A program made the position numbers and the translations under genes. Shown piece by piece: positions 1-64,000 of a stretch of DNA of 64,000 bases; position 1 is the first letter of the stretch, and each line of letters begins with the position of its first letter. The notes under the pieces are model-generated. The model did not search any database. It was not told the origin of the DNA and saw only the letters and a program-made list of their open reading frames with translations. Source of the stretch: Daedaleopsis sinensis (lineage: Eukaryota; Basidiomycota; Agaricomycetes; Polyporales; Polyporaceae); NCBI GenBank assembly GCA_033807695.1, contig CM066305.1:3906001-3970000 (forward strand), given 5' to 3'.

Positions 1-1820
1 GGACATGATGATCGCCGCGCGAGGTGAGTACATCCGTCCTTCACTATCAGCGACACTCCGGTTGCTGACCGCTAGGGTTCGAAAGTTGTTCAAGGGATGG
101 GTGGCGGCTGCATCTATACGATGTCCCAGATCATCACTTCGGACCTCGTACCCCTCGCTGAACGGCCGACATACCAATCAGCCCTTGTCATGGTTTATGC
201 ATTCGCCGCAGGGGTCGGTCCTGTCGTAGTGAGTCCTGACAAGAGACCTCTTTATACTCCACCGTGACATGCTGACGAGGATTCGCCGCAAGGGTGGGGT
301 GCTGTCCGAGAAGGCCTCGTGGAGATGGCTCTTCTGTACGTGTCGGGACTACTTATTTTACGTCACGGTATAGACGGAAACCTGGCTGATCGTTTGTCCA
401 GACATCAATCTTCCACTGACCGGAATGGCTTTCGCCGCTGTGGCTATATTCTTGCGCGTCAATGCGCCCGAAGGAGCTATCAAAGGGAAACTCGCAAGCA
501 TGGACTGGCTGTAAGTAACCTGACATTGCTCACGCCCTTTCGTTCGTCCAGAGGCTCACATGCTGTAACAGCGGTAACAGCCTCATCGCTGCTGGGTCTA
601 CACTCACCCTCATCGGGCTCACATGGGGCGGTGTGCATTATCCTTGGGCCTCTGTGCATGTGCTAGTTCCCTTGGCACTTGGAGTGGTCCTGATCTGCGC
701 TTTCATTGCGTATGAATACGTCTTGTGTCAAAAGGAATCGCAACAAAGACATGTGGCTTCATCTGATAAGCTCATGCATCCTGCTACACTCCCGCTAGAC
801 ATTCTAAGTCATCGTACCAGTACATTTGGGTGAGCATAGCCCATCCTGCTTGTCGCGACGGACGGTGCAGTATCGCTCACGCCGCATCACATAGATATAT
901 TGCAACATTCATACATGGGATCACCAGCATCTCAGCCATTTGTATGTGCCGAGAATGTCTATCACTATCGATTGGGTGCTGACCCATTCACGCAGATTAC
1001 ATGCCGCTCTTTTTTCAAGCATGCATGGGAGCTTCTCCAATTCGGTCCAGTGTCGATACACTTCCTATCGCGTTGGTCATGGCACCGTTCGCCATCTTCT
1101 GCGGTATTGCGATCAAGACTACACGCACATACCGTCCCATCAATCTCGTCGGTTGGGCCTTGGCAATAGTGGGCTTCGGGCTGATGACCCTCCTTCGTCC
1201 CAAGAGCTCGACTGCCCAATGGGCGGGATTCCAATTCTTGATGTCGGCCGGAAATGGGATCGTTGTATGTGTCTGATTCCATCAGGTCCGTAACTCCTAC
1301 ACGCGTTCTAACCGTGCCATACAGTATGCATCGACCATCTTCCCCATACTGGCGCCACTCCCGGTGGCTCGAAACGCCGCCGCGCTCGCATTCTTTGCGT
1401 TCTGCCGTACATTCGCTCAGGTTTGTCGGGTCTCTATCACTCTACCCGCCCGCTCATTCATCTGCCGAAAAACAGAGCTGGGGCATCGCAATCTCGGGAG
1501 TCATCCTGCAAAATCAGCTCAAGACCAAACTACCGGACGCCTTTGTGTCGCTGTTTCCGGAGGGCGTCGAGATCGCTGTTGCAGCAGTCCCCATTATACG
1601 TACAATGGACGACTCCCTGAAGCTCGAAGTCCAGGTCGCTTTCGCAGAAAGTCTCGCCACGGTGTGGAAGATCATGCTTGGTCTGGGAGGGTTGGGCTTC
1701 TTGACGGTCTTCCTCTTGAAAGAGCTGCCGATGTCGACTCATACCGATGAGAAGTATGGTCTTGCTCCTTCGAATGTTGTGACGGACCCAGAAGTTGGGA
1801 GCATTGAGCAAGCATTGTAG
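1..1820 (+). CDS. MFS transporter, DHA2-like drug/solute efflux family (5' end outside window)
   Basis: This is the C-terminal two thirds of a multi-pass plasma-membrane or vacuolar transporter of the major facilitator superfamily. At least nine exons can be joined. The first reads MIAAR, followed after an intron by VVQGMGGGCIYTMSQI and SDLVPLAER, the loop region after TM4-5 in fungal DHA proteins. Next come GPVVGGVLSEKASWRW (the proline/glycine signature of drug:H+ antiporters) and INLPLTGMAFAAVAIFLRV. A spacer ending in GKLASMDWLGNSLIAAGS leads to further hydrophobic segments (LTLIGLTWGGVHYPWA, ALVMAPFAIFCGIAI, a long helix at 1621-1720). The stop is at 1818-1820. The LASMDWLGN and TWGG motifs are typical of the 14-TM DHA2 group in fungi. 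All eight introns are short, with GT and AG borders. The substrate cannot be told from sequence; toxin or amino-acid export are both known for relatives. Confidence 0.85.
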
Positions 1821-2079
1821 AGCCAGGAGCGGAAGTGCGAGCGGCGGTCGCCGGTGACCGTGATTTTTATGCTACTATCTATCTTACATAGTCTACTTTA
1901 TTTCATAGTCGTACATGTAGTAAAGACACATAATCTGGCATAGAATACTAATGTGCCAAGAGAAACAAAAAAGACGGACGAGGAGCACTGGGAACGCATT
2001 GTCAAGATGGTCAAACGTACGGAGAGTTTACATACTCATAACCATAAAGCACAAGAAATTGCACTGTCCGACTCGAACC

Positions 2080-3258
2080 TCAAGCGGGCACCCAAATTTC
2101 AGGGCACCCATGCTTCTTTTCCCTCGTAAGGTAGTCACAGACCGTACAAGTGTATTGTCGATGGGTTCCATTCGCGTGCTTGAACTTCCACTTGTGTGTC
2201 GCGCTCCCTTGGCATGCGCTCGGGTAGCCGCCAGCCACCGGGATGCGTGGCTTCGGGTTCTCCGCCACAAGCACAAAGGAACCTTCGGGAGAGCTTGGAG
2301 GAGAGGAAACGGACGTAGACGGGAGTTCCGACTGGGCAGGGGAAGACGGGGTGCGCACGCTTGGGGTATTGCCAGAAACACGCCTCGAGCTAGAAGAGAC
2401 CTGACGGAGACGCCCGATGGGAGTCGATACATCTGCGCCAGCGCGGGCAGGCAGGCGTCGAAGCGGGGGGAGGCCGAAGAGGGAGCTTGGAGCATCGGAG
2501 TGTACCGTGTCCAGCGATGAGCGTCCTCCGGAGGAACGCCGATGAGGGGGCCGGGGGCTCAGCGGTCGGCGAAGCGGAGGGCGCGGGGACGAGACAGGTT
2601 CGTCCTCTGCGGCAGACTCGTATATGGACATTGCATCCGACTCGCTCTCGTGGCCACCGCTCTCGCGTTCGTCACGCTCAGAGATGGCAGAAAGGGCGTT
2701 GACGCCGTCTGGGCTGGGAGAGTCGGTTGTCGGCACACTGGAGCGTCGAGGAGGCGGAGGCGAATCCGAGGACACAGGCGCGGATAGCATCATTTTGTCG
2801 TGCACCCAATAACCATCCCTCATCTTCTCGTGGATCGTGACACCGCATTTTGGGCAAAAGTAACGCCGAGAGGTCTTGTTCGCGCCTAAGATCCACTCGT
2901 GGCCACCTGAACACGCGAGGTTGCAGACGGTCACTACGGGGGCTCGCGGTTTCGGGTACGACTCTATAGAGACACGCAGCGGTGCAGTAGCTGCGCATCT
3001 GTTGCGTGGGATCGTAGAGGGAACCGCATCGGCCTCCCAGCGGCGCCGTGTGTGGCAGTCTGTTGTTGGTGTGGCCTTGAGCGGCTTAACGTCTACTTGG
3101 TTCGTGTGCAGAGTCGAGTCGACGTCCATGGCAACTGCGTGACACCAAGTCGTGCTAGAGGACTGCTGCTGTTCCACGAGCGTATCTTCGGAATCTCCAC
3201 GGACCAGTGGGCTTGGAAGACCTACAGGAGGGCGAGGGATGACTGCACCGACGAACAT
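2080..3258 (-). CDS. Protein with two copies of a Cys/His (CHCC) zinc-ribbon-like motif
   Basis: A single-exon frame of 392 residues, in a region where most neighbours are intron-rich. I do not recognise the family. Two segments are alike. The first (about residues 115-150) has C-x3-H-x-W, about 11 residues, then YFCPKCG. The last (about 355-385) has C-x5-H-x-W, a similar spacer, then YTCTVCD. Both are preceded by a stretch ending in Ala-Cys and followed by basic residues. The spacing suggests one zinc ion held by three Cys and one His in each copy. Between them lies about 200 residues of Ser/Pro/Arg-rich, probably disordered sequence with an acidic patch (ESESDAMSIYESAAEDEP). No signal peptide or membrane span is seen. 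The ATG at 3258 is the first in the frame; a later ATG near residue 44 is possible. Zinc binding is inferred from spacing only. Confidence 0.6.
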   Translation of the reverse strand: MFVGAVIPRPPVGLPSPLVRGDSEDTLVEQQQSSSTTWCHAVAMDVDSTLHTNQVDVKPLKATPTTDCHTRRRWEADAVPSTIPRNRCAATAPLRVSIESYPKPRAPVVTVCNLACSGGHEWILGANKTSRRYFCPKCGVTIHEKMRDGYWVHDKMMLSAPVSSDSPPPPRRSSVPTTDSPSPDGVNALSAISERDERESGGHESESDAMSIYESAAEDEPVSSPRPPLRRPLSPRPPHRRSSGGRSSLDTVHSDAPSSLFGLPPLRRLPARAGADVSTPIGRLRQVSSSSRRVSGNTPSVRTPSSPAQSELPSTSVSSPPSSPEGSFVLVAENPKPRIPVAGGYPSACQGSATHKWKFKHANGTHRQYTCTVCDYLTREKKHGCPEIWVPA

Positions 3259-3539
3259 GGGGGGTCTGTTCCCATTTGACCACCCTAGGTACGATGCCGT
3301 TCATTACTTCATGAGTGCTTCCGACAAAGAACGTAACACTCACAAGCTTTAATCTCGTTGAGGTATCGCTCCCCGATCCAAGAAAATGCGGGTTTGTTCT
3401 GAGTATAGCCGTAGAAGTACCTGATTGTCCCAAGAATGAGTAGTATGTTCGCTTTGGTACAGATGAGTACAGCCAAAATTTAGTACAGACCAAGCCGATG
3501 CTCGCAACCGCTGTTCGCATTGCTCTTTCTTCCTGCCAC

Positions 3540-6356
3540 CTATTCGCCCAGATTACAAAGGTCAATGACGCCACCCCGCCCGGGACGAACAGAAGCCGGA
3601 CCTCCGAAGTATCGCCTCTGATAGTCCTGCTTCACTCTATCAGCACGCCGAGGCGTCTCCTCTCGGTCGTGTCGCTGTTGCGAACCATCTTCAGCTAACA
3701 AGCAAGTCAGTTGGTGATGTCGCATACTCAGCCTAGGTAGGCCATCTCAACTCACAGCCGAACTGCTCGTCAAGCTTGATCGCATTGCTCAGTTCCCGGT
3801 TGAAGTCGCGCATCACCCGGCGGGCTTCCGAGAGGTAGTCGTTCCATTGAGTAGGCTCTTCGTCCCGAAGGATGAGCGCTTGGTCGCACTGATGTTCGCT
3901 TAGACGCAGATTGGACTCGCGGTTCAACTGTGGTATCATGTCCCGGAGATGCTGAATGGGGCTGACGAATCCAGCAAAGCTCTGACTGCGGTATAGTGCT
4001 TGCTGTCTCTTGAAATTGGACTCGAGCATCACCAGGTCTTCGCCAGACTTCATGATGTCCTTCAGATCAATGTTAGCGCTCGCTCAACGTCAAACTTCAA
4101 CGCACGCACCAGTGCAGACTCAATCATGGGAACTAGCTCTACTACGTGAGGCGCGTTTGCAAGCTCTGCGGTTGTTTCCACCCGTCTCGACCACTCGTTG
4201 GCTATCATACCTAATAGCTTGTTGTATCTGAGCGGGATGAACGTTTCTACGGCATCTGCAGGCATGTCATCCACTCGTCGTGTCCGCGAAGTGGATGGAG
4301 ATTGGATAGTAGCGGTTGCAGAAAGCCCACGCGTAAGAGGTTTAGCCTCACGCTCAGGGAGAAGAGTCGGATCCCATGTGACGAAGTACGTGTCACCATC
4401 CAAGTCGCCGGAAGCAATGGTGTCGGGCACCGAGTGGGACGCAGTCGAAGAGAAGACTGGTTATCGCGTTCAGCAAGAGAGAGGCTCCTTGTATGATATG
4501 ACCAACCTATGCAATTACGATGGTGTCGTAGTTCTGCATGGTCGACGGCGCGGAGCTTGCGTATATCTGGACCGACGGAGTCAACGTCACGCTCAGTAAT
4601 CTTCACGCAAGATATTACCTCCAGGGTGATAGGAAGGATTTCGCGCAACGATGACATCTCGCACTAGGACCCCACCTCGACTCGGAAGGTTAATGTACAC
4701 TTCGTCCGGCCCGAGGATCCCGTACTCGTCGACGACGCCAAACAGGTAGCCCGAGTCCTGGATGCGGAGGTTCATCTTCTTTCTCAAGCTCTCGTATTGC
4801 TTCCTCTGAAAAGCCTGCAGACGAGATTGAACCTGAGGCTCAGAAAGATCTTGCCCTGCAAGGAGCATCGCATACACTAAGACCACAAGGTAAGCAAGGT
4901 CCTCTGGGATAAAAGTCGCACGCTTACGCCCTTGCACGAAGCTGTCTTCGGCAGCTGCGTCGAGCTCCCCCTTGATGTAGGCTAGCGCCTTGTCGCGATC
5001 GGTCAGAATGGCGCCGATGAAGTCCAACTGGTCTTGCACAAGTCGCCTAAATACGTCGAGAGGGACTCCGAGCGTCAATAGAAGAGCAGTAAACTGGAAG
5101 TTCAGGCGTGCTGCGGCAGGTGCCGCGTTGTGATTGTTCAGCTCCAGAACGGTAGGGCCCCCGTCATACTTGTACATCGAAGGCCGATACGTCATCACGG
5201 GTGGTGTTCCAGGAGCGCAGTGCTGCTGGCAGAGCGTATCAAACCTTTCATCGGGATAGCGCACGAGAAGACCCTTGACTCCTCCGCGACGAATCTGGAA
5301 AACTAGGTAAACGGTTAGTAACATTCGTTTCCCATCGAAGCATCGATCAAGAGGTATTATGGAATTCTCGAGACAAAGACGAATGATCAGCCTATGGAGG
5401 TTACTGCTAACTAGGTTGTTGTGCACGGATGTGGTCACTGGTGACCCCGTGGGACACCCCGGGTGTGCCATGCGAAGGGGTCAAGGCCGAGGAACCCCAT
5501 GATAGGTACGAGACAAGACAGGACAAATGGTAGAACTGGACATACCGGTGGTATCGGGTGGAAGTCCATGCCGTGTACAGACCTCGGTCGCGAATGAATC
5601 CCGGATCATACCGCACCCATCGCTGTGCAACGATCCATCTTCGGCGACCAAGTCAGGTACCTGGAGCACCAGCTCTGGAGGAACCTGTGGAGCTTCATTT
5701 AGCACAGTGTGAATACGACAAGAATAGAAGAAGCGGGGCACGTACATCAAGTGACTGCACCGTGGAGGAGAAGGAGAGCCCGAGGCGCGCAGAATACTTT
5801 CCGTATCCAGATTCAATGTACACGGCTGGCAAGTCTCCAAAGTTTGACAACAGCCGCGGCACGGTCAACTCGTCGTCTTCTCGTAGAAACATAAGCTTCC
5901 CGGCTTTCACTTGAGACTCCGTGAATCCCAAAAAGCGATATCTGTGACTGTTGAGGTCAGTTCGACTCCGGTCGCGCTCAGCATATGTACGACTGACCTA
6001 ACACCGTGTAGTCTGATTCCGTCGCGAATCCAACTAGGCATGTTCCGGCGTAGGTCTTCATCCCTTGCACTTTTCTGCACAGAGACTAGCAAAAAACGCG
6101 AAGGATCGTCCACGAGACGCGTCGCGCGAGAGGAAGGATAGCGCTCAAGCTGAACCTCGGTGAAGTTGATTCCATCAGGGCAACTAGCACTGGTAATAGA
6201 CACATATGTTTTCTCAAGCATGAGTTCGTGAATGTCGTGAGTTGTCGTTAAATGATAGGTGAGGAAGGTAAAAGCTAAAGGTAAGCAGACGTTCAAGCCG
6301 CGGCGATCGCGGGAGATCGGAGGAAACTCGAACTCGAACATGGGCGCTAGACGCAT
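3540..6356 (-). CDS. RNA-dependent RNA polymerase (QDE-1/RdRP family), N-terminal part not found
   Basis: Cellular RdRPs copy single-stranded or aberrant RNA into dsRNA for RNA silencing (quelling). Exons joined in order give family landmarks: RFLLVSVQ; YRFLGFTESQ with SARLGLSFSSTVQ; VPPELVLQVPDLV...HSDGCGMI; VFQIRRGGVKGLLVRY; a long exon with GGPTVLELNNHNA and ending VARNPSYHPGGNIL; DIRKLRAVDHAELRHHRNCI; and SGDLDGDTYFVTWD. The DLDGD at 4392-4406 is the metal-binding catalytic motif (DbDGD) and is intact. The C-terminus continues through helical sequence to a final exon ending NLGE, stop at 3540. About 800 residues can be assembled, whereas QDE-1-type enzymes usually exceed 1,100, so an N-terminal third is missing, diverged, or in unrecognised upstream exons. 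The first in-frame ATG is 6356; the frame is open to about 6378 and a splice acceptor at about 6337 would allow upstream exons. One intron (about 5308-5550) is longer than usual. Confidence 0.85.
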
Positions 6357-8465
6357 GATAGCCGACGGCAAATGCCGTTACCATAATGGTGGATCATCCT
6401 CAAATGCAACCTCTTGCTATTCAACCACTATGTCGTTCTTTTACTGGCCTAATCACTTTCGATTTCAACTTCCACATCGTCGATTTCGCATATTAATTTT
6501 CAGCCAGATGCATCCTTGGTGTGACTACTAGCGCAAGAGTCATTTCCTGCAAAATTCTGCCAGACGGCGGTGATGCCTACCTCACAGCTCATGAAGGTAC
6601 GCAGTTATCTGACCCACTACAACAGATTTTAACGACTCTGCCGATAAAATTCTGACAGGACGTTAGACACTTTTTTTTTCAATGTGCAAATATCTGCGTT
6701 CATCGCTCTACGAGGCACGGGCCAAGGCTTGTCGTGTTGGAGTTGTCACTGACGTTTTGCAACGAGTTCAGCAACACGTGTCTCACAGATCTAGAGTCAC
6801 AGGTGCCCACTTGATGCTTTCAGAACAGGCCAGCCTGATGCTTCGGCTGTGTTCCGAAAGCCATATGATATACCTTCTGACCATAGAGGCTTTTTAGCAT
6901 GCATGGGCGCAACTCGGAGAGTTGCCGTAAGAATCAGTACTACTTCACGAATCACACTCAGGTGCCAGTCTCCTTCCGGGATAGGTTGATTCCGCAGACA
7001 GTGCAGTATACGGCGGCCTGTCGCTAGCATGATCAAATCCCGTCGCCGCTCCTCCGCAGTACAGAGTTCAAGACATGAGAGAAAAGTACGAAGCAGCTGA
7101 CTGGAGGTCAGCTGGACGCCTACGAAGCCTTTGTTCGCAACAAGCGCCTGTTCATTCGTTCCTCTATATTCTCGCCGTATTCTCACGCTGGCCCTCTCCC
7201 ACTTTAAGGGCCGTGAGGTTCGTGAGTTCGCCAGGGACATCTCAGAGGCGACGATGAATACAAACTGACAGACCGCTCTCATGGACAGAATAGCGACGAT
7301 GATTGAGTTCATTGTACGACAACTCTCGGCACTCCGTGGTCAGCTGCACCACACTCCTGAGATGCCACTCGCCGCCGGACCTGGGAACAGTGGCTCTCGA
7401 GTGAAGGGGCTATACATAGGAGAAGTCAAGAGATCCTTGCATTCCAAGCTATACCTCGCAGGGTTGTCTCATCTCTGAAGCGGTGTTCGTTCGCCATACG
7501 CCCTCTTACGTTACTGAGGTGATACATCGAGGGTCTCCTACAGAGTACTGCAATGGTAGACGTCACTCTTCTTCCCGAGTGAGAGTGGAGTCTCATGTGG
7601 CTCCCTCGTGAAGTCTTCTAGATCCGGGGTAACAGTGAATAGGGTACGCTTTTCGCACATTCATGCCCATCCTATGGAGCTTCTCATTCGTTCCCCAGAT
7701 TCGAATGATGACCGTCTGAATGTGGAAGCCCACTCGGTCTCCCTTCCAGTCATCTGCTTCGGCCTCATGATCCTCTTCACGAGCTCAATTGGTTATTGCA
7801 TCCAGTTAGCTCACCGGCTGGACTAGACCTGTACGCTTCGGCGATGCCCTAGTGCTTGTTACCTCGAAACGTGGACTGCGCTCGTAGCTGCTGGAGCTTG
7901 GCGGCCCCTTCGATAACTTCCCTTGAAACAAGGATGAATAGCTGCAATTGCGAAGGTCGTCTCGCTACCAGTATGTTCTTGACAGCGTTGAATCCCATTG
8001 GTCGTGCTAATGTTGGTCAATAGTACTCGTGGGTAGCAAGGATGTTAGGACGTCGTTGGAACCTTTCATGATTTGCTCCCTATCTCGTGGCGTCAATACA
8101 GAAGCCCCGTGCGCACTGCGACTCGCAGACAGACGGATACTCGCACCGCCAAGGAAGCCTTCACGTTCCCAGGAATCCACTATTTGCGTGCCTCATCCGC
8201 GACCCGATGGTAAGTTCTGTACTAAACCGTCTTCAGCTACTGCGTCCAGCTGACGTCTCTGCTTATGAGAGACGCATCTGTTGTGGGAGGCCCATGACTT
8301 CGCGAATGACCTCTTGGGAACCCCACACTGCGGGGTAGCGATAACAAGTCTCTCGAGCGCACCATAAAAGCCCCTCGAAATAATGGAGATGCCCCAACCT
8401 CGCTCGAGGCTCCCATCTCTATTCTTACCTTCGCTCACCTGCACACCCTCTCGCACTGAAACAGT
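6357..8465. other. Gene-poor interval between RdRP and alcohol oxidase
   Basis: No confident gene. A minus-strand open frame of about 170 codons (6797-7312) lies where the missing RdRP N-terminus would be, but none of its sequence matches RdRP landmarks I know. Short plus-strand frames at 7281-7478 and 7608-7826 lack recognisable domains and splice context. The right end must hold the alcohol oxidase promoter; no clear TATA box is visible within 120 bp of its ATG. Confidence 0.5.
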
Positions 8466-11024
8466 ATGGGCCACCCAGAGGAAGTCGATGTCATCGTCTG
8501 CGGGTGCGTCGCAGTGCCCTCTTCTTACCCTCATGACCTCTGAATGTAAGCTTACCGTGTTTTTCTTTACAGTGGTGGACCTGCCGGCTCCGTTGTCGCA
8601 GGTCGTCTGGCTTATGCCGACCCGAACCTGAAGGTTATGCTCATTGAGGGTAAACACTGCTTTCACAAACGCGATACGGTTTCTCACCGCTGCGTCTAGG
8701 TGGCGCCAACAACCGCGATGACCCATGGGTGTACCGGTAAGTCCAAGTCCCAGATTGTTTCGTGCGACTACTCATGAAGGCTCCAGGCCCGGTATCTACG
8801 TCCGTAACATGCAGCGCGATGGGATGTGAGTCGGTACGACGTGAGCTTACTGCAGCAGTAACTGATGAAGGCATAGCAACGACAAGGCCACCTTCTACAC
8901 CGACACGATGCAGTCGTCGCACCTCCGTGGTCGGCGCTCCATCGTTCCGTGCGCGAACATCCTCGGCGGTGGTAGCAGTATTAACTTCCAGATGTACACT
9001 CGTGCCTCCGCGTCCGACTGGGGTGAGCACTCTGCTGCCTCTGAGCTACCTGCATGGCTGACAATGACATGCGCCAGACGATTTCAAGATGGAGGGCTGG
9101 ACCGCGAACGACCTCTTCCCGCTCATGAAGCGTCTTGAGAACTACCAGAAGCCAACCAACAACGACACCCACGGATATGACGGTCCGATCGCTATCAGCA
9201 ATGGCGGCCAGATCACCCCTGTTGCTCAGGACTTCCTGCGTGCTTCCCACGCTATTGGTGTCCCATACAGCGGTACGTCTACTGTTGATGAAGTCCATGA
9301 ACGAAACTCATGAGATGATATCCAGACGACATTCAGGACCTTAAGACGGCACATGGTGCTGAGATCTGGGCCAAATACATCAACCGTCATACCGGTCGTC
9401 GCAGCGATGCCGCAACTGGTGAGATTGCCTGCACTAAGTATTTTACGCAAGCGCTGACATGGTGTGTAGCCTATGTTCACAGCGTCATGGACGTTCAGAG
9501 CAACCTCTTCCTTCGTTGCAACGCGCGCGTCTCTCGTGTCCTCTTCGACGCAAACAACACCGCTGTCGGTGTTGCGTACGTCCCCTCCCGCAACCGCACT
9601 AATGGGGCGAAGGTCGTCGAGACCATCGTGAAGGCACGCAAGATGGTCGTCCTGAGCTCCGGCACTCTCGGCACGCCCCAGATCCTCGAGCGCTCTGGTG
9701 TCGGCAACGCCGAGCTCCTCAACAAGCTCAACATCCCCGTCGTGAGCGACCTCCCGGGCGTCGGCGAGGAGTACCAGGACCACTACACGACGCTCTCCAT
9801 CTACCGCGTGTCGAACGAGACGCAGACGCTCGACGACTTCCTCCGCGGTGACAAGGACACCCAGAAGGAGCTCTTCACGGAGTGGGAGACCAGCCCCGAG
9901 AAGGCGCGTCTTTCGTCGAACGCGATCGATGCCGGCTTCAAGATCCGCCCCACCGAGGAGGAGCTGAAAGAGATGGGCCCCGAGTTCAACGACCTCTGGA
10001 ACCGCTACTTCAAGGACAAGCCCGACAAGCCCGTCATGTTCGGCTCGATCGTCTCCGGCGCGTACGCGGACCACGCCCTACTCCCGCCTGGCAAGTACGT
10101 TACGATGTTCCAGTACCTTGAGTACCCCGCCAGTCGCGGCAAGGTCAGTCTGTCGATACTCTGACACGGGAGCTCGTCACTCATTATTCGTCGGTCTAGA
10201 TCCACATCAAGTCGGCGAACCCGTACGTCGAGCCCTTCTTCGACAGCGGCTTCATGAACAACAAGGCCGACTTCGCGCCCATCCGCTGGAGCTACAAGAA
10301 GACGCGTGAGGTCGCCCGCCGCATGGATGGTAAGCACGGCCTTAGCAGCTCCGGAGCCTTGATATACTGACATCGCCCATAGCCTTCCGCGGTGAGCTCA
10401 CCTCGCATCACCCGCACTTCCACCCCGCCTCGCCCGCGGCGTGCCAGGACATCGACGTCAAGACGGCGAAGGAGATCTACCCGAACGGCCTCACCGTCGG
10501 CATCCACATGGGCACCTGGCACCGCTCGTCGGAGCCGTTCGACCCGTCCAAGGTGCACGAGGACATCAAGTACACCAAGGAGGACGACGACGCGATCGAC
10601 GACTGGATCGCAGACCACGTCGAGACCACCTGGCACTCGCTCGGCACGTGCGCGATGAAGCCGCGCGAGCAGGGTGGAGTCCTCGACAAGCGCCTCAACG
10701 TCTACGGCACGCAGAACCTCAAGTGTGTCGACCTCAGTATCTGCCCCGTGAGTGTCGCGCGCGTGCACGAGCTTCCTCGAACGCTGACCCGCTCCCCTGG
10801 TTCAGGACAACTTGGGCACGAACACGTACTCGTCCGCCCTCTTAGTCGGCGAGAAGGGCGCCGACCTCATCGCCGAGGACCTGGGTGAGTTCGATCATCT
10901 CGCGAAGCTCGCCCCCATCACCTCTGACCGATATGCTGCAGGCCTCAAGCTCCGCTTCCCGCACGCGCCCGTCCCGCATGCGCCCGTCCCGACTGGCAAG
11001 CCCGCCACCCAGCTCGTCCGGTGA
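8466..11024 (+). CDS. Alcohol (methanol) oxidase, GMC family AA3_3
   Basis: FAD-dependent oxidase that converts short primary alcohols such as methanol to the aldehyde and H2O2. Twelve exons join to about 650 residues, the usual length. The N-terminus MGHPEEVDVIVCGGGPAGSV carries the dinucleotide-binding GxGxxG motif. The GMC signature region follows (NILGGGSSINFQMYTRAS), then the second GMC signature (SSGTLGTPQILERSGVG). Near the C-terminus TWHSLGTCAM and CPDNLGTNTYSSALL carry the catalytic His and Asn. Close similarity to basidiomycete alcohol oxidases is recognised throughout. There is no signal peptide. The last residues (PATQLVR) are not an SKL-like peroxisomal signal, which agrees with brown- and white-rot fungi where the enzyme leaves the cell by an unconventional route. 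Methanol from lignin or pectin demethylation is the likely substrate (inference). Introns are 45-70 nt with GT-AG borders; the first splits the GGGPAG codons (8504-8572). Confidence 0.95.
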
Positions 11025-11475
11025 GCGAACGAGAACGAACTTTGACCGGCCCCCTCCTCTTCGCTTTCTGGGGGGGGGGGGAGTTGCGTGTATCCAACCC
11101 TGGACGTCCCTCCGTGTATGTACGAGTATGTCTTAACCATCATCGAAAGCCTTTGTACCACAACCTACCACGCATGTATGTACGAATAGCATATTCGAAT
11201 GCCATCGTAATGATCGGCATCAGCTTCCGACCGCGCATGGGAGAATTGTCGGTGAACTTCACATGGTTGTGTTCGAAGTGGACCTCGGGCGTTGGGGGCG
11301 TAGTGAGTGCCTCGCCATCCTTGCTCCGAGTCGGGGCTCAACTCGGGCGGCCAGATGGATCTACCTCCGCGTTCGCGCGACTTCACTACGTGACACGTCC
11401 AAGTTGCTAACAAAGCCGAACTCGCGACTCGGCGCTTGAGACGTATTGCAAGTCTCTCGCTCAGCCCAGTGCGCA
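11025..11475. other. Convergent 3' intergenic region
   Basis: Space between the 3' ends of the alcohol oxidase (+) and the DUF6697-like gene (-). It holds a run of about ten G near 11071-11080 and probably both polyadenylation regions. No coding sequence is supported. Confidence 0.5.
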
Positions 11476-13444
11476 TCACCCCCGGGACAGTTTAATAAGT
11501 TCTCGCTGGAAACCCTCGTCGTAGCCGATACACTTCATCGACCACGCCCGGATGGACTGTGACCCAGGTAAATTTAGCATCTCACCCTTCCGGCACCGCA
11601 ATGGCTACAGGTCTGCTCACCTCGTCTCCAGAGTCAAGCGCAGCTCCAATATCTTCTTCGGTTATGTTCTTAAACATTCCCGGCGCATTCTCCGCTTCGT
11701 CGCGGGTCGGCTCGCGCGCGAGCGTTCTGCGCAGATGAATGCGTGCGCGTGCGGTCTTGCCCCACACTCTGGTATGAATCTCTCTAACCCATGTAGCGCG
11801 AACCTAAACGACGCTGTGCGTCAGCGACTACGGCTCGCACAAGACCGGTGAAGATGGGAGATCTGCATCCACATACCAACTCATGTAAGTCGCGCCATTG
11901 CCCCGGTGTCAATGACCTCGAGAAACGGAGCTCATACTCGCCCAAGTACAGCCACTGGCTTTGCGCAATCCGCACGAACAGTGTTTGCACATCCGCGTGC
12001 TTTGGGTTCACCGTCCACGCGTCCCCGGGCCACATCGATGCCTCAAAGAACAGGCCGCCGTGCCCGGGCACCTGCGGCCCGTGTGGGTTCCAAAAGAGAT
12101 TGATGCACATGAAGTTGGCGCGGCCGTGCGTGGCGATGTGCTTCGCATTCGGGCGGGGGAAGGTGTCCATGGTGTTGCCCCCGAAGCGGTGCGAGAGCTG
12201 GTCGCGCGTGACAGTAACGGATCGCTCTTCGGAGGGGAGACTGATTGGGAACGGAGTGACTGCATCCGGAACGAGGAGCGCGAGGAGGTCTTCGTCTTTC
12301 AGTTGGTATTCTTTCTTTATCTCAACTTTGGGCTGCGGGTGAGGTCAGTCGATCGATCATTTCATGGAAAGCAACGGTCGCACCCACGCACATTGAACAG
12401 TTTCCGTATGGCCGTCTTGTCAATGACGCTTGGTAATAGCTTCGAGTCTTCGCTACCGCTGACCTTGCGATCTTCATTCTCGGTGGCACACTGGCCTTTG
12501 GACTTGGCTGCCTACATGGAAGTCAATTCAAGAAGTTATGCATGTTACGAGGGTGGAACTTACTGCCGTGATAGGGACCTTGCTAGCGACTCGGACCTGG
12601 TTATCTAGCAGATCATGATCCTGCTCACTTTTCGCGCTAAGTGAAGGATCTGCCAGTGGTTGAAGTAGAGTTTTCATCGTGCTTTTCGTCTCGTCTGCCC
12701 CTAACACGTCCACACTGTCTTCTCTCTTCAGACTCTGCGCCTCGTCCTTGACTTCGATCTCGGTCGATTGTGAATTTAAGTGTATCTTTCGCCGCTTCGC
12801 TGGCCTTGTGGAAACGACATCCGCAATCACCGCTGAATCAGACTCAGAATCTGAGGAGAGTTCAATAACCCCCAAATCGGTCTTATCCGAATGGGTCCGT
12901 TCCACCGCACGGCTCACATTTGGACCCACGACTGCTCGTTGATCATCTTCGTCGTCAGACTCGCAAATCTCCATTGGGTTGCATCGAGTGCCTTCTAAAA
13001 CTTGGCTGCCAGGTTTCCGATCGCTACTGGCTGATTGAGGATACGGTCTCGCTTTCTACAGGAGAATGAAACGACGGGTATGAGCTCGTAGGCTATTTTC
13101 GACACCTCAAGCTGAAGATTACCGACAATTTTTGGTGCATGGGTACTACTGGATACAGGTATACCAGGTTTCGGCTGGTCCGTGGCCTCGTAACGAGCAA
13201 GCCGTGCCTCAAGCTCAGCGATACGTGCATCTTTCCCCTTGATTAACTCCTCAAGCTGTCGGACATGCCCATGTATCTTTCCAAATACCAGAGCGCCCAT
13301 GTCGTGCTCGAGATTCATACTGCCAAACAAACGCAACCATGACAATCGGCAGTTGTTCTTCACAGATGTACAAGTATTTGAAAATTGCAGCACGCACCTC
13401 GTACTCTCATTCAACCACGCCGCTTCTTCCTCCTCTTTCATCAT
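11476..13444 (-). CDS. DUF6697-like basidiomycete protein with coiled coil and SUMO-interaction-like motif
   Basis: Five to six exons. The N-terminus (MMKEEEEAAWLNES, then MNLEHDMGALVFGKI) leads into a short coiled coil (VRQLEELIKGKDARIAELEARL). An acidic central exon contains DLGVIELSSDSESD, a hydrophobic core followed by Ser/Asp/Glu as in SUMO-interaction motifs, and the basic AKRRKI resembling a nuclear signal. The C-terminal half holds VTRDQLSHRFGGNTMDTFPRP, then HGRANFMCINLFWNPHGPQVPGH and GGLFFEASMWPG. I associate this pattern with the basidiomycete domain DUF6697 (family name from memory, function unknown). The last exons read EWVREIHTRVWGKTARARIHLR and SMKCIGYDEGFQRELIK, stop at 11476. 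The 3' intron begins GAC-GAG|GTGAGC near 11630. The start at 13444 is the first ATG and splices in frame to the coiled coil. A nuclear role is inferred only. Confidence 0.7.
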
Positions 13445-14334
13445 AGCTCTTGGAGTGTTAACGAGGTTTGAGGATCAGTGAAGCCGTTGATCTGGCTCAA
13501 GCTGAAGGGAGTAGAAGAAAGAGAGGACGATTTATCGCGCGGACCACTATTTCAGCAGAATGATGATTGATCCGTCTAGTTGCCGCTGGATGACTCAACT
13601 GCAAGAGAGCATGTCAGCCTTGTGACAGAAGATATGAGGTAAAACGGTCTGCGGGCTACCTGGTAGGTCATTGCGGACGCGTCCATACATGATGTTTTTC
13701 AATATGATGATCACAATTACGTTGCGGCGCGTCGGATGAGTCTTAGAAGCACAAGGGTTGAAGCAGGGCAGACTCGGCATGCGGCACTATGCATAGATGG
13801 CTTGCGACCTCTCGTTTTGATGAACTTTGAGTCACCGTTTCACAGGTTGTAGTCATGATATTTGCGGCCACCGTTAGCTGTGCTAACTAGTTCGGAACCT
13901 GGCGCAGAGCAACCTTGGCTAGTAGGGATGGTTTCGTAGCACGTACCGTGGAATACATCAGGGTGATCGTGGTGTTGAACGAAGCAATGTCGACAGTTTA
14001 GCGCTCACACTCAGCTGCAGCAGTGACTCGCGATCATCTTAGTACTGTCAACAACCAGCAATAATTACTGGAGTCGGGAAGCCATGTCGTATACAAGCCT
14101 TTTGGCGGCATGGTGAAGGAGCGTCGAGACGACGATGATATATAATGGTACACATAGCCACATCGTCGTACATTCGGCTACACTGTGTGAACGCTACACG
14201 GCATCTCCTACATACATGGGATACTACTTATCACAGAAGTGAGCTAGGGAGTCATAAGCACATGGCCCCGACACGAGCATCATACGTACACTGTACACAA
14301 ACGATCAGGCTAAAGTCACACATGTCCTGCGCTC
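13445..14334. other. Intergenic, no gene seen
   Basis: About 890 bp between two minus-strand genes. It holds the promoter of the DUF6697-like gene at the left and the 3' flank of the large disordered-protein gene at the right. Short frames here have no splice partners or motifs. Confidence 0.5.
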
Positions 14335-17300
14335 TCATTGCGCGCCAGGAAGCGGGCGGTGGCCGTTCATCCCCCCGTCCATCACGTTCTGCCCCAACGC
14401 CTGCTTCACGAGCAGCTCCACGCGCTCGCGGTCCTCGCTGAGCCGGCGCATCTCGTCCCGCCAGCGCGCCTCGCGCTGCTCGTAGATCGCAGAAAGAGCG
14501 CCAAGGCTCCCGAGCGCCGTCTCCAGCGCACGGCGCAGGTCCATTTCCCCGGGCGTGCCCGAGCCCGGCGACCCATCCGCAGACGAGTCAGAGCGCGAGG
14601 AGAGCCGCTCGGCGAGCGACATGCGCTGTGCCTTGCGTGCCGCACGCCGCTGCGTGGCGAGGTGCGAGAACGAGCGGCGGACGCTCGCGAGGGCGGTCGA
14701 ATTTGTGAGCGCGGGGTCGCGGCGGAGGGCGCGCGAGGTCAGTGAGTGAAGCTTAGACGAGTGGGACGGGGCGGCGAGGAGGACGAGCGTCGCGTCCGTC
14801 TCGCGGTCGAGTGCCTGGAACTGGGTATGGGCGTCAGTATCGGCCGAGTGCGAGCGAGCGAAGCAAAGTGACACTTACAGCCTGCACCAGCGCGTCCCAG
14901 CGCGTGTCGAACCGCCGCTTGCGCCGCTGGGGATGGCTCACGTACGTGGGGTGGTACTCGAGGTCGAGCAGATCCTCCTCCTGACCCTCCTCCTCTTCGT
15001 CTACCCACTCGCCGTCGTCGTCCCCTTGCGGCGTCATCTCCGCTTCGTCCCAGTGACCCGGGAGGGTGCCCTTCCCATTCACACCGCCTTCGATCTCCCT
15101 TACGTACTGGTCCACGAAGCGTTCTTCTCCGGCCGTCTCCTCGCCAGAAGACGGCTCCGGGCTCGTCTCCCTCGGCTGCGTGCTGTCCACACGTGGGGGC
15201 GGCTTCATGCGCCTGGCCGGCCGCGCGGCGTACTGCGGGCGGATGTGTCCGTTCTGGTATCTCATTCCACGTCCCAGCATTGGCGGCGGCGGAGGGAGAT
15301 TGACAGGCTCGTGGCTGGGGCTCGACCGAATACTGGCGGCAGCACCGTTCAGCCCGAGGCCACCTCCGGCAGGCACGAACGCCCACGGGTTGTAGTTCGG
15401 GCCAGGGAACGGGGTCGACGAGGGCGAGAATGCGGACTCGGACGAGGGCACTACGAGGCCATTGTTGAGAGCGTAGATCTGCATCTGCAGAGCCATCTGC
15501 TCGCGAATCACCGCTGGGTTGTTCATGTCGTAGCTCGTCGACGGCGCCTGAACCGGCCCGGACACCGTGGACCGGCGAATGTGTGTGAAGGGGTAGGGGT
15601 AGGGCGAACCAATCTGCCTCGTCTCGAAGTCCGAAGGCATTGCGGAGATGAGGGGCGAGGGCGATGGCGCAGCATGGCTCTGCGGGGTCGGAGGGACCGG
15701 AGCACCCGGGCGAGTGCTCGACGATCGGAGGAACGTCTGCAGGTAGGAGGAAGTCGGGTCATCGAATAGACTCTGCACATCGTCGGACTGAGCGCTCGAG
15801 TGATTCCATCCATATCCCGCCCGCTGGTCTAAGATACGATTTACGTCCAACGCGTGCAGACGTTGGTCATAGAATTGCTGCGGCAAAGGTTGCTGCTGTC
15901 TAGGTGGCTCTGGCTGAGGCTGTGGAACGACTTGAGGCGGGGACTGCGATGTTCGCTCCCTCTGTGCGTTTGGTGGAACGTCGTGACTAGCACTCCTCAG
16001 GCTGTTCACCGTCTCGCGCTCGAAGAGAGTCGGGTCGAAGTTGCGCATTCCGATCTGGTCGGTCGACCCGCCGCGATGCTTCGCGCGAATAGTCTTCTGG
16101 TTCTCCGCATACTGATTGATTGGTGGACCATAAGGAGAATCGCGAGAGCGCTCTGGAAGAGTAGTGGATGGGGAACGAGGAGTGAAAGCTTCGGAGTCCT
16201 CGCTGCTCTTGTTTTGCTGAACGTGGTCATTGTCGTCGCCGTCGTCATTCAAAGTTTCGTCATCATCATCTTGGCGTTCGTGGCGATTGTCGTAACGAGT
16301 GGGGTGGCCCTCGGGGTAAAGGTCCGACGAGGGCGTAGGGGAGCCGTGGTGCCTATCCTCGTACTCCGGCTCGTCGTTGTCGTCTTCATGTCCGTTGTCT
16401 TCCTCTGGTTCTTGCAGAGGGAGCGATCGATCGGGAGGACGCGTGCCCATCACTTGCAGAGGAGGCGTATGCGTGGTGGTCGCGAGCTTCGAAGCAGCAG
16501 GTGGGGTGAGGCGGGTAGAGTTGGAATCAGAACCCACCACAGTCGGCACAGGCTTCCTCGCCACAGCCTGCGTCGCACTCTGCGGCGGTGCCTGGTATCC
16601 CTCTTGAACATATTGGGTGTATGTCGCCGTGCGCTCACCGGGGGATGCCATCGGAGACTGGTACTGCGGGGAACCTCGATACTCGGGCGTGCGCACATGT
16701 GAGTCGCCAGCGTGCTGTGAAGAGACAGTCCCCGAGCGCTCGCGTGTCTTGGGACTCTCGCGCGCGGCCTGTTCTTTGTCCCGGACCTGACGCTTGGCTA
16801 CCTGAGAGTCGGACTCTTTGGGCGAGGCCCGATCCGCAGCACGTACACGCTCGACGGCCGGGTCCTTCGCTGGCGCGTTGAGCGAATCGCGACGCTTGAG
16901 CCCATTCGAAGCCGCTCCTCCTGCGTATGCTACTCCTGCCGTTCCCGAGTGCGCGTTGTAGTGCTCGAACTCAGCCATGAGCTCTTCAGTTACCGCCCAG
17001 CGGTCGTCCGTACCTTGGAACTGGGAAAGGAACGCTGGAGGTGCACCCCGAGGGACTGGACGGGGGTGATGCGGGTTCGGAACGGACTGATTAGGCATCT
17101 GAGGAACAATGGGCGTACTGTGTGCGTGGTGGAGCGCAGGAGGAGGAGTGTTCTGACGTTCCGGGTTCCGTTCGGCCTGAGTAGGGATCTTCGCGGCAGT
17201 CGGAGAGATGCGAGAGGTCGGCGGAGGGGAACGTCGAGACTGATGGGAGGAGTTGGAAGCTGTCGGACTCGGCTGCTGTGCTTGGGGATACATGAGCTGA

Positions 17301-17785
17301 ACGCCTTGTGCCGCAAGGACCTGGCCGAGAGAGGGAACGGTGGGCATTGAGTGAGCCTTGATCGCCCGCTGTTTCTCGCGAAACGATGGCGATGGGGTCA
17401 TCTCACGGGGAGTGATGTTCTGCATTGGACCTAGGAGCGGAGGAGCTGATAAGCTTGGTGGGAACGCAGGGAGAGAAAGAAGCGTCGGGGGAAGAAGTAG
17501 ATTCGGCCTCAAATATGACAGAACGGTTGATTGCCTAAGTATCAAGACGTGAAGCGCACAAATAGACAATGGCACGTTTTATGAAGCGACGATCGCGAAC
17601 TGTAGTAAGGAGGGAGGGATCGATAGGGCAACGGGGAAACTACAATGAAGGACGGCCAAGTGAGAGATCGGGGAAGCAGCGCCACGCGAAGAAGAAAGGG
17701 CGATGAGAAGAAGGAAAAACTTACCTGGTTGACCAAGAGGAGACTGTGCTACTTTCCGGCTGCGCTGAGGAGATAGACTGGGCAT
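14335..17785 (-). CDS. Large Pro/Ser-rich, mostly disordered protein with helical C-terminal domain
   Basis: Three exons give about 1,080 residues. Exon 1 starts at the ATG at 17785 (MPSLSPQRSRKVAQSPLGQP). It joins after an intron of about 290 nt, using the acceptor in CTCCTAG, to GPMQNITPREMTPSPSF. The frame fits only with this acceptor and reads smoothly across the junction. A very long exon is dominated by Pro, Ser, Gln, Asp and Arg tracts, with acidic clusters (EEDNGHEDDNDEPEYED, NDDGDDND). Its end, FDTRWDALVQA, is spliced to FQALDRETDATLVLLAAPSHSS, the start of a compact domain of about 170 residues. That domain has basic helices (SFSHLATQRRAARKAQR) and a coiled-coil-like end (IYEQREARWRDEMRRLSED). 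No membrane span or enzymatic motif is visible. I do not recognise the family; a basidiomycete-specific regulatory or scaffold protein is possible. Confidence 0.7.
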
Positions 17786-19339
17786 AATCTACGAAGGACT
17801 CTGGGAGGCCAGGGTCTCTGGGCGGGGGGAGGAGGAAGATGACGCGTTGGAAAGAGGAAACGTGCGGAGGATAAAAGATCGCACCTTCATAGGTGGCACT
17901 TCATTGTACTCGCGTTTCCAACGTGGCGGACGAGAGTGCGGCTGAAGGACGTCGGACAACGAGGTGGGCGACCTTGTATGGCAAGTCATGCTTGCCTCGA
18001 GGCTGATTACCGCCCTCCAGAACCCTTCGGACCGGTCTCCATATTCAGCCTACACGAGGGCCGTGCCTTTGACATGTTCCTGCGGTCATATCCGCCCTGC
18101 GCTTTTTATTCCCGGAGAGAATGAGCAGTGAGAGTGCCAGTGCTGGGAGTCGTCCATGAGTGTATGAGACAGAGATGCCGACACGCGCCACACCCATCCC
18201 ATGCGCTTCCAGCGCTTCACTTTTGCGCACCTTGTACGCACCCCTTGCGATGATTCATATCTTGCTACACCAGGCCTCAGGTAGGCTCTGATTCTCTACG
18301 AAAGAAGAGGCGCGTATTCGCCTTGCTATTGATGGACGGCCTGGTCTAGCGCATTCTCGTCACACCCGCCGCTGCTAGAAGAGAAAAGATACTTACGACT
18401 CGCACTTTATCAGAGATCCTTTAGTGCACTAGCTCCGAGAATGCATGGGACACTCCTTAGCAGCGCTGTACAGACATGCACCTGCCACATGGAAGGCGGT
18501 CCTCTCCAAGCCCGCCGATGTCGAAGCTATCGGCTAGAAACTTGAAGGGCCCGCAGGCGTTGGCTATGCCGATTACAACATTCTGAGCTTCCTGAAAGCC
18601 GTCATCAGCGCACGGATGCCTGCTCTTGTGGCGTCCGTCGTCATCGCGTCCCCAGAATCATGAGGACGTGCTTCTGGATAATGCGGGTGCAGAGACAGAA
18701 CACGACAGGCAAGCGAGGCCCGGGGACAGTGTTCAAGACGAATGAAATGTGCTTTCATCTACCTCCTTTTGTAGCTGCGGGGTGAAATCCCGCGGCAGAA
18801 GAAGACAGTAACCATCAGGTGGTTAAGCCACAAGCTATAGGTATCCCAAACATCACCAAGTTTGGTTGGCTTCAAGTACTGAGGATCCGTCACGACAGTG
18901 TCGGCGTCTGTTACGTGGACGTCAAGTAGTACTTATGACGTCACTTGGATGACTTGCGCGTTAACCTCCAATTTCATTCAAGTTGCGTCTAGCTGATGCA
19001 ATAACTTGCAGCTTCAAGGGTACACAAGTACAGGAAGCAACAGATCAATGAAAACACGTTCCGTAAATGACATTCGCAGCCTCATCGATATCGTACAACA
19101 CCGCCATGATCATGGAAGGTACCGAAGGCATTGAAATGTGTATGCAAGTTATTCCTATGGCACGAAGCCAAAGGCAGAGTCTCAGAAAGGAGAAAACATA
19201 TGAGCAAAAGCCACTCTTCGTAACCGTGAGTCATTCATTCCGAACCCGCGCCATTTTCAAAGAGCCAACGTTCCTTCGAGACACCAGTGTGCTTATCGTC
19301 GTTGTCGATGCGAGCAGGCCCCGTCCTTGCATAGACAGC
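17786..19339. other. Intergenic, no gene seen
   Basis: About 1.5 kb between two minus-strand genes. The left part must hold the promoter of the large disordered-protein gene. The rest has only short frames without motifs. I see no terminal repeats. Confidence 0.5.
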
Positions 19340-21303
19340 CTAAGTACGGCTGCGGCTGTCACCACGGTTACGAGAGCCCGAGCCGTGGCGACGAGCTTCC
19401 AGAGCCTGCATCTCGCTCTTAGCGAACATTCTCACGGGATAAGAGAGAAGAAGCGCACCCTGCGGTCGCGACTATCACCACGTCCGCGAGAACCAGAGCC
19501 GTGGCGGCGAGCCTCAAGCTGACAGGGCAGACGAGGCAATGGGTTCGTTAATGCATCCGGCAGAGTACGACACATGACTCACAGCACGACGACCCCTGCT
19601 TCCACTGCGGCCACGCGAGCCAGAGCCGTGACGACGAGCCTCGAGCTTGCGAACAACAAAGTTGAGACCGCAGGTGAAACCGACATCATGAACAGCACTC
19701 ACAGCACGACGATCCTTGCTATCACCACGGCCACGAGAGTTAGAGCCGTGGCGGCGAGCCTCGAGCTGCGCGGATTGTGAGTACATGGCCTAGAAACACA
19801 GGGAGGAGTGTCGAACTCACAGCACGGCGGCTCCTGCTGCCACTCCTCCCGCGCGAGTTTGAGCCATGGCGACGCGCATCGAGCTGATGAATGATTGATA
19901 GTGTGTTAATATGAGGCTAATGATCTCGGATTGCAAGAAACCACATACGTCGCGGCGGACATGACTGTTGCCGCGGCCACGAGAGTTGGAGCCGTGGCGG
20001 CGGGCCTCGAGCTTCGCACGGCATCAGCATGCTTTCAACACGTCAGAAACGGGGTTCACGTACATCGCGGCGGCTCCGGCTTCCGCTCCTGCCTCGGGAG
20101 TTGGAGCCGTGGCGACGAGCCTCGAGCTAACGCGAGGATCAGCGTGCTTGTTAGTAGTACAATAAATTGGAGCTAACGCACATCGCGACGGCTGCGACTG
20201 CCACTCCTGCCACGAGAGTTGGAGCCATGACGGCGAGCCTCGAGCTGGGTTCTATCATGAGCGCTGCTGTCAAATCATGAAGCAAAGGAGACGGACATCA
20301 CGACGACTCCTGCTGCCACTCCTGCCGCGGGAGTTTGATCCGTGGCGGCGCGCATCGAGCTGATGAATTATGGATAGTGTGTTAATATGAGGCTAATGAG
20401 CTCGGATTGCAGGAAACCACATACGTCGCGGCGGACGTGACTGCTGCCGCGGCCACGAGAGTTGGAGCCGTGGCGACGGGCCTCGAGCTGCCCATAGCGT
20501 TAGACATACCGCCTTCAAAAAAGAGCGGTAGCACGTACTTCGCGGCGGCTGCGGCTGCCACTCCTGCCGCGAGAGTTGGAGCCGTGGCGGCGGGCTTCAA
20601 GCTACTCACAACTTATGAGTAACCTCATCACCCAATGCAAAGACTGAACATGTACCTCGCGGCGGCTGCGGCTGCCACTCCTGCCCCGAGAGTTGGAGCC
20701 ATGGCGGCGAGCCTCGAGCTGGGTAGCAGATGTTAGCTGCTGAGGCGTTTCGCTTCCGGGAGGAGCCACTCACGTCGCGACGGGCATGGCTACTGCCGCG
20801 ACCAGGGGAGTTGGAGCCGTGGCGGCGTGCCTCGAGCTATGTGGTTGAATGATGAGCTTCTACCATGCAATACATACATGAAAATTTAGAGCTTACATCC
20901 CGACGGCTCCTGCTGCCGCTGCGACCACGAGAGTTGGAGCCGTGACGACGTGCCTCGAGCTATGTCAGAAGAGCGTGAATAACAGTACACGCACAAGAAT
21001 AGTCTACTGCTCACATCGCGACGTCCCCTGCTGCCACTGCGACCGCGACTGCCGGATCCGTGGCGGCGAGCTTCAAGCTAAAAGAATGGTGAGCAAACCT
21101 CCAACGGAGGATCCTCGCAGACATGCACGTACGTCACGACGGGTCCTGCTTCCACTGCGGCCGCGACTGCCGGAGTCTCCACCATGGCGAGGGTCACGAG
21201 CCTCTACACGAGTAGGGCTGCGGCCCCGCGCAGGGAAGTCGACGACGACACCTTTGTTGACAAGAGCGTCCGTGCGGGAGGCAACATCAACGCTCCCGGG
21301 AAG
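19340..21303 (-). repeat. Tandem exon-intron array, period 114-128 bp
   Basis: The array consists of 63-nt exons separated by introns of about 51-65 nt. Exons are highly alike; most introns differ in sequence. Two introns, 19884-19948 and 20360-20424, are both 65 nt and differ at only four positions, which marks a recent duplication of a multi-exon block offset by 476 bp. The flanking exons match too: the two exons on one side both carry the variant SHVRRD, and the two on the other both begin LDARR. Confidence 0.9.
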
Positions 21304-21430
21304 CTAGCGATCATCAGTTAAGAGTGAGTCCGCAACAGTAGTAAAGATATATGATACATACGGGGATGGCAGCCGCGGAGGAGACGACAGCCGCGATCAC
21401 GAAAAAGAGGAAGTTCTTCTTGAACTGCAT
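19340..21430 (-). CDS. Secreted arginine-rich repeat protein, one repeat per mini-exon (Kex2-processed repeat-protein candidate)
   Basis: Seventeen exons give 394 residues. Exon 1 (21362-21430) is a signal peptide, MQFKKNFLFFVIAAVVSSAA followed by AIP. Exon 2 (21133-21303) is a 57-residue spacer ending in a degenerate repeat (HGGDSGSRGRSGSRTRRD). Then come 15 copies of a 20-21 residue unit, LEARRHGSNSRGR plus (S/G)xSxxRR(D/E/A). Each copy is on its own exon: 21015-21077, 20897-20959, 20774-20836, 20656-20718, 20539-20601, 20425-20487, 20297-20359, 20182-20244, 20064-20126, 19949-20011, 19821-19883, 19703-19765, 19583-19645 (all exactly 63 nt), 19459-19518 (60 nt) and 19340-19405 (ends with stop). 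All splice in phase 0. Each unit has two dibasic sites (EARR and xxRR) suitable for Kex2 cleavage, so the protein may be cut into 13-15 residue cationic peptides. That makes it resemble Kex2-processed repeat proteins and RiPP precursors; no UstY-like (DUF3328) gene is seen in the window. An extracellular structural or antimicrobial role is equally possible. Function unknown. Confidence 0.88.
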
Positions 21431-21535
21431 CGTGAGCAAAGGGCTTTTGGAGAGGAGCGTGAGCGACGAGTTGTGAGGACTGGTACGGTAGCTAGAGCTG
21501 CGAGGCTGGAGTAAGGGAGCGTCGAACTACCCTTC

Positions 21536-21542
21536 TTTATAC
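21536..21542 (-). promoter_or_regulatory. TATA box (TATAAAG) of the repeat-protein gene
   Basis: TATAAAG on the minus strand lies about 105 bp upstream of the ATG at 21430. This is the spacing expected for a strongly expressed secreted-protein gene and supports that ATG as the true start. Confidence 0.6.
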
Positions 21543-23864
21543 TTCCCGCGGAGATGACTAGAAAGTTCCTGGAGCACGCATGTCAAAACTTTTGCACGAC
21601 GGACATGCGCGACCAAACCACCCGCAGAATGCGCAGGCGCTCTTGGCACTGAGAAAGGCTTAGTTATTTTGCGCGCGGCGGAGGCGAAGTCTGGTCAACG
21701 CGCTTGGCATCTGTGTGAGAGTAGTTGTCAACTCCTAAAAATATCACGAGCGGACGGTCAACATGTCTTGAGGTGTTATAACGGTGGTTGAACTCTATAA
21801 GACCAATGAATGGTGATTTGAACGCAGGGTCCTGGTCGAGATTCCAAGCAGCGTCGATTGGGCTATCGAGTCAGAGACTTGAATACCAATCTTCCGGCAG
21901 GTTAGTGGACTATTCGAACCCATACCAACGGATGGGAAAAAGACTTAGCACGGAGCTGTGGAGCGCAAGTACAGTACCGCTTGCCTGGCAGGTCGCGCGA
22001 CATCCATAGCCAAATGCGGTAACCCATGATCACCGGGTTGCGGGATCAGTTCCATTGTCAGTGCCACAATGTAGGTCCGACATAGCAAAGCATTCGCACA
22101 TGTTGAGCTTGACCTTGGGCTTGGCTCGCGATGTGTTGATCACGATTCCCGCTGCGCTCGAGTGGTGGGAGTGTCGTACCGCCGCCACGTCCGGGAGCCG
22201 AACCTTACAAGCACTTGCTTCTCACAGCTCCCCGGGTCACACCGTTGTCACGCAGGTTCGCTGAAGCGTATAGACTCGTAAGCTGAGAAACATGCTGAGA
22301 GCCAGCAAAGTAGTTGCGAAGAGATCTCACCTATACAGGAAGGAATTGAAGTCCACTTGAGAGCGCTAGAGACCGAAACTTTGTGTCCGAAGTCATCCAG
22401 TTTGTTTTGTCTCACAGATGGACACCTGTGAAGCATCAGATTCTCGTTGCGTGGCGTAGTCCGAATACTACTCACCCGCGTAGTAGGAGCATCATGCCTC
22501 CCTGGTACCGCGACCGAGGCTTTCCCGTCTCCCACGAGCACAAGGAACGACGGGGTGCTACTGCGCATTCCCAGGCGGCCCTTGAGTCTATTCTGAACGC
22601 CAGCGGTGGGTTGGGCGTCGTGTGAGGTATACGACAGCTTGGTGTTCATGCGAGCGATGAGTATAGCGCATTTGGAGCGCGAGTGAGGAGCACAGAGCGC
22701 GCGACGCGCGGGGATGACTCATCGCAGTCCGCAGCCGCAAATCGTGCGGTGAGGGGGCTTCAATGAGAGCGTGTCTTGGTGTGCGAACGCCGAACGCATC
22801 GCCACGGTATCTCAGCCCTTTTGCCGTTCCTGGACATGCTTTGGCACATTTCGGAACATGCCCGCCCGCACCTTCCATGGTCCCCAGGGCCAGGGAACAG
22901 GATTAGCTCTCCAAGGGTCCGGAGAAGCGAGAGCTTACGGCCTCGGCCCATGTGTTATGAAGACTGTATGAGAGGCTAAGCCGCTTGGCTGTGTCTTTGT
23001 GGTCGCGAGACTACCACCGTAGAACGACTTGGAGCGCTTGAGGAAAGTATACCACTCGCACGACCTCGAGCACGTATTGCTTCATGGACAACCGAATAGG
23101 GTCAAAGTGCCGACGAGCTCCAATGAAGGGATTCTGTTCTCTCACCTGGCGTTGAGTTGCTGCGCAGGGGCAGCTCGGCGATCGGGGTGAGCTTCATAAT
23201 CCCATCGGACCATGCGTAGAATTATGCTTGCATCATCTCTCGTCATTCACCTCGCAATGTCCTCAATTGTTTCCTCAATTGAACATGAATGTAGCGGCAG
23301 CTGCACCAATTTCGTTAGAGAGGGTGACCTCGAAAGTAGGTTAACAGAATGAGGTCATCTTTCTGGCATGCTTAAACTGACTCACCAAGGGACGCAGGTG
23401 AGCGCGCTTGAAGAATGCATATAGTATCCGTTGCAACTGCGCTGACGAACTGTTCAAGATTGCCAAGGCTTGTCGACGACAGAACAGCGCCGATATCCAC
23501 GAGGGTGGGCCAGGGGTGGGCGGTGTATCTTACCTAGTAGGTAGCGCACTCATCGATTCGGAATGCGTCAACATTGCAACATGCCAAGTCATTTGAGCTA
23601 ATCACGATACGACAGCCAGTGGGTATATCATGGTGATGCATGCATTGTGTGTGTGGGTGAGTGCGTACAGAGCAATGTCCGTGTGCTTCATAACCATATC
23701 GATCATGCGGTCTCTTGTGAGCGCGATCCAGAAGTCCAAAATACATCTGTATCTAAGTCAGTGACGGGGACTGCGACGATGTACGTCTGAGCCAGCCTCT
23801 CACCTACGCGTTGGTGCGTTTCGGCGAGTGCGATTATGCCATAACACGTCATCAGGTCCTCGTC
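21543..23864. other. Gene-poor interval, no gene seen
   Basis: About 2.3 kb without a supported gene. Frames of 60-133 codons exist on both strands (for example 22248-22649 minus) but have no recognisable domain, no consistent splice partners and no signal peptide. No terminal repeats or transposase motifs were noticed. Confidence 0.45.
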
Positions 23865-26473
23865 CTAGAGCTTAGGCGAGACCCGCGGAGACACCTGAGA
23901 GGATGCTCTTAGTCGGTTCCCCGCCAAATACACCCCCTCGCCTTTCTCAAGATCGATGTTCTCGAGAATGACACCGGCCGTGCTTGGAGAGCCTTGGCGT
24001 ATGCCCATATTGCTGGTCTCTGCGCCGATGAGCCCAGTGAGCCCGAGACCGACCATAGAGTCCGAGGTGTGCTTCCCGTGTACTTTCTCGTCGTCGGACT
24101 GCCGTGCGTTTCTCTTGCCGGCCCTCTCCCTATCGCGACCCCTCTCACCGTCTGGACGCGTAAAGCGACTACGACGGTCTCGCCGAGCACTGATGTGAGA
24201 GTAGGAGGCGAAGGTATTGATGATCATCCCCAAGTTGAACAAGCCGAACGCGAAGACAACAGAGATGGCGATTCGGACAGCGAGCGCTTGTCGGAAAGTT
24301 AGAGGAGCAAAGCCGTCCTGATCAGCGTCGGACCCCGTGCGCCAGACGAAGGAGAGAATCGAAATGCAGAAGGCAATCATCGACCAGGCCAACCAGATGG
24401 CAGGCGTCGCGAGGAGAACCCAGATGTTCCAGAAAAGTGCCGTACGAGTCTTGCGCGCTTCCTGCGAGAAGGTGAGTTGATGAACGACTATCGAAATATT
24501 GCGCGACGAACCTCTGCCCATCGAGACGCCCTGTCCATGCTCCGCATTGTACCAAAGTGCACGATGTAGACACAGCCGTAGGACAGGCTCCACAACGCAA
24601 AGACTAGTGAGAAAAGGGCAGCCCACCGCGTTACAGGGTCGTCAGCGGCCTCCTGTATCTGGAAGATCGTCAAGATGGTTCTGGAATATGAATGAGTAAT
24701 CGGTTACTAAGAGATGCGAATGTATCACTGACGTGCACAACAAAGCGGATACGAGATTGAAAGTCTTCCACTCTCGCATTAGAGTATCTACGAAACCCTC
24801 CCAGGAGATCTTGAACCGAGCCAACGCCGGTGACACCGTCGGCGGATTCCACTCCTCTGGGTATGGCAAGCCAAGCACAAGGCTCTTCTGACCGCCGTTT
24901 GGTGTAGCGAACCCAGTTGCTATTGCCGCGTCCACGGAAGGGTCATGCGCGAAATGACCACACGCGTCGATTAAGCGCTCTATCTCGGGTTTGCTAACTT
25001 CGGCATCCTCAAAGACGCGCGCCACCCTCTGCCAATACAAGGTAGGAAGACGCAACAAGAACCACAGGTAGCACTGCCGCGGTAGGGAGTATGTGAACAA
25101 GGATGTCGCATCATTTATGAAGGTACGCCATTTCTGACGCTTGCGGTGCTCATGGGCTCTGAAATCTGTTTCGTCATTCTTCCTGGGCCCGATAGGACAG
25201 AGCGCATAGAGCGTTCGGATGCGCTCCAGTCGCACTTGTAAAGGTGTCGGTTCGGTCGGTGGGCGGCTGGGGGAGGGCTCCCGTCGCAAGCCAAACCAAC
25301 GGATGTGAGAGCTGAAGGGGTTAACGGGAACGAACGGTTCGTCGCGAGTGTGGTTACGATGCAGATTCCAGCCTTGGAGTATTCGCAGCGGCGACGCCGC
25401 ACGCGATTGCGCCGGTGAGCGAGACGGCGGCGTTTGGAACGCGTCTCTGCCCGGCATTTGCGGCGATAGATTGGTGGTAGCATGCCTGTTGCTCGAGCTC
25501 CGAGTATGGCCTTGTCGAGAGGGAGGTGGGGACTGGCTGAGCGCCTGACCTCGTGCGGATGCTTCACGAGACCGGAGCGATGGTGACCCTACTGCGGAGT
25601 CACTGTGGTGTATGATACGACCAGTCACAGCTATGTGCGAGGAAACATTCGCTTGATCAGCAACCTGTTCTCCCGGAAAGAGGGAGAGAGAGTCATGCCA
25701 TCCTCCGCGAACCCGAGAGTACACGTCAAGAGTGACTGTATGCGCACTTCGCTACAACGACCATGTGCCGCGGTGACGTGCAACACGTTCGATTTCGCGC
25801 GCGTCATGTCATGAAGGAGAAACTGGGCACTTTGAGTCTACTTCTGCGAGTAAAGCCTGTATGGCCGCCCCTTGGAAGGAAATGGGCAGTCCTTGCTCTT
25901 ACGAGGTGCAAGAATACGACTTCGAGGGAATGGGAGGCGTCTTTTCGCCATGGGAGCGGAGGAATAGTGTGGAAGAGAATCTGCTCACCTTGCCTGATGT
26001 TCTGCAGCGTTGCGGGAAGAGACCGCTCGCTTTCGTGCCTCTGCCGTGGAGTACCGTCCCTCACCACAGAGTCCGACTCGCTTTGCCGACTCGGCCCAGG
26101 AAGGGTTTGGAGCCCTCGGAGGCTGCTAGAGGCCGAGTCTATGGATGTTAACGAGCCTGAGGCATCGACGCCGCGACGGTACGGGCGACTGAGCCGATCG
26201 AGCACCGCGGTCGACTGTGTAGGCAGCGCTGTGAGCTTGTCGGAGCTCGTCAGAGCTGACGACGAGGAGGCGGATTCTGGAGAGTAATGAGTGTCTGAAC
26301 GAATGAATATCGCGCATATACCCACCTCTGAGTCTTTGCTCTCCCTCCCCCTCTCCCTCTCCCTCTCCCTCTCCGTGCCCCTGCCCCTGCCCGACCTCGG
26401 GCGGGAAAGGAATCGAATTGGAACGTTTTGGTGGGATTGGGCGGTGATCTGCGGGGGTAGGAGTGCTAGACAT
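23865..26473 (-). CDS. Multi-pass membrane protein with disordered N-terminus (basidiomycete conserved type)
   Basis: Six or more exons. Start ATG at 26473 (MSSTPTPADHRPIPPKRSNS). The first exon holds a Gly-Glu repeat (26340-26392 as a CT-rich tract), then splices at LRG|ESASSSSALTSSDK. A 350-nt intron joins LQNIRQ to GSPSLRSREASARG. The middle is Ser/Pro-rich. The conserved part begins near QVRLERIRTLYALCPIGPRK and continues YSLPRQCYLWFLLRLPTLYWQR, SWEGFVDTLMREWKTFNLVS, a Val/Ala/Leu span with TIFQIQEAADDPVTRWAA, LVFALWSLSYGCVYIVHFGTM, EARKTRTALFWNIWVLLATP, AIWLAWSMIAFCISILSFVW, and one last span IAISVVFAFGLFNLGMIINT. That is about five transmembrane helices. The cytosolic tail is Arg-rich then Ser-rich, stop at 23865. 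I know the pattern as a recurring hypothetical membrane protein in Agaricomycetes; function unknown. Confidence 0.8.
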
Positions 26474-26515
26474 TGCCGAAGATGCTCTCTCTGATGTCGT
26501 GAATCGTTAGCGCTG

Positions 26516-26575
26516 TGGTCGTGGGTCGTGGGTCGTCGTCGTCTCGTCGTCGTCGTCGTCGTGGTCGTCGTCGAA
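26516..26575. repeat. CGT/GTC trinucleotide-rich microsatellite
   Basis: A tract rich in CGT/GTC triplets in the 5' flank of the membrane-protein gene, within about 100 bp of its ATG. It may be in the 5' leader. Such tracts are prone to length change. Confidence 0.7.
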
Positions 26576-27242
26576 AGACGAAGTGTGAGGAAGGAAACGA
26601 ACGGTCCAAGAAGACCTTTTTGAGCAACATCGACGATGTTGAATCAAACGTCAAGATACCCACGCGCACTCGTTTTGGAAGGAGACGCGTCGGTAGCTAT
26701 GGGCGCTCATAATCCCCGGTATGACGTCATAATCTACAAGGAAAGCTCGAAGTATACCCGGGGAAGTTGTGGTTCCTAAATGCAGAATCGTATTCCGAAC
26801 TCAGGCCTGCAGTGCAGTACATGGTTATGTGTTTATAACCGCAGAACGTGGCCGTACCCGTGTGTAGCCTAACATATGATATCTCAAGGAAAGACAACCA
26901 TTAACTTGTATTCGCTGAGCTACTGAGCCCGGGCAAAGGTTCGGCCGTGCGCGTTGAAATCGATAACCGACAGGACGTGGGCGATTTGTATATGGCCGAT
27001 GCTTGTGAAGCTTTGACTCCACGAGTGCTTTGTGAAGAGCAGGAGTGTCTGATCAATAGAGATTTCAAAACATGCAACAATGTACGAAACAAGATACCAA
27101 TAGATGAGCAACAGCATAGACCGCACATAAACAGATTTCAAGATATCAAAGCTTCAAGACAAGACAGCAGCGAACTTCAAGCCGGCCGCGAACGCACAAT
27201 CCGCATCCGCATCCGCAGAGGGGCCAGGATCGACACAGGGGC
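26576..27242. other. Intergenic, promoter side of the membrane-protein gene
   Basis: About 670 bp, moderately AT-rich, with no supported coding sequence. It lies between the 5' end of one minus-strand gene and the 3' end of the next. Confidence 0.45.
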
Positions 27243-30200
27243 CTACGCTGACACCATACGTTTCCGCGCTCCCTGGACGTCCCGCACCTTCTCCGCCAGC
27301 CGTAGACGGAAATGCTCAGGCGTCATCGCGACAACCTTCTCGCACGCCGCGGGGTGCTGCCGCTCGTAGTGGGCCGTCGCCTCCTCCCACGGGCCCGCGG
27401 CGTCGAGCTTCGTCTCCGGGGTGTTGTACTTCTTGTGCCGGGCGCTATCACCAAAAGCGGATGATCAGCAAGCGTCGACAGCAAGAGAACGCAGACAAGG
27501 GTCGTAACGTACTTGCAGGCACTGCAAACCAGCTTTCCCCCGCATTCCGACAGGTCGTATAGAAGCGGGATGTGCACTTTGTGCAGCTTCCGTGGCGCAC
27601 CCGTGAGTCCGGACGTGGTCGAAAGCGTGGCGGGCAAAGACGACTTCCTCGCGGCAAGAAGAGAAGGCGCCGCAGCTGACGGTGGCGCAGAGTACGATTG
27701 ACTCGTGGACGACGTCGCCACAGCCAAGGCTGGCCGCTCTGGCAGTTGAGGGTTCGGTCGCGGAAGTTGTGGCTGTGCCCGTGGTGGCGTATGTGGCTGC
27801 GGCTGGGACTGCAACGGAGACGGAGGAGCGGCGGTAATCTTCTCACGAGGGGTTTCGCAAACGACTGGAGTATCCTCTAGCAGAGCCGCCTCAAGCTTGT
27901 TGACCATAGCATCCAACTGGACGCCATCGAAGTCATCGATTTCGCCCGGCTCGACGATCGTCGACGTAGTTTGAGAAAGCTCGCCAGGTTCGAGGGTGCG
28001 TGCGTTGGGAATGGAGTCAGGAACGGCCACATGTTGTTCCGATGCAGCCGGCGGTTTAGGGGCCATTACCTCAGGAGTAGTCGGGGGTGATGCATCCGCA
28101 TCCGACGTGCGCTGCCTTTTGGTTGGACGCTCCTGAGTAACAGGCTCTGTTGCTGTCGAGACAGACCCCGAGGCGGGGGTCGCAATACTGTTGCCAGACC
28201 GTGTTTGCTGCTCCGCCTTGGGGGCGCCCGCTCGTGTGAACGGGGGAAATCTGTACGTGAGCTGCATCGGAGACTCGGACAGGACATCGTCGGAGTCGAG
28301 CTGCGTGAGGTCGATAATCTCGATCTCGCCTGAGACATCGACATTTCCAAGCTCAGGAATGGCAAACGACATTCTTGCGTCCACAAAGCTAGGCTCTTCG
28401 GTCTTCGTCTTCGTCGATGGTCCGACCGACGCAGACGACGAGCAAGGGGGATTGAACATCGGGTTCTGGAGCCCTGCGAATGCGGCCGGAAATACGGGTG
28501 TCGGCGTTGGCGTCGGGTTGGATGCGGGAGGTAATAATTTGTGATGCGCGACAGGGGATGCAGGCGTCAAGGGGGCGGCGTATGTCATAGTCGAGGGCGA
28601 AGTCCTTGAACCCTGGGCCATTGGAGACTGCGATACTGATTCGTCAAACGACGTTATACATTGCAGATTGGTTGATCACCCACCTGCTCCGGTTTGACAT
28701 CGCCCTCTCGCTGCTTGCGTTTTCGTGCTCCGTGCGTCTGTGCGAGTTCTGAAAGATGCTAGTAAGTGTCAGCTCCTTGAGGTATGCAAACAATGCTTAC
28801 CCAAAGCGCATTCCGCATCAAGATCCGAAGGAGAATTTGACGGCTTCACCTGCTGGCTTTCCTCCTTGACGGCGACCGAAGATTTGGGTACCTCTTCCTT
28901 CACCTCGTGTTTCATTACAATGTCACGAAGGTCTGCGAATGAAGTAAGAGGTGTCGGCAGCCCGCCTGAACTAGTCCCGCACTTCCAGACCATTTCCTTT
29001 TCTCTCAGTGCCGCGTTCGCCTCCTTCAACACAGCAATCTCCTGCAACGCCGCGGCGTGCTCGCTCTTGAGCCTCAAGTGTTCGAATACGAGCGTCGGCA
29101 CGTTGGCCGCCATCTTCTGCATTTCGTGAAGTGCCTTCTCCTGCTGCTGTTTAAACGTCTCGCCTTGGCGAATGGCCGTGTCACGCTCGACGATGAGCCG
29201 AGCGCAATCTTCCTGGATCTTGGCGCATTGCCGCTCGTACACAGCGCATTTGGCATGCGCTTCGCGAATTTGGTGCTCGGCTTTGAGCAAAAACCCGTGC
29301 ACGCGTGCGTACTCGGATGTGAACGAGATGTGCGCGCTGGTGAGCGCTTGGCACATCGCCTGACGCATCGGCTCGAGCACCGTGCGTGCGGCATTGTTGG
29401 AGGTCTGCGTTATATGCGCGTGCACCTGCTGCGATACCGGGTACATCGTGTTTGATCCGCCCGTAGAGGATGCGGAGTTAGGAGGTGCGGTCGGAGGGGG
29501 CGTGGGGATGCGGTGAGCCTGCGTAGATGTGGAGGGGGCCGGTAGAAGATGTTGTGGGTGGTGGGACGAGGAGGGGTTAGATGCAGGAGGCGCACTGGAC
29601 GGCGCATTATATGCGCGGCAATTGTTGGTGGCCTGCGGCTGGGCGGAAGCTTGTGGCTCCTGAGGCCACACAGGGTTCGGGAAGCCGGTTTGAGAAGTTT
29701 GTCTGTGAGAGGATGACGGATAGGGGGCTGTCGTGCCAGGGGTCGTGGCCGGCCGGCCGGCTATATTTTGAGGAGGCGCGGCATGAGCTACGTGCTGAGG
29801 GGCGGGCACCCGAGAGGCCGTGAGTGAGTCTCGTCGCGCGGAAGCTTGTGGCTGGTTGACGTATTGAGGGGTCGGACCAGGATATTGAACCATTTGACCC
29901 GTCACAGATTGGCCCGGAGGTACAGGAGGTTGGGGAAGGCCGCTCTGTGACAGAAGAAGTTAGCACCTCCCGGGCAGAGAACAGAAAACAGATATATCAG
30001 AGATGACTACGCTATGAAAATAGCTCAGGTAATACGCAGCAGAAATGCAGTCGAAAGCCCCGGGCCACGGGTGTCGATCATAGAGGTGCAACTATCTCTG
30101 TGCGTAGAGAATAGCATATACTATTAGCATATCCCTGCATACCGCGTATGCGAAAGTCCGACGATCTAGCCGCAAATCAAGCTAGTACGAGTCATTTCCA

Positions 30201-31066
30201 TTTCACGCAGTACTGGCCCTAACACCTGGGTCGATCCATGAGCTCCAGCTGGAGGGATGGAGGCGCTCCCAACTTTACTGCATTCTAATCGGGCGCGCGG
30301 ATAATAAAACGGCTCCGACGAGAAAATGATCAGGAGCATGATCAAGAGAAGGAGTAAGAGAAGTTCCGGGAGGCCAAATTTTTGGTGTGCACCTCCAACG
30401 TTACTCAAAATCACGCTGAGCGCCCGATTCTCGGACCGAAACGAAAGTGTCTGTGGACGACACATCTCCAATCGCCCATGATCATCTGCTCTGAGCCCCG
30501 TACTTCCCCAGAGAGACGGACGAGTTCGACAGTATCAAAAGGCGCGGGAGACGAGGCCATATACTGCATGGTGCGCGCGTCTTTGCCTTCTACTTCTGCG
30601 AACGGTGCCGGGAAGAGTCAAAGGTCCGTGCATCTCGATCGTCGAACGCTTCTGAGCCGAGAATGCGCTGACTTCCCGACATCGTTGCAGACAAATTCGC
30701 TTCGCGGCGGGACATAACACTGACGAAGACGTTAGACGCACCGCTTTCCTCGCGACAGGCGCACTGGTTGCTGGTGGTGCGTAGGAGTAGCTGTGGGGGG
30801 GTAGACTTGAAGTTGAAGTTATATGTTGCGGGAGAGGGTAAGGCTACGAAAATAGAAAACCTTTGTCAAGGGTGTACGGAGGTGTACGGGCGGATCCGCG
30901 GACGTTTGAGACTCACCTGAAACCCTCCCACCTGGCTTACGTTATGTGCATCGTACCCCGCAGAGCGCTGCTGCATGGGAGCATTGGGAATGGATAAAGC
31001 AATGGAAGCTTGGGCGTTGCGAATATCCTGGGGTGCAATATGCTGCTGAGGGCGAACGGGGTTCAT
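27243..31066 (-). CDS. Nuclear-type coiled-coil protein with SIM-like motif and C-terminal C3H2C zinc module
   Basis: Exon 1 starts at the ATG at 31066 (MNPVRPQQHIAPQDIRNAQA) and ends VSQVGGFQ. A long intron of about 970 nt has a good branch point (GTGCTAAC) before the acceptor at 29947, and leads in phase 0 to SGLPQPPVPPGQSVTGQMVQ. The second exon is Pro/Ser/Gln-rich, then forms a long coiled coil (SAHISFTSEYARVHGF to EIAVLKEANAALREKE). Short exons add ELAQTHGARKRKQREGD, a likely nuclear signal. The next exon carries EIEIIDLTQLDSDD, a classic SUMO-interaction pattern, and TKRQR. The C-terminus holds CGGKLVCSACNARHKKYNTP and WEEATAHYERQHPAACEKV, that is C-x5-C-x2-C plus later H-x5-H-x3-C, a probable zinc module with BED-like spacing. 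Stop at 27243. The long first intron is the weakest part of the model. No known family is recognised; chromatin or transcription work is inferred. Confidence 0.7.
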
Positions 31067-33041
31067 CAGGCTGCCGAAGGCTTGCTCGACGGGACTCGGA
31101 GGACGGATAGGCTGTCGAAAAGAGGTCCTGGGCTAGATTGCAGAAGAGGCGGGGGAGGAGCCCATGGGAGGATGTCAAGGAGATTTAGAAAGTCATTTAA
31201 TATTCGGCCGCGCGAGGCGAAGCTATATAGTGGGTCTGGTAGGACTTTGACGGAAAAAGAAGCAACGTCAACGCGGGCCGGCAATCTCATGCGCGGCTAT
31301 TAGTCCTGGCTACTTATACCGGTTCAATTTGGGTTTAAATAAAGGTTATAATGCCATCGATTATGCTATGATTATCCTGTTTCAACTCAATTTGAATTCA
31401 CGATCTTTATCGACTACTCCCACCTTCATCTTGCATTCATCTTACTCCTTGTATTATCTTTGCATAGGCTCCGAGTGGCACATCTCCCATCCCCCATGGC
31501 CAACGAACAGTGCTACATATCTGCGTGCATTGTCTCATGATTTATCTCCACCACCGGCTTCAAGTTTAGTGACTTCTAGGAGGCTGAGCCGACCGCCCAC
31601 CTGCCAGATGGGTACGTCACAGATGGCATGCCGGTGCGTCGACACTCTCATGAGCTCGCACAATCCTTCAAAGCTTCAATCCTTGGAGAACTCCTACCAT
31701 TTTCAGCCCAGAGTGCTCCGACGCTAGTCGACTCACGACCGTGAACGTATGTACGTACAAGTCTGTACCTGCTGTCGACCACGGTCAACCACTGTACCAA
31801 GATAGGATAACCCGATGCTACCTTGGATATATCGTGCCGTTTTCCCGCTCAATACGACACAACGCGCACCCCGTGGCGAGTTGACACTCGTATTAGCGGG
31901 AACGTGTGTCGACAATACTCGGTGAGTCCATATGATACGTGCTCCATCAAAATTTAGAGGACTTTGTTATCCACGAGGCTGATACACGAGGGTACGTGCT
32001 GGTACATCTCTCTATCCACCATCTAAACGTTGATACGGGCATGCTCAATGGGTTCTCGGCCGATGACTCACTCGTGGTCTAGATGTTATGTCGATGTGAG
32101 AACGATGAACCCTTGAACTGTACCCTTCCTTTGGTCTCAGTCGACAGATCGCAGTCCGCCGACCCGCCGCCGACTGCCTTCTGTGGTTTGAATAGGTAGG
32201 TTTAGTTCCCAAAACTGAACTACTTATACCATCCCATTTTCCGAGAACCTGCACAAAGATTACTTATTCTGGGCAGTTCAAGTAGGCACAAAGGCCCTAT
32301 CAATCCGCATGACAGTACGTATTACGCTAGATATATAAGCTTCAAGCGTCCAGTACTTCGAGCACCATTCTTTTGCAGGTTGCCTTCCGTCCAAGCTCCG
32401 GACAGATGTCAGAAGACAGACGTTCCTGTACTGCGCACGTAGTCTTGGCGATTTTTAGGCGGCGGAATGCTCGAACTGAAATACACGTACCCAGCAGTAT
32501 GGCCATGCTCCCGCTTCTTCAAGTCCGAGTTCCACTTCTCCTAAAGGTTCGCTCTTCGTTCACACTAGGTGTACTTATTCTATCCTGTGCATGATCATCA
32601 CCTCCACCCTAGGGAATGAGTCTTGCTACTATGTGCGACTTGGTGAACGTCCTGAAGTACTCACTGTTACAACCTGCAGACATGACATTTATTTCCTATT
32701 CTCATGCATGTAAATATTCTGAATGAGGGGGTGTTCTGATTCGTGAATCCTCGATAGAAAGGAGGCAGCACGGGCACCTTCAAGTTCGTACAGCTGCATG
32801 TACTGTATTTGTCGTACTAGTAAGTGCCAAGGGATGCTGAGAGCACTGGCAGCAGTGCATTCTTATGATTCTAGTCACCATGGTCCATCGTAGTCACCGC
32901 GGGGTGTGGAACAAGTGTCTAACCGACTCTCACGCTCGGAGTTGCGGCGGCTTTAACCGTTAAACGTAAACCCTCCTCTAATCGGCGAGTACAGGCGGCT
33001 AAACCTACCCAGGGCCTCAGCCTCCAACCCGCCACACACTG
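31067..33041. other. Gene-poor, AT-richer interval
   Basis: About 2 kb with the promoter of the coiled-coil gene at the left. A plus-strand frame of 132 codons (31329-31727) has no recognisable domain and unlikely composition. Nothing else could be supported. Confidence 0.45.
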
Positions 33042-34488
33042 ATGCCCTCACTGCTATCCGCTATATCTAGACGTCTTTTCTTTTTTACGATCAGAAGAAG
33101 GAAGACAGACAATTTGTTAGTTCAGGATGATTCTGAGCTACTGTCCGATGGAGGCTTTCGGAATGCTGGACGGAATCCCCGGGCTGCATTGTCGACTTCT
33201 GCTCTCAGCAGTGGTACGTCTGTACCTATGTTCTACCCATACTCGCGCTAACATTATAAGCATATCTAGTCGTAGATCTTTTACTACCCATAGAACTATG
33301 GCGATTGATCTTCGAGTTCGTCGACGACCAGTGCGCCTCCGCTCGAATCCTCCTTCTCCACCCAGCACTCTATTCGGAAGCAGAGGACATCCTCTACCGA
33401 TCAATCACCCTCGCCTCTGATCGCTCCGTAACTTCGCTCTCAGAGTCCATTACCTCCTACCCGCGACGCGGCCTCCTCGTCCACGCTCTCCACGTACACA
33501 CCCCGCTCATCGAGAGCAACACTGCATTGTGCCTCGCGTCCCTCCTGCGCTTCCTGAACGAGCTGCGTGAGCTCACGCTCGACGCCGAACGCCTGTGGCG
33601 TCCGCAGCCCGCATGGGACTTCGGGAACTGCTACGACGTACTCGCCGTGCGCTTTCCACATCTCCGCCGCCTCGCTACCGCAGGCCCGCCTCTGCCCGAG
33701 ATCGCCGCCAACCTGCTGCGGAACCACAGGTCGACGATTCAGGAGCTCGACGTGAGGAACGCGCAGATCCCGAGCTCGGCGAACTTCGTTGCGTGCAACT
33801 ACCGGATGGTATTCCCGGCGCTGAAGGTGTTGGAGTGCGCGCCGAGCTTCGTTCTGATACAAAAGCAGATCCCGGAGCAGCTCACGCATCTCCACCTGGT
33901 ACGGGCGAGCGTGGTGGATCTGATGCACATTTCGGTTCAGCTAGGTCCACGCCTCCGACTCGTGAGCTTGCGGCTCAGTGGGGGTGCCGTTAACGGCATG
34001 CAGTGGTCTGTAAGGGACGTGGTCGAGAGGTTTCCCAGTCTCAAGCTTATCCAAGTGAGCATCCTGCTCGTGAGACTAAGTTCTTTTTAATTATGGTCGA
34101 TATTAATGTTACTGACCTGTGCATTTGTGTCCGACAGGGGAACACGGCGTGCATCAACGAACATCCCATTCACTGGGAGCAGACATGCTCTGACTCGGAA
34201 ATCACGGTCACCAAGGCCTCTCCTCCACATCTCACTGTGCTATGGACAACAGAGCAGCAATGGACCGAGCGAGCGTCTATCATCGGTCCGGCGGCGTGGA
34301 ACCAGTTCATTGGCACAATTGCGTCTAGGGTTGTCGTGGAGTGGGGCTCTTACCTCAAGCGGATCGTCTACCGTTGGGGCGGCAGCGGACCCTTCACAGC
34401 AGTGTATCTGAGCGACGACAGGCAAGATGTGTTACATACGATAGAGAAGGATATTAGGGAGGATTACTGGAGGACGATCCCTGATTAG
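33042..34488 (+). CDS. F-box/LRR-like protein
   Basis: Three exons. The first starts at the ATG at 33042 (MPSLLSAISRRLFFFTIRRR) and splices at SALSS|VVDLL. The F-box-like core is LLLPIELWRLIFEFVDD, followed by the helix ILLLHPALYSEAEDILYRSI. The second exon (33270-34053) continues with leucine-rich stretches (LASLLRFLNELRELTLDAER, HLRRLATAGPPLPEIAANLL, TIQELDVRNAQIP). The third (from 34138) runs GNTACINEHPIHWEQ to the stop at 34488. F-box proteins recruit substrates to SCF ubiquitin ligases through Skp1; the family is greatly expanded in Agaricomycetes and the targets are unknown. The gene is convergent with the xylanase gene, 203 bp apart. Confidence 0.75.
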
Positions 34489-34691
34489 GTGTCGGACGTA
34501 CAATTACTGTGATATGTGCATTCTGTGCTCGATGTCCCGGCCAGTATCTTGATGGTGCACACGAAGGGCCTGTTTGGATATATGAAGTGGATTTCCTTGG
34601 ACCCATATTTTCGTAAAATACAACAAGGGTACAACGAGTAGAAAGCGGTCGCTGCGGGCAGCTGGTGGGAGGACCCAGCGTCCCTCGAACC

Positions 34692-36326
<1,635 letters not shown>

Positions 36327-36400
36327 TTTGTCGGGCTTGAGAGACCGCTTTGTAAGTGTCGAGAGAGCACTACGAGGAGTGTGAGTTCGAGATCGCTTGT

Positions 36401-36407
36401 ACTTATA
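36401..36407 (-). promoter_or_regulatory. TATA box (TATAAGT) of the GH10 xylanase gene
   Basis: TATAAGT on the minus strand lies 75 bp upstream of the xylanase ATG, a usual distance for secreted hydrolase genes. Confidence 0.6.
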
Positions 36408-37417
36408 CCTTGTCGTCGTCATCTCGGGGCCGTTGTTTGCGCAGTGCACTGTATAGTCTATGACAACAGAAGGGCTTGGCATTCGGGTAGCCAAGGTTGT
36501 TACCCCGCACGAGATGCGCAGACCTTCTGCAAAATCAATCACCGCGGAATGTACGGGGAAACCGCGTGTAAAAGACGAGGCTCGAGGACTTTCTGTTGAA
36601 CGAGTGATCGAGCGCGTCCGTAGGCGCCGTATAACGCCACGAGGGAAATACGTGCGGAACATACCTTTAACGGAGAAACTCGAGCGTCGTCGAGCACAGG
36701 TCGAGCATCAGCTTCTTCATATGACGGTCCGGGTGAAGGGCGACGGATCTACACGGACTATATTTGTCCAGCTCTCCGAGCACATGAGCAAGGGCCAATA
36801 GTTTCGGAACTTTTGCTTTCGGTAAAACCTCTCGCTAGTGGCGACATGTTGTACTCGCACGGGTTGCGATCTCTTGCTCGGGGCTCTCGTCGAGTGGAAC
36901 GCTGCCAGAAAGCTTTAGGTCAGGACATGGAATTCATGCGGAACACAACACAGACCGAAAGAATTGAACTGCTACATTGGGGTGGGACGTACCACTCCGC
37001 GTCGGTGTAATAGCCTCTAGACGAGATGTGGGTGCGCTACTGAGTGAATATAGGGAATATTGCGTAGGGGAGTGCGAACCATCCGTATAGATACGAGTGA
37101 GCAACCGCCGATGGCATGCTGCAGTGCGCAGGGCCGGTATACTATACTTGAGTAGTGCCCGTTCCGAGACGTCCAAGTTTTCGAGGACGTCCTCGGAGAA
37201 GGTAGCGGTCCGCGTTGATCCGGTCACGAGTATTAGCTCCGACGTACTATAGTACTATAGTACTGAGCCCGCTCGGTAACATCACGGTTTTTGACTCACC
37301 CCTGGACAAAGAACGGATGGTTGCCGCAGCCCCTCACACATACGTGAAATGCGGACGGAAGCGGCATATCATAGCCATACATTCGGCGAATTTCCTGGTA
37401 GAGAGGACTCACCGCGG
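36408..37417. other. Intergenic, xylanase upstream region
   Basis: About 1 kb between the xylanase promoter and the 3' end of the next F-box gene. It contains a short palindromic repeat of AGTACTAT at 37244-37264. No gene is supported. Confidence 0.45.
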
Positions 37418-38895
37418 TCATGCATTTCTCCAGTTCCAGTCGGCCGGCGCCCTACTGGAAATCCCGCCATCCATATCCCACACACACTCCAGACACCCTT
37501 CCACCGCGTCGTCGTCGTCGAGCGACAGCTCGACCCAGCTTTGCGATATGGGACAGATGGGTAGCTTGAAGACGACGCGCTCCACGCAGCGCCAGTCTCG
37601 GAGGAGCTGCACCGCGCGCGATCTGAGGGCGGCTGTCCACTCCTTGATGGCGATGGCGTCGAGAGGCAGCATGGCAAATGAGCGTTCATAATGCCACACA
37701 ATCGTCAGCCTGGTGATGGGCCTGATGGTATGGTTGCCACCAGGGTGCCACTGAACAGGTTGACCGTCCGGGTCAGGATAGTCTGTCTGAGAGCAGCCTT
37801 AGTTCCAGCTCGAATTGAAGGAGGAGAGCATGACCTACCTGTACCATGTTCACTTGGAGAAACCGCAGACAGGGTAGAATCTTGAGGAAGGTCCCGAAGG
37901 AGATCGTGCTCCCGTCCTCTGACCCTAGCGCGCTGGCGTCATCTTCCCACTCGCGATCACCGAGCTTCAGGCTGACGATCTGTGGCCCCAGGATGCTAAG
38001 AACGTTGGAGAGTTTGCTCCAGGAGTACGTCGAGAGGTAGACGTGTGTGAGGCTGGGAGGCGTCACGAGACCAGTTAAGAGAACCCAGGATGGAACTGTC
38101 ATACATCGAAGGGAGCTGGGAAGCCACACTTTGGACAGCGGGCCAAGCGGCAAATGGGGACGCGGATATGGGACTCCTCCGAAGTTCAGCTCCTCTAGAT
38201 GAGGATGCCGACCAAAGAAGCTGACGAGACGGAGGGGTGAGTTGTAGAGGTTGATCGCAAATCGACGGAGCTCGGGGAAGCTGAGTTCACCCAACTCTGA
38301 GAACAGGGTCCACTCCGCCGTAATGCAGATCTGACAGTGTGGAAACACGTTGAGTCTAAGGTCGCGAAGGTTGTGGCACAATTTTAGTATGGAGAGGACG
38401 TTCGCGGCGACAGCGTAGTCATGGATATTCAGAGCACGCATATCGAGAGATCGGACGAGATCGGCGTGGTGTGTCCGTATATTCACGGATCGTGCAAATC
38501 GCGTGAGCCCTTCGCCGCTAGTCGAGGGTCGCGGAGCTTGATATAGAGCCAGGATGGCAAAGCGTTGGAATACGCTATTCACGCGCACGAGCTGCGTCAG
38601 AGTGGGCGCGTCCGCGAAGTCGAAGATCGCCATCCAGAGTTCTGGTGGAAGCATGACGGGCGATCCGTCTCGTCTAGACGTGCGATACTTCTTCAGCAAC
38701 CGCCTCAAGATGGAGTGGACTCCTACCGGAGATGCAAGCACATGTCAGTTTAGCGCATACCCATATATAGTGCTAATAAGGCCGAGTGTACGTACCTGAC
38801 TTCCATGGGGTACATTGATGCGATTCGCCTGTATGACGAACCGATCTGCGCAGAGTGGGCGGGCGAAGTGGGAGGCATAGAATACTCCCTGGCAT
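37418..38895 (-). CDS. F-box/LRR-like protein
   Basis: The F-box core is VMLPPELWMAIFDFADAPTL followed by TQLVRVNSVFQRFAILALY, then leucine-rich segments (ILKLCHNLRDLRLNVFPHC, ELGELSFPELRRFAINLYNS, HPHLEELNFGG, PPSLTHVYLSTYSWSKL). The last intron (acceptor CTCTCAG) joins FLQVNMVQ to TDYPDPDGQPVQWHPGG, and the C-terminus ends SSRAPADWNWRNA, stop at 37418. The 5' end is uncertain. The frame at 38741 opens with GTG. A clean intron (38723-38795, GTACGT...CCGGTAG) joins an upstream exon starting at the ATG at 38895 (MPGSILCLPLRPPTLRR). A shorter form could start at the ATG at 38654, at the F-box itself. Role as for other F-box proteins: substrate recruitment to SCF ligases, target unknown. Confidence 0.7.
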
Positions 38896-39954
38896 TCTGG
38901 GGGGAGCTACAGGCCGTGGTGGAAGTGCAGAAGCAACGTTGAATAAGGTTCATGAGCTCAGACTACGATGTGTGCGTCTAAAGCCACATGGTCCTATATA
39001 GCCACACAAAGTCCGAACCATGTCAACTAGATGTCAACCTGTGTAATGACGAGTGAACCATGCGGCCATCTGGAAGTCCTTGAGACACAAGGACGTGAGG
39101 AAGGGGATAGGGGACTTGGTGGAAAGCCTTCCTTGATGCGCTCAGGATCGGGAGCTTCTGGGAGAAGCTAGACAACTTTGAGCATCGAGCCATCTGCGCG
39201 CACTGTGGTGAACTGGAATCCCTGGAGCGCATACTCGTCGACTGAGATGCTGATGCTCCGGGACAAGGGACTCTGTGGAAGATGGTTGCTGACACGGCGT
39301 ATAAAAGGACTACCGACGTACCCGATATATTTCGGCTCCATATTGGGCACGATCTCATGCCTGTTGCGGAGACATCCTATATATATGTGGGGTTTTTTGG
39401 TGGGTAGACCGGATTGTGCGGACGAAGGCATCCGATAAGTCCTTGCAGCCCGCACCGGGAGGCCCACACAGCTTATAAACTGCGTGCTGATTCAGATCAA
39501 AACTTGCGTAGCACGTCAACGGGCAGTAGTCTGGGGAGCAATGCGGAAGTACTCACCTCATATGTAACACGTAGTAGTGCAGAAGGCTCTCGAGATGCGG
39601 CCACCTGTATTGACTGGTACCTAATAGTATTCAGTCGCCACAATTCAGCTGCCAGTGGAGGACATGCACGAGAACAGTAGGATGTTATATGGTGCGCTGA
39701 AGCAATTTAGCGTACATACAATGAGCCATAGATCGCGCATTGAGGCTGTTTCGTGGCCAGAAGATTGAAACGCAGTGGGTGCCCACCACCAAACTCACAA
39801 ACAGCTGTAGTGCATCCAACGGCACTCGTACAGTATGCTGCTGGGCTTCCTGATACGCAGTCAGAAGAAAGAATTGGTCTAGTAGTATGAGTAGAAATGA
39901 GAGCAGACATGCAAGACATACCGGTACATTTTGAGGCCTACATAGCAAACGATG
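38896..39954. other. Intergenic, no gene seen
   Basis: About 1.06 kb. Overlapping frames of about 85-110 codons on both strands at 39023-39467 have no recognisable motif or splice partners. Confidence 0.45.
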
Positions 39955-40700
39955 TTACGCCGGGGGCACGGCGAATGGGTCTCCGATCTCCTCGTTGATG
40001 AGCGGTCCGCCGAGCAACGGGTCCGCCGACTGCAGCTGTGACATGTCCTCCGCACCCTCGAACTGCTCCCCGTCCGGCCCCATCCCAGCCATGTCCAGGC
40101 TCATGTCCGCACCGAAGTCCGGCGCCATGTCCGCATCCATGTCCGCACCCATGTCCACCACGTGCTCCTGTGGCGGAAGCAGCTCGTCCTCGTCCGGAAC
40201 AGGCGTCGGCGTCGGCGGCTGAAATGATATCGACAGCGGGTGAGGCTTCGGAGTGGGGGGCTTCGACAGCCCGTCGTCTTCGCCCTCCTTGCTCGGACGT
40301 GAGGGCGCAGGCTCCGAGACGTCGCGTGACATCGGGCCCGGGGTCATGTCGGGGGCGGTAGACCCCGCAGCCTCGTCCTGGTCCATCTCATCGTCGACCT
40401 CGACGAGGTCCTCGGGCTGGAGCGGCGCGAGCGGCTGGTCGGCCTCGCCCTCATCGTCGCTAAATTGCTGAGGAGTCCGTCGTGAGTGTATAAGCCTACT
40501 CGTAATAGAGCGTGCAGTGGGACGGTGCGCACCTGCTTCTTGTCCGTCTTAACCCATTTGTATACGCGGAGGGTAGTACCTGGTGGTGCGCCGTCTGGGG
40601 GTCCCCATACTTTCTCCCAGCACGGGACAGGCTGCATGAGCTGTCTGCGCGATGCCTCCGAGGTGGACGTGCTGAACCCAACTCTTCTCCTCGTCGCCAT
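39955..40700 (-). CDS. Small acidic protein, conserved N-terminal segment
   Basis: Two exons, about 230 residues. Exon 1 starts at the ATG at 40700 (MATRRRVGFSTSTSEASRRQ). It holds the best-defined part, PVPCWEKVWGPPDGAPPGTT then LRVYKWVKTDKKQ. A 65-nt intron joins to QFSDDEGEADQPLAPLQPED. The rest is acidic and Pro/Met/Asp-rich with short imperfect repeats (DMGADMDADMAPDFGADMSL). The CWEKVW and LRVYKWVKTDK pattern feels like a subunit of a nuclear complex (chromatin remodelling subunits look similar), but I cannot name it. No signal peptide or membrane span. It is head-to-head with the DnaJ gene, 230 bp apart, suggesting a shared promoter. Confidence 0.7.
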
Positions 40701-40930
40701 AGTCGGGTGCGGTAAGGTAAGGTAAACAGACGAGGAGGAGATGGAGGTTGGGAGACAAGGTCGGACGCGCGCGCGCGCGTCCGCCAGAGGATACCCGGTC
40801 ACGTGCTATATGGGAACTGCAAACGTGTCGGGTTCCAGATTTCGAGGGTTAAACTTGAACTTGACCTCCTACCACCATCAACAGGCCTTCGCTGGCTCTG
40901 TCGCATCCTTCGCCACTCGACGCTATTATC
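40701..40930. promoter_or_regulatory. Bidirectional promoter region with (CG)n palindrome
   Basis: A 230-bp gap between divergent start codons. At 40762-40783 lies a perfect 22-nt palindrome: alternating CG flanked by CGGA and TCCG. Alternating CG can adopt left-handed DNA under supercoiling. No clear TATA box is visible. Confidence 0.55.
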
Positions 40931-43504
40931 ATGCTGCTCCGTATATCTGCTGTACTCTCTCTGCTAGTCGCTGGCTTCGTCTATAACGCCAGCGCCCAGG
41001 TCAACCAAATAGCCGGATCGTCACTCTACCCCGAAGAACTCATTCCCCTTATCACCCGTGCAGACGCACTTCTTACCGCTGGCCAGTTCAACGATGCCGC
41101 TAAGGCATATTCTGAAGCCATAGGTGAGTGTATCCATCGTTCTTTGATCCAGGAAGAAGAGAACATGGAGCATACGAGCTGGGTTGGGCGGGGAGAGCGA
41201 GGGAGCCTAGGGGAGCTCGAGGCTTCGTTGTCCGACGCAGACTCGCTTGGGTGGATGCGGTGCACTGTCGCACCCACCTGCTGGCCGTAAAGCGTCATCC
41301 CGCCCCCCTGGAATAGGTTTCGTTTCAGAGTCCCGGACGTTTGTTTTACTCATTCGATTCACCGGGGGGCACTGTGATATGTGACACGGCGTTACATCTT
41401 GTTCGCATTTGGTGCGTCTTGCGTGGCACTCAACGATACACCTTAGTCCTATGCTGGTTACATGCAACATTTAAAATGTAACCAGCATGGGACAGGCTGT
41501 CTGTGGTATAGTGCAATTATCTTTGTAATGGGTCACTTGGACAAAGGAAAGTCATATTCGGTTAAGAAAAAGTACACTGTGATAAGGATTTAATAGCCAG
41601 TTACATGGGTCACTGTCCCCGGTGGTTGAGAAACGTCCAAGATTTGACATACTCAGGGGACGCATGCTCGGCCCCTTTATGTCGCGTTCTACAGTAACGA
41701 CATGCGGGAGAGTCTAAAGTTATCACAGACCGTCACACCGGATTTTTACACTTACTATGATTACGCCTTTGTCGCCATTCTATATGTACTTCGAAGCCAG
41801 TGCTGACACGTCCGGTCTTGTAGATGGCTCGCCTGAATATCTTCTATTTTACAAGCGAGCCACCGCATACTATTCTGCTGGTCGCTTTTCTGCAGCCCTC
41901 TCCGACTTCGACCAGGTGCTTGCCTTGACAAACGATAACTTTGACAGAGCGAATCTCATGAGAGCGCGCATATTTGCCAAAGAAGGCCGGTTTGCGGAAG
42001 CGCGCGACGCGTTGCGCAAATACACGGTGAAGGTCAAGGGCGACTCAGGCTCTCAGGAGGTCATGATGGCGATTACAGAAGGCGAACTCGCGATCAAGAA
42101 GATCTCTCAGGCTGTTCGTGCGAAGCTTTGGCAGGCCTGTGTGGAAGCCGCGACGATGGCTCTTGCGACAGCGTCACATTCGGCGAAGCTTCGGCAACAA
42201 CGCGCAGACTGCTCTATTGCAGCGGGCGACATGGAGGGCGCGGTCGCAGACTTGTCGTAAGTATATTGCGTGCTGCCCGAGATCGTCTAGATTCACCTCA
42301 ATGCAACTATAGACGACTAGCCCAACTCACGACACCTACGACATCATTATGGATGAAAGCTGCACGAATCGGATACTTCCTCTTCCCCTACAATTCACCG
42401 ACCGACCCTACCTCTCCCGCCATGGGCACGCTCAAGCAATGTCTACATTACGACCCTGACTCGCCCAAGTGTTTGAGGATGCACCGGCTCGTCAAGGCGT
42501 TCGACAAGAGCTTCAAGAGCCTCGACAAGTCCCTCTCTTCCGAGGACTGGCGCGGCGTCATGAAACTCCTCCTCGGCGCCGACCTCTCGGGCACAGACGG
42601 CCTCGTCAACAAGTTCGACGCTGCCCTCGAAGAGCACATGACGCGCGAGAACCTTGAGCTGCACCCACAGATCCACATGCCCAACGCGAAGCGGACGTCG
42701 CCCCGGCGCGCACTCATCCTCAAGGCGCTCTGTCGCGCGTACATCAAGACGAACCAGGCGAAGAAGGGCGAGCAGTGGTGCAGCGCGCTGCTGGAGATGG
42801 AGGGCCGCGAGAACGACCCCGACGGCGCGATTGGGCGCGCAGAAGCTCTGTTCGGCCGGGAAGAGTGGGAGGAGGCCGTCCGGGTGCTCGAACGCGCATT
42901 CGAGGCGAGCGGACGGTCGGATCGTGAGGTGCGTCGTACGGAGCGAGTGTGCTGAACACGCGAAGCCTGACGGTGTTGCAGATCCACCAACGGTTGACGA
43001 AGGCGCAGAAGCTCCTGAAGCAGTCGCGCCAGAAGGACTACTACAAGGTGCTTGGGGTCGCACGGGACGCGGATGCGAAGACGATCAAGAAGGCATAGTG
43101 AGTATCTGGCCTCCGCTGCGCCGATCGCACATGCTGACCTATGCGCCGCACGAACAGTCGGAAAGCCGTGCTCACCGCACACCCGGACAAGGGCGGCAGC
43201 GAGCAGAAGATGGCCACGGTGAATGAGGCGTACGAGGTGCTCAGCGATCCCGGTGCGTATCCTCAATGTTCGCGCACGACGTCCACCCCCGCTCATTCTC
43301 GCTCCGACTCGTGCGCGCGCAGAGCTCCGCCAGCGGTACGACAACGGCGACGACCCGAACGACCCGACGGCGCAACAGGGCGGGAACCCGTTCCAGGGCG
43401 GCTTCCCCGGCGGGTTCGCGCAGTTCTTCAACGGATTCCCTGGCGGAGGCGGAGGCGGAGGCGGCGGCTTCCAATTCCACTACAGCCCGCCAGGCTACCA
43501 CTAG
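40931..43504 (+). CDS. ER-lumenal DnaJ co-chaperone, TPR + J domain (p58IPK/DNAJC3 type)
   Basis: Delivers unfolded secretory proteins to the ER Hsp70 (BiP) and stimulates its ATPase. The ATG at 40931 starts a signal peptide (MLLRISAVLSLLVAGFVYNA, then SAQ). TPR-like helices follow: LITRADALLTAGQFNDAAKAYSEAI, then after a 700-nt intron EYLLFYKRATAYYSAGRFSAAL, RARIFAKEGRFAEARDAL, LWQACVEAATMAL, LILKALCRAYIKTNQAKKGE, AEALFGREEWEEAVRVLERA. The J domain is near the C-terminus: SRQKDYYKVLGVARDADAKT, with the HPD tripeptide in TAHPDKGGSEQKM and NEAYEVLSDP. It ends in a Gly/Phe-rich tail (GFPGGFAQFFNGFPGG), stop at 43504. No KDEL-type retention signal is present (ends SPPGYH), as in other fungal members I know. 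About 550 residues over several exons. The unfolded-protein response likely controls it (inference). The first intron carries an insertion described separately. Confidence 0.92.
41360..41624. mobile_element. Possible MITE in intron 1 of the DnaJ gene
   Basis: The host intron (41124-41823) is 700 nt, about ten times the local norm. Within it, CACCGGGG at 41360 and CCCCGGTG at 41617-41624 form perfect 8-bp inverted ends. The similarity extends imperfectly to about 25 bp: the left end continues to GTGATATGTGAC, and the right end read inverted continues to GTGACCCATGTAAC. A perfect 13-bp inverted repeat (41451-41463 with 41476-41488, 12-nt loop) lies inside. No coding capacity and no clear target duplication. 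Non-autonomous DNA element is an inference. Confidence 0.4.
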
Positions 43505-44118
43505 CGCGGCGAGCCCGCACAGTGCTAGTGTCCGTGCCTGTCGGTGCTCGTCTTGCTCTCTCTGTTTTTGCCTCACGAGTCGTGTAGACCTGGCGTAGGC
43601 TCTGCTGTCTTTCGTGTAGATGCTTTCGTGTCCCGATAACCACGTAGCTCCGTTGCGCCACCTCCTTCCCAGCCCTCGCTCAGGCCCTTGTATCGAAGTG
43701 CATCCCTGTCGTCATCCTGATCCCGCCTATATGTTATCCCATATGTGCATGCCCGACGGACTTTATGGTTGGAGCGATGCTCCTAGTACCTGGCGGTGAT
43801 GCAATAAAGTTTCTGCCCGCTGCGTCGGCGTTGCTGTCTGCGTTCGCGCGGCCGCGGCCCACAATATCGGGAATGGCCCAGAGGCGCAGGCGCGCCCCCG
43901 CGCGTCCTACTAGCAGCTAATGGCACCGTCCCCACATCGCATCTGGTGGCGGACCGTCGTGGAAAACCGGCCAAGGTGCATCACCGCCGCAAGGAAAGCT
44001 CCAAAGTTCATCCATTACAAGAACACGTCGTGCAGTCTAATATAGTCAAGAGCGATGTCGCGGAATCGCCGCGAGAAGACACGAAATATGATTTACTACC
44101 AGCCATTGCGCACCGTTT
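43505..44118. other. Convergent 3' intergenic region
   Basis: About 610 bp between the 3' ends of the DnaJ gene (+) and RFC1 (-). No supported coding sequence; 3' UTRs are expected here. Confidence 0.5.
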
Positions 44119-47100
44119 TCAGGTCTTCTTCGTCCCCTTCCCTTTCGCAGGTGCCTTGCCCTTTGCGGCCGCTGCGCCCTTGCCTTTGCCCTTCGCCGCC
44201 TTGATGAGGCTGTCGTTCTCGAGCCTGTCATCCGTCTCCTCCTTCTCGTCGTCCTCCGCCTCCGGGACCTCGTCGTCGACCTGCGCGTCCGGACCCGGTG
44301 CGTGGTCAGCTCTCGCGTGGACGATACAGAGACAGAGAACTGCAATAAATCGTCGGGACTCACGTCGTACGCCTCCTCGAGGTCGGGCGCGGGCCCCGCC
44401 GCGGCAATCTTCTTGGGCGCCTTGCCAAGCGCCTCGGCCTTGTGGAACGCGACAGGGTGGTCGCGCGCGTTGTACTTCTTCGTGAAGGACGTCTTGGTCG
44501 CGGCCGAGATCTTCTTGAGGACGTGTACGTCCGCGTTGTCGCCGACGCCGAGCTCGATGATCGTGTCCCAGTCCTCGCGCGTGAGGAAGTACTCGTCCAT
44601 GAACTCGATCGTCTCGTCCACCACGCTCTGTCCCCGTGTCAGCATCAGCATCCCCGTCGACGGGCGAATGGGAGTGGGTATGACGTACCGCGCCGCGCTC
44701 CATGAGCGGTTGCACGATGTGCGGGAACAGCGCCGGGATGTACGACTGGCGGATCTCTGATTTGTCGCCCGACACTCTGAGGCGCATGCGCGCTTGTGTG
44801 TCCGTGAGCGCGCGGCTCAACTTCGTCTGCTTCGAGTTCTGGCCAAGCCATCTGGGGCGGGAGACGTCAGTACCCGCAGAGCGACAGAAGACATCGAGCC
44901 GTGACGTACTGCGGGAACGACATTGCGTTGGGTCCACCGTATCCTGCTCCCATGCCATAGATCATAGACGCCGGGCGCACTGTTGAGCAGACTGCGTGGA
45001 GGGGCATCAGGGACCAATATTGGTTCGGTCTGGGGAGGGATCGTCAGTCGTATGGGGAGCGCAAAACGTAGAGAAGCGTACCCGTGAATCAGACTGTCGA
45101 CGAGATCGCCGTCAGAAATAGAGCGCGACGCTTTCTCCATGAGTTCGAGGTGCTTCAGAATTTTCTCTGGCCCGTCGGCGTTCCTGATACGCGAAGGCGT
45201 CGTTTTGAGATAGTTCTCCTATAAGATGCGGTTGGTCGTGAGCGTACTGTGTATACATACAATATCGGCGCGACGAACCTGCATGAACAGTGGGATGAAT
45301 GAGGGATCGTGGAAGTACATCTCAATCTTGTCCCCCAGTGTCTCGCGCGAGGTCGGCGAGAACATCTGCGGCCCCAGCATCTTGTTCAGGACACCGAAGG
45401 GAGTCATGACAGAGTACTTTTCGTTCATCTTCACACTGAACCAGGAATTAGCGGCGACGCGTGTGTATGGAAGAGCAGAACTTACAGCGCTTTGCCCTCG
45501 TCAAAGTCCATAGTCGCGCTAGAGAGCCGCCATGTCGACAGCATGTTGAGGACTTGACGGATATCCGACTGCGCGCCCTGTACGAGCTGGTCGATAACGT
45601 TCGCAGGAATCTTCATCTTCTCCCTATAGAGGCACGAAAGCAGTCAGAATTCACATCGAGCGGACAGGCACCAAGCACGCGTACTTGTAGGCGACACTCA
45701 GTATCCTGGACCGGATCGCAGCAGGCTCGGGCCGCTTGAACGTCATGTTGAAAGTGACATTGGTCAGCGGCTTCAGCTTCTGTGCGCCGCGGTCGTTCGC
45801 GATGCAGATAATGGGAATCTTCGTCTTCTTGATCAGTTGGACTAGAGCGACGACGCCTCCGCGGTCCCCCGCCGACATGCCGTCGACCTCGTCCATGATG
45901 AGGCACGATTTGTCCGTGACAGTCATGCCGGCTGCGTTCGTTTTCTACGGGATGACTGAGTGACCGTCCCCTCTGGACATGAGGGATTTGACTGACCTGT
46001 CCACCGGACATCCACCCATCTAGCGACGTGTTCATAATATTCGTGCTGTTCTACAAGCAGCTGTCAGGCAAACTATCTCCACGCGGCGTTGCGAAATAGC
46101 GAACGCACCTCCACGAGCTTCTTGCTCCGCGCATCGCTAGCGTTCAGCTCGATCGGCGTGAGCCCTGCCAGCTTTGCGCACAGATGCGCACTGGTGGTCT
46201 TCCCGATGCCCGGCGGGCCGGTGATCATCACCGCACGGAAGATGTTCATGCCCTCCTTGCCCGGCTTCTTGAAGTCGGACTTAAGGCTCGCCGGCCAGCT
46301 CGCGAGCCAGCTCTGCAGCCGCTCGACCTGGGCCTTGTTCCCGCAGATCTCCTTGAGGTTCTGCGGGGCGTACCGATCCGTCCAGAGCTGGTTCGCGGCG
46401 GTGGGCTTCGCTGTGCTGTGAAGGACGCTGTGAGCTGGGACTCGACCGCGGAGACGGAAGGGCAACATACGCGCCGCTAGCGGCACTCTCTTTAGCCGCC
46501 TGTTTCTCGCGGCGCTCCATCTCCTTCGCGCTCTCGCGAATCGCCTCCTGCTCCTTCTCCAATTTCTTCAGTGTCTTAGGATCCATTTTGCTCTTGTCCG
46601 TGACGCGCGTGGCGATCAGGTTCAGGAAGCCGTCCTCGTCGAGCGTCTTCAGTTTGTTCTTCTCGATCGCTTTGAGCTTGCTCGGACCGGCATCGGCGCC
46701 GAGAACGACGTACGACGTCTTCGAGGAGGGCTGCCCTACCACCCGCCTAGCAGCGCACCTAGTGAGCGCAATGGATATTAAAAATGCAGGGTTGGCAGAC
46801 GCACCCGCCATAACGCTTCGCGAGCTCAGTGGCCTCGTCGCGAGACAGGCTGCTGAGCTCTCCAGTGAACACGAAGGAGAGACCGGCCAGACAGTTCGGG
46901 TCCTGCGCGATCGGTATCTCCTTTGAGCCCGGGTTCGACGGCCCTGCGCGTGCCTTCATGGCGTACCAGCTGCGCACGGCAAGGCGTTAACTCTGTACAC
47001 AACTATTCGAGGAACGGGAGCAGCGCGTACTTGGGTTTCTTGGCGGGCTGCTCATCGGCCTTCTCATCTCCTTTGGCCGCCTTCTTGTCCTCCGAGGGCA

Positions 47101-48669
47101 CGGGCTTCTTGTCCTCGGCGTTTGCTTTCGCCGCCGACTTTGCGGGGGTGGGTTTGGCGGCCGCCGACTTCGCGGGTGTCGCCTTGGCTGGGGTCGACTT
47201 AGTGGCTGTCTTTTTCGCCGCCGCCGGAGTCTTGGGCTTGCTCTTCTTCACAACCTCTTCGTCCTCTTCGTCCAGCACGAAGTCGTCGCCATCATCCTCC
47301 GCTGACGAAGATGCGATGAAGTCGTCGTCTTTCGCTTTCTTCCGCGCAGAAGCAGTCGCTGCCTTACGTGGTACAGCCTTGCGAGGCGTGGCCTCTTCCT
47401 TCTTTGTAGACTTCGCCTCCTTTGGCTTCGGCTCTGCTTTCGATGTGCTGGCGCGTGGTTTAGAAGACGATGCTGTAGAGGTGGCTTGCTTCTTCTTAGG
47501 CGGCGATTTCTCGGCCTCGTCTTCTTCATCGCTTGAGATGACGAGCCTCGCCTTTCGTTTCGATGGTGCTGTGACGGGGGCCTCGTCACTGTCGTCGTCT
47601 ATGTCCATGGCTTGTTCGCTCTTCAGCTTCTGCAGTCCCACGATCAGTATGTATGTTTAGCTGCGCCGACATCACGGTCGTCTGGGACATTCTCACTGGA
47701 GTCTCATCTCACCCGGGCACAGAGGGTAAGAATGTGCTGATGAACGAGACCAGGCGAGAGATGCGCCTCGGGGATCGGAGAACCAACATGGTATATGCGT
47801 CACATCCTGGATACACAGCGATATGCTGCATTCATGATCCAAAATGCGACGCAGATATGTGGTACATTCGCAACGAATTCGGAGTACCACGATGGAGGAT
47901 CAAAGTCGAGAATGTACCCGGTAGTGTGGACCGGGTGCATGCGATAAATAGACTTGGCTCGACAATAGCATGCCGGCTCAGGGGAACGCGCCATATGGTT
48001 TGGGCAGCACAGTGTGACAAACGTTGCACATGGGTAGAGTAAATGCGATAGGAGGAAGCAGGACTGGTGCACTCACGGGAGGCTGAGATTTCGCCGTAGG
48101 AGTTGCTTTCGGCGGAGGTTTGGACGGCGTTTTGGACGGTGTGGGTTTCCTGTGTTGGTTTACATCATGAATACCGTATAAAATGATGTTGGAGGTCGTA
48201 TGTGCGGTGCAGGGAAGTCCAGGAGCCACACAGTATTACTGGGACAATGCATTGGAACCACACTCACGAGGCAGTTGGTTTCGTGAAGTAGCGGCTGGAA
48301 TGCAAGTGCTCAGACATTGAGCGTAAGGAAGCAACCTCAGAGCTTACCTCGTGCCCTCGTCATCGCCTTCGACCCGCCCCATCCGTCAACATATGCATCA
48401 TCACACTGCGCGATCGGGGTGAAGACTCACTAATCTCGATTGGAGTCTCCTGAGCCTTGCCGTTCGTCCGCCGCTAAGTAGACGACAGTTAAGAGAGTAC
48501 ACGTATGTGCCATTGGCAATTTGCAACAACTCACATCCAGTGCCTTTGCTGGTTGAGAAGCAGGTTGAGAACTGCTTGAGGCAGCAACTTGACTGCTCTT
48601 GCCGGAGAAGAAGCCGCGTATGTCGGCCCCCTGTGGCTTTGCGGGTGCTTTCAGCTTGCCTTGCGCCAT
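44119..48669 (-). CDS. RFC1: Replication factor C subunit 1 (clamp loader large subunit)
   Basis: Large subunit of the clamp loader that opens PCNA and loads it on primed DNA. About 15 exons. Start ATG 48669. The N-terminal GADIRGFFSG is a PIP-box-like PCNA-binding motif, as at yeast Rfc1's N-terminus. Short exons follow (RRTNGKAQETPIEI, SRYFTKPTAS, KPTPSKTPSKPPPKATPTAK), then a 448-nt intron (47630-48077) and a Lys/Ser/Ala-rich tail. The BRCT domain has LAGLSFVFTGELSSLSRDEA and YVVLGADAGPSKL. The AAA+ part has LWTDRYAPQNLKEICGN, Walker A GPPGIGKTT (about 46195-46221), ELNASDARSKK, Walker B CLIMDEVDGM and a sensor region near CIANDRGAQKL. The C-terminal RFC1-specific domain runs from QMFSPTSRETLGDKIEMYF through LMERGA and ETIEFMDEYFLTREDWDTI. 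The end is Lys-rich (GKAPAKGKGTKKT). All key motifs are intact. It shares a promoter with the divergent gene at 48979. Confidence 0.96.
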
Positions 48670-48978
48670 ACCTAAATAATAAACCAATGACTAGGCTGGG
48701 AGATAGATGGTAGTGATTGAAGATGAGGTAGGAGGAGAGAGGCAAAGGTTCGCGTCATGGACGCGCCGGGAACAGGCGCGGTTGTGGCGCCACGGACGCG
48801 TTACGTCACGCGAGGTAACAGACGATGCTTAACGCGTGACACGAGGTCACAGATCCTCCTATGCCTCCTCCTCCATTGTCCGCTCACTCTTAAGCTGGCC
48901 GCATCGTTGCTGAAACTCGACTTATCTTGTGGCTCATTAATCCCACCTCCATCTGCTTGCTTGGCCGACATCACCATC
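48670..48978. promoter_or_regulatory. Divergent promoter with two MluI cell-cycle boxes (ACGCGT)
   Basis: The 309-bp gap between RFC1 (-) and the next gene (+) contains ACGCGT at 48796-48801 and again at 48832-48837, 127 and 163 bp upstream of the RFC1 ATG. ACGCGT is the MCB element bound by MBF-type factors (Mbp1/Res), which drive G1/S expression of replication genes in yeasts. A CRE-like TTACGTCA overlaps the first box's 3' side (48800-48808). Function here is inferred from known yeast regulation. Confidence 0.6.
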
Positions 48979-51900
48979 ATGGCCTCATCTAGCGCGAGGT
49001 GTGTTCCGTCAAGCTTATTACTAATGCCCTTCCTCTGATGATACATCGTCTGTGGACTCGTTAGGTTCGCGAGCATATACGACTCACTTCCGGCGGACGT
49101 GCAAATCAAGATCGTCGAGAAACAGCTCATCCCACTCTTAGATCATGTTAGCAAGGGCAAGGTCAAGAAGGTCGTCGCTAGCGCCTCGAGGATGCAGCGA
49201 AGACATGCAGGGATCCCAACGCTCGACCTGAAGGCGAAACAGCGAGAGATAAACTCCCTTCTCGACGACTTACATCGAGACGCAAAACGATCTTTCGTCC
49301 GCGAACGCTCGCACAGGTCCGACCTCCTCGAGCAGACGGTCGATAGTGTGACATCATGGCTCAACGACATATGGAGGGTGGTCTACGAGCACAACGTCGA
49401 CTTCATGTTGGCTCACAAGTGTCTCTTGTTTACTGTGACAACCCTGGACCAGATAGGCCACGGCCGCGCTAGGTAAGTACTCATACCGCCCTTCCTATTT
49501 GCATCCTTTTGCGTACTCGTGCGGAGCATCGGAACCAGCTCTAAACGGTGCGATATGTCTGGGAGCCCGGAGAGTATGTCTCTCAGATGGTCGCGATCTT
49601 CGTACATCTCTCCGGGCCTGCATCTATGCCAATGGATCCGGTGGCTTTAAGTATGCGTGCCCCGCTTTTGGTCCTGGTCCAGCCTGTCAATAGGGAGTAG
49701 AATATGCCCCCGATACTTGACGCATACCCGTACCCGTATCCGTACAAACCCGTATTCTAGTCCACGGGCATGGGTGTACAAGTATCCCGGTGGGTCTGCG
49801 TCGTAAGTACTACACGGTCGCAGTACGTTATGGGGGTTCGTAGCGATCTGTCTTGGCATCGCCCGCACCCGCCACCGCGGCTACTCAACAACGGATGGGT
49901 ACGGTGCGGGCGATACCACGACAGATGGGTACGAGCCCGACATTAGGGTCTAACTCGAGAGCATAGCTGGCTGACTCTCGAGGTCAGGGCCGGGGCTGCT
50001 TGTCGAGACTGTTTCGCTCGGGGTCCGGGTAATTTCGACGCTGCGCGAGCTGACGATGGGGTCGGTCAGCGGCGCATGCGGCCTGAGGTTCGAAGCGCTT
50101 GAGCTTGATCGTACAGTTTTAGTCGCTTTGCCTCGTCCACACGGTGTGGACTAGGTAAAGTGACTTGTGCTACATGCCGTGAGCGGTGAATCTGACTATA
50201 TGCATGGTTTTGTGCCCGCAAATCCACAGTTTGCACTTATAGTGCAGCTACTAGCACGGCTGGCAGGTCGTGACAACGTTATCGACGAATGTTTTCAGTT
50301 GAGCATTCTTCGTACCTCCGAACCTGGTGTTGACCTGTTCGCAGTTGTCGTTGTGCGTTCACCAATCTGTATGTGCCAATCACTCTCAAGCGCAAGTCTG
50401 GCAAGGTTGTCAAGTCGTGGCAACTAAACGGTGCACACAACATCGAAGAAGTGTTGCAGTTCATCTGGCGCGATCTCTTCCTCAGCATGCTCGCAACGGG
50501 CAATCAACGTCAGATCAAGAAGATTCCCGAGATGCTCGATGACATCGAGGATACCCTCGGTTGGACAGCCCTTGAGAGACTCGTGTATGGTGGTCGAAAA
50601 TGTAAGTGGCTTCGGTGAGTCCCGCGTGCCACCTCCTCTAATGCATCATCGTAGGTCCCCACGACATGGACGAGGACGAGGACGAGTGGGTGGACACTGA
50701 CAATGATGACGACGAGGACGCGTATACCGACGAAGATAGCGATCTCGATGCGCCGATCGACCGGCACGACTGGTTGCCCAAGGTGTCCCAGACCCCTACC
50801 CCATCCCATGCAAAGCACTGGTCCCCGCGCGTCAGTGCGCAAATGATCCATTTCAGGACGCACGTCCACACAGCGATGACGTCCGTCTTCAAGATCACCC
50901 CTTCGCTCCGTCTCTACTCTGCGCTCCTCGCGAACTCGACTGACCCGGAGGGGACGTCGGCCGAACTGTTGTCGTTCTTGAACAGGATGGCGACGACCTG
51001 CCCGGAGGTGTTCTCGGCCGCATTAGACATCCACGCGCTGGAGAACAACACCGTTGCGCTTGCGAACCTCCTATCCACGCACTCGCACCTCATCCGCCCG
51101 CGCGACGCGCCGATCTACCAGTCTGCTATCACGACGCTCTCCAGCGACCCCTTCCACCTCCTGCGCTCACAGGAAATCATCGAGAGGGAACTGCTCGACA
51201 CCGCCGCTGCCGTCCGCTCTGCGCTCGTCGCCCCCTTCTCGCTGCTCGATACTGCCGAAAACCGGGCCGAGATTGAGCAGATCCTGAAGCTGCGGCCCTC
51301 CGCAGCCGGGCGACAGGACCGCATCGAACGCTGGGTCGACGCGATCTCCACCCCTGGCTCGAACAACCCGAACCCGGTCGCACTCGCCGCGATGGTCATG
51401 GGGATTGTCATGCCCGCGTTCGATGGGGTAGAGGATCCGCTCAACTACCTCGACCTCGACCCGAACGACCCGGACATGGAGGACCTCCGGGACGAGTTCC
51501 GCCCGCGGCTGAAGCAGCGCTTCGAAGGCTGGTCGACGACGGCGTCCGTAGTCCGCGGCGGGCCGAACATTCTCATCAAGGTGTACAAGGAGCTCATGAA
51601 GACGATGCCGTACCTCCGCATGAGTGACGTCGTCGAGGAGATGCTTGGGAGGTACGTACACCGTTTCTCACATAATTCGTCCACCGTCGATGCTGACCCC
51701 GCACTATCCTAGACTGGCAGACAAGCCGAGCAAGCAGTACCTCATCGACGCCGTCGACGCCCTCTCCGCGTTCGTCAAGATCCAGCGGCGCAAGCACGCG
51801 GCGCTGAAGACGGAGCAGAAGCGCCGCACCAACGCCACGGCGCAGCCCTCCGCCCCCGGCGCGTCCTCGGGCCCCTTCGTCTTCGGCGCGCCGTTCGGGC

Positions 51901-52187
51901 CTGGCCCGTCCGCGTCGACATCCACGTCTACCGCGGGTGGTCCGTCGACCCCTCCGTCGGACGAGCGGCCGGATACTCCGCCCCCGCCCCTCGAGCCTGT
52001 CACTGCGGCGCCTGCCCCGCTCTTCACGTTCTACACTGGGACGATCCCAGCGCCCCCGCCCCCTGGTCCCGGTGCCGCTGGAAGCAGCGCTGGCGGTGGT
52101 GGTCCTGGTGCAGGAGCAGAAGCAGGCGGATTCGGAGGGTTCGGAGGGTTCGGGGGCGGGTTCGGGGGAATGGAAGATGTAGACTGA
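48979..52187 (+). CDS. Conserved-type cytosolic protein of unknown function ending in MEDVD
   Basis: Five exons. The ATG at 48979 (MASSSAR) splices to FASIYDSLPADVQIKIVEKQ. Exon 2 ends HGRA at 49472 and joins across an 872-nt intron to SCRCAFTNLYVPITLKRKS. The body is helical: EVLQFIWRDLFLSMLATGNQ, KIPEMLDDIEDTLGW, VYGGRK. An acidic loop follows (DEDEDEWVDTDNDDDEDAYT), then a long exon with WLPKVSQTPTPSHAKHW, ALLANSTDPEGTSAELLSFL and RFEGWSTTASVVRGGPNI. The last exon begins LADKPSKQYLIDAVDALSAF, turns Pro/Ser-rich, then Gly/Phe-rich, and ends with MEDVD, stop at 52187. I do not recognise a family. The early helices and its divergent pairing with RFC1 are the only context. The last five residues resemble MEEVD of Hsp90, the docking site for TPR co-chaperones. 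No signal peptide or membrane span. Confidence 0.8.
49473..50344. repeat. Expanded intron with GGGTAC motifs and hairpin
   Basis: This 872-nt intron holds repeated CCGTACCC/GGGTAC motifs (49725-49770 and 49895-49935). A 15-bp inverted repeat with one mismatch (49855-49869 with 49903-49917, core ATCGCCCGCACC) lies among them. Clustered GGGTAC motifs recall the subterminal repeats of hAT-type elements, so an old non-autonomous insertion is possible. Ends and target duplication were not identified. Confidence 0.35.
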
Positions 52188-52515
52188 TATTAAGTTGCGT
52201 GCGCCTCGGGTTCTAATTTCTCGCGGTCTTAATGCACCAACGACCCTTCGTTCGTCGGACGCTCATGCTCTTGTAGCTTGTAGGTTCTTTGCCTAGCTTC
52301 GCTTACCCTCTGGCTAGAAGAATGCACAGCAGGCGCTGTCGTGGCCTCGTAATCCAAATGTACCATTCGAGCAACAAGAATGACATTAATTGTTCAAATA
52401 CAGCGTGGCAGCTGGACGGGGGCTTCCCCAGGAAATATTCGATACTAGCGCGAACGAGAACGACAGACCGTGGTGGTGCTACACGAGTCACGATCCGGCA
52501 TACACCCCGTCCTCC
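52188..52515. other. Convergent 3' intergenic region
   Basis: About 330 bp between the 3' ends of the MEDVD gene (+) and the actinoporin-like gene (-). No gene seen. Confidence 0.5.
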
Positions 52516-53317
52516 TTACTCCGCCTCCTTCTCAGCAACTTCGCCGACCCCGGCGCCCGTGCCTTCGGCGATCCCGACGCCGTCCACTGCAACGTCCGCG
52601 TATACCGCACCCTTCGGCACCTCGACCTGCTTCAAGACGTACAGGGTCTGGTTCCCGGGCGCGGCGGAGATGTGGATGACGAACTGCGCCTTGTTCCCGT
52701 CCTTGTCCTTGCCCTGGAACGTCATGGGCGTCGTCAGCGACCCACCGTGGTCCGTCGCCGCATCGTATCCGTCCTTGGGCTTGCTCGAGGACACTACCCC
52801 TGCCTTGATCGAGCCGAGGAGGGGGTTCGTCCAGCCCTACATTGCGAGATCCTCGTCAGCTGGGCACTGCTGCCAGTGCGCGAGCGGAGTGTGACGCACC
52901 AGGGCGAAGTCGTAGTAGTGCTTCGTGTCGAGCGAGAGGCGGAACGCGGTGCCGCCGGACACACCCGCGGGCTCGTTGTCCTGGTTGCAGCAGGAGAAGA
53001 CGAGCTGGTTGAACTGCCCGAAGCTGCCGGGCGCGTCCCAGTACTTGCCCGAGTCGAAGTAGGTGTCGAGGAGGAGGATGTCGAACTGCGTCTCGTTCTT
53101 GAGCGTGCACTGCATCCATCGATTCTTGTCCTTCAGCTCCTTCGCGGGCGTCGGGATGAGCTTCTCGGCGACCTATAAGTAGCGGTGGGCGCGCGGTTCA
53201 AGACGTCAGAGAGCGGGCGGCGGGGAATGAGGATGCGGGAGATGCACTGACATCCTTGATCTTGGATATGAGCTCCGCCCCAGTGATAATCGTAGTGAGA
53301 ATCTCGATGATGGCCAT
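52516..53317 (-). CDS. Small actinoporin-like (cytolysin/lectin fold) protein
   Basis: Three exons, about 210 residues. The ATG at 53317 begins MAIIEILTTIITGAELISKI, an amphipathic helix rather than a clear secretion signal. An intron joins it to VAEKLIPTPAKELKDKNR. The core reads CTLKNETQFDILLLDTYFDS, FGQFNQLVFSCCNQDNEPAG, SGGTAFRLSL and HYYDFAL. The second intron (phase 0) joins this to GWTNPLLGSIKAGVVSS. The rest holds KDGYDAATDHGGSLTT, FQGKDKDGNKAQFVIHISAA, and an acidic Ala/Glu tail, stop at 52516. The order N-terminal helix, Asn-rich beta strand, YFxSG, a hydrophobic strand and a YDxALGW loop matches actinoporins and related fungal proteins of the cytolysin/lectin superfamily. Members bind sphingolipid or phosphocholine membranes or sugars; some form pores. 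Whether this one is lytic cannot be told. The family match is from pattern memory. A TATA box lies 65 bp upstream. Confidence 0.65.
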
Positions 53318-53381
53318 GGTGGTGAGGATGAGGGTGCAGAGGACTCAGCGCAGTGAAGCAAGTTTATCCCTGCCCTCGAGC

Positions 53382-53388
53382 CTTTATA
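53382..53388 (-). promoter_or_regulatory. TATA box (TATAAAG) of the actinoporin-like gene
   Basis: TATAAAG on the minus strand, 65 bp upstream of the ATG at 53317. The strong consensus and spacing suggest an inducible or highly expressed gene. Confidence 0.6.
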
Positions 53389-54397
53389 CACCTGTGGTCC
53401 CGCCGTGCCCTCCCAGCCTCGTTGTCCGGTCCATGTACATGAGCCCATTCATTGCCAATATCGTGATGGCTGAATGGAAGTACTTCAAGCAATTGGCACT
53501 AACAACACTGACAGAGCAACTGATTAGCATCCGTGTCTGGGTAGATTCGCGGGGGTACCTTTCTGACGATTCTCTTCCGGGGGCGATATGAATCCCAAAC
53601 TTCATCCAAGACTTACACAATGGCTTGTACATGGCTCTGATAGTGAATGGAACCGTTAGAAAACAACTTGAAAACCATACAGTCACGTTGGAAGATGGTT
53701 CGTCTTGTAAATGGGCGTATGCGTGCTGAGTATGTACTTGGTCAGATGTAGTGAACACCCGGTGATTGCATGTTACCGACGTCAGACGGAGGACGAGAAT
53801 GGCATAAGTAAGCGATTAGCGTGACATTCTGACAGAAATACTGCAACACGAGTCACCCTCGAGTCTGCATGGTTACTATACCAGGTCAATATTTGCGAGG
53901 TGAGTGACTTTTGACACCGGCGATTCAGAAATGGACGGACTCGGGCCCTGCGCCTAATGCGGCATCAATAAACAACTGAGATGTTCTGACAGGGGGTGGG
54001 ATAAATACATTCTAGCGCCCCTTGTACTTATTGAAACTTCAATTGGACTGGCACGAGACGTAGCGAGTCAGCAACAGATGCCAATGATCGAAGCTTTGAA
54101 GACTCAGCTCGCGATTGCGGGTAAATATATCTAGGGACGACTTGGCTCTATGAGTCACTGCCAGCAATTGACCAGCAATGCGAAGAGAAAGCCGTGCACT
54201 AAGATTAACGACAACCGTTGACGTTAACCAACAACTAAAACTTAAAGTTATTGAACAACTTGTTGACAACTTCCTAAGGTGTTCCGCGGAAGCCGCGGCC
54301 GCGGTCCGCCGCTTATGGCTGTGCCTGATACGTAGTAACTCCTGCGGCCGGCGCCAGCATTTGAGGCCGTCTTCCTCCTTCTCAACCACCTCCAACC
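53389..54397. other. Divergent intergenic region
   Basis: About 1 kb between the actinoporin-like gene (-) and an F-box gene (+). A minus-strand frame of 127 codons at 54039-54422 overlaps the F-box start and has no motif. No gene is supported. Confidence 0.45.
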
Positions 54398-55671
54398 ATG
54401 AACTTCGACTCCGACTCGCCACGATTGATCCTCGATATACAATTCCTAATCATTCACGCTATCGGAGACCTGGACTACCAAATCGATGGCCAGGAAGAAA
54501 TACTCATTGCATGCGCAACACTGCGATCATGCGCGTTGACTTGTCGCGCCTGGCTGGATACGGCTCGCAATCTGTTATATCGGTTTGTCATTATGATCGG
54601 CCGAAAACATTGCCAGCTCTTCACGCGGACTGTCCTCGACTCTGCATTGCTAGCTCTTAAAGTCCAAGACATCTGTTGCAACTTAGCCGTATGGGATTAT
54701 GTCGGTATGGAACGCTCTCGGAAGATTGAGATGCCCCTCTCCCCACTCGTTGTCAGTCGTCTAGTCAACTTGAAGACTGCTCTATTCGTCGGGAAGAAAG
54801 CTGAACGACCGGTTGCGATGCCGACGCCGTTTGTCTACTTCATCCGGTCCTTTGCGGGCTGCGAGCATCTCCACACCCTCAATTTACTCTCCATACACCT
54901 CCACAACTTCGAACACCTCTCAGGCACCGTGTGGTCATTCGTAAATATGAAGTATCTTACCCTCGCCGAGTGCTCGTGGGGCCCTCTCCGGGTACCAGCG
55001 GCGCCGTACCCCGCATACGATGACTCCGATCATCCGGAGCGACAACGCCAAAGCTTAACAGACCTCCAGGTGAACGGTAGACCCTACAATAGCTAGCTCC
55101 TGCCGTTTGACTGATCGTCCGTTACTAAGATATGTCGTCGCTCGACTTTCAACGATATGGATGCAGTGCTGCACCTCGTCAATCCTACGAAGATAAAATG
55201 TCTAGAGCTTGTATCTGACATGGACGGGCAGGAACAATTTGCGGGTGCGTCTGATCTACTAGAACTCTGTGTGAGTTCTGCGTCAACTCAATTATTCGAT
55301 CGTCTACAGCCATCCCCCAATTTATCTCCCTCGAAACTCTTGCCATCACTGGCAACAGTAACGGCTTTCCATGGATCATGAAGATCCTATCCAACGTCCG
55401 TTCCACGCAGATCGAACAGATCTACATTGGCTACCTCGCCAAAGATGCTTCGCTTGAAGAGGCTGTTGCCATCCTCGCAGACTCGCATCTGGACGACGCT
55501 CTCTGTTCAGACCAGTTTGCCAACCTCTACTGTATATACTTCAGGCTCAAGTCAGCGCATGCCCTCGGCCGAGCGGAAGAGGATGTGTGGGCGAAGCGGA
55601 TCGAAGCCTGCTTGCCAGGATGTCGCGAACGAGAAATATTAACAGTAATAGTCTCCCCCAATTGTGCGTAA
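54398..55671 (+). CDS. F-box/LRR-like protein
   Basis: Three exons. The ATG at 54398 starts MNFDSDSPRLILDIQFLIIH, with the degenerate F-box in LILDIQFLIIHAIGDLDYQ and the helix ATLRSCALTCRAWLDTARNL. Leucine-rich segments follow (RLVNLKTALFVGKKAE, CEHLHTLNLLSIHLHNFEHL, NMKYLTLAECSWGPLRV). Introns at 55069-55130 (after LTDLQ) and 55244-55309 (G|GTGCGT to CTACAG) keep frame into PQFISLETLAITGNSNGF and STQIEQIYIGYLAKD. The end is GCREREILTVIVSPNCA, stop at 55671. The CxxTCRAW-type motif after the F-box is usual in Agaricomycete F-box genes. Substrate unknown. Confidence 0.75.
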
Positions 55672-56384
55672 AGTTCGCGATATCCGCTCATCATCTAACT
55701 GAGTCTTGGCGCAGATGTATCACTCGAATGAGTCGGAGATCACCCGGGCCACAGTGAAAGTCGTGGGGAGGACCCTCAAAAATGTCGACAGCATCACTCG
55801 ATCGACTACAATGTTATCTCCAGTCTAAAAAAGTAACCACTCAGCCTGGCAGGTCCGCTCGATTGAGATTTCGACCATGGATTGTACTGACAGCCAGTGA
55901 TCATCGATCAGCGTTGGGAGTTGTGGAGCCCCGGTAGTTCGCCTGGTAGTACCTCTCGAGACTCGCCATGCCATGTTGGAATGCATTGTCGTAGACATAC
56001 CGACGAGAACTTCAAGTATTATGCACCGGTACCTTTCTCTCCTTTACTACATCTGCCATTGGGAAGCGACAATCACTACAATATTACCACACCAGTGCCA
56101 CCCCTAAGTGGCAAACTTTTGGTAGTATTCAATTGTCCTTGGCAGCGTTACAAATAACTGAAGGACCTTTGACTCACGGCTAGGCTGAGCCCTATATAAA
56201 CTGGATGAGTAGCAGCTGCCAGCTGTAGAGATTGCCTACGTCGCCTCCGCTCTCAATATCTACTCCATGTCCAAGAGCCTCTGCTGAGTTGCCAACTTCT
56301 AACCCGCGAAAAACTGAGGGTGAGTCATGCCAAGTTCTTCAACCACACATAGATTGACCTCTTCATGTACAACTCACTATGTAG
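55672..56384. other. Intergenic with TATA box of the next F-box gene
   Basis: About 710 bp. TATATAAA at about 56193-56200 lies roughly 185 bp upstream of the ATG at 56385. The distance suggests a 5' leader or a small 5' UTR intron. Nothing else is recognised. Confidence 0.5.
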
Positions 56385-57915
56385 ATGAAACGATCATTCG
56401 TATGGAAGCTCAATCTCGACATCATCCTCGCCATTCTCCTCTACTCTGAGCCAGATGCTATCTCGGCAGTTATGCAAACGTGTGGCGTCTTGTACCGAGA
56501 GGGGGCAAAATACCTTCTTCACTGCACGGTCGAACTCACCGCGACTCCCAAGGTGGCCTCATTCCTTTTATTCATGAAAGCAGAGGAACGCACTGAGCGG
56601 CGCCAAGCTCTTTGGTCCTTGACGATCGACCTGACAAACTCAGAGCATCTGGTGGAAGTAGCCAGTGGATTAAAGGACTTATTCTTAGCGTTGCGTCCTG
56701 TCTCCGCCTTAGAGCGTCTGGAGATCCACGATGCCGAGAGGCTACTCTCGTCGCACGCCGAACTCCCTTCCTCCATCGCCGCACTCACGTCCCTCAAAGA
56801 TCTGACTATCCTTCTTGGAGAAAACAGTGCGTTGCGCGGAGACGAAAACGCGCTCGACCTCCTCGAGAACATGCGGTCCGCTTTGACGATTGCACACATC
56901 GAACTTGTTACTAGTAGCGCCGATCGCGGAGACGACGACGGTAACAACGGTGACGATGACGACAACGACGACCGTCGAGAGCTGTCCAAGATTCTCAGTG
57001 CATCACAGCACACCCTAGTGGCCGTCACTTACAATTACCTCACCAAGGCGTTCCGTGACGGGCTCGTCTACCCGAAGCTCAGACACCTGTTCTTGGGCAG
57101 GGTTCAAATTCCGGTCACTATGGAGTACGTCCGCGCGTTTCCGAATCTATCCTCTATAGGCCTGTACGCAGACGGTGTCTTCATACCCGACTCCGGCATG
57201 TCCGCCTTCTTCCGGGCAGGTAACCAGGAGCAGCTCCGAGCCCTTGCGCATCGCCCGTGGCCCTCCCTCTTCCGCTTCGAAGGCACAGTCCAGAATCTGT
57301 ACCTCATGGGGCTCAACTTCCATATCCCGATGCTCAGACTCCGCGACGATGGCTGGAGAATGCTCTGTCCGGCGCTGCGAGTGATTCTGATGGACATCTG
57401 CCCGAGGCATGTCACTCTGGAAGTGAGTGGAGCTTATTGGGTTCTCGTAGACGTCTTCGCCGCGACGTTCCTCGAGGTACGGAACCCTCAAATAGAGTCC
57501 CTTGAGCTTCACATCTCCCTGACCTGTGTGGACGCTTACCGGGACGTCAAGCATATTCTGGTGCGCCCTGCTCTTGCAGCGTGTCTCTCCGAGTCTCGAG
57601 TCGCCGAATGCTGACGATTCTTTCTGGGTCCCACAGGGTGCTGTCCTCCGAATTGTTCGGTCGCTCCGACTGATCTACTTCCACCTAAAACTTCATCCAT
57701 CATCTATGGAAGAGGTCGAAGATTGCCCACACGACGATGCGACTTGTCCAGCGCGACGAGAACAAGAAGTGAGGGCGCAGTCGTTCCCTGTGCACCGCAC
57801 GATCAATGCGCTGGACCTCGAGGCCGCGACCGAATATTTCCGATCATCTGTCCCGACGTTGAAGCAAGTTCGCATTTCCGTCTGCGGCCGAGAGGATCAG
57901 GCAGTAAATGGATAG
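56385..57915 (+). CDS. F-box-like/LRR protein with acidic insert
   Basis: Two exons. The ATG at 56385 starts MKRSFVWKLNLDIILAILLY, followed by SEPDAISAVMQTCGVLYREG, a diverged F-box. Leucine-rich segments include LWSLTIDLTNSEHLVEVASG, ALERLEIHDAERLLSSH and LTSLKDLTILLGENSALRG. An Asp/Asn tract (GDDDGNNGDDDDNDD, about 56930-56970) interrupts the repeats. The large exon reads through to a stop at 57614, but a clean intron after DVKHIL (GTGCGC...CCCACAG, ending about 57637) gives GAVLRIVRSLRLIYFHLKLH and a natural end at 57915, so the spliced form is preferred. Same direction as the F-box gene 700 bp upstream, but the sequences are not close copies. Substrate unknown. Confidence 0.7.
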
Positions 57916-58112
57916 TACATGCGTTGATGTTGTCAGTCAAGTACTATTCAGCTCAGGACTGCGGTCTCCGGCGAGGTTATAGAAACTTGTAATCGTAAAA
58001 ACTGTCCGTTCCGATCCGAGTCGTATGCGGACGACGGCTTGTAATTGTGTTATTTTCTGCTACATACACTCATCTTCAACAAGGGCAGGCTATGACCGCA
58101 TCGAGCAAGGGC

Positions 58113-59277
58113 TCAGCACGTAAAAACCCCCGGTCCTGATGCGCTCGATCAGCTCTTTACCCGACCGATTTTGCGCATGCCATACTCACCGGGGATGGTG
58201 TAGTTTGACAGGGTCTGGTAGATGTTGATCTTGATACCTATCGGACATGCGCGTTAGCGCCGGCCGATCCGGTCGATGAACACATAGAGACATACCTGGG
58301 TCGGTGCCTTGGTAGGCACCAGGGAAGGAGACAGTGGCGGGGGTCTTGGACCCTGACCCCCCCGTAATATTGATCTGCGCACACTCCATGTAGAACTGCG
58401 CGCCAGGGTAGCTACTTGCAGCGTGGAGGGCTGCACAACCATGTCGGATGAGTACGGACTGCCCACGCAAGCATTCGAAAGCGAGTAAGAGACGTTGCGC
58501 ACCGATGATCTCGTGGCGGAGGAGGTACTGCCCGGACTCAATGCAGCTCGGGATGGTGAACGAGACCTTGCCCTGGTTCTGGATGAGGCGGTCGACGGCC
58601 CACGTGTTCGTGGACGGCGTGTAGCCGTCCTCCTGGATCTTGAACCACTTGAGGCCGGTAACATCGCTTTGCGTCGCGTCGGGGATCTTCGCACTGTAAG
58701 GGCGGTTACATACGCCATAGTCCTCATTCATGATATGCTCTTACAGGTAAGAGATAACAGGGCCCTTGTGACTGGAGTCGATGGGGTCAGCCGGATCGTT
58801 CGGTGTCTGGTTGAGCGTGTGGTGCCACTATATAGTAAATATCGCCGCATCAGAGCCCATCCGCTGTCAGCGTACACTCGTTCTGAATTTCCTGCGTACC
58901 TCAGCAGTGACGGTTGCACCAGCAGGGACGTCAATGACGGCAGTAGAGATAGGTGTGTGGTACGGGTTGATGCCTGTAGTGGACGAATTGGTCCGTGAGC
59001 CCGGCCGGGAAGTGTAGTGAACGGCGAAAGTATGTACCTCCGTTGCAGATGATGTCGTTGGAAGTCACATCTTGAATAGGCTATGGGCAATAATAAGTGC
59101 TCAACGAACATGAAGAATAGCGCAGAGAAGAGTGTATACGCCATCGTAGTCGGGGGCGCGGATGCCCGTCAGCTCGCCCTGGTCAACTCCATTGACGTAC
59201 AGCTTCTGGAAGATGGTGTGTGCAGAGGCAGAGCTTGCGAGGATCGCGGCGGTCGCTACGGCAGCGACCCTGGTCAT
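58113..59277 (-). CDS. Lytic polysaccharide monooxygenase AA9 (former GH61), upstream-paralog pair member 1
   Basis: Secreted copper enzyme that oxidatively cleaves cellulose or xyloglucan chains. The ATG at 59277 begins a signal peptide ([19 protein letters not shown]); cleavage exposes His1 of [20 protein letters not shown], the N-terminal half of the copper histidine brace. Exons continue with [54 protein letters not shown] (second brace His), [37 protein letters not shown], and [15 protein letters not shown], with the axial Tyr and nearby Gln. The last tiny exon, using the acceptor GCGCATCAG, gives NYTIPGPGVFTC and stop at 58113, matching AA9 ends. About 240 residues with no CBM1, usual for single-domain AA9. 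Head-to-tail with the paralog at 60069, same intron positions. TATA box 90 bp upstream. Confidence 0.95.
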
Positions 59278-59366
59278 GATGGTGTCCTAGTCTGTGCAGG
59301 AGGTCGAGGAGATGCGGCGCAGTCCCGAAATTCGAGCTTGAGGGGCTCTGATCGTGCTCCTGGTTA

Positions 59367-59374
59367 CTCTTATA
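59367..59374 (-). promoter_or_regulatory. TATA box (TATAAGAG) of AA9 gene
   Basis: TATAAGAG on the minus strand, 90 bp upstream of the ATG at 59277. Confidence 0.55.
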
Positions 59375-60068
59375 CCCCTCGCGTCCCAGGCATCTACCCG
59401 CCACACTGCAGTGACGCCACTTATGAGAATGACCGATCAGCCTGAGCATCGTCTGCCGCTATCTGCCGTCTGTGGCCGGCCATTGCGCCAGAGAAGACGT
59501 CCCAAGGCAGGAGAGCATGATTAAAATCAGCGTGCAGGCAAGCCGGAGGATTTTGTCCAGGATTTACCCGTGAATTGAGTTGTGATGATGACATCATGTG
59601 GGGTATTTAGACATGCTGAGGTATGATGAGAGTTCGTCAGAGATCATCCGCGGGGAGCATAAACGACTCACCGTTCCCCCGAAGAATACCCTTCATCTTC
59701 GCCAGGTGTGGCAATGGCATCTAAGCGCTGTTGTGCGGGGGTACTCTCCAGGAACAAGAGTCTTGAGACGCACCATCGTCGTGGAAGACGACGTGATCAC
59801 TGCTTCTAGGAGCAAGTGAGGGCGAACAGCGGCGTGCTTAAGGCGCGCCACGAAAGTCGCTGAACACATGCCACGGAGACGGATTATTCTCAGAGAGAAC
59901 TTCGGATGCACTAGCGTACAAAGGCTCGCGTCGGAGCAATGTATTTTGGGTTTTCATGGCGACGATATACATTGGCGGAAAATTGGTGCGATGTCATGGG
60001 GCATGTGCTCGTTCATCAAGCTTTCAAGCTTGAAGCGGCGCCGGTGCTCGGCACTCGGCGCTCAGCGC
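59375..60068. other. Intergenic between tandem AA9 genes
   Basis: About 690 bp containing the upstream region of the left AA9 gene and the 3' flank of the right one. A short imperfect repeat (CGGCGCTCAGCG-like) lies near 60050-60070, next to the AA9 stop. No gene is seen. Confidence 0.45.
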
Positions 60069-61265
60069 TCAGCACTTGAAGACAGCAGGTCCTGCAGCCA
60101 CGTCAGTCCAAACTCCCCATACCACCTCGCGAAGACGACACATACCGGGGATCGTGTAGTTAGAGAGGGTCTGGTAGATGTTGACCTTGATGCCTGCGAG
60201 ACAGAGAAAAGTTACTAAGCACGGACGCCCGGGCCTCGGGTATTAAACATGCTTACCGGGGTCGGTGCCCTTGTATGCGCCGGGGAACGAGACCGTCGCA
60301 GGAGACTTGGAGCCAGAGCCGCCAGTGATGTTGATCTGCGCGCACTCCATGTAGAACTGGGCCCCGGGATAGCTTCCCGCGGCGTGCAGGGCTGGCCACA
60401 CAAGTCCACAACGTCAAACAACGTTGAACCCAATCTGTGTAACCGATCAGGGGCGATGGGGCTTACCAATGAGCTCGTGCCTGAGCAAGTACTGGCCCGA
60501 AGCGATGCAGCTCGGGATGGTGAACGACGCCTTGCCCTTGTTCTGGATGAGGCGGTCGACGGCCCACGTGTTAGTAGAAGACGTGTAGCCGTCCTCCTGG
60601 ATCTTGAACCACTGGAGCCCCGTCACAGAGCTCTGGGTAGCATCGGGAATCTTCGCACTGCGGTCGACGACGGTGAGCATGCGTGACGAGGGCAAAGGCG
60701 AGAAATGAGGCGAGAAATGAGGCGTACAGATAGGTGATGACGGGACCCTTGTGGCTGGCATCGATGGGGTCCGAACCGTCATTGGGAGCTTGGTTGAGAG
60801 TGTGGTGCCACTGCGAGAGCACGGTTGATACGATGAGGAGCTATTTCGACGCGAAACCCAGTGCGAGGCTCACCTCAGCAGTGACAGTCGCACCCGCTGG
60901 GACGTTGACGACGGCCTGGGAGACGGGCTGGTGGTAGGGGTTGATTCCTGCGTGTCTTCGGTGAGCACGTGTACTGCGAGGTGCACACAAAGAAGCGCTG
61001 AGGACGAACCTCCGTTGCAGATAATGTCGTTTGAGGTCACGTCAGTAATAGGCTATTTACAGCGCAGCAGCTATCTGTCAAAAATAGAGCGGAGGAGGAG
61101 GAGCGCATCCTTCGTGCGAAGACTCACCCCATCGTAGTCAGGCGCTCGGATGCCGGTCAGATAGCCCTGGTCGACACCGTTCACGTACATCTTCTGGAAG
61201 ATGGTGTGCGCCGAGGCGCAGCCGGAGAGCAGCAGAGTCGTAGAGACTGCGAGGACCTTCATCAT
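60069..61265 (-). CDS. Lytic polysaccharide monooxygenase AA9 (former GH61), pair member 2
   Basis: Paralog of the neighbouring AA9. The ATG at 61265 (a second in-frame ATG follows directly) starts the signal peptide [19 protein letters not shown], then His1 of [20 protein letters not shown]. Matching segments: [91 protein letters not shown] and [15 protein letters not shown]. The His brace and axial Tyr are intact. The last exon gives NYTIPGPAVFKC, stop at 60069. Intron positions match those of the left copy, showing a tandem duplication. Differences cluster in the signal peptide and near residues 45-70 of the mature protein, where small changes could alter substrate contact (inference). A weak TATA-like TACAAAAG lies about 45 bp upstream (61307-61314). 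Confidence 0.95.
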
Positions 61266-61959
61266 GTAGCGAACGTGGCGCTAGAGTCCATCTGTCGACG
61301 AACGCGCTTTTGTACTGCCAGACTTCAACAAAGTGCGAGGATGCCAAGGATTGGTAGAGGCCGCCGAATATCATTGAAAAGCGAGCAACTGCATTGAGCT
61401 AGGGTTGTTGGCGACTCTTCGGAGTGGGTCGGGTCAGGAGGTCGACCGGGAGTCGCATGGAGTGTGATCCGGATACATGGCAGTGGGCGAGCTTTAGCAG
61501 AGGCATTGCCGACGCACGGCCGAAGAGAGTAAGAAGAATTAACACGTCCAATCGTACTACGGTACGACGAGCAGCAGCATCGAAGCGATGATGCCCCTCG
61601 TCGCTAGCTCTATAGCGGAAGATTTGGCTTCGGAGGCGCAGGTTATCTGATCTCGTCTCGCGCGGAGAGAGGTCTTCGCTTTTAGACTTTCGTGACTTAT
61701 AACTCTGCCGAAAAGATTCGAAACAGCCCCATAAGCGAGCGATCTCAAGGCAAGGATAGATGGTCTTTGACTTACTCCGAACTCAGCACCATTCAGTATT
61801 GAGAATTTGCGGAAAGCTAGCACGCCAAGCCGGCTATGACAGTATGATACAATTACTCCGTTGAAGGAGTACAACGTGCGATAAGAATATGCTACAAGCT
61901 AGGATCACCTCAAAGCTTCACGGTGGGCGTCATGTCAAGATGCAACACACGGGTATAAT
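61266..61959. other. Intergenic, no gene seen
   Basis: About 690 bp between the promoter of the AA9 gene and the 3' end of the DUF6593-like gene. A 105-codon minus-strand frame at 61557-61874 shows no motif. Confidence 0.45.
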
Positions 61960-62763
61960 TCAGTACTTGCCCGACGCAAGGTACCGCATGATCGTCAACG
62001 TCGCCAGAATCTCTGTCGCCAAGCGTCAGTAGATGACCCCAGCGCTACATACACTGGGCAGCGCTCACCAACGGCGAGATGGCCGAAATGCTCGTAGATG
62101 GTGAGAATGTTGCCCGATGCGGTGTACGCGGGCTTTTCGGGGGGCTTGAGGTTGTAGTGTGCGACGACGTAATCGCGCGAGTCCACGCACTGGTCAACGT
62201 GTGTCAGCGCCGGAGGCACGGACGGAGCAGCACTGCGTGAAGAGGGATTGCGACATACCGACCACTCGTGGTCCTTCACAGCGCGATGCAGCCAGCGGTA
62301 CTCCTCGCCGTTCGACGCGACAAATTTGCGCGACAAAGACCTGTAGGACAACACGCATGTGTGTGAGCATGCCGTTTCTTCGCGGTTACGGGCGTCTCGC
62401 GACGTCCGCGTCGGCCGGAACTGAGAAACACACTGACCCCGCGAAGATCGAGGTCTTTTTCAGATACTGCGCCATCGGCATCGACACGCCTGAGTCGACG
62501 AACGATACCGTTCCCAACGCCCCGTTGGGCCCGAACTCCAGAATGACTGCAGGATCTCGTTGGGGTGGTCGCGAGTGTCGCTGGCTCGACGATCGGCGTC
62601 CGGTGTTGTACACCATCAGGGTCGTATTTGGGAAGTGGGCGGCTTGCGAGGGAGGCGGACGCGCGACGCGCAGGAAGAGGCGGTCGTATAGCTCGTCGAA
62701 ATCTGAGCCTGTATATTGGCCTGTCCGGTCCTCAAGATAGTACGGGAGCGCTCTGGGGATCAT
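61960..62763 (-). CDS. DUF6593-like basidiomycete protein
   Basis: Four exons, about 215 residues. The ATG at 62763 starts MIPRALPYYLEDRTGQYTGS, with LYDRLFLRVARPPPSQAAHF and NTTLMVYNTGRRSS. The second block has AVILEFGPNGALGTVSFVDS and the helical AQYLKKTSIFAGS. Next come LSRKFVASNGEEYRWLHRAV and KDHEWS, then CVDSRDYVVAHYNLKPPEKP and SGNILTIYEHFGHLAV. A phase-1 intron (GTGAGCGC...CGACAG) joins this to EILATLTIMRYLASGKY, stop at 61960. The FxxxNGxEYRW...W...VVAHYNLK pattern is what I associate with the basidiomycete family DUF6593 (name from memory; function unknown, possibly a lipid-scramblase-like beta fold). CCAATATATA on the minus strand at about 62901-62910 sits about 140 bp upstream. 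Confidence 0.7.
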
Positions 62764-64000
62764 ACTAGTCTCCCAAGGCTGGTGGAGGGGTGGTTTAGGG
62801 CGATAGAGAACGGCGGCGGCTGCGTGCGGAAGGAACAGATGAGACTGGCCAGCGGAGGGAGGGGCAGCGGGAATGAGAGGACAGGCGAAGCAAAAGCGGA
62901 TATATATTGGCTGCGGCGCGAGCACACAACTCAAGTGGCACGAGTGAAGAAGCAGTCAGACGCCTGGCCAAAGGATGGGACGCGACGTGTTCTAGGGGAC
63001 CCTCCCGGTGGATGACTGCGCGTGTGCCGATCAGTAAGCTCCAAAGGCGAGGCTTCACACACGTCCCGTCTTCCTCATCTCACACTTTCTTCTCATCACA
63101 AGCCCATTCGCCCTCGGCGAGAGATCTGGGGCTGCGTCAGCCCCGAATTTGGGCGCACCACATGCGGCGAACTGCACCGAATGGAGCGGGCAAAGAGGCG
63201 CTGCGATCTTGAGAGGCGCTTCTCGCACCTGGGCTAGTGCAGAACAGGGACGGCACACACGCCCGTGTCCCATGCTCGATATAGCCCCCTTCGGCCACCT
63301 TGCGACCCGAAACTCCCGGCTGCGTCGGGGGCCCTTCGCTGCCACATTCACCAGCGCATTATGGCCGGATCGCGGTGCACGGGCTCGGTCATCGACGTCG
63401 GGGACTCGGGATGGCAGATAGCTTGGAGAAGAAGCTTTGGACTCGCTAAATGTGCTTGCCACAACGCGAGCTCACTTGGCGCCGTCGCTCCTCAAGACTC
63501 CACAACGCCATTGTCATGCCACCGCGTACTCGTTCGGAAAATGCAACTCCACTGGAGAGACAATGTTGTAAGGACGGTACTCACTACGTATACCCCACAT
63601 GCCAGTGAAGGCACGCGCGACTTCATGTTGGGGTAGAAGCCGTCGCTTGTTCCGGCTCGACTTGGGACGCCATCTTGCACGAATTCAAAGTGATGCCAGG
63701 GAGAACATCGTTCCGTTCGTCGCACAGAGGTCGCGATGACGCACTCGGGATCCAGGTGCGATATCCCTGAGGGCATGCCGTGAAAGACCCTGTCATGGTC
63801 TCTTCTGGTCCATCCCTCGAAGGCCGAGACGACAGTGACAGCCCCTCGCCCGCGTCGGCACCCGCGCCGAGGACCGTCTCGGTACTGCAGCGTCAGAATC
63901 ATTTAGAATGCACGGAGAAGCAGGCAAAACGTACTTGCTGTGCCCTCAGAGGAAGCCTTCCCTGCGTGAGGCGTGGACGCGACCAGTCCTGCGAACCCCG
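62764..64000. other. Right-end interval with weak partial-gene candidate
   Basis: No confident gene. A minus-strand candidate enters from the right edge. An exon ending CTCTGAGGGCACAGCAA at about 63940 can join across a 49-nt intron (GTACGT...GCTGCAG, with a CTGAC branch point) to an open frame of about 100 codons beginning YRDGPRRGCRRGR. Its sequence matches nothing I know, so it is left unannotated. Frames at 63055-63462 (minus) and 63149-63421 (plus) overlap each other and lack motifs. Confidence 0.3.

Follow-up and report, generated by a model that had tools for sequence, protein, structure and literature searches.

A single-copy-looking gene of Daedaleopsis sinensis with the predicted plan of a KEX2-processed repeat protein and one peptide unit per phase-0 mini-exon

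Introduction

One minus-strand locus in a 64,000-nucleotide stretch of Daedaleopsis sinensis DNA (the window, within which all positions are given) raises the question of whether an array of short, similarly sized exons, each holding one Arg-rich repeat, is a real gene and, if so, what the fungus would make from its product. The obvious frame of reference is the KEX2-processed repeat proteins (KEPs), which the available portions of PMC6339444, PMC7329392 and PMC9769878 describe as a signal peptide followed by repeated cores between dibasic sites, the plan that we find here. According to the available portion of PMC9769878, peptides of this kind are widespread among fungi, their function being mostly unknown; that study expressed other KEPs in Pichia pastoris.

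Results

The mini-exon array and its exon-intron model

The assembly around the window comprises 51.6 Mb in 24 contigs, and the locus lies on contig C6. Between positions 21430 and 19340 of the minus strand, 17 joined exons give an uninterrupted 394-aa protein containing 110 Arg and no Tyr (Table 1). The exons measure 69 nt, 171 nt, thirteen times 63 nt, 60 nt and 66 nt (stop included), every junction is in phase 0, and the 16 introns, each 51-65 nt long, uniformly have GT-AG ends. The exon model confirms the coordinates, the strand, the 17-exon layout, the thirteen 63-nt exons and the phase that a preliminary description of this DNA had given. The length of 12 of the 16 introns is not a multiple of three and a further three contain an in-frame stop, so that 15 of the 16 could not be retained without disrupting the frame; the exception is the open intron 14, of 57 nt. 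Exons 16 and 17 deviate from 63 nt because their junction has slid by one codon, which places the Ala of RRA in exon 17. Sixteen units are present in total, 15 of them exon units and the other a degenerate first unit, VEARDPRHGGDSGSRGRSGSRTRRD, in exon 2; the second exon, previously regarded as a spacer, does exist as a separate exon, but it also carries this unit. No Pfam match to the precursor was found, and no RNA families were found in 17500..24000. By all the sequence evidence at hand, the mini-exon array is a real gene.

Table 1. Positions of the promoter motif and exons of the repeat gene in the window
Feature	Position	Strand	Basis
TATAAA box, 111 nt upstream of ATG	21536..21541	-	consensus match only
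Exon 1, 69 nt, predicted signal peptide MQFKKNFLFFVIAAVVSSAAAIP	21362..21430	-	exon model
Exon 2, 171 nt, pro-region with RGRSP and degenerate first unit ending RTRRD	21133..21303	-	exon model
Exon 3, 63 nt, unit LEARRHGSGSRGRSGSRGRRD	21015..21077	-	exon model
Exon 4, 63 nt unit	20897..20959	-	exon model
Exon 5, 63 nt unit	20774..20836	-	exon model
Exon 6, 63 nt unit; 92% identity to exon 10	20656..20718	-	exon model, unit comparison
Exon 7, 63 nt unit; 84% identity to exon 11	20539..20601	-	exon model, unit comparison
Exon 8, 63 nt unit; 95% identity to exon 12	20425..20487	-	exon model, unit comparison
Exon 9, 63 nt unit; 87% identity to exon 13	20297..20359	-	exon model, unit comparison
Exon 10, 63 nt unit	20182..20244	-	exon model, unit comparison
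Exon 11, 63 nt unit	20064..20126	-	exon model, unit comparison
Exon 12, 63 nt unit	19949..20011	-	exon model, unit comparison
Exon 13, 63 nt unit	19821..19883	-	exon model, unit comparison
Exon 14, 63 nt unit	19703..19765	-	exon model
Exon 15, 63 nt unit	19583..19645	-	exon model
Exon 16, 60 nt unit (junction slid one codon)	19459..19518	-	exon model
Exon 17, 66 nt, last unit ALEARRHGSGSRNRGDSRSRT and stop	19340..19405	-	exon model

Predicted processing of the precursor

The gene probably encodes a KEP, whose processing we predict from its layout. The predicted signal peptide has a basic n-region, a hydrophobic peak of 3.3 (Kyte-Doolittle, 9-residue window) and an Ala-rich end before IP, and the near-identical internal repeats that mark KEPs are present as the 15 exon units plus the degenerate one. 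The exon-encoded cassette, in 15 copies, has the form [D/E/A]-intron-L[E/D]A-RR-HG...-RR. Arg-Arg precedes His in all 15 exon units (a basic pair stands before HG in 15 of the 16 units, the first unit lacking it), and the distal Arg-Arg is found in 14 of 15; the two dibasic sites formerly assigned to every unit therefore hold for 14 exon units, exon 17 having one Arg-Arg instead of two. The intron sits within the four-residue acidic linker, between D and LEA, so that each exon holds one whole peptide together with its sites. The number of Arg-Arg pairs in the 15 exon units (29, versus a shuffled mean of 28.0) shows no excess over composition, and the case for a KEP thus rests on the placing and conservation of these pairs.

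In the secretory pathway, Kex2 would cut after Arg-Arg, and a Kex1-type carboxypeptidase would then trim the Arg residues. In-silico cleavage with Arg trimming yields fourteen 13-residue peptides (seven copies of HGSNSRGRSGSRS and seven others) and one C-terminal peptide of 15 residues, with the linkers DLEA, ALEA, ELEA and DLDA and a pro-fragment of ~55 residues as predicted by-products. The cell would secrete the 14 + 1 peptides and the four-residue linkers. All predicted peptides start with His-Gly; they are hydrophilic, with no more than one Ala or Val each, and have a net charge of +1 to +3 when His and the termini are left out. Ligands for anionic polymers, a metal or a receptor would fit better than membrane-lysing peptides, and metal or polyanion binding, or signalling, are reasonable guesses from the N-terminal His and the several Arg. 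A single genomic match to the P domain of proprotein convertases was found, and the open frame next to it matches Peptidase_S8. The sequence supports the earlier proposal of a secreted Kex2-type repeat precursor whose peptide units, about 15 of them, occupy phase-0 mini-exons.

Age, selection and growth of the array

The introns share a mean pairwise identity of 0.54, no higher than expected from the 0.52 (sd 0.04) that shuffled introns give, and the pair 8/12, 94% identical, is alone in lying far above the shuffled level; despite their diverged sequence, all introns keep their GT..AG ends and a length of 51-65 nt. The 14 units of exons 3 to 16 have a mean identity of 0.754, with a pooled dN of 0.148 and a dS of 1.197, the latter near saturation. 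In all 91 unit pairs (which share ancestry and are not independent) pN is below pS, and residues 1-13 of the unit are held more tightly (pN 0.070) than the final 8 (pN 0.232). These substitution patterns indicate an old array whose peptide is under purifying selection.

Units four apart resemble each other more than expected, with a mean identity of 0.806, a value reached by 0.0022 of 5000 shuffles (six offsets tested). Exon 8, intron 8 and exon 9 are 0.95, 0.94 and 0.87 identical to exon 12, intron 12 and exon 13, respectively; other introns four apart are without a copy signal (0.61 for 7/11, 0.53 for 9/13 and not above 0.55 for 6/10). The array would have grown by the copying of exon-intron cassettes, whose coding repeats are now separated by diverged introns, and a four-cassette copy may have been followed by a later copying or conversion event that covered exons 8-9 and 12-13. 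Since the copy is still visible in the intron pair 8/12 only, the rest being long diverged, turnover of cassettes appears slow. The suggestion that repeat number can change in frame thus survives in part: the likeness at four units and the 8/12 copy speak for cassette copying, but the units are otherwise old and their turnover slow. Exon skipping, the other route considered for such change, is less likely with introns of 51-65 nt, given splicing by intron definition.

Apparent uniqueness in the genome

A blind scan for groups of at least three similar phase-0 mini-exons, bounded by AG and GT and containing a dibasic pair, returned only the present locus (11 units in one group and 3 in a second) from a non-random 264-kb sample made up of the window and twenty further 10-kb stretches of this genome, of which 8 surround matches to UstYa and 12 come from contig C6. 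The whole-gene DNA search of the genome likewise found only this locus, and a protein search with 83 aa of units gave 13 matches at the locus and one on contig C5 at E = 9. All 15 genome matches to a LEARRHGS-type codon pattern fall at the locus. A looser pattern of a splice acceptor plus LEARR matched 15 times, 12 of them at the locus, and its reversed control matched 14 times; each of the 3 off-locus matches is one isolated LEARR or LDARR without an array. Judged among the best-scoring candidates, the gene looks single copy. The conserved KEP core of Coprinopsis matched the genome at best with E = 0.33, at a site where inspection by eye of the three frames of the matching strand found no convincing KEP.

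Relatives and their public gene models

Three protein searches found at least 18 distinct relatives, mostly in Polyporales, bearing out the expectation that related genes would occur in other species. They include Cubamyces menziesii, C. lactineus, Trametes punicea, T. sanguinea, Lentinus brumalis, Pilatotrama ljubarskyi and Steccherinum ochraceum, for three of which we assume the order from the genus. Weaker relatives come from Sanghuangporus baumii (Hymenochaetales), Sphaerobolus stellatus (Geastrales), Ramaria rubella (Gomphales) and Psilocybe cyanescens (Agaricales); the links to Sphaerobolus (E = 8.9e-9), Ramaria (1.2e-5) and Psilocybe (2.3e-3, the weakest) are weak, and the protein records of Sphaerobolus and Psilocybe show shorter units (e.g. 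ELDARRHGDSHGRR). An N-terminal MQFKxxFxxFV is found in 8 of 10 relatives compared, and RGRSP of the pro-region is common to P0001, P0002, P0003, P0005 and P0008.

A basic pair precedes HG[D/S/G] in 43 of the 54 instances in the relatives listed, some of which are near-duplicates: ARR 35 times, KRR 5 times, TRR twice and KRK once, the swap from ARR to KRR or KRK leaving the basic pair intact. First-unit forms, DPR among them, make up the remaining 11. The distal Arg-Arg is absent from every second unit in Cubamyces (P0001 and P0002; SGSRSANVRTIEARR type, of the form SGSRSA..[K/R]TIEARR) and from one unit of T. punicea (P0003), so that of the two pairs only the one in front of His is general. 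The C-terminal unit HGSGSR[N/D]RGDSR (window 19340-19405) is recognisable in the models of P0005 (Lentinus) and P0014 (Sanghuangporus), and the end of the array may accordingly be older and more stable than its middle.

The relatives' protein records also bear traces of exon structure. Val (GTN) directly follows RR[D/E/G] in 7 of the 18 relatives listed (P0005, P0007, P0009, P0011, P0013, P0015 and P0017; a raw count) and follows an RRSE or RQD variant of the motif in P0008 and P0010, which makes 9 of 18 with Val at the place where the intron of the present gene would start. In five of these nine (P0005, P0007, P0013, P0015 and P0017, of which P0005/P0007 and P0015/P0017 are close pairs) Gln stands directly before LEARRHG. 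The public model of L. brumalis (P0005) reads RRD-VSSCLHYPTSWSRLIQTSFNQ-LEARRHG, an insert of 21 codons with Val (GTN) first and Gln last, and looks between its two units as a retained intron at the same place would; P0013 has the same Val-to-Gln pattern over 18 codons. In P0011, apparently unspliced, two units run together without an intron between them. Units in a wrong frame were detected in 7 of the 18 relatives listed (P0001, P0002, P0003, P0006, P0007, P0015 and P0017) and in none of 90 shuffled sequences; the same scan gave no unit match in P0010. Mis-joined small exons, or introns read through, would explain the wrong frames, as far as protein records can tell. Several related fungi thus seem to share signs of the one-peptide-per-exon layout, often misread by public gene models.

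Genes around the locus

Pfam matches among 20 scanned open reading frames of the window are to GMC oxidoreductase, RFC1 pieces, AA9, RdRP, GH10 with CBM1, and TPR. Genes of wood-decay type are an AA9 (LPMO) at 58186-58740 (-), a GH10 with CBM1 at 35804-36322 (-) and a GMC oxidoreductase at 9319-10164 (+). An RNA-dependent RNA polymerase (Pfam RdRP), which we take to be of the silencing type, lies at 4593-5480 (-). The C-terminal domain of RFC1 and a nearby AAA/Rad17-like piece, at 44046-44816 and 46073-46567 (-), probably belong to one gene for replication factor C subunit 1.

Elsewhere in the genome, 12 UstYa matches lie on contigs C8, C10, C11, C12 and C3, several of them in close pairs that are possible dikaritin clusters; a simple mini-exon scan of the 10-kb stretches around UstYa matches found no repeat precursor.

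Discussion

Could the protein instead leave the cell uncut, as a disordered wall or matrix protein rich in Arg, Gly and Ser, in which the Arg-Arg pairs are incidental? We regard this as unlikely, even though the pairs are no more numerous than composition predicts and alternate Cubamyces units do without the distal one, because different genera conserve the basic pair ahead of His-Gly, in a constant position of the cassette and next to an acidic linker, and because each exon delimits one core with its sites. That the array is decaying or unexpressed and without function is a poorer explanation still, and a very unlikely one: several relatives' annotated models are out of frame, yet here dN is well below dS, all 16 introns have intact ends, the 394-aa frame is uninterrupted and preceded by a TATA box, and related genes occur in several genera.

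A dikaritin-type RiPP precursor, with peptides cyclised by UstYa proteins as in ustiloxin, would have a similar general plan, and the genome does contain UstYa matches; none of the 12, however, is on contig C6, the protein lacks Tyr, and the Pfam-matched open reading frames of the window (20 scanned, 87 listed) do not form a RiPP cluster. The parallel with ustiloxin drawn in the preliminary description is therefore unsupported, and we give this reading hardly any credence. Ustiloxin and dikaritin precursors resemble the present one as secreted Kex2-type repeat precursors, but have a Tyr core and neighbouring UstYa genes, both of which are missing here.

We prefer the reading as a KEP. The 13-residue cores fall in the 9-24 aa core class, which the available portion of PMC6339444 reports as more abundant than any other in Dikarya, yeast-like Basidiomycota excepted. 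Unlike the KEPs described in these papers, as far as their available portions go, the present gene has one cassette per phase-0 exon and an Arg/Ser/Gly core that begins with His-Gly. The words exon and intron do not occur in the main texts of PMC6339444 and PMC7329392, and in that of PMC9769878 exon does not occur and intron occurs once (in connection with cDNA cloning); HGDS, RRHG and HGSG occur in none of the three main texts, although supplementary tables may list the family. We considered Type G-1/P-2 of PMC7329392 as the same family and dropped it, since the available portion describes its profile as high in Tyr; that type is reported there at roughly one per strain in 49 genera, among them Trametes, Lentinus, Sphaerobolus and Sanghuangporus.

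Among other precursors, those of ascomycete alpha-factor share several peptide copies and short linkers with the present gene, but their core is unrelated. The STE13 signature (XA or XP right after the Kex2 pair) is absent here, where the linkers are DLEA, ALEA, ELEA and DLDA and the cores start with HG. Ascomycete alpha-factor repeats lie in one open frame. The diatom silaffin-1 precursor is a secreted Ser/Gly/basic repeat polyprotein cut beside Arg-Arg, and schistosome micro-exon genes, which have symmetric exons, are animal genes without the Kex2 repeat plan. Silaffin-1 is an analogy of composition only, and the schistosome genes, whose secreted product is built from many small exons (PMC5825161, available portion), are likewise only an analogy.

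No description of a one-peptide-per-exon architecture or of these motif letters was found in the open-licence literature; KEPs themselves are known, and the layout is new as far as our literature searches reach. Since exon and peptide coincide, the copying or loss of entire exons could adjust how many peptides the gene encodes and what their sequences are. We tentatively propose a Polyporales peptide family in which each mature peptide and its sites lie in one phase-0 mini-exon and selection keeps this layout; the diverged introns might stop the coding repeats from pairing and collapsing, copying of whole cassettes might alter dose and variants without loss of frame, and mis-spliced annotation might leave the class out of, or shortened in, KEP surveys based on proteomes. 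PMC6339444 and PMC9769878 worked, according to their available portions, from protein catalogues or a predicted proteome. Because the public models of several relatives start right and then run into a wrong frame, surveys that rely on predicted proteomes would recover the array only in part. This suggests a blind spot in annotation; such genes would come to light in a six-frame search for arrays of mini-exons.
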